A stretch of DNA of 64,000 nt from Lysobacter sp. K5869 (lineage in GTDB: Bacteria; Pseudomonadota; Gammaproteobacteria; Xanthomonadales; Xanthomonadaceae): NCBI RefSeq assembly GCF_018847975.1, contig NZ_CP072597.1, positions 2,395,001 through 2,459,000 on the forward strand. Reading direction: 5' to 3'. Shown here one piece after another: positions 1 to 64,000 of the stretch. Below the pieces are notes generated by a model. It did not search any database and was not told the origin of the DNA. It saw only the letters and a program-made list of their open reading frames with translations. The position numbers and the translations under genes are program-made. The stretch's first letter is position 1. Each line of letters starts with the position of its first letter.

Positions 1-36
1 GCGCGGGTGCAGGCGGCCGGGGCGGCGAGCAACTGA
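1..36 (+). CDS. possible 3' end of a preceding gene
   Basis: Reading from base 1 in frame 1 gives eleven codons (ARVQAAGAASN) followed by TGA at 34-36. This could be the C-terminus of a gene starting before the window. The stretch is too short to identify and an open frame of this size is expected by chance in such GC-rich DNA. The following bases up to 190 show no convincing gene. Confidence 0.2.
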   Translation, partial: ARVQAAGAASN

Positions 37-196
37 GCGCCGGCGCGGCGGCCGGTGCCGAACGCATCGGGCCGCGCTCTCGCGCGAGCGCCGATCGACG
101 CCGAAGCCGTCGTGCCGCGCGCCCGGAACCTCTTCGGAGCGGCGGCCCGCGTTCGCCATTGCGCCGCGGTTCCGCAACCCGGCCCCGGGCCTGGGC

Positions 197-202
197 GATA
201 AT
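197..202 (+). promoter_or_regulatory. GATAAT -10-like hexamer just upstream of an ATG
   Basis: GATAAT stands out in very GC-rich DNA and ends 7 nt before the ATG at 210. This is the spacing expected if transcription starts at or next to the start codon (leaderless mRNA). The same arrangement occurs before tsaB and bioA. No good -35 hexamer is visible. Confidence 0.35.
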
Positions 203-209
203 GCCGCCC

Positions 210-272
210 ATGCCCCATCGCCCCGTCTTCCGTTTCCCGACCCCGCGCGTCCGCGCCGCGGAGCCGCGCTGA
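210..272 (+). CDS. possible 20-aa leader ORF before the glycosyltransferase
   Basis: An ATG at 210, 7 nt after GATAAT, opens a 20-codon frame (MPHRPVFRFPTPRVRAAEPR) that stops with TGA at 270-272, one base before the ATG of the glycosyltransferase. The abutting stop and start would allow translational coupling. The peptide is Arg/Pro-rich with no recognisable domain. It may be fortuitous; only the promoter position and the exact junction support it. Confidence 0.22.
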   Translation: MPHRPVFRFPTPRVRAAEPR

Positions 273-273
273 C

Positions 274-1206
274 ATGAGCGCTCCCGCCCCGACCGCCGGC
301 GCCGACGTGTGCGCGGCGATCGTCACCTATCACCCGCAGATCGACTTGCTGCGCGAAGTCGTCGCCGCGGTGCGCCCGCAGGTCGGCCGCGTGCTGATCT
401 TCGACAACGCCAGCCCCGGCGCCGACGTCGCCGCGTTCTTCGACGAACTGCGCGCGCAGGGCGCGCAGGTGCTGCGCAGCGAGCGCAACGTCGGCCTGGG
501 CAGCGCGATCAACGCCGCCGCGCGGCTGGCGCGCGAGGCCGGGTTCGCGCAGATCCTGCTGATGGACCAAGACAGTCTGGTCGGCGCCGACATGGTCGCG
601 GTGCTGCAGCGCTGGCTGCGCGAACTGCGGGCGCAAGGCCCGGTCGCCGCGGTCGGCCCGCAGTTCCGCGACCAGCGCACCGGCGCGGTCGCGCCGTTCG
701 TGCGCATCGCCTTCCCGATGAACCGCAAGCTGTTCGGCGGGCCGGGGCAGGCGGTGGACTGCGATTTCCTGATCACCTCCGGCACCTTGCTGCCGCTGGA
801 CGCGCTCGACGCGGTCGGCGGCATGGACGAGGGCTTGTTCATCGACAACGTCGACATCGAGTGGAGCTCGCGCGCCAAGTACCGCGGCTACAAGCTCTAC
901 GGCATCTGCGACGCGCACATGCAGCACCGCATCGGCGATCTGGTGCCGATCACGCGCTTGCTGCCCACGTACAAGCACGTGGTGCACAGCCCGACCCGGC
1001 TGTACTACATGATGCGCAACCGCGTGCTGCTGTACCGCCGCGCCGAAGTGCCGGGGCGCTGGGCGGCGCAGGATCTGCCGCGGCTGGTGCTGAAGTTCGT
1101 CGGCACGGCGGTGTTCCTCGCGCCGCGGCTCGGGTATCTGCGGGCGATGCTGAGCGGGCTGCGCGACGGGATCGCGGGGCGGATGGGGCCGATGCCGCAG
1201 CGGTGA
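274..1206 (+). CDS. glycosyltransferase family 2 (rhamnosyltransferase-like)
   Basis: This 310-aa protein is a GT-A fold glycosyltransferase that probably transfers a nucleotide-activated sugar, perhaps dTDP-rhamnose, onto a cell-surface glycan at the inner face of the membrane. The N-terminus has the family 2 opening (AAIVTYHPQ, residues ~12-20), then FDNAS and a metal-binding region LLMDQDS near residues 94-100. The centre has the acceptor-side pattern FIDNVDIEWSSRAK near residues 190-203. There is no signal peptide or clear membrane span; the basic C-terminus may bind membrane. The ATG at 274 is preceded by GGAG about 10 nt upstream. Length fits the wbbL/rhamnosyltransferase group (about 290-320 aa). 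The sugar and acceptor cannot be told, because no polysaccharide cluster adjoins it in this window. Confidence 0.85.
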   Translation: MSAPAPTAGADVCAAIVTYHPQIDLLREVVAAVRPQVGRVLIFDNASPGADVAAFFDELRAQGAQVLRSERNVGLGSAINAAARLAREAGFAQILLMDQDSLVGADMVAVLQRWLRELRAQGPVAAVGPQFRDQRTGAVAPFVRIAFPMNRKLFGGPGQAVDCDFLITSGTLLPLDALDAVGGMDEGLFIDNVDIEWSSRAKYRGYKLYGICDAHMQHRIGDLVPITRLLPTYKHVVHSPTRLYYMMRNRVLLYRRAEVPGRWAAQDLPRLVLKFVGTAVFLAPRLGYLRAMLSGLRDGIAGRMGPMPQR

Positions 1207-1230
1207 GGGGCTTGCATCGCGGTTGAGTTT

Positions 1231-1314
1231 TCGCGGTCGCAGCTCGCGCAGCTCCTACCGTCGGATACGAACCATCCGAAGCCCCTGTAGGAGCTGCGCG
1301 AACTGCGACCGCGA
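1231..1314. repeat. GTAG-ended REP pair, inverted
   Basis: Two 28-nt arms (1231-1258 and 1287-1314) are reverse complements with one mismatch. The inner ends carry CTAC and GTAG and the core is GGAGCTGCGCGA. The 28-nt loop contains a small TCGGAT/ATCCGA inverted repeat. The layout resembles the paired REP elements bounded by GTAG that are abundant in Stenotrophomonas (SMAG family). It fills most of the gap between the glycosyltransferase and mrcB. The same unit recurs at 50.8 and 60 kb. Confidence 0.85.
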
Positions 1315-1497
1315 CAACCCAACCACGACGAACCCCTCGGCCCCGCCACCGCCCCCAGGTTTTGCCGATCCCGGCCTTTGGCCTGAACCAATACCCAATC
1401 GCGGTGTCCAACCGCGGTCCCCCCACCCCCGGCACCGCGGACGCGCCCTCCGGACGCCTGCGCTAGACTTGCCCGCGACTCAACGCACAGCATCTCC

Positions 1498-3897
1498 GTG
1501 GCCCGAATCGATTACGACGAAGACGAGCACGACGACAACGACGGGCAGGGCGCGCGGCCGGGCTGGCGTCGCCGGCTGGTGACCTGGACCCTGGCCGCCG
1601 GCGGCCTCGGCCTGGGCTTCCTGATCCCGTACACGCTCTATCTCAACCACGAAGTCGGCGAGCGCTTCGGCCAGTTGCAATGGCAGATCCCGACCCGCGT
1701 CTACGCGCGCCCGCTCGAAGTCGCGCCGGGCGCGGCGCTGGACGCGGCCACGCTCAAGACCGAACTCGACGCGGCCTCCTACCGCGAGGACGGCGGCGCG
1801 CGCCCGGGCACCTACGCCCGCGACGGCGGCCGCTTCACCATCGCCAGCCGCGGCTTCAACGATGTCGACGGCACGGTGCAGCCGCGCCGGATCGAAGTCG
1901 TGGTCTCCGGCGGCCGCATCGCCAGCGTGCGCGACCTGACCAGCAAGAAGGCGCTGCGCGCCGCGCGCCTGGACCCGGCGCGCATCGCCACGCTGTACGG
2001 CCAGAAGCAGGAAGAGCGCCGGCTGGTGCGGATCGAAGAGGTGCCGGAGCTGCTGGTCACCGGCCTGCAGGCGGTCGAGGACCGCGACTTCAACCACCAC
2101 TTCGGCATCGATCTGTCGGGCATGGCCCGCGCCGCGTTCAAGAACGTCGCCGCCGGCCGCGCCAAGCAAGGCGCCAGCACCCTGACCCAGCAGCTCGCGC
2201 GCAGCGGCCTGCTCGGCATCGGCCAGGAACAGACGCTGACCCGCAAGGGCAAGGAAATCATCTACGCCCTGCTGATCGAGGCGCGCTACGACAAGCGCAC
2301 GATCCTGGAGGCGTACTTCAATCAGGTGTATCTGGGCCAGCGCGGCTCGCAGGCCATCCACGGCGTCGCCGCGGCCTCGGAGTTCTGGTTCGGCCGCGAT
2401 CTGCGCGATCTCAACACCGAGCAGATCGCGCTGTTGATCGGCATCGTGCGCGGCCCGTCGTACTACGACCCGCGGCGCAACGGCGAGCGCGCGCTGTCGC
2501 GGCGCAATTTCGTGCTCGGCGAAATGCACGAGACCGGGCTGATCGGCGAAGAGGAATACCAGCGCGCGATCAAGACCCCGCTGGAGATCACCCAGAACCC
2601 GGGCAACATCGCCGCCAACCGTTTCCCGGCCTACGTCGATCTGATCCGCCGCCAGCTCGCCCGCGACTATCCGGCCGACGCGCTGGCCGGCGCCGGCCTG
2701 AGCGTGATGAGCGGCATGTCGCCGTCGGCGCAGGCGCAGGCCGAAGGCGCGGTGGCGCGCACGCTCAAGGGTCTGGACAACAAGCGCCGCCCGCCGCTGC
2801 AGGCCGGCCTGGTGGTGACCGACGTGCACAACGGCGAAGTCGTCGCCGTGGTCGGCAGCCGCGAGTTCACCCAGCCGGGCTTCAATCGCGCGGTGGAAGC
2901 GCAGCGTCCGGTCGGTTCGCTGCTCAAGCCGTTCGTGTATTTGCTGGCGTTGGCGCGGCCGAGCGAATTCAATCTGTCGACCTGGATCGACGACTCGCCG
3001 GTGGCGGTCAAGCTCGGCCGCGGCCGCACCTGGAATCCGGGCAACTCCGACGGGCGCAGCCACGGCTTGGTGCGCATGGTCGACGCGCTGGCGATGTCCT
3101 ACAACCAGGCCACCGTGCGCGTGGGCATGCAGGTCTCGCCCGACGCCATCGTCGAGCTCACCCAAAAGCTGGCCGGCATCCAGGCGCCGAACAATCCTTC
3201 GCTGATCCTCGGCGCGGTCGATCAAAGCCCTTACGCGATGGCCCAGCTGTACCAGTTCCTCGCCTCCGGCGGCGAAGTGCAGCCGCTGCACGCGGTGCGC
3301 GGCGTGCTCGACGCGCAGGGCAAGGCGGTCAAGCGCTACGACAAGGAACCCGCGCCGGCGCAGGAAGGCGACGCGATCGCCGCGCGCCTAATCACCATCG
3401 CCCTGCAGCAGGCCGTCACCAACGGCACCGGCCGCCAGCTCGTCGCCGACGGCCTGGGCAAGCTGGCGCCGGCCGGCAAGACCGGCACCAGCAACGACGG
3501 CCGCGACAGCTGGTTCGCCGGCTGGACCGGCGACCATCTGGCGGTGATCTGGGTCGGCAACGATCAGAACCAGACCACCGGCCTGTACGGCGCCACCGGC
3601 GCGATGCGGGTGTGGTCGGCGATCTTCTCGCGCCTGCCCACCGCGCCGCTGCAAGTCACCGACAAGGGATTGGACTGGCAGCCGGTGATCGGCAGCAACA
3701 GCACCGACGCGGCCTGCGCCGGCGCGCGCCGGTTCCCGTTCGTGGCCGGCTTCGCGCCGCAATACGCGCCGTGCCCGGCGCCGCAGCCGGAAGCCGAGGA
3801 ATCCAGCGGCGGCTGGCGCGAATGGTTCGGCATCGGCAAGGACAAGGACGAGTCTGCGCGCGAGCCGGCGCCCACTCCCCCGTCTCCGGAGCAGTAA
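1498..3897 (+). CDS. mrcB: penicillin-binding protein 1B (bifunctional transglycosylase/transpeptidase)
   Basis: This 799-aa class A PBP polymerises and cross-links peptidoglycan in the periplasm. After a short acidic cytoplasmic tail comes one membrane span (residues ~28-50) and a UB2H-like segment, the LpoB-binding module of PBP1B. The GT51 domain shows EDRDFNHHFG with catalytic Glu194, GASTLTQQLAR, and RKGKEIIYALLIEARYDK. The transpeptidase has SLLK (Ser474-Lys477), SYN and KTGTSNDGRDSWFAGWTG. The C-terminal ~60 residues are Pro/Glu-rich and variable. It starts with GTG; a TAGACT -10-like hexamer lies at 1464-1469. The TPR lipoprotein begins 3 bp after the stop and may be co-transcribed as an accessory. 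Confidence 0.95.
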   Translation: MARIDYDEDEHDDNDGQGARPGWRRRLVTWTLAAGGLGLGFLIPYTLYLNHEVGERFGQLQWQIPTRVYARPLEVAPGAALDAATLKTELDAASYREDGGARPGTYARDGGRFTIASRGFNDVDGTVQPRRIEVVVSGGRIASVRDLTSKKALRAARLDPARIATLYGQKQEERRLVRIEEVPELLVTGLQAVEDRDFNHHFGIDLSGMARAAFKNVAAGRAKQGASTLTQQLARSGLLGIGQEQTLTRKGKEIIYALLIEARYDKRTILEAYFNQVYLGQRGSQAIHGVAAASEFWFGRDLRDLNTEQIALLIGIVRGPSYYDPRRNGERALSRRNFVLGEMHETGLIGEEEYQRAIKTPLEITQNPGNIAANRFPAYVDLIRRQLARDYPADALAGAGLSVMSGMSPSAQAQAEGAVARTLKGLDNKRRPPLQAGLVVTDVHNGEVVAVVGSREFTQPGFNRAVEAQRPVGSLLKPFVYLLALARPSEFNLSTWIDDSPVAVKLGRGRTWNPGNSDGRSHGLVRMVDALAMSYNQATVRVGMQVSPDAIVELTQKLAGIQAPNNPSLILGAVDQSPYAMAQLYQFLASGGEVQPLHAVRGVLDAQGKAVKRYDKEPAPAQEGDAIAARLITIALQQAVTNGTGRQLVADGLGKLAPAGKTGTSNDGRDSWFAGWTGDHLAVIWVGNDQNQTTGLYGATGAMRVWSAIFSRLPTAPLQVTDKGLDWQPVIGSNSTDAACAGARRFPFVAGFAPQYAPCPAPQPEAEESSGGWREWFGIGKDKDESAREPAPTPPSPEQ

Positions 3898-3900
3898 TCG

Positions 3901-4533
3901 ATGATCCGTATTCCGTTGCGCGCCGCTCGCCGCGGCGCCGCTCCCGCGGCTCTGACCGCCGCCCTCCTGGCCGCGCTCGCCACGGCCTGTTCGGTCGCGC
4001 CGCCGCAGCCGTCGCAGCTGGCCGAAGCCAACTTCAACGGCGAAGCCGCGGTCGCGCAGGTGCGCGCCGCCGCCAGCGGCGCCGCCGCGCGCGAGCTGGA
4101 CGTGCAGCCGCTGCGCGATCCGCAGGTCGAAGACTTGCGGCAAAAGGCCGAGGCGCTGGAAAAATCGCGCAAGTACGCCGAGGCCGCGGCCGCGCTGGAT
4201 CAGGCGCTGCAGATCAACGCCGACGACCCGGCGCTGCTGCAGGAACGCGCCGAGGCCGCGCTGCTGCTGCACCGCCTGGACGACGCCGAGCGCTACGCGC
4301 TCAAGGCCTTCGACGGCGGCTCGCAAGTCGGCCCGCTGTGCCGCCGGCATTGGGCGGCGATCGCCCAGGCGCGCCAGGGCAAGCTCGACGGCGTCAACGC
4401 GGCGATGAAGCTGGCCAAGCGCCAGGACCATTACGACGCCCTGGTGCCGCAGCGCGACGGCTTGATCAAATCGCGCAAGCAGGCGCAGGACAAGATCGCC
4501 GTCTGCACCGTCGCCGCGCCGAACAGGTACTGA
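3901..4533 (+). CDS. TPR-containing lipoprotein
   Basis: This 210-aa protein has a lipoprotein signal: a basic start, a hydrophobic Ala/Leu run and the lipobox LATAC at residues ~26-30. The mature part is helical and Ala-rich with at least one tetratricopeptide-like pair around residues 80-125 (KYAEAAAALDQALQINADDP). It begins 3 bp after mrcB, so it probably shares its mRNA and may act in the periplasm as a PBP1B partner, by analogy with outer-membrane PBP activators. That role is inferred from gene order; LpoB homology was not recognised. Confidence 0.75.
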   Translation: MIRIPLRAARRGAAPAALTAALLAALATACSVAPPQPSQLAEANFNGEAAVAQVRAAASGAAARELDVQPLRDPQVEDLRQKAEALEKSRKYAEAAAALDQALQINADDPALLQERAEAALLLHRLDDAERYALKAFDGGSQVGPLCRRHWAAIAQARQGKLDGVNAAMKLAKRQDHYDALVPQRDGLIKSRKQAQDKIAVCTVAAPNRY

Positions 4534-4540
4534 CGCTTCC

Positions 4541-6670
4541 ATGGAACCCAGTCGCCTCGGCGTCGCCAGTCGGGCCGCGCTGAGCGACGGCGGCGAGATC
4601 GCGCGCAAGCTCGAAACCTTCGCGCCGCGGTCGGCGCAGCAAGACCTGACCGCGGCCATCGCCGATGCGTTCGAAAGCCGCGACACGCTGCTGGCCGAGG
4701 CCGGCACCGGCACCGGCAAGACCTTCGCCTATCTGGTGCCGGCGCTGCTGTCGGGGCTGAAGACCATCGTCTCCACCGGCACCCGCGCGCTGCAGGATCA
4801 GCTCTATCACCGCGACTTGCCGCGCGTGCGCGACGCGCTCGGCGTGGGCTTGAAGACCGCGCTGCTGAAGGGCCGCGCGAACTACCTGTGCCGCTATCGC
4901 ATGGAACAGGCCAAGGGCGAGCCGAAGTTCTCCTCGCGCGAGGTGGCCGCGCAGTTCCAGCGCATCGTCGCGTGGTCCGGGCGCACCCGCCTGGGCGATC
5001 TGGCCGAACTCGAAGCGTTGCCGGAAGAATCGCCGCTGCTGCCGATGGTCACCTCCACCGCGGAGAACTGCCTGGGCAGCGAATGCCCGTTCTACGCCGA
5101 TTGCTTCGTGGTGCAGGCGCGCCAGCGCGCGCAGGCGGCCGACGTGGTGGTGGTCAATCATCATTTGCTGCTGGCCGACCTGGCGTTGAAGCAGGAAGGC
5201 TTCGGCGAAATCCTGCCCGGTGCGCAGGCCTTCGTGATCGACGAAGCGCACCAGTTGCCCGAGCTGGCCGCGCAGTTCTTCGGCGAGGCGATCAGCGCGC
5301 GGCCGCTGGTCGAGCTGGCGCGCGACGCGCTGGCCGAATGCAAGAGCGTGACCGGCGCGCTGGCGAGCCTGCAGGTGCCGGCGCGCGATCTGGAGCATTC
5401 GGTGCGCGTGCTGCGCACCGCGATGGACGAACTGCCGATCCGCGGCACCCGCCGCCGCGCCGGCGAAGTGCCGGCGGTGGAGGACGCGTTCGACAACCTC
5501 GAAGCCGCGCTGCTCAATCTGCGCGACGCGCTGGAGCCGCTGCGCGGCGCCGCACCGGGCTTCGACAGTTGCCATGCGCGCGCCGAGGAGTTCATCGAAC
5601 GCCTGCGCCGTTGGCGCGGCGCGCCGGTGCCGCGTCCGGCGCCGGAACCCGAGGAAGACGACGATTTTTCGCCGCCGCGGCGCGAAGAGATTCCGGCCGA
5701 GGCCGAGAACCAGGACGCGTTCGCCGCCGCGCAAGAAGCGCAAACCGAAGGCGAGGGCACGCCGCCGGAAGGCCGCGACGGCAGCGTGCTGTGGTACGAG
5801 CTGACCGCGCGCGGTTTCCGCCTCAGCCGCACCCCGCTCGACGTGGCCGGGCCGCTCGCCGCGCATCGCGAACGCTCGCGCGCAGCCTGGGTGTTCACCT
5901 CGGCCACGCTCACCGTCGGCGGCCATTTCCATCATTACTCGCGCAAGCTCGGCTTGTTCGAGCCCAAGACCTTGCTCGCGCCGAGCCCGTTCGACTGGCC
6001 GCATCAGGCGCTGATGTACCTGCCGCAGGGGCTGCCCGATCCGGTCGTGCGCCATTACAACGAGAGCATGGTCGAACGCCTGCGCCCGGTGCTGGAAGCC
6101 TCGGGCGGCCGAGCGTTCGTACTGTTCGCCTCGCACCGCGCGCTGCGCGAGACCGCCGAACTGCTCAAGGACGGCCCGTGGCCGCTGTTCGTCCAGGGCG
6201 AGGCGCCGCGGCACGTGCTGCTGGAGCGCTTCCGCGCCTCCGGCAACGGCGTGCTGCTGGGCGCGGCCAGCTTCCGCGAGGGCGTGGACGTGGCCGGCGA
6301 GGCGCTGAGCGTGGTGGTGATCGACAAACTACCGTTCGCCGCGCCCGACGATCCGGTGTTCGAGGCGCGCCTGGAGGCGATCCGCCGCCGCGGCGGCAAC
6401 CCGTTCCGCGACGAACAGCTGCCGCAGGCGGTGATCGCGCTCAAGCAGGGCGCCGGCCGCCTGATCCGCAGCGAACGCGACCGCGGCGTGCTGGTGCTGT
6501 GCGACCCGCGCCTGCACAGCAAGAGCTACGGCCGCACCTTCCTCGACTCGCTGCCGCCGCTGCCGCGCAGCCGCCGCATCGAGGACGTGGCCGACTTCTT
6601 CGCCGGCCGGCCCTTGGCCCTAGAATCGGCCTCGTCCGCGCGCGACGGCGAGGACTACTACTACCGCTGA
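4541..6670 (+). CDS. yoaA: YoaA/DinG-family ATP-dependent DNA helicase
   Basis: This 709-aa superfamily 2 helicase of the XPD-like iron-sulfur group is expected to unwind DNA 5' to 3' in repair. It has Walker A (AEAGTGTGKT, residues ~52-61), the Walker B box DEAH, four cysteines in the NYLCRYR and ENCLGSECPFYADC contexts suited to a 4Fe-4S cluster, and C-terminal motifs including GAASFREGVDV and QGAGRLIRSERD. An acidic low-complexity stretch at residues ~365-410 separates the halves. It begins 7 bp after the TPR lipoprotein. Length and the Fe-S motif favour YoaA over the longer DinG exonuclease fusions. Confidence 0.88.
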   Translation: MEPSRLGVASRAALSDGGEIARKLETFAPRSAQQDLTAAIADAFESRDTLLAEAGTGTGKTFAYLVPALLSGLKTIVSTGTRALQDQLYHRDLPRVRDALGVGLKTALLKGRANYLCRYRMEQAKGEPKFSSREVAAQFQRIVAWSGRTRLGDLAELEALPEESPLLPMVTSTAENCLGSECPFYADCFVVQARQRAQAADVVVVNHHLLLADLALKQEGFGEILPGAQAFVIDEAHQLPELAAQFFGEAISARPLVELARDALAECKSVTGALASLQVPARDLEHSVRVLRTAMDELPIRGTRRRAGEVPAVEDAFDNLEAALLNLRDALEPLRGAAPGFDSCHARAEEFIERLRRWRGAPVPRPAPEPEEDDDFSPPRREEIPAEAENQDAFAAAQEAQTEGEGTPPEGRDGSVLWYELTARGFRLSRTPLDVAGPLAAHRERSRAAWVFTSATLTVGGHFHHYSRKLGLFEPKTLLAPSPFDWPHQALMYLPQGLPDPVVRHYNESMVERLRPVLEASGGRAFVLFASHRALRETAELLKDGPWPLFVQGEAPRHVLLERFRASGNGVLLGAASFREGVDVAGEALSVVVIDKLPFAAPDDPVFEARLEAIRRRGGNPFRDEQLPQAVIALKQGAGRLIRSERDRGVLVLCDPRLHSKSYGRTFLDSLPPLPRSRRIEDVADFFAGRPLALESASSARDGEDYYYR

Positions 6671-6697
6671 ACGCGGTCGACGTTGACGAGGTGGGCC

Positions 6698-7105
6698 ATG
6701 AGCGAGCAAGCACCGGCGCGCAAGCCGCGCGTACACGGATTGGGCGGAGTATTCTTCAAGGCGCGCGATCCGGCCGCGCTGTCGCAGTGGTACCAGCGCC
6801 ATCTGGACCTGGACGTGCAGGGCTGGGGCGGGGCGCTGCTGCGCTGGCGCCGCGCCGACGACGGCAGCGAGGCCTGCACCGTGTGGGCGCCGTTCGGCGA
6901 GGACAGCGAGTACTTCAAGCCCAGCGACAAGCCCTACATGCTGAACCTGCGCGTGGACGATCTGCAGGCGACCCTGCAGGGACTGCGCGAGGAAGGCTGC
7001 ACGGTGCTGGACCGTTACGAGGAATCCGAGCAGGGCAAGTTCGGCTATGCGCTGGATCCGGAAGGCGGGTTGCTGGAGTTGTGGGAGCCGGCGCCGGGGT
7101 ATTGA
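6698..7105 (+). CDS. VOC-family (glyoxalase/bleomycin-resistance fold) protein
   Basis: This 135-aa protein of the vicinal-oxygen-chelate superfamily has a beta-alpha-beta-beta-beta layout: GVFFKARDPAALSQWYQRHL at the N-terminus and GCTVLDRYEESEQGKFGYALDPEGGLLELWEP at the C-terminus, ending in the usual metal-ligand pattern ExW. Substrate is unknown; such proteins include glyoxalases, dioxygenases and resistance proteins. The start is placed at ATG 6698, preceded by GAGGTGGG, not at the TTG 15 bp upstream. The gene follows yoaA after 27 bp. Confidence 0.85.
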   Translation: MSEQAPARKPRVHGLGGVFFKARDPAALSQWYQRHLDLDVQGWGGALLRWRRADDGSEACTVWAPFGEDSEYFKPSDKPYMLNLRVDDLQATLQGLREEGCTVLDRYEESEQGKFGYALDPEGGLLELWEPAPGY

Positions 7106-7116
7106 GGTCGCTGAGT

Positions 7117-7154
7117 CCTACCGTCATTCCCGCGAACGCGGGAACGACGGTAGG
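7117..7154. repeat. GTAG/CTAC-ended palindromic repeat
   Basis: A near-perfect hairpin: CCTACCGTCATTCCCG pairs with CGGGAACGACGGTAGG with one mismatch around a short loop. It is the familiar 'TCATTCCCGCGAA' type of dispersed repeat of xanthomonads, with CTAC/GTAG at its ends. It lies between the VOC gene and tsaB and could also act as a weak terminator, though no T run follows. Confidence 0.75.
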
Positions 7155-7210
7155 AACGAACGCAAGCCACCGCCACCCGGTCCGATCACGCCATCCCCGC
7201 CCATCCGCGC

Positions 7211-7216
7211 GATAAT
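7211..7216 (+). promoter_or_regulatory. -10-like GATAAT of a probable leaderless tsaB transcript
   Basis: GATAAT ends 7 nt before the tsaB ATG, leaving no room for a Shine-Dalgarno site. The CGCCCCG spacer is GC only. The start codon would be the first or nearly first base of the mRNA. No -35 consensus is visible. Confidence 0.45.
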
Positions 7217-7223
7217 CGCCCCG

Positions 7224-7958
7224 ATGAAACTCCTGGCCTTTGAAACCTCGACCGAAGCCTGCTCGGTCGCCCTGTGGCTCGACGGCGAAGTGCTGGAGCG
7301 CTTCGAGCTGGCGCCGCGCCGCCACGCCGAACTGTCGCTGCCCTGGGCCGAGCAACTGCTGGCCGAGGCCGGCGTGAAGCGCCGCGAACTCGACGCCGTG
7401 GCCCTGGGCCGCGGCCCGGGCGCGTTCACCGGCGTGCGTCTGGCCATCGCCTTGGCTCAGGGCGTGGCCCTGGCCCTGGATGTGCCGGCGATCCCGGTCT
7501 CGACCCTGGCCGTGCTGGCGCTGCGCGCGCGGCCGCTCGCCGCCGGCGCCGGTCCGCAACGCGTGCTCAGCGCGATCGACGCGCGCATGGGCGAGGTCTA
7601 TACCGCCGCTTATGAACTGCGCGACGGCGAAGCGTTCGCGCTCGACCAGGAAGCCGTGCTCGCGCCCGACGCCGCGCAGTTGCCCGATGCCGGCGACGGC
7701 GCGCTCGATAACGGCTGGCTCGGCGTCGGCACCGGCTTCGCCGCCGCCGACGGCGCGCTGCGTCAGCGCCTGGGCGCGCGCTTCGCCGCCATCGACGCCG
7801 ACGCGCTGCCGCACGCCGCCGACCTCGCGCGATTGGCCGCGGCCGCCTACGCGCGCGGCGAAACCGTCGCGCCCGAACGGATCGAACCGGCGTACCTGCG
7901 CAACAACGTCGCCCTCACCATCGCCGAGCAAGCCGCGCTGCGCGCACGCTCCTCCTAG
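7224..7958 (+). CDS. tsaB: tRNA N6-threonylcarbamoyladenosine synthesis protein TsaB
   Basis: This 244-aa protein partners TsaD (with TsaE) in making t6A37 in ANN-decoding tRNAs. It belongs to the ASKHA fold: MKLLAFETSTEACSVAL opens the first phosphate-like loop, and GRGPGAFTGVRLAIALAQG at residues ~72-90 is the TsaB/TsaD signature. The C-terminal half is variable as usual. The open frame continues upstream to 7047, but the ATG at 7224 fits the family start and the promoter position. E. coli TsaB is about 231 aa, so it is full length. Confidence 0.93.
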   Translation: MKLLAFETSTEACSVALWLDGEVLERFELAPRRHAELSLPWAEQLLAEAGVKRRELDAVALGRGPGAFTGVRLAIALAQGVALALDVPAIPVSTLAVLALRARPLAAGAGPQRVLSAIDARMGEVYTAAYELRDGEAFALDQEAVLAPDAAQLPDAGDGALDNGWLGVGTGFAAADGALRQRLGARFAAIDADALPHAADLARLAAAAYARGETVAPERIEPAYLRNNVALTIAEQAALRARSS

Positions 7959-7983
7959 CCGCATCCGCACTCAAGGACGCACC

Positions 7984-9132
7984 ATGAAATCGCTGAGCCG
8001 CCTCGCGCTGTGCTGCGGCCTGTTGCTGGCGCTGCCGCTGTGCGCGCAGGCCGAGGTCTGGCGCGGCACCATCGGCACGCTGCCGATAGCGCTGAAGCTG
8101 GACGATGAAAAAGGCCCGGACGTCTACGGCCAGTATTTCTACTTCAAGCACCTGCGCGACCTGGAACTGGAAGGCAAGCGCGACGAGCGCGGCGTCCTGC
8201 ATCTGCAAGTGCGCAGCCGCGACGAGGAGGCCGCGACCGAGCGCTGGGAGCTGAGCGAAAAAGCCGGCGCGCTGGAAGGGCAGTGGACCTCGGGCAAGCG
8301 CAGCTTGCCGATCCGTCTGCAGCGCGTGGACCTCAAGGCCTTGCGCGCCGGCCGCGACGGCGAACGCTATCGCCGCGCCGGCGACGACGTCTCTGCGTTC
8401 GACGCGCTGCGCATCGGCGAACTCGCTCTGGAGAAATCCAAGACCCAGCAGTTCCAGGGCCACAGCCTGCAATGGTGGCGCGAGCCGCGCAGCGGCGCGG
8501 AGTTGTTCACCGTCGAATCCGGCATCGAGGCGCCGGCGCGCGCCCGCGTCAACGGCCTCCTCAAGCAGCGGCTGTGGCGCACTGCCATCGACGCGCTGCA
8601 ATGCACGTCCGCGCCGAACAGCGATTTCGATCTGACCGTCACCCCGCGCCTGCTCGACCGCCGCTTCCTCAGCCTCAGCCTGATGACCAGCTACTACTGC
8701 GGCGGCGCGCATCCGGACTTCGGCGATTCGCCCTTGACCATCGACGTGCGCAGCGGCCGCGAACTGGCGCTGGAAGACATCCTCTGGCTCGGCAAGGGCG
8801 AGCCCCCGCGCAGCGCGGGCAACGGCGATTACGAAAGCCCCGGCTACAAGCGCTTGAACGAATACCGCGAATCGACCCTGGTGCCGTGGACGGTCAAGAC
8901 CTTGACCCGCCTACACCCGGACGAGATGGCGCCACCGGCAAAAGAAGACGAAGGCTGCAACTACGCCGACCCCGGCGTGTGGGGCACGTCGATCTGGTAC
9001 CTCACCGCGGAAGGGCTCTACCTCGGCCCGTACTTCGCTCGCGTCGCGCGCGCCTGCGAGTACCCGGACTGGTCGCTGGTGCCGTGGACGCTGGTCGAAC
9101 GCAATCCCGGCCCGGCGCTGCAAGCGAAGTGA
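7984..9132 (+). CDS. secreted DUF3298-like protein
   Basis: This 382-aa protein begins with a Sec signal peptide (LALCCGLLLALPLCAQA, cleavage near residue 21). The N-terminal half is a small beta-rich domain. The C-terminal half, residues ~180-370, contains SYYCGGAHPDFGD followed by a segment resembling the DUF3298/RsiV-type fold. The ATG at 7984 follows AAGGACGCACC, giving a usable ribosome site. It lies 25 bp after tsaB on the same strand and is convergent with tonB. Probably periplasmic; function unknown. Confidence 0.75.
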   Translation: MKSLSRLALCCGLLLALPLCAQAEVWRGTIGTLPIALKLDDEKGPDVYGQYFYFKHLRDLELEGKRDERGVLHLQVRSRDEEAATERWELSEKAGALEGQWTSGKRSLPIRLQRVDLKALRAGRDGERYRRAGDDVSAFDALRIGELALEKSKTQQFQGHSLQWWREPRSGAELFTVESGIEAPARARVNGLLKQRLWRTAIDALQCTSAPNSDFDLTVTPRLLDRRFLSLSLMTSYYCGGAHPDFGDSPLTIDVRSGRELALEDILWLGKGEPPRSAGNGDYESPGYKRLNEYRESTLVPWTVKTLTRLHPDEMAPPAKEDEGCNYADPGVWGTSIWYLTAEGLYLGPYFARVARACEYPDWSLVPWTLVERNPGPALQAK

Positions 9133-9144
9133 CGGCGACGACGT

Positions 9145-9171
9145 TTCGCTCGCGGCGCGGCCGCGGGCGAA
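9145..9171. terminator. hairpin between convergent genes
   Basis: TTCGCTCGCGGC pairs with GCCGCGGGCGAA (one mismatch) around a 3-nt loop, in the 75-bp gap between the convergent DUF3298-like gene and tonB. The flanking T and A runs are only 2-3 nt, so a bidirectional terminator is plausible but not certain. Confidence 0.4.
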
Positions 9172-9207
9172 GCGCGCCGGCTCGTCCGCCGCTCAGCCGA
9201 TCGCCGC

Positions 9208-10092
9208 TTATTCGTCCACCAACGAACCGCCCGGCAGGAAATTCCAGGTCCGCGTCACGTGCAGGATGTCCGGGTTCTCTTCGGTCTTCGGCAGCGGCGG
9301 ATACGGTTCGGCCAGCTTGGCGATGCGCAAGGCCGAATCGTCGAGCAGGGCGATGCCGCTGCTGCGCACGATGTCGGCGCGTTCGACGCTGCCGTTGCGG
9401 CGCACCGCGACGCTGATGACCACTTGCCCGGCGAGCTTGCGCCGGCGCGCTTCGTCGGGGTAGTTGAGGTTGCCGACGCGTTCGACCCGGTCGACCCACT
9501 CGCGCAGGTAGCCGGCCCAGGCGTATTCGGTGGTGCTGGCGGAGACGAACTTGCGGGTCGGGCGCTTGGCGTAGCGCTCCGAGCGCATGTGGATCTCGGC
9601 CGCGAGCCGCGCCATCTCGATGTCGTGTTCGATCTTGCGCTGGCCGGCCGGCAGCGGGCGTTCGGTCGGGGTCTGGGTGATGCGTTCGCGCGGCGCCACG
9701 GTTTCGCCGCGGGTGCTGCTGACCACGCGCGCGGTCGGCTGCGGTTGCGCGGCCGGCGACTGCGCGCGCAGCGCCATCTGCGCCACGCCGGCCTCGGCCT
9801 GCGGCGAGGGGCCGGACTGGTTGTCGCGCGGGCGCGTGCTCTTGTCGTGCTCGCCGCCGCCCTGGTTGTTGGCTTGGGCGAGGAAGTCGGCTTGCTTGGG
9901 CGTCAGCGCGGTCTGGGTCTGGGTCAGGATCACGTCCAGGGTCGGCACCACCGGCGCGGCTTTCTCCAGGGTGTAGCCGACGCCGAGCAGCAAGATGCCG
10001 TGGACCAGCACCGACAGCACCATGGTCGCGCTGAAGCGCTGCGGCTCGGCCAGCCCGCCGCCGGGCAGGTGCGGAACGCCGACCGCGCTCAT
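9208..10092 (-). CDS. tonB: TonB-family energy transducer
   Basis: This 294-aa protein has an uncleaved N-terminal span (TMVLSVLVHGILLLGVGYTL, residues ~22-41) with the conserved SxxxH-type pattern (SVLVH) of TonB proteins. A Gln/Pro/Ala-rich periplasmic linker follows, then a C-terminal TonB domain (residues ~195-290) with LNYPDEARRRKLAGQVVISVAVRRNG and a closing TRTWNFLPGG. With ExbB/ExbD encoded elsewhere it would pass proton-motive force to outer-membrane receptors. The ATG overlaps the gshB stop by 4 nt (ATGA), so both are translated from one mRNA. A longer open frame upstream is only frame read-through into gshB. Confidence 0.87.
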   Translation of the reverse strand: MSAVGVPHLPGGGLAEPQRFSATMVLSVLVHGILLLGVGYTLEKAAPVVPTLDVILTQTQTALTPKQADFLAQANNQGGGEHDKSTRPRDNQSGPSPQAEAGVAQMALRAQSPAAQPQPTARVVSSTRGETVAPRERITQTPTERPLPAGQRKIEHDIEMARLAAEIHMRSERYAKRPTRKFVSASTTEYAWAGYLREWVDRVERVGNLNYPDEARRRKLAGQVVISVAVRRNGSVERADIVRSSGIALLDDSALRIAKLAEPYPPLPKTEENPDILHVTRTWNFLPGGSLVDE

Positions 10093-11051
10093 GCGGCGCG
10101 CGCGGCCGGCCGGCGGGCTTCGATCGCGTCGAACAGCAGGCCGGCGATGTTGAGGCCGAACTGCTCGTCGAGTTCGCGGATGCAGGTCGGGCTGGTGACG
10201 TTGAGTTCGGTCATGTAGTCGCCGATCACGTCCAGGCCGACGAACAGCATGCCGCGCTCGCGCATCTCCGGGCCGACCTGCTCGGCGATCCAGCGGTCGC
10301 GGTCGCTGAGCGGGCGGCCTTCGCCGCGGCCGCCGACGGCGAGGTTGCCGCGGAACTCGTCGCCCTGCGGAATCCGCGCCAGCGCGTAATCGACCGGCAC
10401 GCCGTCGACCAGCAGCACGCGCTTGTCGCCGTCCTTGATGTCCGGCAGGTACTTCTGCGCCATCACCAGATGCTTGCCGCCGTCGCCGAGGGTTTCCAGG
10501 ATCACGTTGAGGTTGGGCTCGCCGGCGGCGGCGCGGAAGATCGAACGCCCGCCCATGCCGTCGAGCGGCTTGAGCACGGCCTCGCCGTGGCGCTGGACGA
10601 AGGCCTTGAGCTCGGCGGCGTCGCGGCTGACCAGGGTGTCGATGCAGCACTGCGGGAACAGCAGCGCGGCGAGCTTCTCGTTGTAGTCGCGCAGCCCCTG
10701 CGGATCGTTGACCACGAACGCGCCGGCGCGCTGGGCGACCGAGAGGATCTGGGTGTCGTGCAGGTACTCGGCGTCGACCGGCGGGTCCTTGCGCATGAGG
10801 ATCACGTGCGCACTACCGAGTTCGATTTGTGACCAATTTCCCAATTCGTACCAACCGGCTTTGTCGTCCTGCACGCGCAGCGACGCCACCTTGGCCAGGG
10901 CGCGACCGCCGTCCAGGCTCAATCCGCCGGGCGCCACGTACCAAAGGCGGTGGCCGCGGCGCTGGCCTTCCAGCAACATGGCGAAGGTAGAGTCCTTGGC
11001 GATCTTGATCGACCCGATCGGGTCCATCACGACGACGATGTCCAACGGCAT
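10089..11051 (-). CDS. gshB: glutathione synthetase
   Basis: This 320-aa ATP-grasp enzyme joins gamma-glutamylcysteine and glycine. MPLDIVVVMDPIGSIKIAKDS is the family N-terminus, so the start is put at 11051 instead of the in-frame codon 60 bp upstream. Further marks are MRKDPPVDAEY, the ATP-grasp lysine region GEAVLKPLDGMGGRSIF and the Mg-binding end FVGLDVIGDYMTELNVTSPT. E. coli GshB is 316 aa. GAGGA lies about 10 nt before the start. It is followed directly by tonB and divergent from pilG. Confidence 0.95.
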   Translation of the reverse strand: MPLDIVVVMDPIGSIKIAKDSTFAMLLEGQRRGHRLWYVAPGGLSLDGGRALAKVASLRVQDDKAGWYELGNWSQIELGSAHVILMRKDPPVDAEYLHDTQILSVAQRAGAFVVNDPQGLRDYNEKLAALLFPQCCIDTLVSRDAAELKAFVQRHGEAVLKPLDGMGGRSIFRAAAGEPNLNVILETLGDGGKHLVMAQKYLPDIKDGDKRVLLVDGVPVDYALARIPQGDEFRGNLAVGGRGEGRPLSDRDRWIAEQVGPEMRERGMLFVGLDVIGDYMTELNVTSPTCIRELDEQFGLNIAGLLFDAIEARRPAARAA

Positions 11052-11384
11052 GGCAACGGAATCCTCAAAGATTGACGGGATGGTAGCAGGCAGGTCGCCT
11101 GTATCTGTCATGATGTAGGGGTCGCAAACGGCCGCGCAGCGTCCATTTGCGACACGCAGCGATCAGGTCGCCCGCCTTGCGCGGAAGGGGACGATGGCCT
11201 AGCCGAGGGAAGCGGCGTTCGGCGAAGCGTGACTGCCGGGCGGTTTGTCCTGTGATCTGTGTAGCGTGCGTATTCAGTTTCCGGGCGCGAAATGCGTGCT
11301 TGACAGCCTGCGTGCGGCTTGAAATAAAGACGGCTTCGCGACGCCCCGGGGATTTCAAGGCGTTTGCAATGGGGGATACAAAGA
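11052..11384. other. divergent control region between gshB and pilG
   Basis: This 333-bp gap holds the 5' regions of two divergent units. On the plus strand it contains a strong sigma70-like promoter at 11300-11328 and a GGGGG ribosome site at 11371-11375. The remainder is GC-rich, and no gene or regulator site was recognised. No clear minus-strand -10 for gshB was found. Confidence 0.6.
11300..11328 (+). promoter_or_regulatory. sigma70-like promoter of the pil chemosensory operon
   Basis: A perfect TTGACA at 11300-11305 is followed after exactly 17 nt by AATAAA (11323-11328; four of six match TATAAT). The predicted start near 11335 gives a 5' leader of about 50 nt before pilG. This is the best consensus promoter seen in the window. 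Confidence 0.6.
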
Positions 11385-11783
11385 ATGCTCGACGAGGTTC
11401 GTAGCGGCAGCCTCGATGGTCTCAGGGTCATGGTGATCGACGATTCCAAGACCATCCGTCGAACCGCCGAGACGCTGTTGAAACGCGAAGGATGCGAGGT
11501 GGTCACGGCCATCGACGGATTCGAGGCGTTGGCGAAGATCGCCGACCAACAGCCGCAAATCATTTTCGTGGATATCATGATGCCGCGTCTGGACGGCTAT
11601 CAGACGTGCGCGCTCATCAAGAACAATCAATTGTTCAAGGGCACGCCGGTCATCATGCTGTCCTCCAAGGATGGGTTGTTCGACAAGGCGCGGGGCCGCA
11701 TCGTCGGTTCCGAGCAATACCTGACCAAGCCATTCACGCGCGAGGAACTCCTCGACGCGATCCGCAAGCACGTACACGCCTGA
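11385..11783 (+). CDS. pilG: twitching motility response regulator PilG
   Basis: This 132-aa single-domain CheY-like receiver acts with the PilL kinase to control type IV pilus extension and twitching. It has the acidic pair in VMVIDDSKTIRR, phospho-acceptor Asp63 (FVDIMMPRLDGY), the Thr/Ser switch region MLSSKDG and the conserved Lys in YLTKPF. The ATG at 11385 is preceded by GGGGG; a TTG 21 bp upstream lacks such a site. pilH follows 17 bp downstream. First gene of the operon. Confidence 0.93.
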   Translation: MLDEVRSGSLDGLRVMVIDDSKTIRRTAETLLKREGCEVVTAIDGFEALAKIADQQPQIIFVDIMMPRLDGYQTCALIKNNQLFKGTPVIMLSSKDGLFDKARGRIVGSEQYLTKPFTREELLDAIRKHVHA

Positions 11784-11800
11784 CCGGGGGGTAGGGCACC

Positions 11801-12166
11801 ATGGCACGCATCCTGCTTATCGAGGACTCGCCGACGGACACCGCGGTGTTGACCCAGCTGCTGCAACGCAACGGTCACGAGGTGTTCGCCGCGGGCAGTG
11901 CCGAGGACGGGATCGAAGCGGCCAAGCGCGAGATGCCCGACCTGGTGATGATGGACGTGGTGCTGCCCGGCATGAACGGTTTTCAGGCCACCCGCGCGCT
12001 GAGCCGGGACGAGCAGACCAAGCGGATCCCGGTGCTGATCGTCAGCACCAAGGGCATGGAAACCGATCGCGCCTGGGGCATGCGCCAGGGCGCGCGCGAC
12101 TACATCGTCAAACCCCCGCGCGAGGACGACCTGATCGCGCGGATCAAAGAATTGCTGGATAAGTGA
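11801..12166 (+). CDS. pilH: twitching motility response regulator PilH
   Basis: This 121-aa CheY-like receiver is the partner of PilG; in Pseudomonas it acts mainly as phosphate sink or retraction regulator. It has LLIEDSPTDTAV, phospho-acceptor Asp52 (MMDVVLPGMNGF) and the Lys in IVKPP. The Pro-Pro following this lysine, in place of the usual PF, and the motif STKGMETD are typical of PilH. pilI begins 4 bp after its stop. Confidence 0.93.
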   Translation: MARILLIEDSPTDTAVLTQLLQRNGHEVFAAGSAEDGIEAAKREMPDLVMMDVVLPGMNGFQATRALSRDEQTKRIPVLIVSTKGMETDRAWGMRQGARDYIVKPPREDDLIARIKELLDK

Positions 12167-12170
12167 CCCG

Positions 12171-12716
12171 ATGATTTTGAAGATGCCGTTCGATGTGCTG
12201 AGCGATTACGAGCGCCGTTCGCTGGCGCACGTGGCCGGTCTGCCCGAACAGCTCGACGCGCCCGGCCTGTGGCGCGGCGTCGGCTACCGCATCGGCGCGC
12301 GCCGGCTCGCCTCGACCTTCGCCGAGGTGGTGGAAATCCTCTCGCTGCCCCAGGTCACCCAGGTGCCCGGGGCGCAGCCGTGGATGCTCGGCGTGGCCAA
12401 CGTGCGCGGCAACCTGCTGCCCATCGTCGACCTCAAGCAGTTCCTGGAAGGCGAGCGCACCGTGCTGCACGAAGGCCAGCGCATCCTGCTGGTGCGCCAG
12501 CCCGGCGGCGACGTCGCCGTGCTGATCGACGAGCTCTACGGCCAGCGCAGCTTCCACGAGCACAACCTGCTCGCCCTGGACGACGCCGACGCGCTGACCT
12601 CCGGCCGCTACGCCCACTTCGTCGAGCGCGTTTACCGCGTGGACGATCAGGCCTGGGGCGTGTTCAACCTCGACCGGTTGGCCCGCACCCCCGAATTCCG
12701 ACAAGCAGCGGCCTGA
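12171..12716 (+). CDS. pilI: CheW-like adaptor PilI
   Basis: This 181-aa CheW-domain adaptor couples the receptor PilJ to the kinase PilL. The SH3-like repeats appear as [40 protein letters not shown] (read in parts; residues ~52-92) and [12 protein letters not shown]. Length matches Pseudomonas PilI (178 aa). It lies between pilH and pilJ in the standard order. Any partial coding on the opposite strand here is shadow reading. Confidence 0.92.
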
Positions 12717-12771
12717 CGCAGCCGCTTCCTCCAACAAGACCGCACGCACGTACACCCGAGGTTCCCGAACC

Positions 12772-14790
12772 ATGAGCACTGTGATGGACAACGCCGGCAA
12801 GAGCCGCATGCTGGGCGCCAATACCTGGCTGATCGTGCTGGGCATATCGGTGTTGGTGTTCGGCCTCAATACCGGCTACGCGACGTGGCAGGCCGCGCGC
12901 CTGGGCGGCGCCAGCTCGGCGGCCTCGCGCTTGCAGGTGAACTCGCAGAAGCTCGCGGTGCAGGCGCGCGAAGCGGTCGGCGGCAACAAGGACGCGTTCG
13001 CCGCGTTCAAGACCACCAAGGCCGCGATCGACGAGGACGTCAAGTCGCTCAACGACAACTACGGCGGCTCCACCGGCGTGGCCAGCCCGATCGAAACCGC
13101 GACCAAGACCTGGGAGCCGATGGGCAAGAGCGCCGATCAGGTGCTGGCCTCGGAGAAGGCGGTGCTGGCGCTGGCGACCAACGCCGACAGCTTCTCCGGC
13201 CGCGTGCCGCAGCTGCAGGCGCGCCTGGACGAACTGGTGCGCGCGATGTCGGCCTCCGGCTCGCCGTCCTCGCAGGTCTACATCGCTCTGCGCCAGGTGG
13301 TGCTGTCGGCGACGATGGCCCGCCGCATCACCGAAATCCGCGCCGGCGGCAGCGGCGCCGGCATGGCCGGCGAAGCGCTCGGCCGCGACGCGATCGTGTT
13401 CGGCAACATCCTCACCGGCCTGCGCAAGGGCGACTCCTCGTTCGGCGTCAACGCGCTCGGCAACGGCGGCGCGCTGGCCGCGCTGGGCCAGGCCGAGGCG
13501 CTGTGGCTGGAAATGAAGAAGGACCTGGACGCCATCTCCGGCAGCTCCAAGGACCTGTTCCAGGCCCAGGCGGCGGCCGAATCGATCACCGGCGGTTCGG
13601 ACAAGATGCTCGCCGACAGCCAGTCGCTGTTCTCTGCGCTGACTTCGTTCGGCTCGATGAGCGACACCAGCATCCTCGGCAACATCTGGGTCTCGATCAT
13701 CTCGGGCCTGGGCGCGCTGGTCGCCATCGCCGGCTTGCTGTTCTCGCTGAACTACGCCCAGCAGCGCCGCTACCAGACCACCAAGGAACTCAACGACCGC
13801 AACCAGGAGGCGATCATGCGCCTGCTGGACGAAATGGGTTCGCTCGCGGAAGGCGACCTGACGGTGAAGGCCACCGTCACCGAGGACATGACCGGCGCGA
13901 TCGCCGACTCCATTAACTTCGCGGTCGAACAGCTGCGCAGCCTGGTGCAGACGATCACCGACACCTCGGTGCAGGTCGCCTCCAGCGCGCAGGAAACCCA
14001 GGCCACCGCGATGCATCTGGCCGAAGCGGCGGAGCATCAGGCGCAAGAGATCAACTCGGCCTCCGACCGCATCAGCGAAATCGCGGCCTCGATCGATCAG
14101 GTGTCGAAGAACTCGGCCGAATCGGCCGACGTGGCGCAGCGCTCGGTGCAGATCGCGACCAAGGGCGCGGGCGTGGTGCGGCAGACGATTCAAGGCATGG
14201 ACTCGATCCGCGATCAGATCCAGGAGACCTCGAAGCGAATCAAGCGCCTGGGCGAAAGCTCGCAGGAAATCGGCTCGATCGTGGAACTGATCAACGACAT
14301 TTCCGAACAGACCAACATCCTGGCGCTCAACGCGGCGATTCAGGCCGCGTCCGCCGGCGAAGCGGGCCGCGGGTTCGCGGTGGTGGCCGACGAAGTGCAG
14401 CGACTGGCGGAACGCGCGTCCAACGCAACCAAGCGAATCGAGACGCTGGTCCAGACAATTCAGTCCGACACCAACGAAGCTGTGAGCTCGATGGAACAGA
14501 CGACCTCCGAAGTGGTCGCCGGCGCGCGACTGGCCGAGGACGCCGGTACCGCGCTGGGCGAGATCGAAAAGGTGTCGTCGGACTTGTCGAACCTGATTCA
14601 GGGCATTTCCAGCGCCGCGCAGCAGCAGTCCAGCGCGGCCTCGAACATCACCCAGACGATGAACACGATTCAGCAGATCACCTCGCAGACTTCGCAAGGC
14701 GCCAACCAGACCGCCGCGTCGATTGGAAACCTCGCGCAGTTGGCGGCGGACCTGCGCCGTTCGGTGGCCGACTTCAAGCTGCCGGCCTAA
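12772..14790 (+). CDS. pilJ: type IV pilus methyl-accepting chemoreceptor PilJ
   Basis: This 672-aa receptor senses a pilus or surface cue and controls the PilL kinase. TM1 lies at residues ~18-38, a periplasmic PilJ-type helical domain follows to ~300, TM2 at ~303-326, then HAMP and a long coiled signalling domain. The hairpin tip carries the MCP signature [20 protein letters not shown], followed by [18 protein letters not shown]. Length is close to P. aeruginosa PilJ (682 aa). No pilK methyltransferase follows, and the encoded CheB-like protein looks inactive, so adaptation by methylation from this locus is doubtful. Confidence 0.94.
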
Positions 14791-14965
14791 GCGCGGGCAA
14801 GGAGCCGCTCGAAGCGCGGGCGCGGCAGTGCAGGGCGGCAGCGGCAAGCGGCTCCGGAACAGACATACGGAATAGGGTTGTACCGAGGATGAAGCGTCCG
14901 ACACATCGCTGGCTGAGCCACGCCCCGCGCCTCCGACGCGGCCGCGCCGACGGGCGGAGCGCGCC

Positions 14966-17900
14966 ATGACCGCCCTGCGCGAAGCGATCGACACCACCAC
15001 GCTGGGCTGGATCAAGCCCGAGCTGGACGAAACCCTGCGCCAGGCGCGCCAGGAGATCGAGGCGTTCGCCGAAGATCCCGCCGACGCCGCGCGCATGCGC
15101 GTGTGCGCGAACCATCTGCATCAGGTGCACGGCACCCTGCGCATGGTCGAGCTGTACGCCCCGGCGATGGTCGCCGAGGAAATGGAACGGCTGGCGCTGG
15201 CCCTGCAGCAGGGCAGCGTGCACGACCGCGACGAAGCCTGCGCGGCGCTGATGCGCGGCGTGGTGCTGCTGCCGGATTACCTGGAACGCCTGCAAGGCGG
15301 CCACCGCGACATCCCGATCGTGCTGCTGCCGCTGCTCAACGAGCTGCGCGCCACGCGCGGCGAGTCCGGGCTCAACGAAAGCGTGCTGTTCGCGCCCAAC
15401 CTCGACCGTCCGCTGCCGGCGCATCTGCCGCCGCCGCTGCCGGTCGGCGCGGCCGGCGGCCGCAACGCCAGCGCGCCGCATCTGGCCTCGCTGCGCGAAG
15501 CGCTGGGCGCGTGGCCGGAAGACGGCGCGCCGGGCAAGGTCGCGCAACTGGCCGCGGCCATCGACGGCCTGCTCGCCGAAGCCGTGCTGGAACCGGTGCG
15601 GCGCATGCTGTGGGTGGCTTCGGCCGTGGCCCACGCGGTGCGCGACGGCGCGTTGCCGCCGACCCGCGCGCTGCGCCAGGCCTTCGGCGGAGTCGAACGC
15701 GAAGCGCGGCAGATGCTGTCCGACGACGGCTTCAGCGCGCCGCGCGGCGAACCCGCGGCCGAGCCGACCCGTCAGCTGCTCTATCACGTCGCCCACAGCG
15801 ACGGCCGCCATCCGGCCCTGGACGATCTGCGCCAGACCTTCGAACTCGCCGCGCACCTGCCCAGCGAGTCCGAACTCGAACACGCCCGCGGCAGCCTCAG
15901 CGGCCGCAACCGCGCGCTGCTCGACACCGTCGCCGCGGCGATCAAGGAAGACCTGCTGCGGGTCAAGGACGCGCTCGACCTGCACCTGCGCACCAACCAG
16001 ACCGACCCGGGCGAACTGCGCCCGCAGGTCGAGGCCCTGGCCCGGGTCAGCGACACCCTCGGCATGATGGGCCTGGGCATGGCCCGCACCGTCGTGCTGC
16101 AGCAGCGCGACGCGATGAACGACATCGTCGACGGCCGCCGCGCCGCCGACGAAGGCACCCTGCTCGACGTGGCCGGCGCGCTGCTGTACGTGGACGCCTC
16201 GCTCGACGATCAGGTCAGCCGCCTCGGCCTGGCCGACGAAAAGGGCGACGAAGACTTGCTCGCCGGCGAGGCGCGCAAGGTGCTCGACGTGGTCGCGCGC
16301 GAAGCCATCGCCAACTTCGGCGACGCCCGCCAGTCCTTCGTCGCCTTCGTCGAGACCAAGTGGGATCACGAAGAACTCAGCGAAGTGCCGCGCGTCCTCG
16401 ACGAAGTCGCCGGCGCCCTGCGCATGATCGAGCTGCCGCTGGCCGCCGATTACCTCACCGGGGTCAAGCGCTACACCGAAGTCGAACTGATCGGCCGCCG
16501 CCGCGTGCCCAGCGGCCAGCAGCTCGACACCCTGGCCGACGCGCTGGCCAGCCTGGAGTACTACCTCGAAGCGCTGCGCGAGCAGCGCCCGAACCGCGAC
16601 GACATCCTCGACATCGCCCGCCAGAGCCTGGAAGCGCTGCGTTATTGGCCGCTGCCGGACGTGGTCCGGATCGAGCCGGTCGCCGCGGTGCCGGCGGAGG
16701 CCGCGCCGATCGCGCCCGCGGCCGAAGCGCCGGCCAGCCCCGCGCCCGCCGCCGAGCTCTCGCCGCCGCAGATTCCGGTCGCGCCGGAATGGGGCTTGGC
16801 CGAAATCGAAGCGCCGCAGCGCGCCGACGGCGAACCGCTGTCGCTCGACGCCGAACACGGCGCCGCCCAATACGCCTCCGCGTTCGATGCCGACCCCGCG
16901 CAAGCGCCGGCCGCCGAACCGGCCGACCTCACCGAACGCGTCTCCGGCGGTCTGGTCAACACCGCGCTGGTCGAAGCGGTGCCGTCGGCGCCGCCGTCGT
17001 TCCTGATCCCGTCCGGAGGCGCCCGTGGCGGCTTCGAACAGGTCGACGACATCGACGACGAAGTGCGCGAGATCTTCCTGGAGGAATTCGAGGAAGAGAT
17101 CGGCAACCTCGAACAACTGCTGCCGGCCTGGCGCGAAGCGCCGGACGATCTGGCCCGCGTGCAGCCGGTGCGCCGCGTCTTCCACACCCTCAAGGGCAGC
17201 GGCCGCCTGGTCGGCGCCAAGACCTTGGGCGAGTTCAGCTGGAAGATCGAAAACCTGCTCAACCGCGTGCGCGAGCACGGCCGCGTCGCCAGCCCGGAAG
17301 TGCTGGATCTGGTCGACCACGCCTACCGCGCGCTGCCGGGCTTCTACGCCGCGCTGCGCAACGAGGCGCCGCTGAGCGTCGACATCGCCGGCATGGAAGC
17401 GCACGCCGATCTGCTCGCCAGCGGCGAAGAAGCCTTCTATCGGCCGCCGGCCGCCGCGCCGGCGATCGAGCCCGCGGCCGAGGAAATCGCCGCGCCGAAG
17501 CCCGCCGTGGACGGCCCGTACGTGCCGGCCTCGGTCGATCCGGTGCTGCTGGAGATCCTGGACGGCGAAGTCGCCGGCCATCTGGTCACCATCGAATCCT
17601 GGCTCGACGCCTCGCGCACCCGGCCGCAGCCGGCCAACGACGCGCTGCAGCGCTCGATCCACACCATGAACGGCGCGTTCGCGATGACCGAAGTGCCGGT
17701 CATCACCGACGTCACCGGTCCGACCGAAGCCTACGTCAAGCGCCTGCTCGCCAGCGGCGCGCCGGCCAGCGCCGAGGGCGTGGCCGCGATGGGCGCGGTC
17801 GCCGCGGCGATCCGCACCACGATCGAAGCGCTGAAGTCGGCCAGCCCGCACGTGCCGATGTTCGTCGGCCTGCCCGAGCGCATCGCCGCGCTGCGCGACA

Positions 17901-20900
17901 GCCTGCCGGACGCGCGCGCGCCGATGCCGATGGACGACCTCGACCTCGCCGACGCGGCGGACGAGAGCGCCGCGCCGATCAGCGCCAACGATCTGAGCGC
18001 GTTCCAGGGCGAAGGCCCGGGCACCGCCGAGGTCCCGGCCGGCCGCACCGACGGCCGCCGCACCTCCGAGTTCACCATCGATTTCGCCTCCTTCGCCGGT
18101 TCGCTGGCGCAGAGCGATCAGACCCGCGCCGAGCGCGAAGCGGCGCAGAAGGCCGCGGCCGAACGCGCCGAAGCCGAGCGCGCCGAAGCCGAAGCCCAGC
18201 GCGTGGCGGCCGAACAGCTCGAAGCCGCGCGCGCGGCCGCCGAGCAGGCCGAAGCCGAGCGAGCGGCGGCGGAGCGGGCCGAAGCGGAGCGTTTGGAGGC
18301 CGAACGCATCGCCGCCGAGAAGGCCGAAGCGGAGCGTTTGGAAGCCGAACGCGTCGCCGCCGAGAAGGCCGAAGCGGAGCGTCTGGAGGCCGAACGCGTC
18401 GCCGCGGAGAAGGCCGAAGCGGAGCGTCTGGAAGCCGAACGCGTCGCCGCCGAGAAGGCCGAAGCGGAGCGTCTGGAAGCCGAGCGCATCGCCGCCGAGA
18501 AGGCCGAAGCGGAGCGTCTGGAAGCCGAACGCGTCGCCGCGGAGAAGGCCGAAGCGGAGCGTCTGGAAGCCGAACGTATCGCCGCAGAACAGGCCGAGGC
18601 CAAACGTCTCGAAGCCGAGCGCGTGGCCGCCGAGCAAGCCGAAGTCGAACGCCTCGCCGCGCTGCAAGCCGAAGCCGAACGGGCCGAAGCCGAACGCGTC
18701 GAGACTGAGCGCCTCGCCGCCGAACAAGCCGAAGCCGAACGCGCCGCCGCCGAGCGCGCCGCCGCGGACAAGGCCGAAGCCGAGCGCTTGGAGGCCGAGC
18801 GCCTCGCCGAGGAAGAGCGTCAGGAATACGCCCGCTTGGAGGCGCAGTACGCCGCCGAGGCCGAAGCCGCGCGTCTGGCCGCCGAACAGGCGCAGTCCGA
18901 GCGTCTGGAAGCCGAGCGCGTCGCCGCCGAACAGGCCGAAGCCGAGCGTCTGGAAGCCGAGCGTCTGGAAGCCGAACGCGTCGCCGCCGAACGGGCCGAA
19001 GCCGAACGCCTGGAAGCCGAACGCGTCGCCGCCGAACAGGCCGAAGCCGAACGTCTCGAAGCCGAACGCGTCGCCGCGGAACAGGCCGAAGCCGAACGCC
19101 TGGAAGCCGAACGCGTCGCCGCCGAACAGGCCGAAGCCGAACGTCTCGAAGCCGAACGCGTCGCCGCGGAACAGGCCGAAGCCGAACGTCTGGAAGCCGA
19201 ACGCGTCGCCGCGCAGCAGGCCGAAGCCGAGCGTCTGGAATACGAACGCCTCGAAGCCGAGTACGCCGCCGAGCGTCTGGCCCGCGAACACACCGAAGAA
19301 CCGGCCAACCTCGACGGCGTGCGCGTGGACGCGCAGCCGGCCGATGCCGCCGCCAACGACGAAGCCGAACCCGCCGTGGCCGGCGCCGCCGCGATCGGCG
19401 TGTCCGCCGCGCTGGCGGCCGCGTTCTTCAAGGCCGCCAACGCCGATCCGGATCCGGAAGAAGCGCTGGACCTGAGCGAGCTCGATCCCGAACTGGTCGA
19501 CATCTTCGTCGAAGAAGGCGGCGACCTGCTCGACCACTCCGACGGCCTGCTCGCGCAACTGCGCGAGACCCCGGGCGAGCGCGAGTTGCTGGTCGGCCTG
19601 CAGCGCGATCTGCACACGCTCAAGGGCGGCGCGCGCATGGCCGGCATCATGGCCGTGGGCGAACTCGGCCACGTCATGGAATCGCTGCTGGAAGCCGTGG
19701 TCGACCACCGCACCGAACTGGGCCGCGACAGCGTCGCCCTGCTCGAACGCGGCTTCGACCGCCTGCACGCGATGGTCACCCGGGTCGGCCAGCGCAAGGC
19801 GATCGCCATGCCGAACGCGCTGATCGCGATGTTCGACGCGCGTTCGCGCGGCGAACTCACGATCGACGTCGCCGATGCGGCCGCCGCCACGCCGGCCGTC
19901 GCGCCGGCGCAGCGCGCCGCCGAGGAGGTCGAACTCGACGAGAACGGCCTCAAGCCGCTGTCCGCGCCGATCATCGAACAGTCCCTGGCCGACGACGACG
20001 ACATCGGCGTGCGCGCGCCGCAGGAACAGGTGCGCATCCGCGCCGACCTGCTCGACCGCCTCGTCAATTACGCCGGCGAAGTCGCGATCTACCGCGCCCG
20101 CCTGGAGCAGCAGCTCGGCGCGTTCCGCGGCGCGATCGCGGAAATGGCGCAGACCAACCTGCGCATGCGCGACCAGCTGCGCCGCCTGGAAATCGAAACC
20201 GAAGCGCAGATCATCGCGCGCTACCAGCGCGAGGGCGATGCCGGCCAGCACACCTTCGACCCGCTGGAGCTCGACCGCTTCTCGACCCTGCAACAGCTCT
20301 CGCGCGCGCTGGCCGAATCGGCCGCCGACCAGAACAGCCTGCAGATCACCCTCGACGATCTGACCCGCCAGTACGAAACCCTGCTGCTGCAGCAGTCGCG
20401 CGTGAGCTCGGAGCTGCAGGAAGGCCTCATGCGCACGCGCATGGTGCCGTTCGATACGCTGCTGCCGCGCCTGCGCCGCGTCGTGCGTCAGGCCTCCAGC
20501 GAATTGGGCAAGCAAGTCGCGCTGAAGCTGGAAGGCACCCAGGGCGAACTCGACCGCAACGTGCTCGAGCGCATGACCGCGCCGCTGGAACACATGCTGC
20601 GCAACGCGGTCGCGCACGGCCTGGAAATTCCGGCCAAGCGCCGCGCCGCCGGCAAGGGCGACGAAGGCACGGTGCGCATCGCGGTGCGCCGCGAAGGTTC
20701 GGAAGTGGTGCTGGAAGTCGCCGACGACGGCGCCGGCCTGGACCGCGCGGCGATCCGCCGCCGCGGCGAAGAGCGCGGGCTGGTCCGCAGCGACGCGGTG
20801 CTGTCCGACTCCGACCTGGACATGCTGATCCTGGAGCCCGGCTTCTCCACCGCCGACGAGGTCAGCCGTCTGGCCGGCCGCGGCGTCGGCATGGACGTGG

Positions 20901-21841
20901 TCGCCAGCGAAGTGCGCCAGCTCGGCGGCGCGCTCGATATCCAATCCACGCCCGGCCAGGGCGTGCGCTTCACCCTGCGCCTGCCGCAGACGCTCGCGGT
21001 CACCCAAGCGGTGTTCGTGCGCATCGCCGACACCACCTTCGCCGTGCCGATCGCCTCGGTGCGCGGCGTCGGCCGGCTCTCGCGCGACCTGCTCGACCAG
21101 GGCGACGTGGCCTACCGCTACGGCGGCGAGGACTACTTCGTCCACGACCTCGGCGTGCTGGTCGGCCACGCGCCGGCCAAGGCCGAAGGCCAGCTGCAGA
21201 TGCCCTTGCTGCTGATCCGCTCGGGCGACCTGCGCGCGGCGGTGTCGGTGGATCAGGTCATCGGCAACCGCGAAATCGTGGTCAAGCCGGTCGGTCCGCA
21301 GATCGCTTCGGTGCCGGGCATCTTCGGCGCGACCATCATGGGCGACGGCCGCGTGGTGGTGATCCTCGACGTCGCTCCGCTGGTGCGCCGCCGCACCGCG
21401 CAGCTGCTGGACTTCGCCCAGAACGCGCCGCCGCCGATGGCGCCGCCGGAAGCGCGCAAGGTGCCGCTGGTGATGGTGGTCGACGACTCGGTCACCATGC
21501 GCAAGGTCACCGGCCGCGTGCTGGAGCGCCACAACTTCGAAGTGGCGACGGCGAAGGACGGCATCGACGCGCTGGAGCGCATGGCCGAGCGCGTGCCCGA
21601 CCTGATGCTGCTCGACATCGAGATGCCGCGCATGGACGGCTACGAATTGGCCACCCAGATGAAGGCCGATCCGATCCTGCGCCATGTGCCGATCGTGATG
21701 ATCACCTCGCGCAGCGGCGAGAAACACCGCCAACGCGCGTTCGAGATCGGCGTCGAACGCTATCTCGGCAAGCCTTACCAGGAGCCGGAATTGATCCGCA
21801 ACGTTTTCGAATTGCTGGGAATCGCGCGTCCCCATGTCTGA
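14966..21841 (+). CDS. pilL: PilL/ChpA hybrid chemosensory histidine kinase with long coiled-coil insert
   Basis: This 2291-aa hybrid kinase drives PilG/PilH phosphorylation. N-terminal ~550 residues contain degenerate Hpt-like bundles (for example [12 protein letters not shown]). Canonical Hpt motifs sit at His740 ([13 protein letters not shown]), His899 ([10 protein letters not shown]) and His1550 ([13 protein letters not shown]). The HATPase shows [17 protein letters not shown] and GRGVGMDV; next come a CheW-like domain and a C-terminal receiver with Asp2217 ([13 protein letters not shown]). Residues ~1050-1440 are an Ala/Glu/Arg repeat predicted to be one long helix or coiled coil. P. aeruginosa ChpA has more Hpt-type domains but no comparable insert that I know of. 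Start ATG 14966 lies 175 bp after pilJ. An antisense frame of over 2,700 codons across this gene is a composition artefact. Confidence 0.93.
18120..19290 (+). repeat. in-frame 45-bp tandem repeat array inside pilL
   Basis: About 390 codons consist of imperfect copies of a 15-residue unit close to [15 protein letters not shown] or [15 protein letters not shown]. The first block ends mostly in Lys and the second block mostly in Gln; a less regular stretch near 18600-18890 separates them. Many copies are nearly identical in DNA as well as protein, which points to recent unequal recombination or slippage. Repeat number could vary between strains without changing frame. Confidence 0.9.
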
Positions 21842-24008
21842 CGGCGATCGTCGTGTAGTGTTGTTGGCGCGCGCGGGCGTGGCCTGCGAGCGCCTGCGCG
21901 AAGCGCTGGCCGAGGCCGGCGCGCAGTTGGTCCTGCAAGGCGATCCGACCGTGCTCGATCCCAAGGAGCTGGACGCGGCCGATCCCGACGTGGTCGTGGT
22001 CGTGCTCGATCCGGCCTCCGAGGACGCGCTGGACCGGTTCGAGAATCTGCTGCTCGATCCGTCGATCGAAGTGATCTTCGAGGAGGCCGAACTGGCCGTC
22101 TCGCGCGAGGGCTGGGACGCGGCGCGCTGGGCGCGCCACCTCAGCGCCAAGCTGCATCGCCACGACGACGTGCTGCCGCCAGGCCGCGAGCCCGAGCCGG
22201 ACGCGCCGCCGGCGCTGCAGGCCGAAGGTTTCCACAAGCCGACGCAAGAAGGCTCACCGCTGGCGCAGGAGCCGGCCGAAGCGCCGGCCGGCGACAACGT
22301 GCTGGCGTTCGTGCGCCCGGCCGCGGCGTCCGCCGAGGCGGTCGTGATCGAATCGATCGTCGCCGAACCGGTCGCCGACGAAGACGCCGCGGCGGACGAA
22401 GCGCCCGCCGCCGAATACACCCTGGATTTCGCCGACGACGGCCGGTCGCCGACGCAAAGCGGCGCCGGCTTGATCGACTTCGACGACGCCGGCGACCGCG
22501 CCCGCGCGGACGGCCTCGACGCCGACGACGCCGGCTTGGACTCGATCGATTTGGATTCCACCGGCCTGGAGCCGGCCGCCGCCGAACCGGCGCGTCCGGC
22601 CTTCGACGCCGCCGACTTCGGCGAGATCGAGGAAATCGAAGCGGTCGAAGCGCTGCCCGCGTACGACGACGCCGAAGAACCGCCGCCGGCGCCCGCCGCG
22701 CACGCCAGCTTCGATCCGGTTTCGGCCGAAGCGCCGGCCGATCCGCTGTCGTTCGGCGGCGAATCGCTGGCCGAACTCGACCGCGTCGCGCCGACCGGCT
22801 CGGCCGGCGACCGCGTGCTGACCCAGCCGCCGCCGATGCCCGAGGAAGCGCGCGAATTCTTCGCCCGCCAAGCCCTGGGCGATGCGCCGCCGGCCGAAAA
22901 GCAAGGCGGCGACGATTTCGATTTCTCCAATCTGAGCCTGGAAATCGAGGATTACTCGACCCAGGTGCCGGCGCCCGCGCCGCACGCTTACGACGCCGGC
23001 GAGCACGACTGGCAGGCGCAGGGCGGCGACGCCGAACTGCCGCCGCTCGACGAGGCCGGCCTGGGCGACCTGGAAATGTGGCGCGCGCCGCAGCCGGGTC
23101 AGGTGCAGGAACTGGTCGACCTCGACGCCGCCTTCGCCGCGCCCGATCCCGACGCGCCGCTGGAGTTCGACGGCCACGTCGCGCCGGCCGCCCCGGCGCC
23201 GGCCGCCCCGGCGCCGGCCGCGCCCGGCTTCGACGCGAGCAAGTTCGAGACCACGCTGGATTTCGCCAGCGACGACATCGCTCCGTCGCGGCCGAGCGCG
23301 CCCGCGAGCGCGACGCCGTCGGTGCCGGATTGGTCGTTCGCCGACGAAACCAGTTTGGTCGAGGCCGCCACCGGCCAGAGCGGCGCGCACGCGCCGCCGG
23401 CGCCGCGCCACGATCTGGACGAAATCGAGCGCCGCATCTCTGCGCTGGAACTGGTCGACGACACGCCGCCGGAACCCGGCCGCAGCGGCGCCGTGCTGGT
23501 GCTCGCCGGCATCGGCGGTCCCGACGCGGTGCGCCAACTGCTCGGCGCGCTGCCGGACAACTTCGACCGCCCGGTGCTGGTGCAACAGCGCCTGGACGGC
23601 GGCCGCTACGACAAGCTGGTCGCGCAGATGCAGCGCGCCACGCCGGTGCTGGTGAAGCTGGCCGAAGCCGGCACCCGCACCATCGACGGGGTGATCTACA
23701 TCCTGCCGGCGGGCGTGGGCATCGAGCTGACCGAGCAGGGCATCCAGTTCGCCGAGGGCGCCGACGTGCTGGCCGCGTTGCCGGCCGGCGACAGCGCGGT
23801 GCTGTTGTTCAGCGGCGCCGACGCGGCGCAGGTCGACGAGGCGATGGGCTTGGCCGCGCACGGCGCGCTGGTCGCGGGACAGGCGCCGGACGGCTGCTAC
23901 GACGCCGCCGCCGCCAGCGCCGCGATCTCGCGCGGCGCGCTCAGCGGCCAGCCGGCCGATCTGGCCGCGCGCCTCGCCGCGCGCTGGTCGCGGCAGAGTC
24001 CGGTCTGA
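21834..24008 (+). CDS. CheB-like protein with degenerate catalytic triad (ChpB position)
   Basis: This 724-aa protein sits where chpB (receptor methylesterase) lies in Pseudomonas and overlaps pilL by 8 bp. Residues 1-100 look like a receiver-type alpha/beta domain without clear phospho-acceptor context. Residues ~110-540 are an acidic Ala/Pro/Asp-rich linker. Residues ~553-715 align by eye with the CheB methylesterase domain, but the catalytic Ser position (usually ASTGGP) is Gly559 in AGIGGP, the His position (VQHMP) is Gln585 in VQQRL, and the Asp position (TGMGxDG) reads SGADAAQ with Ala at the expected site. It is therefore probably a non-enzymatic scaffold or regulator. The fold assignment is my reading and was not checked by structure prediction. 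Confidence 0.75.
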
Positions 24009-24215
24009 GTCGCGACGCGCGCGGCGCGGGCTCTGCCTTCGTCGCGCGCGGATCGTCCGACGCGCGTGCGCCGCGATGCGCGGCCAGGGCGTAGCGCGAG
24101 CGATCGCGCGAGGGATCCAACGGCGGCGCGCATGCGCGCCGCCGCAACCGTTCACCGGCTCCGCGTCGCGGAGTCCAGTCATGAGATGAGCCGCGGCCGC
24201 GGCGAGGAAAGCGCG

Positions 24216-24809
24216 ATGTCCAATTCGATCCCCGACAACGAGACCGCACCGGTCGACGGCGCGCAGGACGAAACCGGCGGCGTTTCCGGCTCCGGCGACG
24301 ATTTCGCGGGCGGCGGTTCCAGCGACGGCGCGCCCGACGGCGCCACCGCCAACGACATCCGCGGCGTCTTGATCCAAGTGGCCGGCGCGCGCTTGCTGCT
24401 GCCCAACGCCACCATCGCCGAGGTGCTGTCCTACGCGCCGCCGGCGCCGATCGCCAACGCCCCGCGCTGGCTGCTCGGCCAGATCCGCTGGCGCGGCTGG
24501 AACCTGCCGATGATCGCGTTCGGCGAACTCTCGGGGCTGGCGCGCGAACCCGGCGGCCTCGGCAGCAAGGTGGTCGTGCTCAAGGCGCTCAGCGCCGCCT
24601 CGCGCCTGCCGTACTTCGCCATGCTGACCCAGGGCTTCCCGCGTCTGGTCACCGTGTCCGCGTCCGGCCTGTACCTGCAGAGCCGCGAGGACGAAGTCAT
24701 GCCGCTGGGCGTGCAGGCGCGGGTGCGCCTCAACGACGACGCCGCGCTGCTGCCGGATCTGGAAGCGGTCGAAGCGATGATCGGCGAAGCGCTCGCGCAA
24801 GCCGCGTGA
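24216..24809 (+). CDS. CheW-like chemosensory protein (ChpC position)
   Basis: This 197-aa protein has a disordered Gly/Asp-rich N-terminus (about 45 residues) and a CheW-like domain (GVLIQVAGARLLLPNATIAEVLSY; WLLGQIRWRGWNLPMIAFGEL). It corresponds in position to ChpC, a second adaptor that can link other receptors to the kinase. The ATG at 24216 is chosen because GAGGAAA lies 5 nt upstream; an in-frame ATG at 24186 is the alternative. Its stop overlaps the GTG start of the acyltransferase. The 207 bp before it contain no other gene. Confidence 0.82.
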   Translation: MSNSIPDNETAPVDGAQDETGGVSGSGDDFAGGGSSDGAPDGATANDIRGVLIQVAGARLLLPNATIAEVLSYAPPAPIANAPRWLLGQIRWRGWNLPMIAFGELSGLAREPGGLGSKVVVLKALSAASRLPYFAMLTQGFPRLVTVSASGLYLQSREDEVMPLGVQARVRLNDDAALLPDLEAVEAMIGEALAQAA

Positions 24810-25933
24810 GCGCGGCGGCCGCCGCCGAGTCCGCGCCGGCACGATCCGCGCCGTCGCGGCCCGCCGCCGCGCCCAAGCGCTACGCCTCGATCGACGCGCT
24901 GCGCGGGCTGACCGTCGCGGCGATGCTGCTGGTCAACGATCCCGGCGACTGGGGCCACGTCTACGCGCCGCTGCTGCACTCGGAGTGGAACGGCTTCACC
25001 CCGACCGATCTGGTCTTCCCGATGTTCTTGTTCATCGTCGGCGCGTCGATCGCGCTGGCGATGATGCCGCGGCTGGAAGCCGGCGTTCCCGCGCGGACCT
25101 TGCTGCGCCCGGCGCTGTGGCGCGCGCTGCGCATCGTCGGCCTGGGCCTGTTCCTGCATCTGATCGCGATGTGGGCGGTCGACCGCGAGTACCTGCGCCT
25201 GCCCGGGGTGCTGCAACGCATCGGCGTGTGCTTCGCCGCGGCCGCGTGCATCGCGCTGTATCTGCGCCAGCGCGCGCAATGGGCGTTGTTCGGCGCGCTG
25301 CTGATCGGCTACTTCGCGCTGCTCGCCGCCGGCGACAGCTACGAGCCGTTCGCCAACATCGCCAGCCGCGTCGATTTTTCGATCTTCGGCGCGCACGTCT
25401 ATCAGATCGATCCGGCCAGCGGCCGCGGCCACGATCCCGAAGGTCTGGTGTCCACGCTCGGCGCCTTGGCGACGACGCTGCTCGGCTTGCGCGCGGGCGA
25501 CTGGCTGCGCCGCGGCGACGCGCGCGCGCTGCTGATCGCGGGCGCGGCGGGGCTGCTCGCCGGCTGGGCCGTGAGCGGCGTCCAGCCGATCAACAAGAAC
25601 CTGTGGACCCCGGCCTACGTGCTGTGGGCCGGCGGCTGGTCGTGCTGGATCCTGGCGCTGTGCCATGCGCTGATCGACCGCAAAGGCTGGCCGCCGCTGG
25701 GCCGCGCGTTCGGCGTCAACGCCATCGCCGCGTACGGCGGCTCGGCGGTGCTGCTGCTGGTGCTGATGGGCCTGGGCTGGCTGGAGCCGCTCTATCGGCA
25801 CGCTTTCGCCGACTGGATGACGCCGCGTTTCGGCCCCTACGTGCCGTCGCTGGCGTTCGCGCTGGCCTTCGTCGCGCTGTGGTGGCTGGTGGTGAAGGCG
25901 CTCGACGCGCGGCGGATCTACTTCAAGATTTGA
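24806..25933 (+). CDS. membrane acyltransferase, HGSNAT/NagX (DUF5009) family
   Basis: This 375-aa polytopic protein resembles heparan-alpha-glucosaminide N-acetyltransferase relatives (YASIDALRGLTVAAMLLVNDPGDW, then the conserved HSEWNGFTPTDLVFPMFLF; quoted in parts). About 10 membrane helices alternate with short loops, and the HSEWNG histidine is the family's presumed acetyl carrier. Bacterial members (NagX-like) sit with amino-sugar genes and may acetylate or transport aminosugars. Here the GTG start overlaps the stop of the CheW-like gene by 4 nt, so it appears to be the last gene of the pil chemosensory operon. A functional link is not known. Confidence 0.85.
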   Translation: MSAAAAAESAPARSAPSRPAAAPKRYASIDALRGLTVAAMLLVNDPGDWGHVYAPLLHSEWNGFTPTDLVFPMFLFIVGASIALAMMPRLEAGVPARTLLRPALWRALRIVGLGLFLHLIAMWAVDREYLRLPGVLQRIGVCFAAAACIALYLRQRAQWALFGALLIGYFALLAAGDSYEPFANIASRVDFSIFGAHVYQIDPASGRGHDPEGLVSTLGALATTLLGLRAGDWLRRGDARALLIAGAAGLLAGWAVSGVQPINKNLWTPAYVLWAGGWSCWILALCHALIDRKGWPPLGRAFGVNAIAAYGGSAVLLLVLMGLGWLEPLYRHAFADWMTPRFGPYVPSLAFALAFVALWWLVVKALDARRIYFKI

Positions 25934-26049
25934 ACGCCGCCACCGCCGCGTCGGCGTGCGCGCGTCGGCGCCTGTGGAGCGCGCCGCCCTTATTCGTGCC
26001 TCGCTGATACGCAAGGCGTGCAAACGTCCGCGCTCAAAATGAACGGCGA

Positions 26050-26063
26050 GTGATGTGTGTCAC
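26050..26063. promoter_or_regulatory. CRP/Clp-type palindrome GTGA-N6-TCAC
   Basis: GTGATGTGTGTCAC matches the core of the CRP/Clp consensus (TGTGA-N6-TCACA) at all eight central positions; only the outermost bases differ. Xanthomonads use Clp, a CRP relative. The site lies about 570 bp before the porin start and about 115 bp after the acyltransferase stop, so its target promoter is not settled. Confidence 0.4.
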
Positions 26064-26317
26064 GTTTCATTGACCGTATCGCCAAATCCATCGCATTTTT
26101 CCGGCCGAAATGCGGGTCGACCGCCTTTAAGTGCCCGGCGGCCACAGCGTCGGTGCCGAAGCGACCGGCCGCAGCGGTAGACGCGCGTGCCATGCGCGCA
26201 GCGCGCGGATCGCGACCCTCGCGATAGCGCATTGATCCCATGCCGATTCTCCCGCCGTTCCGGCCCGGCATCGCCTGTGTCGCCGGTCTTCGGCGTTGAG
26301 CGCGCGCCGATGCGCAC

Positions 26318-26331
26318 GGTTTGCGCAAACC
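26318..26331. promoter_or_regulatory. perfect 14-bp palindrome, operator-like
   Basis: GGTTTGCGCAAACC is a perfect inverted repeat in otherwise non-symmetric DNA about 300 bp upstream of the porin. The symmetry suits a dimeric regulator, but no cognate regulator is encoded nearby. Confidence 0.3.
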
Positions 26332-26635
26332 ATGCCGAACGCGTCAGCACAAAACGCTGCGCGTCTGCGTCCGCCTGCGATTTCAGCGTTTTTCCCGCTG
26401 GACAAGCCGATTTCGCCTCGTTATCGAAAGCGCCACGAACGGTCGGTCGCCGCCAACGAAGCGGTGCCGGCCCGGGGCAAGGGGAGGGGAGAGGCACGGC
26501 GCCCGCGTCCGCATGACCGGGCCGCATGCCGGCCGCTCGAGCGAAAGCGCCGCGCCGGCATCGCGCCGGCGCGGCGCCGACGCTGTGTCCTTCCCGACGC
26601 GCGAGGCGATTCATCACGGCCGGTAAGGGGGCTGC

Positions 26636-27775
26636 ATGCGGTTCAAGCGAGTGTGGTGCGGAACGATGTCGTTGCTGGCCGTGGCGCCGGTCTGGGCCGC
26701 GGATGCGCCCTACAGCCTGTTGGGCGATTGGCCGGTCAAGCTCGTCGGCGCGTCGGGCATCGAAGCCGGGCTCAAGGGCAATCTGAGCTACGACGCGGCG
26801 GACTTCGACGACGCCGCGTTCGCCGACGACGACGCGTGGCGCCGGCAGGAGCTCAACGCCTACGTGCGCAAGCCGGGCGTGTTCGAGCTGACCCTGGGCT
26901 ACGACTTCCGCAACAAGGTCTGGCTCGACAACTTCGCGCGCATCTCCGGCGCCGCCGGCGACCTGCGCATCGGCCAGTTCAAGACGCCGGTGGGCTACGA
27001 GGAAAGCGTGGTCGGCACGACCGCCACGACCTTCATGGAGCGCGCGTTGCCGGTCACCGCGTTCTACGCCGGCCGCCGTCTCGGCGTGGACTGGACGTAC
27101 GAGAAAACCCCGAACTGGTATTTCAACCTCGGCGTGCAAGCCGGCGGCGATCTGCTCGGCGACAACCGTGGCCGCACGCTCGGCGGACGGGTCGTGTTCA
27201 ATCCGATCAAGGACGACGCGCAGGTGTTGCACCTCGGGCTGTCGGCGTCCGACGAGAAACGCGACGACGACAGCCTGCGCGTGCAGGTGCGGCCGGAAGC
27301 GTTCCTGACCTCGCGGCGGTTGGTCGACACCGGCGCGCTCAAGCGGGTCGAACGCATCGACCGGCTCGGCCTGGAAGCGATCTGGCAGCGCGGGCCGTTG
27401 CTGCTGCAGAGCGAATACCTGCGCATCGGCGCGAGCCGCGAGGGCGCGCCGGACTACCGCGGCGACGGCTATTACCTCGCCGCCTCGTGGGTGCTGACCG
27501 GCGAGAAGCGCGCCTACAAGAGCGCGGCCTTCGGCAACCTCAAGCCGGCGCGCGAGTGGGGCGCGGTCGAACTGGCCGTGCGCTACTCGCATGTGGATCT
27601 GGACGATCCCGGCAGCGCGCTCGGCGGCCGCCAGAGCGACTGGACCGTCGGCGCCAACTGGTACCTCGGCCAGCATTTCAAGCTGCAGCTCGACTACGTG
27701 CGCGCCGACGCCCGCCGGCGCGGCGTTCGGCTGGATCCGAACATCGCCGAGATGCGCGCGCAAATCCATTTCTGA
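26636..27775 (+). CDS. OprO/OprP-family outer-membrane porin
   Basis: This 379-aa protein has a Sec signal (CGTMSLLAVAPVWA, cleaved near residue 22) and a beta-barrel body of alternating strands (for example FELTLGYDFRNKVWL, GDLRIGQFKTPVGYEESV) ending in the terminal phenylalanine (AQIHF) needed for Bam recognition. GQFKTPVGYEE is typical of the phosphate-selective porin family. Substrate cannot be inferred; relatives carry phosphate, polyphosphate or other anions. It is followed after 68 bp by the Hpt kinase, with a strong hairpin between them. Confidence 0.87.
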   Translation: MRFKRVWCGTMSLLAVAPVWAADAPYSLLGDWPVKLVGASGIEAGLKGNLSYDAADFDDAAFADDDAWRRQELNAYVRKPGVFELTLGYDFRNKVWLDNFARISGAAGDLRIGQFKTPVGYEESVVGTTATTFMERALPVTAFYAGRRLGVDWTYEKTPNWYFNLGVQAGGDLLGDNRGRTLGGRVVFNPIKDDAQVLHLGLSASDEKRDDDSLRVQVRPEAFLTSRRLVDTGALKRVERIDRLGLEAIWQRGPLLLQSEYLRIGASREGAPDYRGDGYYLAASWVLTGEKRAYKSAAFGNLKPAREWGAVELAVRYSHVDLDDPGSALGGRQSDWTVGANWYLGQHFKLQLDYVRADARRRGVRLDPNIAEMRAQIHF

Positions 27776-27782
27776 GCGAACA

Positions 27783-27813
27783 CGGCGGCCGCGTCGCACC
27801 GACGCGGCCGCCG
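27783..27813 (+). terminator. strong hairpin between porin and kinase genes
   Basis: CGGCGGCCGCGTCG and its exact reverse complement (14-bp arms) flank a 3-nt loop, 8 bp after the porin stop. No T run follows, so it is not a classical intrinsic terminator. It may stabilise the porin mRNA 3' end or cause partial termination, separating abundant porin from scarce kinase expression. Confidence 0.5.
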
Positions 27814-27843
27814 CGTCCGCCGTGGCAACGGGGGGATACGCCA

Positions 27844-29991
27844 ATGCGAGCGGAAAGCGGAAACATCTGGAAACGCCACTTCACCCTGATCCTCGCGGTC
27901 GGGTTGTTCCTGGTCATCGCCGGCGGCCTGATCGCGCTGTCGCGCCTGCACGCCGCCACCATCGCCCAGGGCGCGGTGGCGCGCGACGTCGCCGGCCGCG
28001 AGCGCAGCTCCTCGCAGATCGTGCTGCGCGCGCTGCTGGAGATGGACGCCGACGCGCGCGAAGGCAGGCCGGCGTCGAAGGAGTCGCGCGAAACGCTGGA
28101 CACCCACGCCAAGCGCGTGAGCGACGCCATCGCGATGTTCGCCCGCGGCGGCCGCGCCGATCCCGCGCAGACGCTGGACTTCGACCCGCGCCGGGAGACG
28201 GCGACGATGGCCGACACGGGCGCGCAGATCGCCAAGCTGTGGGCGCCGTACCAACAGCGCATCCAGGCCGCGCTCGCGCCCGCCAGCGCGGACCCTGCGG
28301 CGCTGCGCGAAGCGATCGCCTACGGCCGCGGCAACAACGAGCGCCTGTTCCAACTGCTCAACGACTTCGTCGCCGAAACCCAGCAGATGACCGAAGGCGC
28401 GACCCGCCGGCTGACCTTGGTTCAGAACGTCGGCGCGCTGCTGATCTTCTTCAACTTCCTGTTCACCGCCCTGGTCGCGTTCCGCCGTCTGATCGCCGGC
28501 GACCGCGTGGTGGCCAAATCGCACAAGCAGACCGACGACATCCTGGCGACGGTGAAGGAAGGCCTGTTCCTGGTGACCGGCGACTTCGTCATCGGCGCGC
28601 AGATGTCGCACTCGCTGCCGCAGATCCTGCAGCGCCCGGTCGAGCCGGGCATGAACCTGATCGAGCTGATGCGGCCGATGGTGAACGCGGCGACGCTGGA
28701 AGCCACCCGCGATTACCTCGGCTTGTTGTTCGGCAAACGGGTCAAGGAAAACCTCGTCGCCAGCCTCAATCCGCTGTCGGAAGTGCCGATCGCCGGCGGC
28801 AGCGACGGGCGCGGGCAAGCGCTGCCGCGCTATCTCAACTTCCAGTTCAACCGCGTGCAGGAAGGCGAGGGCACCGTGCACTTGCTGGTGACGGTGTCGG
28901 ACGCGACCGAGCGCGTGCGCCTGACCCAGGAGGTCGCCGCCGCCAAGACCCGCACCCGCGAGGAAATGGAAAGCCTGCTGCGCGTGCTCAGCCGCGATTC
29001 GGCCGAGGTGCGCTTCTTCCTGCACCGCATCGGCGTGGTGCTGGAACGCATCAACGACGATCTGCGCCAGGCCGCCGGCCGCCGCGGCGGCACCGACTAT
29101 CTCGAGCTGGTCAACGCGATCTTCCGCGACGTGCATTCGCTCAAGAGCGAGGCGGCGGCGTTGAACCTGGAAATGCTCGAAGCGCTGGCGCACAACTTCG
29201 AGGTCGACCTGATCGGCCTGCGCGACCGCGGCGAAGTCGAAGGCGCCGACATGGTCAAGATGACCGTGCACCTGGACGATATGTTCGAGTGCGCGACGAC
29301 CATCCGCGAGTTCCTCGACCGCATCGGCGGCGGCAACGAGTCCGCGCGCGCGCCGGCCCAGGCGACGCCGGCGCAGCGTCTGGTCGAAGGCTGGAGCGGG
29401 CTGGCCGAGCGCATCGCCCGCGACCAGGGCAAGCGGGTCGCGCTGCAGCTGCAGCTCGACGCGCTCGACCGCGCGCCGGCGGAAACCCTCAACGCGATGC
29501 GCGCGATCGGCTTGCAGCTGCTGCGCAACGCGGTGTCGCACGGGATCGAGCCGGCGGCCGAGCGCGAATCGCTGGGCAAGCCGGGCGCGGGCGCGATCTC
29601 GGTCCGCAGCAGCGATGCCGGCAGCCGCCAGATCGAACTGAGCGTGCGCGACGACGGCCGCGGCATCGACGTGGCGCGGGTGCGCGCCGCGCTGGCCGCC
29701 AGCGGCCGCTACGCGCCGGAACAACTCGATGCGCTGAGCGACCGCGACGCGATCATGAAGATCTTCGAGCCCGGCGTGTCCACCGCGAGCGGCGCCAGCG
29801 ACCGCGACGCCGGCCACGGCGTCGGCATGGATCTGGTGATGAAGCAGGTGCGGGCGATGGCCGGGACCATTTCCTTGTCGACCAAGGTCGGCGCCTACAC
29901 CGAATTCCGCATCCGCCTGCCGATGGCCGAGGCCAAGCCGGCCGCGCCGGCGACGGCCGCCGACGGCGGCGATTTCCAACTCACCTTCTGA
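27844..29991 (+). CDS. membrane CheA-like histidine kinase (Hpt + HATPase), paralogue 1
   Basis: This 715-aa protein has TM1 (residues ~12-34), a ~160-residue periplasmic helical domain resembling PilJ-type sensors (VAGRERSSSQIVLRALLEM), TM2 (~195-218), a PAS-like segment, a coiled linker, an Hpt motif with His431 (DVHSLKSEAAAL) and a CheA-like ATPase domain (RNAVSHGIE; DDGRGID; FEPGVST; GHGVGMDL). No CheW-like domain follows, unlike true CheA. The ribosome site GGGGGGATAC is 9-10 nt before the ATG. CheY- and CheX-like genes follow at once, so a membrane-sensor to Hpt to CheY relay with CheX dephosphorylation is inferred. Two degenerate paralogues lie downstream. Confidence 0.85.
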   Translation: MRAESGNIWKRHFTLILAVGLFLVIAGGLIALSRLHAATIAQGAVARDVAGRERSSSQIVLRALLEMDADAREGRPASKESRETLDTHAKRVSDAIAMFARGGRADPAQTLDFDPRRETATMADTGAQIAKLWAPYQQRIQAALAPASADPAALREAIAYGRGNNERLFQLLNDFVAETQQMTEGATRRLTLVQNVGALLIFFNFLFTALVAFRRLIAGDRVVAKSHKQTDDILATVKEGLFLVTGDFVIGAQMSHSLPQILQRPVEPGMNLIELMRPMVNAATLEATRDYLGLLFGKRVKENLVASLNPLSEVPIAGGSDGRGQALPRYLNFQFNRVQEGEGTVHLLVTVSDATERVRLTQEVAAAKTRTREEMESLLRVLSRDSAEVRFFLHRIGVVLERINDDLRQAAGRRGGTDYLELVNAIFRDVHSLKSEAAALNLEMLEALAHNFEVDLIGLRDRGEVEGADMVKMTVHLDDMFECATTIREFLDRIGGGNESARAPAQATPAQRLVEGWSGLAERIARDQGKRVALQLQLDALDRAPAETLNAMRAIGLQLLRNAVSHGIEPAAERESLGKPGAGAISVRSSDAGSRQIELSVRDDGRGIDVARVRAALAASGRYAPEQLDALSDRDAIMKIFEPGVSTASGASDRDAGHGVGMDLVMKQVRAMAGTISLSTKVGAYTEFRIRLPMAEAKPAAPATAADGGDFQLTF

Positions 29992-30011
29992 CGCCGGCCG
30001 CGAGGGCTCCG

Positions 30012-30380
30012 ATGAAACTGCTGATCGTCGACGACTCCAACGTGATCCGCCAACGCATCGCGCGGTTGGCGAGCGACGCGCGCCTGCCCAACGTCGAGAT
30101 CGTCGGGCAAGCGCGCAACGGCGCCGAGGCGCTGAACCTGTTCGTGCGCCACCGCCCCGACGTGGTGACGATGGACCTGACCATGCCCGAGCTGGGCGGC
30201 GTGGAATGCACCGAACAGATCGCCGCCATCGACGACAACGTCAACATCCTGGTGGTGTCGGCGCTGAGCGACAAATCCACCGCGATCACCGCGCTCAAGA
30301 AGGGCGCGCGCGGCTTCCTCTACAAACCCTTCACCGACGACCAACTGGTCCAGGCCTTGCTGGAGATGCTGCCCCCATGA
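30012..30380 (+). CDS. CheY-like single-domain response regulator
   Basis: This 122-aa receiver shows LLIVDDSNVIRQR, phospho-acceptor Asp55 (TMDLTMPELGGVE), the switch serine in VVSALSDKS and the Lys in FLYKPF. It has no output domain, so it probably works by protein contact. It starts 20 bp after the kinase and its stop overlaps the start of the CheX-like gene by 4 nt. The acceptor residue is Asp, so the upstream kinase is its likely donor; CheX its likely phosphatase. Confidence 0.9.
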   Translation: MKLLIVDDSNVIRQRIARLASDARLPNVEIVGQARNGAEALNLFVRHRPDVVTMDLTMPELGGVECTEQIAAIDDNVNILVVSALSDKSTAITALKKGARGFLYKPFTDDQLVQALLEMLPP

Positions 30381-30838
30381 GCGACCTCAACGAAGCCGAG
30401 ATCAAGGTCTTCATCGACGCGGTCACCAACTACTTCAACCAGCTCACCCAGGAGCCGGCGAACGTGCGCGGCGCGTTCCTCGACGATCACGGCGGCGGCG
30501 TGCCGGTGTTCGACTACAGCGGGCAGATCGCGGTCAGCGGGCAGTTCCGCGGCACCATCACGGTGTCGGCGCCGCGGGCGATGATCCGGCACCTGCTGCT
30601 GGCGCTCAACGAAAGCGATCAATCCGACGCCAACCTGCGCGACACCGTCGGCGAATTGGCCAACACCCTGGCCGGCAACGCGCGCAAGCACTTCGGCGGC
30701 GAGATGGAGATCTCGGTGCCGCGCACCGCCGCCGGCGCCATCGGCAGCGCCGGCTCGCGCAAGCGGCCCTACGTGATCATGGTGAGTTGGAAAACCTACA
30801 GCGCATCGCTGGTGGTGGATATCGAGCGGCTGGAATAA
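30377..30838 (+). CDS. CheX-like CheY-P phosphatase
   Basis: This 153-aa protein resembles CheX/CheC-class phosphatases. Residues ~85-105 contain GELANTLAGNARKHFG, which fits the ExxN catalytic signature on one helix (Glu and Asn spaced by two). The rest has the alternating beta/alpha pattern of a CheX dimer. Its ATG overlaps the stop of the CheY-like gene, the tightest coupling possible, which supports an enzyme-substrate relationship. No chemotaxis receptor or CheW accompanies it. Confidence 0.82.
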   Translation: MSDLNEAEIKVFIDAVTNYFNQLTQEPANVRGAFLDDHGGGVPVFDYSGQIAVSGQFRGTITVSAPRAMIRHLLLALNESDQSDANLRDTVGELANTLAGNARKHFGGEMEISVPRTAAGAIGSAGSRKRPYVIMVSWKTYSASLVVDIERLE

Positions 30839-30993
30839 GCCGCCCCAGTTCGCGAAGGCGGCTCCGTCCGGGCGCCGGCGGCGGCGGAGTTCCCCCCCTG
30901 ATATGCGCCGCCGTACCGGATTGTGCCGCGCGGTCGGAGCCCGCCTTCGCGATTCGCGCGCCGTCGCGTCGGCGCGCGCAGGAGGAAAAGGCC

Positions 30994-33927
<2,934 letters not shown>

Positions 33928-34381
33928 ATCCGTCGGCGGCGCGAGCGCGTCCGACGCGCGAAGCCGTGCCGGGTCAGCGAACTTGCGCGGCGTCGCCGAC
34001 GAGCTTTCGCTCGCTCGCATTTGCGCCCCGCCGGCATGCAAAAGCCATTCAACGGCAGGACGTTTCGGATTCCCTGGGTTCTGTGGCGCGTTGAAAACAC
34101 GCTTCATTTGAGCAAAACAAGTGGAGAGAACCTGACTGAAAAGCGGACGCAGGCCGCGATGCCCTCGGGCCGCGCCACGTCCGTGCCCGGGCGCCGGAGC
34201 GCTTGTCCCCTGCGATGGCCGCTAGCGGCGCGAAGCCGCGGCCGGGCTGCGCGCGGACGCAACGGCCGCGGCGCCCCGGCGCATGTCCGCGAACGACTAA
34301 ATGCGACGAAGTAGCGGATATGTCTCCCTGCGTTCGGCCGGCCAGCGCGGACGTCCGTGCAAGGAGAAAAAGGGGAGGACT
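33928..34381. other. 454-bp gap before kinase paralogue 3
   Basis: No gene was found. The stretch 34030-34150 has markedly lower GC than its surroundings and contains TTGAAA-N17-AAAACA at 34091-34119, a weak promoter-like pair. A separate promoter for the third kinase paralogue is therefore plausible. GGGGAGGAC just before 34382 is its ribosome site. Confidence 0.4.
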
Positions 34382-36415
34382 ATGTTCGGGCAAGGGATTG
34401 GGACGGGCCGGCGCTGCCGCGTGTCGGCGGCGTTCGGGCTGTCGTTGCTCGGCGCGATGCTCGTCGCGGCGATGGCGGGCGCGTTGTCGGCGTGGCGGTT
34501 GGCCGAGGTGTGGCATCCGGGCGCGGTGCGCGATTATCTGGCGACGGGCCTGTTCGCCGGGGTCGCGGCGTCGGCGGCGGTGGCGTGGTGGGTGCTGGTG
34601 CCGGCCCGGCGCCTGCGCGAAGAGGAGCGCGAACGGGCGCGGTGGCGGGAACGCTGCGAGGATCTGCTGCGCGCCATGCCCGACGGTCTGTGTTTGATCG
34701 GCCCGGACTTCGTCGTCTGCGAGCCCGTATCGCCGTCCTTGGCGCAGGTCTTGCCCGGCGGACTGCGGCCCGGCGCGAATCTGCTCGAAGCGCTCGAACC
34801 CTTGCTCGACGCGGAGACCTTGACCGCGTTGCGCGTCTATCTGCGGCAACGGCTGCGCGCGGGGCCCGCGCCCGACCCGCGCGGGGCGGCGCCCAATCCG
34901 CTGGCGGAGGCGATGCTGCTGCGGCAGCCCGAGCGGCGTCCGCCGTTGAGTTTCCGTTTCGAACCGGTGATGCGCAGCGGCACCGTGGCCTACTTGCTGG
35001 TGATCGTCAGCGACGTCAGCCAGCGCTTGCGCGAGGCGCGCGAATCCGACGAAGCGCGCCAGCGCTCGCAAGCGCAGGCCGAAAGCCTGCTGCGGATCAT
35101 CGGCGGCGATCTGGGGCCGGTGCGCGCGTGCGTGCGCTTCGCCGAGCGCGCGCTGCAACGGGTCAACGAGCGCTTGCCGCGGATGCTCGCCGCCGACGGC
35201 ATCGACGAGCGCTCGGTCATCCGCCACTACCTGCTCGACCAAGTGCGCGCGATGGCCGCGGCGGCGGAAGAGATCGGGCTGGACCTGCTGCAAGGGCCGG
35301 CGCGGGCGTTGGAGGCCGGGTTGATGGCCGGCGCGGCGCGGCCGCAACAGGATCCGCAGACGGCCGCGAGCCTGGGCGCGCTCGCCGGCGGCGTGGGCGA
35401 ACGGCTGGTGCTGCTGCGCGAATGTTTGAAGGTCCTGGAACGCGATCGCGGGCGGCTCGAGTCCGTTGCGGCGAGCGAAGCGGACGGCCTCGCCGACCGG
35501 CTGGTCGAGGCCTATGTCTACGGCGAGTCGTTCGCGCAGGCGCAAGACGCCGACGCGCCGGCGGCGACCCACGGCGATGCCCCGCCGGCGCCCGCGGCGC
35601 AAGCGCGGCCGTCGCCGGATCCGGCTTCGCCCGAGGCGCCCGCGTCGGCGTCGGCGGTCGCGGCCCCCGCCGCCGATGCCGGAGACGAACGCTCCGCGGC
35701 CGCGGCCGCGCCGTTGTGGATCGTGGTGCGCCCCGGCGCCGCATCGGCGCACGCGGCGGCGCACGGCGAATCGGGCGCGCTCGCCTATCCGGTCGCCTGC
35801 GCGCTCGCGCAGAGCGCGGGCGGCGCGGCGCGTCCGCCGACGGAGCGTTCGGTCTTATGGGAATGGTCGTCGCTGGCCCGGCGCTTGGCCGGCGCTTACG
35901 ACAAGGCTGCGATGCTGGACGTCGAACTGGAGCCGTTCGCGCGGCTGTCGCCGGCGGAGGCGACGATGTTGAGCGAGGTCGGCAAGGAACTGATCGCCAA
36001 CGCGGTGCTGCACGGGATCGAGCCGGTGGCGACGCGGCGGCGGCGGGGCAAGACCTCGACCGGATCGGTGCGCCTGCGCCTGAGTCACGACGAAGAGGAA
36101 GGCTGGCGCTTTTGCGTGCGCGACGACGGCGGCGGACTCGAATCGGGCGCCTTGCGGTTGGCGCTGCTGCGCGAGGGCCGCTACCGCGCCGAAGACATCT
36201 TGCGCATGGACGAGCGCGAGGTGCTGTTGAAGGCGTTCGAGCCGGGCGTGACCCGCTCGGGACCGATCGCGGCCGGGATCGACGGCCGCAACCTGGGCAT
36301 GGGCATGGGGCTGCCGATCGTGGCCGAACGCGTGAGCGGCCTGGGCGCGGAGTTGTCGTTCTCCAGCGTGCTGGGGCAATCGACCGAACTGCGGATCGTC
36401 TGGCCTTCGGCATAG
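34382..36415 (+). CDS. degenerate CheA-like kinase, paralogue 3 (Hpt His replaced by Arg)
   Basis: This 677-aa protein follows the plan of paralogue 2: two spans (~14-36, ~46-66) with a tiny periplasmic loop, a PAS-like block (DGLCLIGPDFVVCEPVSPS; NPLAEAMLL), an Hpt-like helix LDQVRAMAAAAEEIGLDLLQ with Arg289 at the phospho-His position, an Ala/Pro/Asp-rich linker, and an ATPase domain with ANAVLHGIEP, RDDGGGL, FEPGVT and GMGMGLPIV. It is closer to paralogue 2 than to paralogue 1, so it probably arose by duplication after the His was lost. The ATG at 34382 follows GGGGAGGAC. No response regulator adjoins it. Confidence 0.8.
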   Translation: MFGQGIGTGRRCRVSAAFGLSLLGAMLVAAMAGALSAWRLAEVWHPGAVRDYLATGLFAGVAASAAVAWWVLVPARRLREEERERARWRERCEDLLRAMPDGLCLIGPDFVVCEPVSPSLAQVLPGGLRPGANLLEALEPLLDAETLTALRVYLRQRLRAGPAPDPRGAAPNPLAEAMLLRQPERRPPLSFRFEPVMRSGTVAYLLVIVSDVSQRLREARESDEARQRSQAQAESLLRIIGGDLGPVRACVRFAERALQRVNERLPRMLAADGIDERSVIRHYLLDQVRAMAAAAEEIGLDLLQGPARALEAGLMAGAARPQQDPQTAASLGALAGGVGERLVLLRECLKVLERDRGRLESVAASEADGLADRLVEAYVYGESFAQAQDADAPAATHGDAPPAPAAQARPSPDPASPEAPASASAVAAPAADAGDERSAAAAAPLWIVVRPGAASAHAAAHGESGALAYPVACALAQSAGGAARPPTERSVLWEWSSLARRLAGAYDKAAMLDVELEPFARLSPAEATMLSEVGKELIANAVLHGIEPVATRRRRGKTSTGSVRLRLSHDEEEGWRFCVRDDGGGLESGALRLALLREGRYRAEDILRMDEREVLLKAFEPGVTRSGPIAAGIDGRNLGMGMGLPIVAERVSGLGAELSFSSVLGQSTELRIVWPSA

Positions 36416-36423
36416 CGCGAACC

Positions 36424-36451
36424 GCGGCGACGCGGCTCGGCGCGTCGCCGC
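36424..36451. terminator. hairpin between convergent kinase and rsmE genes
   Basis: GCGGCGACGC and GCGTCGCCGC form perfect 10-bp arms around an 8-nt loop, in the 58-bp gap between two convergent genes. There is no T run, so a bidirectional terminator function is inferred from position only. Confidence 0.4.
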
Positions 36452-36473
36452 GCCGCCGCATCGCCACGTCGCT

Positions 36474-37214
36474 TCAAGCCAGATCGCCGAACCGCGCCTG
36501 CAACGCCGCGATCGCCGCCAAGCCCGCGGTCTCGGTGCGCAGAATGCGCGGGCCCAGCCGCAGCCCTTGGAAGCCGGCCGCGCGCAGCTGCTCGCGGTCC
36601 GACGGTGACCAGCCGCCTTCCGGGCCGATGGCCAGCAGCACCGGCGCGGCCGCGTCGATCCGCAGAGTCGAGAACCCGAGTTCGCCTTCCGGGTCGAGGG
36701 TCAAGCGCAAGCCGCCCGGCGGCAACGCCGATAAGGCAGCGGCCAGCGCCAGCGGTGCGGCGACGTCGGGCACCGCCGCGCGGCCGCTTTGTTCGCAGGC
36801 CGAGGCGACCACGCTGCGCCAATGCGCCAGACGCTTGTCGGCGCGCGCCGCGTCGAGCTTGACCTCGCTGCGCTGCGACCACAGCGGATGGAACGCGCTC
36901 GCGCCCAGTTCGGTGGCCTTCTGCAGGATCAGGTCCATCTTCTCGCCGCGCGCCACGCCTTGCAGCAGCACCAGCCGCAGCGGCGATTCGCGCGCGACTT
37001 CCTGCGCCGATTCGATGGCCACGCGCACTTCGCGCTTGCCGATGGCGCTGATAACGCCGTGGTAATCGCGCCCGTCGCCGTTGAACAAGACGCAGGCGTC
37101 GCCGACTTCGTGGCGCAGCACCCGCGCCAGATGCGTCGCCGGGCCTTCGGGCAAGACCACCTCGCGGCCCGGGGCCAGATCGGCGTTTTCCACGTGCACG
37201 CGGGTCAGTCTCAT
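36474..37214 (-). CDS. rsmE: 16S rRNA (uracil-1498-N3)-methyltransferase
   Basis: This 246-aa SPOUT-class enzyme methylates N3 of U1498 in 16S rRNA of the 30S subunit. Marks: MRLTRVHV and HLARVLRHEVGD at the PUA-like N-terminus; LLQGVARGEKMDLILQKATELGA; SQRSEVKLD; and the SAM-binding knot AIGPEGGWSPSDRE with LGPRILRTETAGLAAIA. E. coli RsmE is 243 aa. The ATG overlaps the bioA stop by 4 nt, so bioA and rsmE form one unit. Confidence 0.95.
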   Translation of the reverse strand: MRLTRVHVENADLAPGREVVLPEGPATHLARVLRHEVGDACVLFNGDGRDYHGVISAIGKREVRVAIESAQEVARESPLRLVLLQGVARGEKMDLILQKATELGASAFHPLWSQRSEVKLDAARADKRLAHWRSVVASACEQSGRAAVPDVAAPLALAAALSALPPGGLRLTLDPEGELGFSTLRIDAAAPVLLAIGPEGGWSPSDREQLRAAGFQGLRLGPRILRTETAGLAAIAALQARFGDLA

Positions 37215-38632
37215 GCGTCGGCCTCCGCGATCGCGCTGTCGATGGCTTCGCGCGTGGTCCGCGCGAGCAGTTGCAAGGCGTCTTCGTCGACGCAGTACGG
37301 CGGCATCCAGTACAAGATGTCGCCGAGCGGGCGCAGCAGCACGCCGCGCTGCAGCGCGGCGCGATAGGCGCGCAAGCCGATGCGCGCGGCCGGGTCGAAC
37401 GGCGTGCGCTTGTCGCCGCCGCGGGTCAGCTCGAACGCGACGATCATGCCCGCTTGCCGCACCTCGGCCACGTGCGCGTGCTCGCGCAGCGGCGCGGCCA
37501 GTTCGGCCATGCGCGCGCTGGTGCCGCGGTTGCGTTCGATCACGCCGTCCTGCTCGAAGATCGACAGGCTCGCCAACGCCGCCGCGCAGGCCAGCGGGTT
37601 GCCGGTGTAGCTGTGCGAATGCAGGAAGGCGCGTTCGCGCGAATCGTCGAGGAAGCCGTCGTAGATCGATTGCGTGGCCAGCACCGCCGCCAGCGGCAGC
37701 GCGCCGCCGGTCAGGCCCTTGGACAGGCACAGCAGGTCGGGCATCACTCCGGCCTGTTCGCTGGCGAACATCGTGCCGGTGCGGCCGAAGCCGACCGCGA
37801 TCTCGTCGGCGATCAGGAACACGCCGTGCTCGTCGCAGATCTCTCGCGCCAGCCGCAGGTACTCGGGGTCGTGCATGCGCATGCCACCGGCGCACTGCAC
37901 GCGCGGCTCCAGGATCATCGCGCAGACCTGTCCGGCATGGCGTTCGAGCAGATCGCGCAAAGCCCGCGCGGCCTGCTGCGCGCGCTCGGCCGGGGTCTGG
38001 CCGGGTTCGCACTCGTAGGCGTCGGGCGAGGGCGCGAACAGCGACTCGATCAGCAGCGGCGCGTAGATGCGCCGGTACAGCGGAATATCGCCCACGGCCA
38101 GCGCGCCGAGGGTTTCGCCGTGGTAGCCGTTCTCCAGGGCGACGAACTTGGTGCGGCCTTCGACGCCGCGGTTGCGGAACCAGTGGAACGCCATCTTCAG
38201 CGCCACCTCGACCCCGGCCGAGCCGTTGTCGGCGTAGAACACCTTGGTCAGCGGCGCGCGCCCGCTCTGGCGCGGGGCGATGGCGAGCAGGCGCTCGGCC
38301 AGTTCCACCGCCGGCGGGTGCGAGACGCCGGCCAGGATCACGTGCTCCAGGGTCCGCGCCTGTTCGCCGATGGCCGCGGCGATGCGCGGCTCGGCATGGC
38401 CGAAAATGTTGGTCCACCAACTGGAAATCGCGTCCAGGTAGCGGCGGCCGTCGTGGCCGATCAGCCAGGGGCCGCGGCCGCTGGCGATGGGCAGCAAGGG
38501 CAGGGTGTGCGGGTGTTCGCGCATTTGCGTGCACGGGTGCCACAGCACGTTCAAGTCGCGTTCGCGCCAGGCGTCCGCCGCAGCGTTGCCGGGCTCTGCT
38601 AGCATCTGGGGGTCGTGAGTGATCTCTCGCAT
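37211..38632 (-). CDS. bioA: adenosylmethionine-8-amino-7-oxononanoate aminotransferase
   Basis: This 473-aa PLP enzyme makes 7,8-diaminopelargonate (DAPA) in biotin synthesis, using SAM as amino donor. Evidence: LWHPCTQM, SSWWTNIFGH, the PLP phosphate loop YADNGSAGVEVALK, DEIAVGFGRTG and Schiff-base Lys305 (CLSKGLTGG). It is about 40 residues longer than the E. coli enzyme, mainly at the N-terminus. A minus-strand GATAAT ends 6 nt before the ATG, suggesting a leaderless message. bioA is not with other bio genes here; it is paired with rsmE and divergent from nudE. Confidence 0.95.
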   Translation of the reverse strand: MREITHDPQMLAEPGNAAADAWRERDLNVLWHPCTQMREHPHTLPLLPIASGRGPWLIGHDGRRYLDAISSWWTNIFGHAEPRIAAAIGEQARTLEHVILAGVSHPPAVELAERLLAIAPRQSGRAPLTKVFYADNGSAGVEVALKMAFHWFRNRGVEGRTKFVALENGYHGETLGALAVGDIPLYRRIYAPLLIESLFAPSPDAYECEPGQTPAERAQQAARALRDLLERHAGQVCAMILEPRVQCAGGMRMHDPEYLRLAREICDEHGVFLIADEIAVGFGRTGTMFASEQAGVMPDLLCLSKGLTGGALPLAAVLATQSIYDGFLDDSRERAFLHSHSYTGNPLACAAALASLSIFEQDGVIERNRGTSARMAELAAPLREHAHVAEVRQAGMIVAFELTRGGDKRTPFDPAARIGLRAYRAALQRGVLLRPLGDILYWMPPYCVDEDALQLLARTTREAIDSAIAEADA

Positions 38633-38638
38633 TCCCCC

Positions 38639-38644
38639 ATTATC
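38639..38644 (-). promoter_or_regulatory. -10-like GATAAT of a probable leaderless bioA transcript
   Basis: On the minus strand GATAAT is followed by GGGGGA and then the bioA ATG. The hexamer lies in the 74-bp divergent gap with nudE. The G-run could serve as a ribosome site only if transcription began further upstream. Confidence 0.4.
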
Positions 38645-38706
38645 GTGCCTTTCCGCCTTCCGCTCATCGCGCCCCGGCGCGCGCCGCTCAGGTCCGGAGC
38701 CGCGCC

Positions 38707-39324
38707 GTGAGCCGGCGCCTGCCGATCGTCCACAACGTCGTCGAGCACGACGCCTCCGGCTATCGGATGGAATCGCTCGACCTGGAGTTCTCCAACGGCG
38801 AGCGCCGCCGCTACGAGCGCCTGCTCGGCCGCCCGCGCGCGGCCGGCCCCGGCGCGGTGATCGTGGTGCCGATGCTCGACGACGAGACCGTGCTGCTGGT
38901 GCGCGAGTACGCCGCCGGCGTGCACCGCTACGAGCTGGGGCTGGTCAAGGGCCGGATCGACGCCGGCGAGGACGCGATCGAGGCCGCGGACCGCGAGCTC
39001 AAGGAAGAAGCCGGCTACGGTGCGCGCTCGCTGACCGTGCTGCGCTCGCTGAGTCTGGCGCCCACCTACATGATCCATCAGGCCTATCTGGTGCTGGCGC
39101 GCGATCTCTACCCCGAGCGCCTGCCCGGCGACGAGCCGGAAGAGCTCGAAGTGATTCCGTGGAAGCTCGACCGCCTGCACGAGCTGATCCTGCGCGAGGA
39201 CTTCTCCGAAGGCCGCACCATCGCCGCGCTGTTCATCGCCCGCGAATGGCTGCGCCACGGCGAGCCGGCGCCGCCGCCGGCCGAAGACGCCGACCCCGCC
39301 GGCGGCGCGGAGATCGCGCCGTGA
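38707..39324 (+). CDS. nudE: ADP compounds hydrolase (Nudix) NudE
   Basis: This 205-aa Nudix hydrolase probably cleaves ADP-ribose, Ap3A and NADH-type substrates. The Nudix box is complete: G-5x-E-7x-REL-x-EE-x-G, seen as GRIDAGEDAIEAADREL with KEEAGYG. The N-terminus (PIVHNVVEHDASGYRMESLDLEFSNGE, quoted as one reading of the family opening) fits NudE. The start is GTG at 38707. cysQ begins inside its stop, so nudE-cysQ-mazG form one translationally coupled nucleotide-housekeeping operon. Confidence 0.9.
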   Translation: MSRRLPIVHNVVEHDASGYRMESLDLEFSNGERRRYERLLGRPRAAGPGAVIVVPMLDDETVLLVREYAAGVHRYELGLVKGRIDAGEDAIEAADRELKEEAGYGARSLTVLRSLSLAPTYMIHQAYLVLARDLYPERLPGDEPEELEVIPWKLDRLHELILREDFSEGRTIAALFIAREWLRHGEPAPPPAEDADPAGGAEIAP

Positions 39325-40160
39325 GCGCGCCGGCCGCGTCCGCGTTCGTCGCCGACGGCGCCCTGGTCGAAGGCGCCGTCGCCATCGCCCGCGCCGCCGC
39401 CGCGGCGATCCTTAAGGTCTACGACGGCGAGTTCGCGGTCGAGCGCAAGGCCGACGCCTCGCCGGTCACCGCCGCCGATCTGGCCGCGCACCATCTGATC
39501 CTCGACGGGCTCGCGCGGTTGACCCCGGACATCCCGGTGCTGTCGGAAGAGTCCGCCGACGAAGTCGGCACCGCGCAACGCCGCGCCTGGGACCGCTTGT
39601 GGCTGGTCGATCCGCTCGACGGCACCCGCGAGTTCGTCAAGCGCAACGGCGAGTTCTCGGTCAATCTGGCCTTGATCGAACGCGGCGAGCCGGTGTTCGG
39701 GCTGGTGCTGGCGCCGGTCGGCGGCGCGCTGTGGCACGGCGCGCGCGGCGGCCACGCCTATCGCCGCGACGGCGACGCCGAGCGCCGCGTGCGCGTGCAG
39801 GTGCCGCCGGCGCAGCCGATGCGGGTGGCCGCGAGCCGTTCGCACCACAGCCAGCGCAGCGACGATTTCCTCGCCCGCGCCCATCGCGAAGCCCCCGGCG
39901 GCATCGCCATGGTCAGCCTGGGCTCGTCCCTGAAATTCTGCCGCATCGCCGAAGGCTCGCTGGATCTGTATCCGCGCTTCGGCCCGACCAGCGAGTGGGA
40001 CACCGCCGCCGGCCAATGCGTGCTCGAGGCCGCCGGCGGCGCGTTGCTGGATCCGCGCGGGCGGCCGTTCCGTTACAACCAGCGCGAACATCTGCTCAAC
40101 GGCGACTTCATCGCCCTGGGCGATGCGTCGCTGCCGTGGAGGACTTGGCGAGATGGCTGA
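39321..40160 (+). CDS. cysQ: 3'(2'),5'-bisphosphate nucleotidase CysQ
   Basis: This 279-aa lithium-sensitive phosphatase of the inositol monophosphatase fold removes the 3' phosphate of PAP from sulfate assimilation. Metal-binding motifs: EESAD (residues ~74-78), DPLDGT (about 97-102) and WDTAAGQ near 220. GTG start at 39321 overlaps the nudE stop by 4 nt, and the next gene starts 8 bp before its stop. E. coli CysQ is 246 aa; the extra residues are at the ends. Confidence 0.93.
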   Translation: MSAPAASAFVADGALVEGAVAIARAAAAAILKVYDGEFAVERKADASPVTAADLAAHHLILDGLARLTPDIPVLSEESADEVGTAQRRAWDRLWLVDPLDGTREFVKRNGEFSVNLALIERGEPVFGLVLAPVGGALWHGARGGHAYRRDGDAERRVRVQVPPAQPMRVAASRSHHSQRSDDFLARAHREAPGGIAMVSLGSSLKFCRIAEGSLDLYPRFGPTSEWDTAAGQCVLEAAGGALLDPRGRPFRYNQREHLLNGDFIALGDASLPWRTWRDG

Positions 40161-40995
40161 AGTGCTGAACCTGCCGCCGGGCATCGCCGGCCTGCTGGAA
40201 ATCATGGCCCGGCTGCGCGACCGCGAGCGCGGCTGCCCGTGGGACATCGAGCAGACTTTCGCCACCATCGCCCCGTACACCATCGAGGAAGCCTACGAGG
40301 TCGCCGACGCGATCGACCGCGGCGATCTCGACGCGCTCAAGGACGAACTCGGCGATCTGCTGCTGCAAGTGGTGTTCCATGCGCGCATGGCGCAGGAGCA
40401 GAACGCGTTCGCGTTCGAGGACGTGGTCGCCGCGATCAACGACAAGATGGTGCGCCGGCATCCGCACGTGTTCGGCGAGGCCAGCGTCGAGGACGTCGAC
40501 GCGCAGACCGTGGCCTGGGAAGAGCAGAAGCGCCGCGAGCGCCAGGCGGCCGGCGAAACCGACACCTCGGCCTTGGCCGGCCTCTCGCGCGGCCTGCCGG
40601 AATGGCAGCGCGCGGTGAAGCTGCAAAAGCGCGCCGCCACGGTCGGCTTCGATTGGCCGGCGCCGACGCCGGTGATCGCCAAGCTGCACGAGGAAATCGA
40701 GGAAGTGCGGGTCGAATTCGACGCGGTCGCCGCCGCGCCCGACGACGCGGCCGCGCGCGACCGGTTGGAGGAAGAGATCGGCGACGTGCTGTTCGTCTGC
40801 GCCAATCTCGCCCGCCACGCCAAGGTCGACGTCGGCGCCGCGCTGCGCCGCGCCAACCTCAAGTTCGAGCGCCGCTTCCGCGCGATGGAACTGCAGGCCG
40901 CGCAGGACGGCATGGCCTTGCCGGAGCTGTCGCTGGAGCGGCAGGACGAGTACTGGGAAAAGGCCAAGCGGGCCGAGCGCGAAAACGGCAAGTGA
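40153..40995 (+). CDS. mazG: nucleoside triphosphate pyrophosphohydrolase MazG
   Basis: This 280-aa enzyme hydrolyses NTPs and dNTPs to monophosphates and PPi. The first all-alpha domain has CPWDIEQTFATIAPYTIEEAYEV, with the EExxE metal motif (EEAYE), and DELGDLLLQVVFHA (ExxD). A second MazG repeat at ~180-260 has EEIEEVRVEF and EEIGDVLFVCANLARH. The ATG at 40153 overlaps cysQ by 8 bp. Length is close to E. coli MazG (263 aa). Last gene of the nudE-cysQ-mazG unit. Confidence 0.94.
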   Translation: MAEVLNLPPGIAGLLEIMARLRDRERGCPWDIEQTFATIAPYTIEEAYEVADAIDRGDLDALKDELGDLLLQVVFHARMAQEQNAFAFEDVVAAINDKMVRRHPHVFGEASVEDVDAQTVAWEEQKRRERQAAGETDTSALAGLSRGLPEWQRAVKLQKRAATVGFDWPAPTPVIAKLHEEIEEVRVEFDAVAAAPDDAAARDRLEEEIGDVLFVCANLARHAKVDVGAALRRANLKFERRFRAMELQAAQDGMALPELSLERQDEYWEKAKRAERENGK

Positions 40996-41201
40996 GCCGG
41001 CGCGCAGGGGCGGCGGCGTGGGTCGCGAGTCTCGCGCCTGACGTGTCTTGCGCCGGTGCGAAGGGGTTTGCGTCGGCTTAGCGATTCTTTCGCGATCCGA
41101 ACGGCTCGGCTGCGTGTTCGCGGCGGCGCCCTCGGGCACGGGCCGCTCGCTGCGCTCATCGCCGCCCCTCGCCAACCGCGCGCCCGCTACGGAGCGACCG
41201 C

Positions 41202-41528
41202 ATGCTCAAGACCTTGCTGCTGTTCCTGATCACCGCCGTGGCCGAAATCGTCGGCTGCTATCTGCCGTACCTGTGGCTGCGCAAAGGCGGCAGCGTCTGG
41301 CTGTTGCTGCCCGCGGCCGCCAGCCTCGCCCTGTTCGCGTGGCTGCTGACCTTGCATCCCACCGCCTCGGGCCGCGTGTACGCCGCGTACGGCGGCGTCT
41401 ATGTCACCGTGGCGATCTTCTGGCTGTGGTGGGCGGACGCGGTGAAACCCAGCCGCTGGGACCTGTTCGGCGCCGCGCTGTGCCTGGCCGGCATGGCGGT
41501 GATCATGTTCGCGCCGCGCTCGGCTTGA
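41202..41528 (+). CDS. UPF0060/YnfA-family small membrane protein
   Basis: This 108-aa protein has four membrane helices (~4-24, 31-51, 60-79, 86-104). [19 protein letters not shown] and [24 protein letters not shown] (quoted in parts) are the YnfA signatures. The fold is close to small multidrug resistance transporters, but substrate is unknown. The ATG is at 41202. The 206-bp gap after mazG holds no recognised element. Confidence 0.92.
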
Positions 41529-41646
41529 GCGCGCGACGCGCCCCGGCCTCGCCGTTAGCGTCCCAAACTGCACGCCGCGCGCCGGCTTGAACCGGCCGCC
41601 GCGCGGGCGCAGGATCGGCGTCGCCCTCCGCCCCGGACCCGACCGC

Positions 41647-42006
41647 ATGCTGTGCTACCGCCACGCTCCCGAACCAGCGCTCGGCGTGTGCCGCTACTGC
41701 GGCCGCGGCTTGTGCATGCAGTGCGTGCGCGACCCCGCGACGGGGCTGGCCTGCAGCGAGGAGTGCGAGCAGCGCTTGATCCGCTACGACGTCATGCTGA
41801 TCAACGCCGAAACCGGCTATCGCACGGCCCGGCGCGGAAATGTCGTCTCGGCGCTGTTTCCGGCCCTGCTCGGCGCGCTACTGTTGTACTTCGGCCTCAC
41901 CGAATTCAGCGATTTTCACGCGGTGGCCGCGATGGGCGCGCTGTTGATCGCATTCGGCGCGGCGATCGGCTGGCGCCAGCGCCGTCTGGCGCGGCAATGG
42001 AAGTGA
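41647..42006 (+). CDS. small membrane protein with cysteine-rich (B-box-like) N-terminus
   Basis: This 119-aa protein starts with a metal-binding pattern: C-x2-H, then C-x2-C, C-x2-C and C-x3-C (CYRH, CRYC, CMQC, CSEEC) within 40 residues, as in B-box-type zinc fingers often fused to membrane domains. Two membrane helices follow (~67-85 and ~90-108). The ATG at 41647 is preferred to an upstream TTG. Such proteins are mostly uncharacterised; zinc binding and membrane location are inferred. Confidence 0.75.
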   Translation: MLCYRHAPEPALGVCRYCGRGLCMQCVRDPATGLACSEECEQRLIRYDVMLINAETGYRTARRGNVVSALFPALLGALLLYFGLTEFSDFHAVAAMGALLIAFGAAIGWRQRRLARQWK

Positions 42007-42052
42007 GGCCCGCGCGGGCCGACCCGCGCGAACGCGCATGGAGGAAACCGAC

Positions 42053-42358
42053 ATGTCCGACCGCTTCGCCAATTTCCGCGAGTTCTATCCGTTCTACCTG
42101 AGCGAGCACAGCAACCGCACCAGCCGCCGGCTGCATTTTGTCGGCAGTTGCGGCGTGCTGGCGCTGGTCGCGCTGGCGATCGCGCAAGGGCGGCCGTGGC
42201 TGTTGCTGGGCGCCTTGGTGTGCGGCTACGGCTTCGCCTGGGTCGGGCATTTCTTCTTCGAGAAGAACCGGCCGGCGACCTTCAAGCACCCGTTCTATTC
42301 CTTCGCCGGCGATTGGGTGATGTTCAAGGACATCCTGACCGGCAAGATCAAGTTCTGA
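42053..42358 (+). CDS. DUF962/Mpo1-like membrane protein
   Basis: This 101-aa protein contains HSNRTSRRLHFVG near residue 20 and HFFFEKNRPATFKHPFYS near residue 63, the conserved His-containing motifs of the DUF962/YGL010w (Mpo1) family, with hydrophobic helices between. Yeast Mpo1 is an iron-dependent dioxygenase of fatty-acid alpha-oxidation; whether the bacterial protein does this is unknown. The ATG at 42053 is chosen because GAGGAAA lies 6 nt upstream. Confidence 0.9.
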   Translation: MSDRFANFREFYPFYLSEHSNRTSRRLHFVGSCGVLALVALAIAQGRPWLLLGALVCGYGFAWVGHFFFEKNRPATFKHPFYSFAGDWVMFKDILTGKIKF

Positions 42359-42410
42359 CGGCGGCGCGCGGCGGTCGCGCCGCGGGCCCGATGCAAGGAT
42401 GCCCTGCCCA

Positions 42411-42983
42411 ATGAAATTCGCTGTGTTCGCCGTACTGAGCCTCGCTTGTGCCGCCGCGAGCGCGGCCGCGCCCACCGCGCCCGACTTGCCGCTGCGCGCC
42501 TCGGCGTGGCTGGAGCAGGCGATGGACAGCAAGACCTGTCCGCTGGTGGATGTGTGGGTGGGCGGCACCGGCAGGATCGGCTCGGGCCGGCGCGCGGCGA
42601 CGGTGTGGTTGGCGCGCGAGGACGAGGCCGGCGATCCGTCCGCGTGGCCGGCGTTGTATCTCTCCGTCGGCGGCCGCCCGTTGGCGCTGCGTCGCGAAGA
42701 CGGCGCCGGCGATGTCGAAACCCGAACCCTGCGCGAACGCCGCGGCGCGCTGTTGCGCTGGTCGGCGCCGGCCGAGCGGGTGTCGGCGCGCCTGCAATTG
42801 CAGGCGCCGCGTTTGTACGTCGAGAACGGCGAGGGGTGGGATGCGGTGCCGCCGGCGCGGGCCGAGCAGGCGCGCCAGGGCGAGGATTCGACCCGAACGG
42901 TGTGGAAAGGCCGGCTGAGCCTGGAGCTGCGCGGCGGCGCGTGGGAACGCGAGGTCGAAGTGGTGTCGACCTGCGGACCGTAG
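42411..42983 (+). CDS. secreted hypothetical protein
   Basis: This 190-aa protein begins with a Sec signal (MKFAVFAVLSLACAAASAAA, cut near residue 20). The mature part has two cysteines (SKTCPLVD near residue 42 and VSTCGP at the C-terminus) that could form a disulfide linking both ends of a beta-rich domain. No family was recognised. AAGGA lies about 11 nt before ATG 42411; an ATG at 42399 would lack a site. It is convergent with the paralogue pair downstream. Confidence 0.7.
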   Translation: MKFAVFAVLSLACAAASAAAPTAPDLPLRASAWLEQAMDSKTCPLVDVWVGGTGRIGSGRRAATVWLAREDEAGDPSAWPALYLSVGGRPLALRREDGAGDVETRTLRERRGALLRWSAPAERVSARLQLQAPRLYVENGEGWDAVPPARAEQARQGEDSTRTVWKGRLSLELRGGAWEREVEVVSTCGP

Positions 42984-43034
42984 CGCCGCGGCCGGTCCCG
43001 CGCCACGCGCCACGCGCGTCGTGCCGCGCCGCGA

Positions 43035-43685
43035 TCAGCGCCGCGGCAGATGCAGCGCGATCTCCCGCAGCGCCTGCGCGGCCGCGCGTGGGTGGGGATC
43101 TTGCGCGGCCGCCGCGCGCCACTCGGGCCAGCGGTCGCAGGGCGCCATGAGGCTGCGCAGCCACCTGCCGTTGTCGAGGCCGCCGGGCAGATCGGGATCG
43201 TCGGCGGGCGCGGGCAGGCTGGCGTCGAGCCCGTCGAGGAAAAAGCGCCGGCCGCGGCGGCGGAAATGCAGGCCGACGCGCCCGTCGAGCAGCGCGGCGC
43301 CCTGGTCCGCGCCGTCGAACCGGAACCATTCGATCTTCGCCGCCGGCGCGCGCGCGGCCACCCAGGCCAGCGCCTGCGCCAACGGCAGGCCGGGCCACAA
43401 GGCGACGCTCGCGCCGAGGTAGCGCCCGCGCAGGTAGAACGGCTTGACCGTCAGCGGCCGCCAGCCGCCGCGATGGCGCAGCGCGACCTCGCGTTCGAGT
43501 TGTTCGGCCGCGCCGGGCTCCAGCCCGGCGCGTTGCCAGCCGTGGGCGAGGGCGGTGTCCAGGTCCCAGCCCGGATCGAGCCCGAACGCTTCGGTCGAGA
43601 CCAGCCGGCCGTGGTCGAGGAACTCGGCGACCAGTTCGCGCAGGCTCAGCGCGATACGCAAAGGCGCCGTCGCCGCGGCGGTCAC
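43035..43685 (-). CDS. unrecognised protein, tandem paralogue B
   Basis: This 216-aa protein is a paralogue of its upstream neighbour. Shared blocks include LRIxLSL, HGxLxSTxAFGxDP, LRHRGG, YLRGRYLG and GLPLA..LxW, then an IEWF segment. There is no signal peptide or membrane helix; it is likely cytoplasmic. It starts with GTG overlapping the stop of the neighbour by 4 nt (GTGA). I do not recognise the family. Longer open frames upstream in this phase read into the neighbour and are not coding. Confidence 0.7.
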   Translation of the reverse strand: MTAAATAPLRIALSLRELVAEFLDHGRLVSTEAFGLDPGWDLDTALAHGWQRAGLEPGAAEQLEREVALRHRGGWRPLTVKPFYLRGRYLGASVALWPGLPLAQALAWVAARAPAAKIEWFRFDGADQGAALLDGRVGLHFRRRGRRFFLDGLDASLPAPADDPDLPGGLDNGRWLRSLMAPCDRWPEWRAAAAQDPHPRAAAQALREIALHLPRR

Positions 43686-44344
43686 GGCTTCGGCAGCCAC
43701 GCCGCGATCCGCTCCACCGCCCGCAGCGCCTCGCGCCGCGGCCGGCCCTTGGGATTGAGCGCGGCCCGCGCGGTCCATTCGGCGACGCTGTCGCAGGTCT
43801 CCGAGTACCCGCTCACGCTCGCGCAGTCGATTTCGTCCAGCGGCTCCCAGCCGTCGCCGCTGCCGACGATGCGCGGGACGATCGAGGTCACCCGAAAGCG
43901 TCCACCTTTGCGCGAGAAATTGATCTTGACCCGCTCGTCGACGCGCAGCGCGCCGGACTCGGCGTTGCAGCTCTCGAACCACTCCACGCCCGGCCCCGCG
44001 CCGAGCAGGGCCAGCCAACGCAGGATCGTGGCCAGCGGCGGCCCGGGCACCAGGCCCAGTTCGCTGCCGAGGTAGCGGCCGCGCAGATAGGTCGAGGCGA
44101 GGTTCGCCGGCACGACCCCGCCGCGGTGGCGCAGCCACACGTCGCGTTCGATCTGCACATAGGCGGCCGGCCGCATCCTCGAATACCGGAAGCCGCCGGC
44201 GACGACGGCCTCCAGCGGCTGCTCGGGGTCGAACCCGAACGCGGCGGTCGAACGCAGATGGCCGTGCCGCAGGTACTCCTCGACCACGGCGTGCAGGCTC
44301 AGATCGATGCGCAGCGGGGGAGCGTTGGGGTCTGGGTAGGTCAT
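43682..44344 (-). CDS. unrecognised protein, tandem paralogue A
   Basis: This 220-aa protein is the first of a tandem pair. It contains LRIDLSLHAVVEEYLRHG, STAAFGFDP, LRHRGGVVPANL, STYLRGRYLGSE and VEWFESCN. The C-terminal 60 residues differ most from paralogue B and contain two cysteines and many acidic residues. No signal peptide. The duplication with overlapping stop/start suggests that the two may form a heterodimer. The family was not recognised. Confidence 0.72.
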   Translation of the reverse strand: MTYPDPNAPPLRIDLSLHAVVEEYLRHGHLRSTAAFGFDPEQPLEAVVAGGFRYSRMRPAAYVQIERDVWLRHRGGVVPANLASTYLRGRYLGSELGLVPGPPLATILRWLALLGAGPGVEWFESCNAESGALRVDERVKINFSRKGGRFRVTSIVPRIVGSGDGWEPLDEIDCASVSGYSETCDSVAEWTARAALNPKGRPRREALRAVERIAAWLPKP

Positions 44345-44375
44345 GGTCGGCCGAATCCTTGGCGGAGCGGTGGGG

Positions 44376-44717
44376 TCAATCCAGGAAGATCAGCCAGGCC
44401 GCGACCACGATCAGCCCGAACCCGGCCCAGTGGTTCCACTTCAGCGGCTGGCCCAGGTACCAGATCGAGAAACCGGCGAACACCAGCAGGGTGATGACCT
44501 CCTGCATGCCCTTGAGCTGCGGCGCCGAATAGACCGCGCTGCCCATGCGGTTGGCCGGCACCTGCAGGCAGTACTCGAACAGGGCGATGCCCCAGCTGAC
44601 CGCGATGGCCACCGTCAGCGGCGCCGACTTGTACTTCAGATGCCCGTACCAGGCGAAGGTCATGAAGATGTTGGAGCCCAGCAGGAGCAGGATCGGGTAG
44701 AGGCGGTCGGCGAGCAT
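44376..44717 (-). CDS. DUF486-family small membrane protein
   Basis: This 113-aa protein has four helices (~5-23, 35-52, 67-86, 93-110) and the DUF486 pattern TFAWYGHLKYK with WGIALFEYCLQVPANRMG (quoted in parts). It is related to small drug/metabolite transporters, but no substrate is known. It is divergent from the response regulator, with a 108-bp gap that carries the regulator's control region. Confidence 0.88.
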   Translation of the reverse strand: MLADRLYPILLLLGSNIFMTFAWYGHLKYKSAPLTVAIAVSWGIALFEYCLQVPANRMGSAVYSAPQLKGMQEVITLLVFAGFSIWYLGQPLKWNHWAGFGLIVVAAWLIFLD

Positions 44718-44760
44718 GCAAGGGCCACAGAGGCGGAATGTGATGGTTCTACAGTATCGC

Positions 44761-44808
44761 CTTCACGAACCGTCCACCTTGTGGAGGGCAATCTTCACAA
44801 AACTGAAG
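44761..44808 (+). promoter_or_regulatory. repeats upstream of the two-component operon
   Basis: CTTCAC occurs at 44761-44766 and again at 44793-44798, 32 bp apart (three helical turns). The second copy is also the left half of the palindrome CTTCA-N6-TGAAG (44793-44808). OmpR-type regulators bind direct repeats on one face of DNA, so autoregulation by the downstream regulator is plausible. No promoter hexamers were assigned with confidence. Confidence 0.3.
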
Positions 44809-44825
44809 GACAGTGGAGAGGCTGC

Positions 44826-45536
44826 ATGCAGGGTACTAGAGACGGGGGCTTGGTCCTCATCGTCGAAGACAACCGCAATATCTCCGAGATGGTGGGCGAG
44901 TACCTGGAAAGCCGCGGCTTCGAGGTCGATTACGCCGCCGACGGTCTGGACGGCTACCGGCTGGCGACGGAGAACAGTTACGACGTGGTCGTGCTGGATC
45001 TGATGCTGCCGCGCATGGACGGCATCGAGGTCTGCAAGAAGCTGCGCGAGGAGGCCCGCAAGTCCACGCCGGTGCTGATGCTTACCGCGCGCGACACCCT
45101 CGACGAGAAGCTCACCGGCCTGAGCGCCGGCGCCGACGACTACCTGACCAAGCCCTTCGCGATTCAGGAACTGGAAGCGCGGCTGCGCGCCCTGATCCGG
45201 CGCGAGCGCCGCCAGGTCGGCGGCGAGGTGCTCAAGGTCGCCGATCTGGTGCTCGACCCGGCCAGCCTGCGGGTCACCCGCGGCGGCAGCGAGCTGCAGC
45301 TCTCGCCGATCGGCCTGCGCCTGCTGACCATCCTGATGCGCGAATCGCCGCGCGTGGTCAGCCGGCAGGAGATCGAGCGCGAGATCTGGGGCAACGGCCT
45401 GCCCGATTCGGACACCTTGCGCAGCCATCTCTACAACCTGCGCAAGACCATCGACAAACCGTTCGACAAGCAATTGCTGCATACCGTGCAGAGCGCCGGT
45501 TACCGGGTAGCGGACATCTCGCAGCCGCCGGACTGA
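44826..45536 (+). CDS. OmpR/PhoB-family response regulator
   Basis: This 236-aa regulator has a receiver (VLIVEDNRNI; phospho-acceptor Asp58 in VVVLDLMLPRMDG; Lys in YLTKPF) and a winged-helix DNA-binding domain (residues ~130-230; SHLYNLRKTIDKPF, then SAGYRV at the end). The ATG at 44826 is preceded by GTGGAGAGG. The sensor kinase follows within 24 bp. The stimulus and regulon are unknown; linkage with a MacAB-like exporter just downstream suggests, but does not prove, an envelope-stress or efflux role. Confidence 0.93.
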   Translation: MQGTRDGGLVLIVEDNRNISEMVGEYLESRGFEVDYAADGLDGYRLATENSYDVVVLDLMLPRMDGIEVCKKLREEARKSTPVLMLTARDTLDEKLTGLSAGADDYLTKPFAIQELEARLRALIRRERRQVGGEVLKVADLVLDPASLRVTRGGSELQLSPIGLRLLTILMRESPRVVSRQEIEREIWGNGLPDSDTLRSHLYNLRKTIDKPFDKQLLHTVQSAGYRVADISQPPD

Positions 45537-45560
45537 TTGGACCGGTTCTCCGCCACCGCC

Positions 45561-46898
45561 ATGCCGCAAGGGCTACCGCGCAAGATCAAGCTTGCGTTCA
45601 TCCTGCAAGCTTTGATCGGCAGCATAGCGATCACGCTGGGCATCCTCCTGGCGGGCTTGGCGGTGCGCCACGTCGTCCTCGAACAGCGCATGCAGCGCGA
45701 GGCCGACGATTACTGGGCCGGCCGCGCCCGCGACCCGAACTACCCGTTGCCGCGCACCTCGACCACGCGCGGCCATTTCGTCCCCGCCGGCGCCAGCGAT
45801 TCGGTGCTGCCGGCGCAGATGCGCGGCGCCGATTCGGGCCTGCACAACCTGCCCGGCGGCGGCAAGGTGGTGCTGGTCGACCGGCGCGAGGCCGGCAGCT
45901 TCTATCTGGTGTATTCGACCTCGCTGATCGACGAGGCGATCCTTTACACCGGCCTGTTCTCGCTGCTGTTCTCGCTGCTGACCACGTATCTGATTTCCTG
46001 GCACACCTACCGCACCTCCAAGCGCTTGGTGTCGCCGGTGAGCTGGCTGGCGAACGTGGTCTCGCAATGGGATCCGCGCGACCCCGACACCAGCCTGATC
46101 GAGCCGATCAAATTCCCCTACGACCCCGGCAGCGAAGTGCGCCGGCTGTCGAGCGCGCTGAGCGGACTGGCCGAGCGCGTCAGCGACTTCGTCCAGCGCG
46201 AGCGCGATTTCACCCGCGACGCCAGCCACGAACTGCGCACGCCGCTGACCGTGATCCGGGTCGCCACCGACCTGATGCTGGCCGACCCCGACACGCCGGT
46301 GCGCGCGCAGCGCTCGCTGCTGCGGGTGCAGCGCGCCGGCCGCGACATGGAGGCGGTGATCGACGCCTTCCTGATTCTGGCGCGCGAATCCGACGTGGAG
46401 CCGCAGTCGGAAGAGTTCGCGGTGCGCGACATCGTCGACAACGAGATGGAACGCATCCTGCCGCTGCTCAACGGCAAGCCGGTGGAGCTGCATCTGTACG
46501 ACGAGGGCGGCCCGCGCCTGACCGCGCCGCCGCACGCGCTGGGGGTGATGGTCGCCAACCTGCTCAGCAACGCGGTGCGCTTCACCGACAGCGGCCGCAT
46601 CGACGTGCGGCTGGCCCGCGACAGCATCGAAATCCGCGACACCGGCATCGGCATGTCGGTGGAGACGCTGACCAAGGCCTTCACTCCGTTCTACCGCGCC
46701 GATTTCTCCGCCGGCGACGGCAAGGGCATGGGCTTGTCGATCGTGCGCCGGCTCGGCGAGCGCTTCGGCTGGCCGGTGACGCTCACCAGCGCGCCGGGGC
46801 AGGGCACGACCGCGGTGATCCGCTTCAAGCCCGGCCTGCCGCCGCCGCCCGCGCCGCCGGCGCCGGTCGCGCCGGTGCCGCGCGTGCCCGAGGCCTGA
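45561..46898 (+). CDS. sensor histidine kinase of the OmpR-type pair
   Basis: This 445-aa membrane kinase has TM1 (~9-33), a ~75-residue periplasmic loop, TM2 (~125-148), a short HAMP-like linker, the phospho-acceptor H-box with His223 (DASHELRTPLTVI), the N-box NLLSNAVRF and G-boxes RDTGIGM and GKGMGLSIVRRL. The C-terminal ~30 residues are Pro/Ala/Val repeats. ATG 45561 is chosen; a TTG at 45537 abutting the regulator stop would add eight residues. It autophosphorylates and passes phosphate to Asp58 of the regulator (family knowledge). Confidence 0.92.
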   Translation: MPQGLPRKIKLAFILQALIGSIAITLGILLAGLAVRHVVLEQRMQREADDYWAGRARDPNYPLPRTSTTRGHFVPAGASDSVLPAQMRGADSGLHNLPGGGKVVLVDRREAGSFYLVYSTSLIDEAILYTGLFSLLFSLLTTYLISWHTYRTSKRLVSPVSWLANVVSQWDPRDPDTSLIEPIKFPYDPGSEVRRLSSALSGLAERVSDFVQRERDFTRDASHELRTPLTVIRVATDLMLADPDTPVRAQRSLLRVQRAGRDMEAVIDAFLILARESDVEPQSEEFAVRDIVDNEMERILPLLNGKPVELHLYDEGGPRLTAPPHALGVMVANLLSNAVRFTDSGRIDVRLARDSIEIRDTGIGMSVETLTKAFTPFYRADFSAGDGKGMGLSIVRRLGERFGWPVTLTSAPGQGTTAVIRFKPGLPPPPAPPAPVAPVPRVPEA

Positions 46899-47177
46899 CG
46901 GCGCGAGAGACTTCGGTTTCCGCAGCAATCGCTCGGGGCCGCCGCGCCCGCAAAGGCGCCGCGGCCGACGTTCGCTCCCGGCCGCTCGCGCGCGCCCGAC
47001 CCGCTCACGCGACGTTTTCGCGCGCCCTGGCATCCATGAACCGACGCCGCCTTGCCGCCGCGTCGCGGGCGCGGCCAAACTGAACCTCGGCTCCGGCGTC
47101 CGGCGATCCGCGCTCCACCGTGTCAACCCTGTTCAGCCACGTGCGTTCGCACCCGCAGAGCCCACCGTCCCGATCCC

Positions 47178-48761
47178 ATGAGCGCAGCCCAGCCGTCTTC
47201 GTCCCGCCCCGCACCGACCCCGCGTCCGCGCAAGTCGCCCTGGCCCAAGCGCGCCGCCATCGCCGTGGCGGTGCTGGCCCTGGCCGGGGTCGGCTGGCAC
47301 TTCTACAGTAAGCGCAGCGCCGAGGAAGCGGCCGGCGCCTACCGCACCGCCAAGATCGAGCGCGGCGACATCCGGGTGACGATCTCGGCCACCGGCGCGC
47401 TGTCGGCGATCTCCACGGTCGATGTCGGCAGCCAGATTTCCGGGCAGGTGATCGACGTGCTGGCCGACTACAACGACCACGTCACCAAGGGCCAGGTGAT
47501 CGCGCGCATCGACCCGGCGACGTACGAGGCGCAGATCAACCAAGGCAACGCCCAGGTCGCCAACGCGCGCGCCTCGCTCGCCACCGCGCAGGCGACGCTG
47601 CGCAACGCCGAACTCGATTACCAGCGCAAATCCTCGCTGGTGAAGGACCAGCTGATCGCGCGCAGCGACGCCGATCTGGCCCGCGCCGCGCTCGATCAGG
47701 CGCGCGCCCAGCTCAACGGCGCGCAGGCGCAGATCGAACAGCAGTTGGCCTCGACCCAGACCTCGCGCCTGAACCTGCAGCGCACGGTGATCCGCGCGCC
47801 GGTCGACGGCGTGGTGCTGACCCGCAGCATCGAGCCGGGCCAGACCGTGGCCGCGAGCCTGCAGGCGCCGGTGCTGTTCCAGATCGCCGAAGACCTGTCG
47901 AAGATGGAGATCGTGCTGGCCATCGACGAGGCCGACATCGGTCAGGTCAAGCCGGGGCAGGCGGTCAACTTCACCGTCGATTCCTTCCCCGACCGCAAGT
48001 TCCGCGGCGCCGTGCAGCAGGTGCGGCTGTCGGCGACCAACACCAGCAACGTCATCACCTATCCGGTGGTGGTGTCGGTGGACAACGCCGACGGCGTGCT
48101 GCTGCCGGGCATGACCGCGAACGCGGAAATCGAAGTCAGCCACCGCGACGACGTGCTGCGCGTGGGCAATGCGGCGCTGCGCTACAAGCCCGACGACGAT
48201 GCGGCGGCCGCGGCCGGCGCGCCGGCGGGCGGCGGCGCGCAGCGCGGCGGCTTGGGCAACGATCTGCCGCGCGTGGCCGATCAGCTCAAGCTCGACGCGG
48301 CCCAGCGCGCGGCCTTCGACGCCGCGCTGGAGCAGATGAAGCAGCGCATGGCCGCGCGCAACGCCGCGCCGGGCGGCGGCGCCAACGGCGGTCCGCCGGC
48401 GGGCGGCGCGCCGACGATCATCATGGGCGGCCGCGGTCCGGGCGGCGGGGGCGGCAACAACAACAACCGCAACCGCGCCGCCGGCGCGGTCTCCGGCGCC
48501 GCGCGCCAGCGCATGCTGGAACGCTTCAACCAGCAGTTCGGCGCGTTCCGCGGCTTGCTCAGCGACGAACAGAAGAAGACCTGGGACAGCGAGATCGGCG
48601 CCTTGGTCAGCGCGCGCCGCGCGCCGCTGTACAAGCTGGTCGGCGGCAAGCCCGAAGCGGTGGTGGTGCGGGTGGGCGCCAGCGACGGCAGCTGGACCGA
48701 GGTCTCGGGCAACATCAAGGAAGGCGACGACGTCGTCGTCGGCACCGGGCGCGGCAAATGA
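47178..48761 (+). CDS. MacA-like periplasmic adaptor with Spy-like insert
   Basis: This 527-aa membrane fusion protein links the ABC permease to an outer-membrane channel. One N-terminal span (~27-46) precedes barrel-sandwich and lipoyl halves (GALSAISTVDVGSQISGQV; RAPVDGVVLTRSIEPGQTV), a coiled-coil hairpin and a beta-barrel. Residues ~335-480 are extra compared with typical MacA (~370-400 aa). They are Gly/Asn-rich and carry two helical segments, LKLDAAQRAAFDAALEQMKQRM and a second ending LLSDEQKKTWDSEI, which resemble the LTxxQ motifs of Spy/CpxP chaperones. Start ATG 47178 overlaps no other gene. The stop overlaps the start of the ATPase gene. Confidence 0.88.
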   Translation: MSAAQPSSSRPAPTPRPRKSPWPKRAAIAVAVLALAGVGWHFYSKRSAEEAAGAYRTAKIERGDIRVTISATGALSAISTVDVGSQISGQVIDVLADYNDHVTKGQVIARIDPATYEAQINQGNAQVANARASLATAQATLRNAELDYQRKSSLVKDQLIARSDADLARAALDQARAQLNGAQAQIEQQLASTQTSRLNLQRTVIRAPVDGVVLTRSIEPGQTVAASLQAPVLFQIAEDLSKMEIVLAIDEADIGQVKPGQAVNFTVDSFPDRKFRGAVQQVRLSATNTSNVITYPVVVSVDNADGVLLPGMTANAEIEVSHRDDVLRVGNAALRYKPDDDAAAAAGAPAGGGAQRGGLGNDLPRVADQLKLDAAQRAAFDAALEQMKQRMAARNAAPGGGANGGPPAGGAPTIIMGGRGPGGGGGNNNNRNRAAGAVSGAARQRMLERFNQQFGAFRGLLSDEQKKTWDSEIGALVSARRAPLYKLVGGKPEAVVVRVGASDGSWTEVSGNIKEGDDVVVGTGRGK

Positions 48762-49480
48762 GCGCGGTCGCGGCCGCCGCGCCCGTGCGCGGCGAGGCGG
48801 TGATCGAAACCCGCGCGCTGGGCAAGGTCTATTCGCCCGGCAGCGAGGCCGAGGTGATCGCGCTGCACGGCGTCGATCTGCGCATCGCGCGCGGCGAGTT
48901 CGTCGCGATCATGGGGCCATCGGGTTCGGGCAAGTCGACGCTGATGAACCTGATCGGCTGCCTCGACACGCCCACCAGCGGCGTGTATCTGTGCGACGGC
49001 GTCGATGTCGCCACGCTCGACAAGGAAGAGCGCGCGATCCTGCGCCGCGACAAGATCGGCTTCGTGTTCCAGGGCTTCAACTTGCTGCCGCGCATGAACG
49101 CGCTGGAGAACGTGGCGATGCCGATGGGCTACGCCAACGTGCGCCGCGACGAGCGCGCGCGGCGCGCGCAGGACGCTTTGGAAGCGGTCGGCCTGGGCCA
49201 ACGCGCGGGGCACCGCCCTAGCGAACTGTCCGGCGGCCAGCAACAGCGCGTGGCGATCGCCCGCGCGCTGATCAACCGCCCGCCGATCCTGCTCGCCGAC
49301 GAACCCACCGGCGCGCTCGATACGCGCACCGGCGAGGAGATCCTGGCGCTGTTCAAGAGCCTGCAAGCGCAGGACCACACCGTGGTGCTGATCACCCACG
49401 ACCCGGACGTGGCCGCGCACGCCGACCGCATCTTCGTGATGCGCGACGGCGAACTGCACGAGCAGGAGCGCGGCGCATGA
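48758..49480 (+). CDS. ABC transporter ATPase (MacB/LolD type)
   Basis: This 240-aa ATPase energises the exporter. Motifs: Walker A GPSGSGKST, Q-loop VFQGFNLLPRMN, signature LSGGQQQRVAIARAL, Walker B LLADEPTGALD and the H-loop THDPDVAAHA. In E. coli MacB the ATPase and membrane parts are fused; here they are separate genes overlapping by 4 nt, as is common in this family. The start ATG also overlaps the adaptor stop. Confidence 0.95.
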   Translation: MSAVAAAAPVRGEAVIETRALGKVYSPGSEAEVIALHGVDLRIARGEFVAIMGPSGSGKSTLMNLIGCLDTPTSGVYLCDGVDVATLDKEERAILRRDKIGFVFQGFNLLPRMNALENVAMPMGYANVRRDERARRAQDALEAVGLGQRAGHRPSELSGGQQQRVAIARALINRPPILLADEPTGALDTRTGEEILALFKSLQAQDHTVVLITHDPDVAAHADRIFVMRDGELHEQERGA

Positions 49481-50715
49481 ATTTCCTGGAAACGCTGCGC
49501 ACCGCGGTGTTCGCCCTGCGCGGCAACTGGCTGCGCAGCGCGCTGACTTCGCTCGGCGTCATCATCGGCATCGCCGCGGTGATCGTGATGGTCTCGGTCG
49601 GCCAGGGCACCCAGTCGGAAATCGACAAGCTGGTGTCGGGGCTGGGTTCCAACCGCCTGGACATCAGCTCCGGCGGCGGCGGGCGCGGCGGTGGCGGCGT
49701 GCGCCTGAGTTCGTCGAGCTTCTTCACGTTGACCGAAGCCGACGGCGACTCGATCCGCAACGAGGTGCCCGAAGTGCAATACGTCGCCGCCTCGTTGCGC
49801 GGCGGCACCCAGGCGGTGTACGCGGAGAACAACTGGTCGACCCAGTGGCAGGGCGTGCAGCCGGATTTCTTCGACATCAACGGCTGGACCATCGCCGCGG
49901 GCTCGAACTTCGAGGCGCGCGATTACGGCAGCGGCGCCAAGTCGGTGATCCTCGGCGAAACCGTGCGCCGCGAACTGTTCGGCGACGAGGATGCGATCGG
50001 CCAGACCGTGCGCCTGGGCCGGGTGCCGTTCACCGTGATCGGCACGCTCAACCCGAAGGGGCAGGGCGGATTCGGCCAGGACCAGGACGACGTGGTGCTG
50101 GTGCCGCTGGAAACCGGGCGCCGGCGCATGCTCGGCGCGATGGGCCTGCCCAACGGCGCGGTGATGCAGATCGCGGTCGGCGTCGGCCGCGCCGAGGACG
50201 TGTCCTACGCGCAGGAACAGATCGAAGGCCTGCTGCGCCAGCGGCACAAGATCCAACCCGGCAGCGACGACGATTTCAGCGTGCGCAACATCGCCGAAGT
50301 CGTCGCCACGCGCACCCAGACGACGCGGCTGATGTCGCTGCTGCTCGGCGCGGTGGCGACGATTTCGCTGATCGTCGGCGGCATCGGCATCATGAACATC
50401 ATGCTGGTGTCGGTGACCGAGCGCATCCGCGAGATCGGCCTGCGCATGGCGGTCGGCGCCGGGCCGGGCGACATCCAGCGCCAGTTCCTGGCCGAGGCGA
50501 TGCTGATCTCGCTGATCGGCGGCGCGCTCGGCATCGCTATCGGTGTGGTCGGCACCTTGCTGGTCAGCCGCATCGGCGCGTTGCCGGTGGCTTTGAACGG
50601 GCAGGTGATCGGGCTGGCGGCGGGGTTTTCGATCGCGACCGGTTTGTTCTTCGGCTATTACCCGGCGCGCAAGGCGTCGCAGCTCGATCCGATCGAGGCC
50701 TTGCGGCAGCAATGA
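49477..50715 (+). CDS. MacB-like ABC transporter permease
   Basis: This 412-aa permease has the MacB topology: TM1 (~20-40), a large periplasmic domain (~45-275) and three C-terminal helices with SLIVGGIGIMNIMLVSVTERIREIGLRMAVGA (quoted in parts; the FtsX-type signature) near residue 290. Gly-rich SSGGGGRGGGG near residue 65 is unusual. With the adaptor and ATPase it should form a tripartite efflux pump for macrolide-like compounds, lipids or peptides. It ends the operon; a REP pair follows 58 bp downstream. Confidence 0.95.
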   Translation: MNFLETLRTAVFALRGNWLRSALTSLGVIIGIAAVIVMVSVGQGTQSEIDKLVSGLGSNRLDISSGGGGRGGGGVRLSSSSFFTLTEADGDSIRNEVPEVQYVAASLRGGTQAVYAENNWSTQWQGVQPDFFDINGWTIAAGSNFEARDYGSGAKSVILGETVRRELFGDEDAIGQTVRLGRVPFTVIGTLNPKGQGGFGQDQDDVVLVPLETGRRRMLGAMGLPNGAVMQIAVGVGRAEDVSYAQEQIEGLLRQRHKIQPGSDDDFSVRNIAEVVATRTQTTRLMSLLLGAVATISLIVGGIGIMNIMLVSVTERIREIGLRMAVGAGPGDIQRQFLAEAMLISLIGGALGIAIGVVGTLLVSRIGALPVALNGQVIGLAAGFSIATGLFFGYYPARKASQLDPIEALRQQ

Positions 50716-51228
50716 CCCCGCTGGCCAAGGCGGCGGCGCGGGATCGCGCACCCGCCGACGCGACCGGCCGAAGCCCCTGTAGGAGCTGCGCGAGCTGCGA
50801 CCGCGAAACCACGCTTACGCCGTCAGCCGGATGTCGCGGTCGCAGCTCGCGCAGCTCCTACAGGGGGCTGCCGATGCATCGCGGGCCGGGCCGGTCGCCG
50901 GTCTGAATCGGTTCGGCCCGCGCGGCGCTCTCGACAGGTGCGATCCCCGGCCCGCCGCGGCGGGGCTCGGCCGGCCGCGGACCCTTCGCGACGACCCCGG
51001 CCAGGCACCTCCGGCGACCCGGCCGATCCCCGCGGCGCCCCCGGCGCCGGGGCGACCCGCCCAGGCTTGTGGCAAAATCGCGGCCTTGTGGCGGCCGTCG
51101 GCCGCCGTCGTCCGGCCGGTTCCGGCCTTTGGATCGAGAACGCCCGCCCATGCCGACCTTCCCGTCGTTCCCGACCGCGCGCCGATCCGGCGACGCGGCC
51201 CCCGTCCCCGCTGCGACGGTGCGCCTCG
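50716..51228. other. 513-bp gap between the exporter and dgkA
   Basis: The first 150 bp hold the inverted GTAG repeat pair. The rest is strongly GC-rich with no gene. A CAAAAT hexamer at 51073-51078 in GGCAAAATCG is the only -10-like element before dgkA, about 150 bp upstream of its ATG. Confidence 0.5.
50774..50866. repeat. perfect 33-bp GTAG-type inverted REP pair
   Basis: Arms 50774-50806 and 50834-50866 are perfect reverse complements (33 of 33) around a 27-nt loop. The core GTAGGAGCTGCGCGAGCTGC matches the copies at 1.2 kb. The orientation of the GTAG ends is opposite to that pair: here GTAG/CTAC face outwards. The fold could terminate or protect exporter mRNA from 3' decay. Confidence 0.9.
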
Positions 51229-51624
51229 ATGGCTGACGAATACGGGCATCTGCCGCGCGGCCCCGGCCGCATCCTCAAGGCGGCGACCTGGTCCATGCAG
51301 GGCCTGCGCGCGGCGTGGCTGCACGAGTCCTCGTTCCGCCTGGAGGTCTACCTGTTCCTGGTGCTCTCGCCGGTGGGCTGGTACTTCGGCGAAACCGGAG
51401 TCGAGCGCGCGCTGCTGATCGGCTCGATCCTGCTGGTGCTGAGCGTGGAACTGCTCAACTCCGCGGTCGAGGCGGTGATCGAACGCTACGGCCCGGAATT
51501 CCACGAACTCGCCGGCCGCGCCAAGGACATGGGCTCGGCCGCGGTGTTCGTGCTGTTGATGAACGTGTTGCTGGTGTGGGCCGCGATCCTCGGCCCGCGC
51601 CTGTGGCACCACCTGATGGGCTGA
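51229..51624 (+). CDS. dgkA: diacylglycerol kinase
   Basis: This 131-aa integral membrane enzyme phosphorylates diacylglycerol released in membrane-derived glucan or lipid A metabolism, giving phosphatidic acid. It has an amphipathic N-terminal helix (RILKAATWSMQGLRAAW), three membrane helices and the active-site signature ELLNSAVEAVIERYG followed by AKDMGSAAVF. E. coli DgkA is 121 aa. The ATG is at 51229. Confidence 0.94.
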   Translation: MADEYGHLPRGPGRILKAATWSMQGLRAAWLHESSFRLEVYLFLVLSPVGWYFGETGVERALLIGSILLVLSVELLNSAVEAVIERYGPEFHELAGRAKDMGSAAVFVLLMNVLLVWAAILGPRLWHHLMG

Positions 51625-51709
51625 TCGCCCCCCGCAAGGACGCAACGCGTATCGCAAGGGCGGCGCCTTTCGCCGTCCGCTTCCGGGCCGCCCGCCGCGG
51701 CGCGCCCGT

Positions 51710-51730
51710 GCCCGCGGCCTCGCCGCGGGC
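51710..51730 (+). terminator. GC hairpin between dgkA and the TerC-family gene
   Basis: GCCCGCGGC pairs perfectly with GCCGCGGGC around a CTC loop. No T run follows. It could end the dgkA mRNA or be a structured leader of the next gene. I looked for yybP-ykoY riboswitch features, often found before TerC-family genes, and saw none. Confidence 0.35.
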
Positions 51731-51766
51731 GCTACACCCATAACACTCAGAGGTATGCCGCACGTG

Positions 51767-52498
51767 ATGGAAATGCTGACCGATCCGCAAGTCTGGATCA
51801 CCTTGTTCACCCTGAGCGCGATCGAGATCGTGCTGGGTATCGACAACCTCGTCTTCATCTCGATCGCGGTCAGCAAGCTGCCGTTCGACCAGCGCGAGAA
51901 AGCGCGCAAGTTCGGCATCGCGGTGGCCTGCATCACCCGTATCGGCCTGCTGCTGACCCTGGCCTGGCTGGCCGGCCTGACCAGCGATCTGTTCACCGTC
52001 GCCGGCATCGGCATCTCGATCCGCGACCTGGTGCTGATCCTCGGCGGCGCGTTCTTGCTGGTGAAGGGCTCGATGGAGATCAAGGACCTGATCGTCGGCG
52101 AAGAAGACTCCGACGACGTCCACACCAAGCCGGCGGCGTCGTTCATGATGGTCATCGCGCAGATCGCGGTGATCGACATCGTGTTCTCGCTCGACTCGGT
52201 GATCGCCGCGGTCGGCATGGCCAGCCACACCCCGGTGATGGTCGCCGCGATCCTGCTCGCGGTCGGCGTGATGCTGCTGGCGGCGCGTCCGCTCGGCCAG
52301 TTCATCGACAACAACCCGACCATCAAGATGCTGGCGCTGGCCTTCATCGTCCTGGTCGGCGCGTTCCTGATCCTCGACGGCCTGGGCATCCACATCCCGA
52401 AGGGCTACATCTACGCGGCGATGGGTTTCTCGGCGCTGGTGGAATGCCTGAACCTGTGGGCGAAGAAGCGCGCGGCGCAGCGGCTGACGGCCGAGTAA
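51767..52498 (+). CDS. TerC-family integral membrane protein
   Basis: This 243-aa protein has seven or more helices and the TerC signatures EIVLGIDNLVFISI and DIVFSLDSVIAAVGM, each with an in-membrane Asp. Family members (Alx, MeeF/YceF types) export manganese or aid metalation of exported proteins. Start choice: ATG 51755 is only 1 nt from the AGAGG site, whereas ATG 51767 (MEMLTDPQVW, the usual family start) or GTG 51764 has proper spacing. A clear intrinsic terminator follows. Confidence 0.9.
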   Translation: MEMLTDPQVWITLFTLSAIEIVLGIDNLVFISIAVSKLPFDQREKARKFGIAVACITRIGLLLTLAWLAGLTSDLFTVAGIGISIRDLVLILGGAFLLVKGSMEIKDLIVGEEDSDDVHTKPAASFMMVIAQIAVIDIVFSLDSVIAAVGMASHTPVMVAAILLAVGVMLLAARPLGQFIDNNPTIKMLALAFIVLVGAFLILDGLGIHIPKGYIYAAMGFSALVECLNLWAKKRAAQRLTAE

Positions 52499-52521
52499 GC
52501 GCGGCCTGTTTGCCGCGGAAC

Positions 52522-52549
52522 AAGGCCGGCGAGCGATCGCCGGCCTTTT
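52522..52549 (+). terminator. intrinsic terminator after the TerC-family gene
   Basis: AAGGCCGGCGA and TCGCCGGCCTT form perfect 11-bp arms around a GCGA loop, followed by TTC (TTTT in all at 52546-52549). It starts 24 bp after the stop codon. This is the best intrinsic terminator in the window. Confidence 0.85.
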
Positions 52550-52739
52550 CGTTGGCGGGGCACGGGTTTCGTGGAGCGACGCGGGTCCCGATGCGTTCGT
52601 GCCGGATCGCCGCGTCCGCGCGGACCGAAGTCCCACCCGCGAATGCGGAAACGTCCCACGCCCGTCGTCACACCGCGTCCATTGCGCCGCTTCGCGCCCG
52701 GTGCTGCAATGCGGCCGTCATCCCGCCGGAGTCCGCGCC

Positions 52740-53363
52740 ATGTTCCGTCCCCTGATCGTGCTCGCCCTGGCCGTGCTGCTCAGCGGCTGCGGCTACAACA
52801 CCATCCAGCAAAAGGACGAGGGCGTGAAAGCGGCCTGGTCGCAGGTGCTCAACGTCTACAAGCGCCGCGCCGATCTGGTGCCGAATCTGGTCGCCACGGT
52901 GAAGGGCTACGCCAGCCACGAGCAGCAGGTGCTGACCCAGGTCACCGAGGCGCGCGCCAAGGTCGGCAGCATCAACGTCAACGCCAACGATCAGGCTTCG
53001 CTGCAGCAGTTCGAGCAAGCCCAAGGCGAACTGCGCGGCGCCATCGGCCGCTTGCTGGTGGTCAGCGAGAACTATCCGCAGCTCAAGGCCGACCAAAGCT
53101 TCCTGAGCCTGCAGACCCAGCTGGAAGGCACCGAAAACCGGATCACGGTCGAGCGCCAGCGCTACATCGCCGCGGTCCAGGACTACAACACCTTCATCCG
53201 CCAGTTCCCCACCAACATCACCGCCAAGCTGTTCGGCTACGCGACCAAGCCGAACTTCACGGTCGAGAACGAGGCGCAGATCCAGCAGGCGCCGACGGTG
53301 GACTTCGGTTCGGCCCAGCCCGCGCAGCCGCAGCCGCCGGCGCAGCCGGCGCCGCAGCATTGA
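52740..53363 (+). CDS. LemA-family lipoprotein
   Basis: This 207-aa protein has a lipoprotein signal (LALAVLLSGC, lipobox LSGC) and the LemA domain: YNTIQQKDEGVKAAWSQV, YKRRADLVPNLVATVKGYA, then a long antiparallel helical pair and the closing YNTFIRQFPTNITAKLFGY (quoted in parts). The last 30 residues are Gln/Pro/Ala repeats. LemA proteins are often next to TPM-domain proteins, as here, and are thought to act in envelope homeostasis; biochemical role unknown. The start is ATG 52740. It leads a five-gene cluster with very short gaps. Confidence 0.92.
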   Translation: MFRPLIVLALAVLLSGCGYNTIQQKDEGVKAAWSQVLNVYKRRADLVPNLVATVKGYASHEQQVLTQVTEARAKVGSINVNANDQASLQQFEQAQGELRGAIGRLLVVSENYPQLKADQSFLSLQTQLEGTENRITVERQRYIAAVQDYNTFIRQFPTNITAKLFGYATKPNFTVENEAQIQQAPTVDFGSAQPAQPQPPAQPAPQH

Positions 53364-53373
53364 CCGGCCGGCG

Positions 53374-54414
53374 ATGAGCGCGGCCGCGCGCCGACCCTCG
53401 CTGCCGTGGGCGGCGCTGCTGGCGGCGCTGTGGCTGTGCGCCGCGCCGGCGTTCGCGCGCGGCGCGGCGGCGCCGGCGCCGGTCACGCAAGCCGCGCCCG
53501 CCGAGGGCGCGGAGTCCGTCTCTTCCGATAGCGCCGCGGCGGCGGGCGAAGTCGCGGTGCCGCGCTTGACCGGCCCCGTCGTCGACCTGACCGGCACGCT
53601 CGACGCCGCCGCGGTGTCGCGCTTGAGCGAACGCTCGCTCGACCTGCAGCGGCGCAAGGGCGCGCAGTTAATGCTGCTGATGCTCGACAGCACGCATGGC
53701 GAAGACATCGCCGCTTACGCCGGCCGCGTGTTCGCGCAATGGCGGCCCGGCCGCGCCGGCATCGACGACGGCGTGCTGGTGGTGGTGGCCAAGGCCGACC
53801 GGCGCATGCGCATCCACCTCGGAAGCGGATTGGACGAGCCCCTTTCCGAACAAACCGCCGCGCGCGTGATCGAAGAAATCCTGGCCCCGGCGTTCCGCGA
53901 CGGCGACTACGCCGGCGGCCTGGAGCGCGGCTACGACGCGCTGATCGGCCTGATCGACGGCACGCCGCTGCCCGAGCCGAAAGCCGAGCGACTGCCGTGG
54001 CCGCTGCTGGCGTTCGCCGGATTGATGACCTTGCCGTTCGTGCTGATCCCGCTGTTCGGGATGCGCGCGGCGTGGCGCAGCGGCCCGCTGGCGTTCTTCG
54101 GCCGCTGCGCGGTGATCGTGGCGGTGGCGGCGGCCGCGTATGCGTTCACCGCGCCGAAACTGTCGCCGGACCTGCAGGACTGGGAACGCTGGATGCCGAT
54201 GGCGTTGTTCACCTATATCGCCACCGCGTTCGTGTCGGTCAGCGGATTCGCCAGCGGCGGCGACGGGCGCCGCGGCGGCGGTTCGCGCTGGGACGACGAG
54301 GACGAGCGCCGGCGCCGGCGTTCCTCGTCTTCCTCGTCGAGTTCGAGCAGTTCCAGCAGCTACTCGGGCGGCGGCGGACGCAGCGACGGCGGCGGTTCGT
54401 CGGGGAGTTGGTGA
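53374..54414 (+). CDS. TPM-domain membrane protein 1 (YgcG-like)
   Basis: This 346-aa protein has a signal peptide (~1-30), a TPM domain (residues ~68-200; [47 protein letters not shown]), three membrane helices (~208-295), and a tail of about 13 serines followed by Gly-rich sequence ending SSGSW. TPM domains adopt a phosphatase-like or chaperone-like fold that in plants assists photosystem II repair. It begins 10 bp after lemA and ends overlapping the next start. Less conserved than TPM protein 2: the usual GYGLE loop reads GSGLD. Confidence 0.88.
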   Translation: MSAAARRPSLPWAALLAALWLCAAPAFARGAAAPAPVTQAAPAEGAESVSSDSAAAAGEVAVPRLTGPVVDLTGTLDAAAVSRLSERSLDLQRRKGAQLMLLMLDSTHGEDIAAYAGRVFAQWRPGRAGIDDGVLVVVAKADRRMRIHLGSGLDEPLSEQTAARVIEEILAPAFRDGDYAGGLERGYDALIGLIDGTPLPEPKAERLPWPLLAFAGLMTLPFVLIPLFGMRAAWRSGPLAFFGRCAVIVAVAAAAYAFTAPKLSPDLQDWERWMPMALFTYIATAFVSVSGFASGGDGRRGGGSRWDDEDERRRRRSSSSSSSSSSSSSYSGGGGRSDGGGSSGSW

Positions 54415-55280
54415 TGGCGGCCGTACGCTCGGCGTTCGGACTCGCGGCGCGCTGGCGCGGCGCAGTCGCGCTGCCGGGGTGCCTGCTCGCGTTCGCGTCG
54501 TGGGCGCAGGCGTCGGTGCCGGAGGCTGCGGCCTATCGCGCCGCCGGCGACGCGGCGGCGTGGCGGCCGGTCGAATGCATCGCCGCGCTCGGTTTCGCGT
54601 TCGCCCTGGCCGTGGGTTGGCTGTCGCGCGCGCGCGGCTGGGCGTTGGCCTTGGCCGTGCCGGCGGCGTTGTTGCCGCCGGCCTGGGCGGCGTGGACGTG
54701 GAGCGGGCCGGCTTCGGTGTGGATCGCGCTGGCGTGCAGCGTGGCCGGCGGCGCGCTCGGGCAGGCGCTGCGGCCGCGGCGCTGGTTGCGCAGCGTCGCC
54801 GGCGCGTCCGCGGTCGGGTTGGCGTTGGCGGCGTTGGTGGCGGCGCTGTTCCGCCAAGGCGTGCCGAAGCCCGGCGATATCGGCGTGGCCGCGATTTCGC
54901 TGTTGCTGGCGACGCCGCTGTTGGTCGGCGTGATCGCGCCGCCGATGGCGGCATGGCGGCAAAGCCGCGGCGGTTGCCTGCTGCGCGCGCTGGTGTTCGC
55001 GGCGCTGGCGTGGTTCGCGTGGCTGGGCTTGCAGCGCCTGACCGGCGGCGCGGCCGCGCGGATGGAGATTTCGGCTTGGCTGGGCCTGGGCGTGCTCGGC
55101 TTGTTCGTTTGGGTCTTGGTGTTTTTCTTCGACGGCAGCGGCTCGGGCGCCAGCCGCGCGCGCGGTTACTCCGGCGGCGGCGCGCGCGACGCAAGCGGTG
55201 CCGGCGGTTCGAGCCGTCCGGGCGGTTCCGGCGATTCGGGTTGGTCGGGCGGTGGCGGCGGAGCGAGCGGATCATGGTGA
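54414..55280 (+). CDS. polytopic membrane protein with Gly-rich SGSW tail
   Basis: This 288-aa protein has no TPM domain. It has about seven hydrophobic helices between residues 15 and 245 and a Gly/Ser-rich tail (~250-288) ending ASGSW, the same end as both TPM neighbours. The ATG at 54414 overlaps the last base of the preceding stop; its own stop overlaps the next ATG. The overlaps and shared tail imply joint function with the TPM proteins, maybe as their membrane partner. No family was recognised. Confidence 0.75.
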   Translation: MAAVRSAFGLAARWRGAVALPGCLLAFASWAQASVPEAAAYRAAGDAAAWRPVECIAALGFAFALAVGWLSRARGWALALAVPAALLPPAWAAWTWSGPASVWIALACSVAGGALGQALRPRRWLRSVAGASAVGLALAALVAALFRQGVPKPGDIGVAAISLLLATPLLVGVIAPPMAAWRQSRGGCLLRALVFAALAWFAWLGLQRLTGGAAARMEISAWLGLGVLGLFVWVLVFFFDGSGSGASRARGYSGGGARDASGAGGSSRPGGSGDSGWSGGGGGASGSW

Positions 55281-56188
55281 ATCAGCGTGGCATCGAAGCA
55301 CGCACCGCAACGCGCGGCCTGCTGCGCGCCTTGCTCGGTTTCGGCCTGTGGCTGCTGGCCGCGGCCGCGTTCGCGCAACAAGCCGCGCCGATCCCGGCGA
55401 TGGACTCGCCGGTGGTCGACACCACCGGCACGCTCGACGCGACCGCGCGCGCCAACCTGGAAGCGCAGGCGCGCGCGCTGCAGCAGCGCAAGGGCAGCCA
55501 ACTGCAGATCCTGATGGTGCCGAGCACGTTGCCGGAAGAAATCGAGCCGTACGCGGTGCGCGCGTTCGAGCAGTTCAAGCTCGGCCGCAAGGGCGTGGAC
55601 GACGGCGTGCTGGTGGTGGTGGCCAAGGACGACCGGCGCGTGCGCATCGAGGTCGGCTACGGCCTGGAGGGCGCGATCACCGACCTGCAATCCGGCCGCA
55701 TCATCCAGGAATACATAGCGCCCAAGTTCCGCGCCGGCGATTACGCCGGCGGCCTGACCGACGCCACCGCGATGCTGGTGCGGCTGATCGACGGCGAACC
55801 CTTGCCCGAACCGATGGGCCGCGGCGCGCAGAGCGTCGGCGGCGCGGACGACGGCAATTGGGTGCTGGCCTTGTTCCTCGCCGTCATCGGATCGAGCTTG
55901 ATCCGCGGCGTGCTGTCGGCGGCGCCGGCGATCCTGCGTGGGCTGATCGGCGCGGCCGGCGTCGGCGCGGTCGCGTGGCTGCTCGGCATGGCGTGGTGGC
56001 TGATCGGCTTGAGCGCGGTGGCCGGCTTCCTGCTCTCGCTGCTGGGACGCGGCGGCGGCCATTACGTCGGCGGCGGCGGGTGGGGCGGTTACGGCGGCGG
56101 CTGGGGCGGCGGCGGTGGAGGCGGCGGAGGCGGTTGGTCCGGCGGCGGCGGTTCCAGCGGAGGCGGCGGCGCCTCGGGGAGTTGGTGA
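55274..56188 (+). CDS. TPM-domain membrane protein 2 (YgcG-like)
   Basis: This 304-aa protein has a signal peptide (~1-35), a well-conserved TPM domain (~45-180; [59 protein letters not shown]; quoted in parts), two or three helices (~195-255) and a glycine/tryptophan-rich tail ending GGGGASGSW. This is the standard bacterial TPM architecture with the characteristic tail. It starts 7 bp inside the preceding gene. Likely an inner-membrane protein with periplasmic TPM domain. Confidence 0.9.
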
Positions 56189-56682
56189 TGATGCGCATGC
56201 TCCGCCATCTCTGCGCCGGGCCGGCGCGGCGGCGTTTTCCCGAAGCCAGCCTGCGCCGGATCGCGGCGGCCATCGCCGCGGGCGAGTCCCGGCACAGCGG
56301 CCAGCTGCGTTTCGCGGTCGAGGCGCGGCTGGGCTGGAACGATCTGATCGCCGGGCGCGACGCGCGCCAGGCCGCGCGCGGCGCGTTCGCCCAACTCGGG
56401 GTGTGGGACACAGCGGGCAACAACGGGGTCTTGCTGTATTTGCTGCTGGCCGATCACCGCATCGAGATCGTGGCCGACCGCGGCTACACGCGCCGGGTCG
56501 GCGACGAACGTTGGCAGGCGGTGTGCGACGACATCCAGCGGGCGCTGGCGACGGGAGCGGCCGAGGCGGCCGTGCTCGGCGGCATCGCCGCGTTGAACGA
56601 GATCATGGCCGCGGCGTTCCCGCGCGAAGCCGGCGCCGCGGCGGCGGGCAACGAACTGCCCGACGAGCCGGCGTTGCTGTAA
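56188..56682 (+). CDS. soluble TPM-family protein
   Basis: This 164-aa protein has the short TPM-like domain alone: [51 protein letters not shown] and [14 protein letters not shown] (quoted in parts). It has no convincing signal peptide, membrane helix or glycine tail, so it may act on the cytoplasmic side. The ATG at 56188 overlaps the preceding stop; an ATG at 56191 is also possible. Last gene of the lemA-TPM cluster. Confidence 0.85.
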
Positions 56683-56915
56683 GCGTCGCTCTCTCGCTGC
56701 CGCGACGGCCACGGCGCGGGCCGCACGCATCCGCGATACGCCGCGGCCTAGCGCCATCGGCGCCCGCCACGCCGAATCCGGCGCCCGCCCGCAACCCCAA
56801 AGCCCGGCTGAAACCCGCGCCGCTTCGTCCCCAGCGGCCGCAACCCGCACCCTGCGCGCCGGCGCGCTGGGGCACAATAGGTCGGTCTTCCGCTCCCCCG
56901 AGCCCGTCCCGTCGC

Positions 56916-57809
56916 ATGATCATCCTGCATCAGATCGATCCGATCGCGCTGTCCCTCGGCCCGCTGCAAATCCACTGGTACGGGATCATGTACCTGCTGG
57001 GTTTCGTCACCGCCTGGTGGCTGGGACGCCGCCGGGTCCGCGCCGGGCGCTTGCCCGGGGTCAGCGAGGCCGCCTACGGCGACCTGTTGTTCTACGCCAT
57101 GATCGGCGTCGTGCTCGGCGGCCGCATCGGCTACGTGTTGTTCTACGGCTTCGCCGACCTGCTGCGCGATCCGCTGATGCTGCTGCGCATCTGGGAAGGC
57201 GGCATGAGCTTCCACGGCGGTTTGATCGGCGTGGTCAGCGCGGTGTGGTGGTGGTCGCGCAGCCACCGCACGCATTTCTTCGACACGCTCGATTTCATCG
57301 CCCCGCTGGTGCCGCCGGGCCTGGGCTTCGGCCGACTGGGCAACTACATCGGCGGCGAGTTGTGGGGCAAGTTCACCGCCGAAGGCTGGGGCGTGGTGTT
57401 CCCGCGCGCGCCGGAGTTCGCCAACTGGACCACGCAGCAACTGCAGACCCAGTTCGCCGCCGGCGCGCTGGACCGCTACGCGCGCCATCCCTCGCAGCTG
57501 TACCAGGCCGCGCTGGAAGGGCTGACCATGTTCGCGGTGCTGTGGTGGTTCTCCAGCAAGCCGCGCCCGCGCTACGCGGTGTCGGGCCTGTTCGCGCTGC
57601 TGTACGGCTGCTTCCGCTTCCTGGTCGAATTCGTGCGCGTGCCCGACCAGCAACTCGGCGATCACGGCTATCTGGCGTTCGGCTGGCTGACCATGGGCCA
57701 GGTGCTGAGCACGCCGCTGATCCTGCTGGGCCTGTTCTGGCTGTGGCTGTCCACGCGCTCGCCGACCCTGCAACCGCAACCGCCGGCCGCCGAGCCGGCC
57801 AAGGGCTGA
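56916..57809 (+). CDS. lgt: prolipoprotein diacylglyceryl transferase
   Basis: This 297-aa inner-membrane enzyme moves diacylglycerol from phosphatidylglycerol to the lipobox cysteine of prolipoproteins. It has seven helices; [11 protein letters not shown], the essential MSFHGGLIG motif and the signature [15 protein letters not shown] are present. E. coli Lgt is 291 aa. The ATG is at 56916; CACAAT at 56873-56878 may be its -10. thyA starts 3 bp after the stop, an arrangement conserved in gammaproteobacteria. Confidence 0.96.
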
Positions 57810-57812
57810 GCC

Positions 57813-58607
57813 GTGCGCCAGTACCTCGACCTGCTGCGCCACGTGCTCGAACGCGGCGCCGAAAAATCCGACCGCACCGGCACCGGCACGCGCAGCGTGT
57901 TCGGCTGGCAGATGCGCTTCGATTTGAACCAAGGCTTCCCGCTGGTCACGACCAAGAAGCTGCACCTGCGCTCGATCGTGCACGAGCTGCTGTGGTTCCT
58001 GCAGGGCGAGACCAACATCGCTTACCTGAAGGACAACAAGGTCAGCATCTGGGACGAATGGGCCGACGCGCAGGGCGAACTCGGCCCGGTCTACGGCAAG
58101 CAGTGGCGGCGCTGGGCCGACGGCACCGGCGTGGAGATCGATCAGATCCGCTGGGTGGTCGACGAGATCAAGCGCAATCCCGATTCGCGCCGGCTGATCG
58201 TCAGCGCCTGGAACGTCGCCGACCTGCCGAAGATGGCGCTGATGCCCTGCCACGCGCTGTTCCAGTTCTACGTGGTCGACGGCAAGCTCAGCTGCCAGCT
58301 GTATCAGCGCAGCGGCGACATCTTCCTCGGTGTGCCGTTCAACATCGCCAGCTACGCGCTGCTGACCCACATGGTCGCGCAGGTGTGCGGGCTCGGCGTC
58401 GGCGATTTCGTGCACACGCTGGGCGATGCGCATCTGTACTCGAACCATTACGAACAAGCGCGCGAACAGTTGGCGCGCGAGCCGCGCACGCTGCCGACGC
58501 TCAAGCTCAACCCGGCGGTGAGCGATCTGTTCGCGTTCGGCTACGACGACATCGCCATCGAGGGCTACGACCCGGCGCCGGCGATCAAAGCGCCGGTCGC
58601 GGTCTGA
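57813..58607 (+). CDS. thyA: thymidylate synthase
   Basis: This 264-aa enzyme makes dTMP from dUMP with methylene-tetrahydrofolate. Length and numbering match E. coli: catalytic Cys146 lies in [12 protein letters not shown], with DRTGTGT at the N-terminus, [21 protein letters not shown] (quoted in two parts) and the Asn/His dUMP-binding motif [11 protein letters not shown]. It starts with GTG. The dihydrofolate it produces is recycled by FolA, encoded 0.8 kb downstream on the same strand. Confidence 0.97.
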
Positions 58608-58615
58608 GTCCGGCG

Positions 58616-59314
58616 ATGGCGCGCGGCGCTGCGCGATGGGCCAGCGTCGCTTGCCTGGCGCTGCTGCTCGGCTTGAGCGCATGCGCGCGCCCGGCGAACG
58701 ATGCTGCGTCCGCGGCGAAGGCATCGTCCGCGCCCAAGCAAGCCGCGCCTTTGCGTTCGCCGGACCGGCCGCTGCCGGAGCCGTTGCCGGCGCCGCCCGT
58801 GCCGGAACCGGGCGTGCGCGCCGAGCCGGAAGCCGACATGCCCTTGGCCGCGGGCAGCGCCGTCGAGGCCGCGCGTTCTCTCTACGACCTGCACATGCGC
58901 TTGCATGCCAGCGGCTTGCCGGTCGGCGAGGATCTCGCGCGCTATCGGCCGCTGCTGTCCAAGCGTCTGCTGGCGCTGATGGCGCCGGCCGCGCGCGAGC
59001 GCGACCGCACGATCGCGCAGACGCCCGATCTGAAGCCGCCCTACATCGAGGGCGATATGTTCACCGGGCTGAGCGAAGGCGCGACCGGTTACAAGCTCGG
59101 CAAACGCAACGCGCTCGGGCCGGATCGCGAGAGCGTCGATCTCGAATTCGTTTACGACGACGGTTCCGGCCCGCCGACCCGCTGGCGCGGCCGCGCGCAG
59201 ATGGTGCGCGAGGACGGGAGCTGGAAGCTCGACGAAGTCGAATACGGCGATTTCGATGCCGGCGTACAGGGCGATTTCGTCCGCGCCGGCAGTCTTTCCG
59301 ACTGGTTCAAGTAA
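58616..59314 (+). CDS. putative lipoprotein of unknown function
   Basis: This 232-aa protein has a lipoprotein signal (VACLALLLGLSAC; lipobox LSAC), an Ala/Pro-rich linker (to ~75) and a C-terminal domain with YDLHMRLHASGLP and VDLEFVYDD followed by a basic-acidic strand pair that looks like an NTF2-like or DUF-type alpha/beta domain. It is between thyA and folA with gaps of 8 and 57 bp, so it may be co-transcribed with them. No family recognised. Confidence 0.72.
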   Translation: MARGAARWASVACLALLLGLSACARPANDAASAAKASSAPKQAAPLRSPDRPLPEPLPAPPVPEPGVRAEPEADMPLAAGSAVEAARSLYDLHMRLHASGLPVGEDLARYRPLLSKRLLALMAPAARERDRTIAQTPDLKPPYIEGDMFTGLSEGATGYKLGKRNALGPDRESVDLEFVYDDGSGPPTRWRGRAQMVREDGSWKLDEVEYGDFDAGVQGDFVRAGSLSDWFK

Positions 59315-59371
59315 CGGCCGATCCGGCGAGCGCCGCCGACGCGCCTTGCAACGCAACGCGAGGAACACCGC

Positions 59372-59881
59372 ATGACCACTCAGCTCAGCCTGATCGCCGC
59401 GCTCGACCGCAACCGCGCCATCGGCCGCGACAACGCGCTGCCGTGGCGCTTGTCGGACGACCTCAAGCGCTTCAAGGCGCTGACCTTGGGCAAGCCGCTG
59501 CTGATGGGGCGCAAGACCGCGCAATCGCTGGGCCGCGCGCTGCCCGGGCGGCGCAATCTGGTGCTGACTCGTTCGGGCGAAGTGCCGTTCGCCGGCATGC
59601 AAGCGGTGGGTTCGACCGAACAAGCGCTGGAGCTCGCCGCGGCCGACGGCGCCGCCGAACTGTGCGTGATCGGCGGCGGCGAGGTGTACGCGCTGTGTCT
59701 GCCGTCGGCGTCGCGCTTGTACCTGACCTGGGTCGATACCCGGGTCGAAGGCGCCGACACGTACTTTCCGCGCTTCGACGAAAGCGAGTGGCGCGAAGCC
59801 CGGCGCGAGCGGCATCGCGCGGACGAGCGCAACGAGTTCGATTTCGAGTACGTCGACTATGTTCGCCTGGGCATCGATTGA
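59372..59881 (+). CDS. folA: dihydrofolate reductase
   Basis: This 169-aa enzyme reduces dihydrofolate with NADPH; it is the trimethoprim target. Motifs: LIAALDRNRAIGRDNALPWRL, catalytic acid Asp in LSDDLKRFK, GRKTAQSLGRALPGRRNLVL and the NADPH-binding VIGGGEVYAL. E. coli DHFR is 159 aa. The ATG at 59372 follows GAGGAACACCGC. The region between it and the minus-strand apa genes resembles the E. coli folA/apaH neighbourhood. Confidence 0.96.
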   Translation: MTTQLSLIAALDRNRAIGRDNALPWRLSDDLKRFKALTLGKPLLMGRKTAQSLGRALPGRRNLVLTRSGEVPFAGMQAVGSTEQALELAAADGAAELCVIGGGEVYALCLPSASRLYLTWVDTRVEGADTYFPRFDESEWREARRERHRADERNEFDFEYVDYVRLGID

Positions 59882-59906
59882 GGCCATCGTCGCGCTTCGT
59901 CGTTGC

Positions 59907-59929
59907 GTAGGCGCTGCGTAAGCTGCGGC
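59907..59929 (+). repeat. degenerate GTAG repeat unit
   Basis: GTAGGCGCTGCGTAAGCTGC followed by GGC is a decayed copy of the unit at 60007. The sequence after it (GGCGGCGCAAAACGCGTTGC) also recurs 96 bp later as GGCGGCGGAAAACGCGCTGC, so a ~48-bp block was duplicated head-to-tail. Confidence 0.7.
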
Positions 59930-60006
59930 CCGAACGGGCGGCGCAAAACGCGTTGCCCCCAAACCGGTTTGCCCTTGCATTCGCCGAAGCGCCACGGCCG
60001 CTACCT

Positions 60007-60198
60007 GTAGGAGCTGCGTAAGCTGCGACGCACGCAGGCGGCGGAAAACGCGCTGCGTCCGAAGCTCGGGCTATCCGGGCTTTTTCATGGCGATGACTGT
60101 TCGGCGGGTACGCGTGGGGGATGTTTTTCGGCGTCTCGCCGCCACCAGGCCTTTGCGTTGGCCGGGTTTCGAGTGGTCGCAGCTTACGCAGCTCCTAC
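60007..60198. repeat. distant inverted GTAG repeat pair
   Basis: The 23-nt arms at 60007-60029 and 60176-60198 are perfect reverse complements, 146 bp apart, with GTAG and CTAC at the outer ends. The core variant is GCGTAAGCTGC, with TAAG in place of the CGAG found at 1.2 and 50.8 kb. The interval contains the intrinsic terminator. Confidence 0.85.
60062..60085 (+). terminator. intrinsic terminator downstream of folA
   Basis: AAGCTCGG pairs with CCGGGCTT (one T-G wobble) around a GCTAT loop and runs into TTTTT. It lies 180 bp after the folA stop and points in the folA direction. Confidence 0.65.
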
Positions 60199-60215
60199 GG
60201 CCGCTTACGGCCGGA

Positions 60216-60905
60216 TCAGCGCGAGGCCGTGGCGCTCGCGGGCAAGCTCGGCCGATAGCGACCGGTGATCTCGTACGCGAACAGCACGTCTTCCTCCCGC
60301 GTCCCGCGCGCGATGTTGTGCAGGATCAGCGGCCGCTTGCGGTCCCAGGAGCGGCGGTCGGAGACGATGCCGATGTGGGTCTGGCCGCGGCCCAGATCCC
60401 AGGTCACCACGTCGCCGGCGCGGTAGTCGCCGGCGTTCGCGCTCACCGGCAGCGACCAGCCCTGGCGCTCGAACCAGCGGCGCAGGTTGGGCACGCGGCG
60501 GTGGTCGATGCTGCGGTCGGTGGACGTCGCCCGCCACAGCGAGGGGTAGGCGGCGAAGTTCGCGCGCATGTCCTCGTGCACGCTGCGCTGCAGGTCCAGG
60601 CCCTGCAAGCGCAGCGCGCGGATCACCACGTCGGTGCAGACGCCGCGGTCGGGCGCGACATCGCCGCCGGGATAGCTCAGTGGCACGTAGGCCGGGTCGT
60701 ACAGCCGCACCACGCCGACCTGCGCGCGCGCGGCGGCGACCAAGGGCGGCGAGGGCGCGGCGGGTTCCGACGAGGGCGCGGGCCAGACGTGGGTGTCGAC
60801 GCGTTGCCCCGGTGGCGCGGACGGTTGCGAGCAGGCGGCGGCGAGCAGCGCGAACAACGGCGCGGCGATGCGCGACGCTAGCTTGCGCGAGACAGGTGGC
60901 GACAA
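60216..60905 (-). CDS. DUF1287-family lipoprotein (NlpC/P60-like)
   Basis: This protein (229 aa from TTG 60905) has a lipoprotein-like signal (IAAPLFALLAAAC) and a DUF1287 domain: VVRLYDPAYVPLSYPGGDVA, Cys in RGVCTDVVIRAL, HEDMRANFAAYP, and the His in GDVVTWDLGRGQTHIGIVSD (quoted in parts), arranged as in NlpC/P60 cysteine amidases. It may cleave a peptidoglycan-type amide in the envelope. The start is uncertain: the frame stays open to ATG 61076, but residues before the signal would be Arg/Ala-rich and unlikely. TTG 60905 puts the lipobox near residue 20. Confidence 0.75.
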   Translation of the reverse strand: MSPPVSRKLASRIAAPLFALLAAACSQPSAPPGQRVDTHVWPAPSSEPAAPSPPLVAAARAQVGVVRLYDPAYVPLSYPGGDVAPDRGVCTDVVIRALRLQGLDLQRSVHEDMRANFAAYPSLWRATSTDRSIDHRRVPNLRRWFERQGWSLPVSANAGDYRAGDVVTWDLGRGQTHIGIVSDRRSWDRKRPLILHNIARGTREEDVLFAYEITGRYRPSLPASATASR

Positions 60906-61083
60906 CGGCCGCGCCGGCGGTGGGCCGCGCCTTGTGGCGGCGCTCCATCGCGTCGGCGGCAACTCGCGCGCGGCCGCCGCGCACGACCGCGCCGCGTGCG
61001 CCACGACAGCGCGCAACCGCGCGATCGCCGGCTTCGAATCATCGTGCGGGCTTCGCCATCCATGGCGCATGCGCATGCTCCGC

Positions 61084-61947
61084 TCAGGCCGGTTGGCGCG
61101 GCGGCCGCGGCCGCGGTGGATGCGCCGGCACGTCGCGGCCCGGCACCTGGACGAGGCGCAGCTCGTCGGTGTCCAACTGCAGCGCGGTGAGCTTGCCGCC
61201 CCAGACCGCGCCGGTGTCGATGGCGTGCACGCCGTGGCCGATGAACAAGCCCAGCGTGGACCAGTGCCCGCACACGATCTTGAGATCGCGCTCGACCCGG
61301 CCCGGCACTTCGTACCACGGGTACAGGCCGACCGGCTGCGTGCCCGGGCTGCCCTTGTCCTCGAAGGCGATGCGGCCGCGCGGCGTGCAATAGCGCAGGC
61401 GGGTGAAGATGTTGATGATCGCGCGATGGCGGTCGATGCCGGCCAGCTTGGGATTCCAGGCCGGGCGGTCGCCGTACATGTTCTTCAGCAGGCGCCGGTA
61501 CTGGTCGCCGTGCAGGCGCTCCTCGACTTCGCGCGCGTGGCGCTCGGCCATCGCCGTGGTCCAGCGCGGCGCGAGGCCGGCGTGGACCATCATCCAGCCG
61601 AGCTTGCGGTCGGCGTGGACGAGCTTCTGCAGGCGCAGCCAGTCCAGCAGCGACTCGCCGTCCTCGGCCAGGACGATGCGCTGCAGGTCGGGATTGACCT
61701 TGCGCTTCTCTTCCTCGGTGCGCTGGCCGATCGCCAGCAGCGACAGGTCGTGATTGCCCAGCACCACCACGCTGCGTTCGCGCAGCGAGTGGACCAGACG
61801 CAGAGTTTCCAGGGATTGCCCGCCGCGGTTGACCAGGTCGCCGCAGAACCACAGCTGGTCCTGCGCCGGATCGAAGTTGAGCCGCTCCAGCAATCGCTGG
61901 GTGGCGTCGTAGCAGCCCTGGAGGTCGCCGATTGCCCAAACGCTCAT
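61084..61947 (-). CDS. apaH: bis(5'-nucleosyl)-tetraphosphatase (symmetrical)
   Basis: This 287-aa calcineurin-type phosphatase hydrolyses Ap4A to two ADP and also uncaps Np4-capped RNA. Metal motifs: IGDLQGCYD, CGDLVNRGG, LGNHDLSLL and VHAGL, with GHWSTLG. The first motif has Gln where E. coli has His (GDVHG); Pseudomonas and xanthomonad ApaH also show GDLQG, so this is normal. The C-terminal ~15 residues are Pro/Arg-rich. It follows apaG by 13 bp. Confidence 0.95.
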   Translation of the reverse strand: MSVWAIGDLQGCYDATQRLLERLNFDPAQDQLWFCGDLVNRGGQSLETLRLVHSLRERSVVVLGNHDLSLLAIGQRTEEEKRKVNPDLQRIVLAEDGESLLDWLRLQKLVHADRKLGWMMVHAGLAPRWTTAMAERHAREVEERLHGDQYRRLLKNMYGDRPAWNPKLAGIDRHRAIINIFTRLRYCTPRGRIAFEDKGSPGTQPVGLYPWYEVPGRVERDLKIVCGHWSTLGLFIGHGVHAIDTGAVWGGKLTALQLDTDELRLVQVPGRDVPAHPPRPRPPRQPA

Positions 61948-61960
61948 GTGCCGTCCGCGC

Positions 61961-62344
61961 TCAGTGCAGGGTGCGCGGTACGGTGAGGGTGAACGACGGA
62001 ATCGGCGCGTCGAAACGGGTGCCGTCGTCGGCCACCATCGCGTAGCTGCCTTCCATCGTGCCCAGGCTGGTCTCCAGCACGGCGCCGGAGGTGTATTCGT
62101 AATCGTCGCCCGGACGCAGCCACGGCTGCTCGCCGACCACGCCGTCGCCGCGCACTTCCTGCACCTTGCCGTTGGCGTCGGTGATCACCCAGTGGCGCGC
62201 GATCAGGCGCGCGGGGACGTTGCCGGCGTTGCGGATGTGGATGGTGTAGGCGAACACGTAGCGGTCCTGCTCCGGGGCGGATTGATCGTCCAGGTAGCGG
62301 GTCGCCACGTCGATGTCGAAGACGTATTCGGTGGGGCGGTTCAT
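61961..62344 (-). CDS. apaG: ApaG (Co2+/Mg2+ efflux-associated protein)
   Basis: This 127-aa protein has the ApaG/fibronectin-III-like fold: [44 protein letters not shown] and [18 protein letters not shown] (quoted in parts) are diagnostic. E. coli ApaG is 125 aa. Its biochemical role is unsettled. The gene sits between rsmA and apaH as in E. coli. The 239-bp gap upstream holds a small hairpin but no gene. Confidence 0.96.
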
Positions 62345-62373
62345 AGCGGCAGTTTAAGCAAAGCGGGCATGAA

Positions 62374-62391
62374 GCGGGAATGAGTTCCCGC
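62374..62391. repeat. small perfect hairpin in the rsmA-apaG gap
   Basis: GCGGGAA and TTCCCGC flank a TGAG loop. It resembles the core of the dispersed 'GCGGGAATGAGTTCCCGC' hairpins and may be a remnant of a REP element. No T run. Confidence 0.45.
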
Positions 62392-62583
62392 AATAACGCG
62401 GGGAGGGGCAAAACGTCCGCCGCGGCGGCGCTGCGATCGCGGTCGCAGGCGTCGCGGGTGCGGGCGGGGTCGGGCAGTTTCGCGCGGTTTCGCGCGATCC
62501 GCGCGCCGCGCGAGCGGATCGCGCGTGCGTCCGCGCGGGAGCGCCGCGGCGCGGCCTGCGCGCCTCGGCGACGCGCGTGCCGG

Positions 62584-63429
62584 TCAGGCCGCCGACGGAT
62601 CCGGCAGGACTTTGTCGTGCGCGCGCAGCCAGTTGGCCAGACGCACGAATTCGCCCACTTCCAGTTGCTCGGCGCGCGCGTCGGGCCGCACGCCGGCGGC
62701 TTCGATCGAGGCGCCGTCGCAGACCAGCGAGAGCGCGTTGCGCAGCGTCTTGCGGCGCTGGCCGAAGGCGTCGCGGACCACGCGCGCGAACAGGGCGTGG
62801 TCGTCGATGCCGATTTGTTCGGGCGCCAGCGGAATCATCCGCACCACCGCCGAATCGACCTTCGGCGGCGGCCGGAACGCGGCCGGCGGCACGTCGAACA
62901 GCGCGATCACCTGGCAATACGCCTGCAGCATCACGCTGAGGCGGCCGTAGACCTTGCTGCCGGGCCCGGCGGCCATGCGGTCGACCACTTCCTTCTGCAG
63001 CATGAAGTGCATGTCGCGGATCGCCGCGGCGTGCTCCAGCGCATGGAACAGGATCGGCGAGGACAGGTTGTAGGGCAGGTTGCCGACCAGCCGGATCGGG
63101 CCGCCGTTGTGCGCCAGGGCGGTGAAATCCACGGTGAGCACGTCGCGGTGGATCACTTCCAGCGTGCCGTGGGCGCGCGCGGACTCGGTGAGCGGGAAGA
63201 TCAGGTCGCGGTCGAACTCGATCACGGTCAGTTCGCCGTGGCGGTCGAGCAACGGGAAGGTGATCGCGCCCTGGCCGGGGCCGATCTCGACCAGACGGTC
63301 GCCGGGTTTCGGGTCCACCGCGTGCACGATCATCGCGATGATGTGGGCGTCGTGCAGGAAGTGCTGGCCCAGGTGCTTCTTGGCCTCGGGCTTGAAGCCT
63401 TTGGCGTGGGTCTTGGCGGTGCCGGTCAT
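62584..63429 (-). CDS. rsmA: 16S rRNA (adenine-1518/1519-N6)-dimethyltransferase
   Basis: This 281-aa KsgA enzyme dimethylates A1518 and A1519 in helix 45 of 16S rRNA late in 30S assembly. SAM-binding motif EIGPGQGAIT, catalytic NLPYNLSSP, KKHLGQHFLHD at the N-terminus and the C-terminal RRKTLRNAL are all present. E. coli KsgA is 273 aa. It is 37 bp from pdxA, and lies in the conserved pdxA-rsmA-apaG-apaH order. Confidence 0.96.
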   Translation of the reverse strand: MTGTAKTHAKGFKPEAKKHLGQHFLHDAHIIAMIVHAVDPKPGDRLVEIGPGQGAITFPLLDRHGELTVIEFDRDLIFPLTESARAHGTLEVIHRDVLTVDFTALAHNGGPIRLVGNLPYNLSSPILFHALEHAAAIRDMHFMLQKEVVDRMAAGPGSKVYGRLSVMLQAYCQVIALFDVPPAAFRPPPKVDSAVVRMIPLAPEQIGIDDHALFARVVRDAFGQRRKTLRNALSLVCDGASIEAAGVRPDARAEQLEVGEFVRLANWLRAHDKVLPDPSAA

Positions 63430-63466
63430 GGCGAGCCTCCGGGCGGGGCGGTGCGGGGCGAACGGG

Positions 63467-64000
63467 TCATGCGGATGGGCGGGCCGTGCGGATCATTCGG
63501 TTTTGGGCGATGCGGGCGCAGGTCTGCGCCGCGGCGATCAGGCTGGACGGGTCGGCGAGGCCGCGGCCGGCCAGGTCCAGCGCGGTGCCGTGGTCCACGG
63601 CCACGCGCGGATAGGGTAGCCCGAGGGTCAGGTTCACCGCGCGCTCGAAGCCGCTGTACTTGAGCACCGGCAGGCCCTGGTCGTGGTACATCGCGACCAC
63701 GGCGTCGAAGCCGCGCAGCTTGGCCGGCAGGAACGCGGTGTCGGCGGGCAGCGGGCCGATCAGGTCGAGGCCGTCGGCGCGCAGCGCGGCCAGCACCGGC
63801 TCGATCACCTCGATCTCTTCCATCCCCAGGTGCCCGGCTTCGCCGGCGTGTGGGTTGAGGCCGAGCACGGCGATGCGCGGGCGCTGCAGGCCGAAGTCGC
63901 CGCGCAGGGCGGCTTCGACGATGCGCAGGGTCCGCGCCAGCGGGTCGGGGCGGATCGCGTCGGCGACCGCGCGCAACGGCAGGTGGGTGGTGGCGAGACC
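63467..64000 (-). CDS. pdxA: 4-hydroxythreonine-4-phosphate dehydrogenase, C-terminal part
   Basis: The frame is open to the window edge and gives 177 residues of the C-terminus of PdxA, the NAD-dependent enzyme of pyridoxal 5'-phosphate synthesis (about 330 aa complete). At the edge the sequence reads [16 protein letters not shown]; later come the metal-binding [13 protein letters not shown] and [10 protein letters not shown]. The start codon lies outside the window; an in-frame TTG at 63976 is internal. Confidence 0.94.

Follow-up and report, generated by a model that had tools for sequence, protein, structure and literature searches.

Judged from its sequence, a signalling locus of Lysobacter sp. 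K5869 holds a copy of a membrane CheA-like kinase gene that has lost the phospho-accepting histidine and the outside sensor and has kept most of its ATP-using domain; the product of this copy probably acts on other signalling proteins and not on itself. The intact kinase is called P1 here, and its two histidine-less paralogues are P2 and P3. All three are intact open reading frames on the plus strand of the window, that is, the whole stretch of 64,000 nucleotides that was analysed and to which all coordinates refer, and they begin at 27844, 30994 and 34382, where a first-pass annotation of the same DNA had placed three paralogous CheA-like kinases. P1 (715 aa, 27844..29991) is composed of a transmembrane (TM) segment, a periplasmic helical bundle, a second TM segment, a PAS domain, an Hpt domain with His431 and a CheA-type ATPase domain. 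It is followed on the same strand by the genes for a single-domain CheY-like response regulator (30012..30380; Pfam Response_reg, 93.1 bits) and a CheX-type phosphatase (30377..30838; Pfam CheX, 62.9 bits), then by P2 (977 aa, 30994..33927), in which a TM hairpin, a PAS domain and a pseudo-Hpt domain with Arg288 are joined through a disordered linker to a CheA-type ATPase domain, and finally by P3 (677 aa, 34382..36415), which sequence comparison identifies as a second pseudo-Hpt paralogue with Arg289. Directly 5' of P1, and also on the plus strand, lies a gene for a phosphate-selective porin O/P (26636..27775), a conserved neighbour of P1 or P2; the locus stands 3' of this gene and of an acyltransferase-like gene, both apparently unrelated. 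Promoter and terminator scans of the locus gave scores no better than those of shuffled sequences. At 14966-24809 the window also contains a Pil-Chp-like cluster with a 2291-aa, ChpA-like protein that has four Hpt matches, as well as CheB-type and CheW-type proteins. The regulator and CheX genes, the sensor lost from P2 and P3 and the long linker were absent from the first-pass annotation.

To judge by sequence, the paralogy of the three proteins is beyond chance: within its own genome, the PAS-Hpt part of P1 matches P2 at an E-value of 1.1e-35 and P3 at 5.7e-26, and the ATPase part matches them at 3.5e-33 and 9.5e-29, respectively. In the Hpt alignment His431 of P1 (codon CAT, 29134..29136, plus strand), Arg288 of P2 (CGC, 31855..31857, plus strand) and Arg289 of P3 (CGC, 35246..35248, plus strand) occupy a single position, exactly as numbered in the first-pass annotation, and His431 corresponds to the histidine of the CheA P1-domain chains 3kyi and 1tqg. 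A search of 5.8 billion proteins, in which about 8,000 candidates sharing most words with each query were scored, returned 14 matches for P2, 9 for P3 and 96 for P1 (P1 itself counted). From these we left out P0018 and P0019 (distant CheA-type proteins) and P0017 (P3 with a later start) for P2, P0021-P0024 (distant CheA-type) for P3, and, for the histidine count, the nine P1 matches with a CheW-like domain (P0111-P0119). In the resulting alignment, P1 and 86 of its matches were placed together with 14 P2/P3 proteins plus six copies taken from genomes. Position 431 is a histidine in 86 of the 87 P1-family rows, the remaining row being a fragment with a gap, while the 20 P2/P3 rows show 13 Arg, 6 Gln and 1 Asn. 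Since the six genome rows are identical here to listed proteins, the latter count reduces to 14 proteins with 9 Arg, 4 Gln, 1 Asn and no His. Thus, duplication with loss of the phospho-histidine, as proposed earlier, is supported and the loss is general among the P2/P3 proteins found; the arginine, which had been expected to be conserved in orthologues, is not. The codons read at this position (CGC where the residue is Arg, CAG or CAA where it is Gln, CAT in P1) do not reveal which residue first replaced His.

Pfam assigns an Hpt domain to P1 (26.0 bits, cut-off 24.6), with its phospho-histidine in place, and to neither P2 nor P3. Likewise, comparison of the P2 Hpt piece with solved structures retrieved no Hpt by sequence, and the identity of the pseudo-Hpt therefore depends on homology to P1 and on fold. 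Both P1 and P2 were modelled with a PAS-like domain, an Hpt bundle of four helices and an ATPase domain; the bundle of P2 (block pLDDT 88-98) is CheA-P1-like. His431 and Arg288 are equivalent in these models, each being followed by eight more residues of the second helix, whose last residue is 439 in P1 and 296 in P2, and the P1 Hpt as well as the P2 pseudo-Hpt resemble the P1 domain of CheA3. No other histidine takes the place of His431 by alignment. His307 of P2 was dismissed as a substitute acceptor: it aligns with His450 of P1, and a histidine is also present there in solved CheA P1 domains. His282 of P3 (35225-35227) is the sole histidine in the P3 Hpt region and lies seven residues N-terminal of Arg289, in the same predicted helix by alignment. 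It was likewise rejected, as it aligns with P1 position 424, where P0025 and P0032 have a histidine in addition to His431. Among 14 Hpt positions that are at least 90% identical in the P1 rows, 7-9 are retained in P2 proteins, 5 in P3 and 4 in the P3 orthologue; K434 and H450 are each kept in 10 of the 14 P2/P3 proteins.

The ancestry of the three genes was analysed with a tree of 43 rows from which column 431 had been removed; its root serves for drawing only, and it was flagged for long end branches and for odd letter composition in 12 rows including P2 and P3. P2 and P3 fall into one clade (100/100), the stem of which measures 1.38 changes per site. This clade joins the Lysobacter P1 proteins, with support of 99/100 for a wider group including P0043 and of 85/85 for its precise position as their sister. 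P3, grouped with its one orthologue on a branch 0.97 long, belongs inside the P2/P3 family, where the Arg clade is its neighbour (99/94). One duplication of P1 followed by one duplication of P2 would explain this pattern. The first-pass annotation, by saying that both copies lose the same residue to the same amino acid, hinted at a change that occurred twice; because P2 and P3 form one clade, however, the shared arginine is most simply inherited, and repeated independent loss of His to Arg was discarded in view of the two clade supports. Separate losses of the histidine in the Arg clade and in the Gln/Asn clade are possible.

The ATPase domains of P1, P2 and P3 all match CheA P4 structures by sequence, P2 (residues 792-974; 33367..33915, plus strand) at 1.8e-13 and P3 at 3.0e-8, and those of P1 and P2 do so also by fold in the models. 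HATPase_c scores are 55.1 bits in P1 and 33.8 bits in P3 (Pfam cut-off 26.4), whereas P2 remains below the cut-off with 19.8 bits. To look at single residues, we took 23 positions with an identity of 97% or more, chosen from the P1-family rows alone, and compared them with the 13 P2/P3 proteins bearing the domain. Fifteen of the 23 are kept in all 13, and each protein keeps 17-20. The earlier statement that ATP-binding motifs survive thus applies to the core of the site, which has not decayed in orthologues, but not to Q558 and R561 at the N-box (P1-family numbering; R561 adjoins the N-box Asn), which are replaced by Glu and by Ala or Gly, respectively, in 13 of 13, nor to S646, changed in 12 of 13, and F688, changed in most. 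Because of these four changes, catalysis in P2 and P3 may be altered or lost. The periplasmic sensor of P1 is missing from both paralogues. The linker preceding the ATPase domain has expanded lengths of 249-446 aa in 12 P2 rows and 139 aa in P3, whereas the four P1-family rows that were measured have 15-19 aa; in P2 of K5869 it covers residues about 372-738 (32107..33207, plus strand), is rich in P, A, S, T and G and is mostly modelled with pLDDT below 50.

Such changes could be expected if P2 and P3 were functionless, decaying duplicates, and the low Pfam score of the P2 ATPase, the long stem of the clade, the Q558 and R561 replacements and the long branch and short orthologue of P3 would all fit. 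Selection was assessed as dN/dS in 21 P2 genome pairs, two of them close. In the latter, the ratio is 0.04 and 0.12 for the pseudo-Hpt, 0.14 and 0.18 for PAS, 0.16 and 0.22 for the ATPase domain and 0.66 and 0.58 for the linker; the remaining pairs yield 0.26-0.93 for the pseudo-Hpt, often above the P1 Hpt of the same genomes (0.39 vs 0.17 for K5869 with G002, 0.40 vs 0.04 for K5869 with G009). Since the ratio is low in close and higher in distant pairs, the pseudo-Hpt is held by purifying selection in the short term and is freer than the Hpt of its parent over longer times. The higher ratios of the distant pairs agree with decay, whereas values of 0.04-0.22 for the folded domains of both close pairs, reading frames that are open in all seven genomes carrying P2 and the 15 invariant ATPase positions speak against it. 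We consider decay very improbable, the counter-evidence being stronger for P2 than for P3, as dN/dS covers P2 only.

The order P1, CheY-like regulator, CheX was present in all 13 loci that were read, namely in nine of nine Lysobacter loci (the K5869 window counted) and in four of four loci outside Xanthomonadaceae, which belong to two other families and were read in three genomes. From the protein families, P1 looks like a sensor kinase with an Hpt domain that loads the CheY-like regulator, with CheX acting as phosphatase. H-kinase_dim and CheW families were found in none of P1, P2 and P3 (Pfam, E up to 1); because the CheA dimerisation domain P3 (a domain, as distinct from the protein P3) and the CheW-like P5 domain are missing from the Pfam results, we call the three proteins CheA-like and not CheA. 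Many P1 relatives have a PilJ-type N-terminal domain. In literature searches aimed at other questions, we met no description of the P1-family arrangement.

Within a survey of 20 Lysobacter genomes, P1 occurs in nine, P2 in seven and P3 in K5869 only, so that 13 of the 20 have no P2; carriers of P2 named in the genome-contig scan are Lysobacter enzymogenes ATCC 29487, Lysobacter sp. yr284 and Lysobacter sp. ISL-50. Among 297 Xanthomonadaceae genomes drawn evenly, a PAS-Hpt of the P1/P2 type was detected in eight, all of them Lysobacter (one of 54 genera), in a survey that lists no match for G001 and G007; P1 relatives exist beyond this family too. The genes share one insertion site before rsmE-bioA. 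It is without insert in the three genomes looked at among those lacking P1 and P2 (G005, G008, G010), holds porin, P1, regulator and CheX in G001, G003 and G017 and the same genes followed by P2 in G002, G004 and G006, and in the K5869 window these genes are followed by P2 plus P3. P1, regulator, CheX and P2 also occupy this site in G007 and G009, porin presence having been read in the other loci. Genome G015 has the porin and P2 alone: P1, regulator and CheX are missing, and P2 is still open (L085, about 9390-9717). Its homology to the K5869 window ends at ~27815, just past the porin, and resumes at ~30821, at the end of CheX; we read this state as a deletion because the P2 of G015 groups with P2 of P1-bearing genomes. 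In eight of eight Lysobacter loci compared, the porin gene neighbours P1 or P2, and it is missing from the three loci without them. The sole orthologue of P3 is P0020, a metagenomic protein of 396 aa from a 3661-base contig, which ends in the linker and has no ATPase domain, reflecting either a true truncation or a contig error.

Duplication, histidine loss, the core of the ATP site, sensor loss, the linker, purifying selection in close pairs and gene order are shown by sequence and models. As our tentative first choice, P2, and possibly P3, would be an acceptor-less kinase that phosphorylates the Hpt domain of another protein in trans, with His431 of P1 as the first candidate; we regard a modulator or decoy without phosphotransfer as just as likely. 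The ATP hydrolysis, partner, phosphotransfer and output that we infer for P2 could be connected as follows. P2 would be a kinase anchored in the membrane, with no acceptor of its own left and with a long, flexible linker tethering its ATP-using domain. Contact with P1 might be made via a mixed PAS/TM assembly, which is an assumption, since Pfam finds no CheA dimerisation domain in any of the three proteins. P2 would then place phosphate onto the Hpt histidine of its parent, phosphorylated P1 would pass it to the CheY-like regulator, and CheX would strip it off again. P1 cannot be the sole partner of P2, however, because G015 has P2 without P1, regulator and CheX; in genomes lacking P1 the target may be another Hpt protein, e.g. 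the ChpA-like protein of the adjacent cluster. Phosphorylation in trans has against it the P2 ATPase score below the Pfam cut-off, the faster evolution of the pseudo-Hpt in distant pairs, and the long branch of P3 together with its ATPase-less orthologue, and our confidence in it, limited from the start, was lowered slightly because of the changes at Q558 and R561, which all 13 proteins share.

The latter changes would equally fit a protein that has lost catalysis and kept nucleotide binding, as would be the case if P2 were a nucleotide-dependent modulator that joins P1, or a decoy whose His-less Hpt binds the regulator or CheX. The Hpt fold kept in P2 would be unneeded for catalysis in trans, which favours such a binding role, as do the confidently modelled bundle and its strong purifying selection in both close pairs. 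Moreover, the Lys three residues C-terminal of the missing histidine is kept in P2 of the six genomes that also have P1 and the regulator and is Gly in G015, although this pattern represents one lineage. Precedents are AHP6 of Arabidopsis, an inhibitory pseudo-HPt with Asn for His that competes with true HPts (PMC7402358), and DivL of Caulobacter, a PAS-bearing pseudo-kinase with Tyr at the phospho-His site, which is described as lacking kinase activity, senses a regulator and acts on another pathway (PMC4211667). DivL binds ATP only weakly (PMC4211667), whereas most of the ATP-site core of P2 is kept under selection. The long ATPase linker would also have no obvious use in a modulator, and P2 proteins keep no more than the 7-9 of 14 conserved Hpt positions. 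Modulation of the intact kinase, as first suggested, is possible but in view of G015 cannot be the whole story.

G015 combines P2 with a ChpA-like gene in the absence of P1, and P2 and P3 might instead serve the adjacent Pil-Chp-like system with its ChpA-, ChpB- and ChpC-like proteins, be it as trans-kinases or as scaffolds. Wherever a compared locus extends far enough, it follows ChpB- and ChpC-like genes; the ChpA-like protein of K5869 offers four Hpt matches, and FimL of Pseudomonas aeruginosa, a His-less Hpt protein, is proposed to act with ChpA (PMC3019171). Nevertheless, we consider this improbable: the acyltransferase-like and porin genes, which look unrelated, stand 5' of the locus, P1 is the closest relative of P2, and P2 is lacking in 13 of 20 Lysobacter genomes.

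Neither FimL nor AHP6 is known to have a kinase domain. The earlier remark that no system of this form is described was too strong, as FimL, AHP6, DivL and CheA3/CheA4 each come close in one respect. In Rhodobacter sphaeroides, CheA3 and CheA4 divide catalytic domain and phospho-acceptor between separate CheA-type proteins, so that an acceptor-less kinase can load the Hpt of its partner (PMC3591291). P2 and P3 resemble this pair in having, by sequence, an ATPase domain and no phospho-acceptor. They differ in that the acceptor protein P1 has a catalytic domain of its own (His431 plus HATPase_c), in their membrane anchors, in that no CheA dimerisation or CheW domain was found, and in that phosphotransfer is predicted here. 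Furthermore, P2 keeps an Hpt fold without His, whereas the P1 domain of CheA4 is described as missing altogether (PMC3591291). In FimL, which is linked to Pil-Chp and described as a homologue of the first 563 aa of ChpA, Gln occupies the acceptor sites of the Hpt-like domains (PMC3019171). In contrast, P2 is derived from P1 and comprises a TM hairpin, a PAS domain and an ATPase domain of its own; compared with FimL by description only, P2 and P3 lack this ChpA homology and form a clade of CheA-type ATPase proteins beside P1. As in DivL, the phospho-histidine is replaced (no His in 14 P2/P3 proteins), but P2 is a CheA-type Hpt protein in which most ATP-site positions are kept and which may bind ATP. 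With AHP6, a plant phosphotransfer protein, P2 and P3 share the replaced Hpt histidine. Finally, ChpA and CheA3 contain extra Hpt domains without the conserved His (PMC10782961), but there His-bearing Hpt domains share the protein, and none were found in P2 and P3. His-less Hpt domains are thus already known; in the open-licence literature, however, we found no description of a membrane CheA-like kinase that has a paralogue without the acceptor encoded next to it.

Taken together, a His-less Hpt domain has been kept inside a nearly complete kinase and beside its active parent, at several natural steps of gain and loss. PMC10782961 states that the role of His-less Hpt domains is undetermined; P2 and P3 bear on this question, which can be tested in Lysobacter strains because their natural genomes show these steps. 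Should phosphorylation in trans hold true, it would show that a split kinase can arise by duplication. Going further, P1 might sense and carry the phospho-histidine, and the gain or threshold of the CheY-CheX branch might be set by P2 (and P3), tethered, sensorless and acceptor-less kinase arms that would load His431 of P1 in trans, tandem duplication having produced a split system within one genus. We hold this fuller scheme to be rather unlikely, but if it were true, the genomes with an empty site, with P1, with P1 and P2, with P1, P2 and P3, and with P2 alone would show its rise and break-up.
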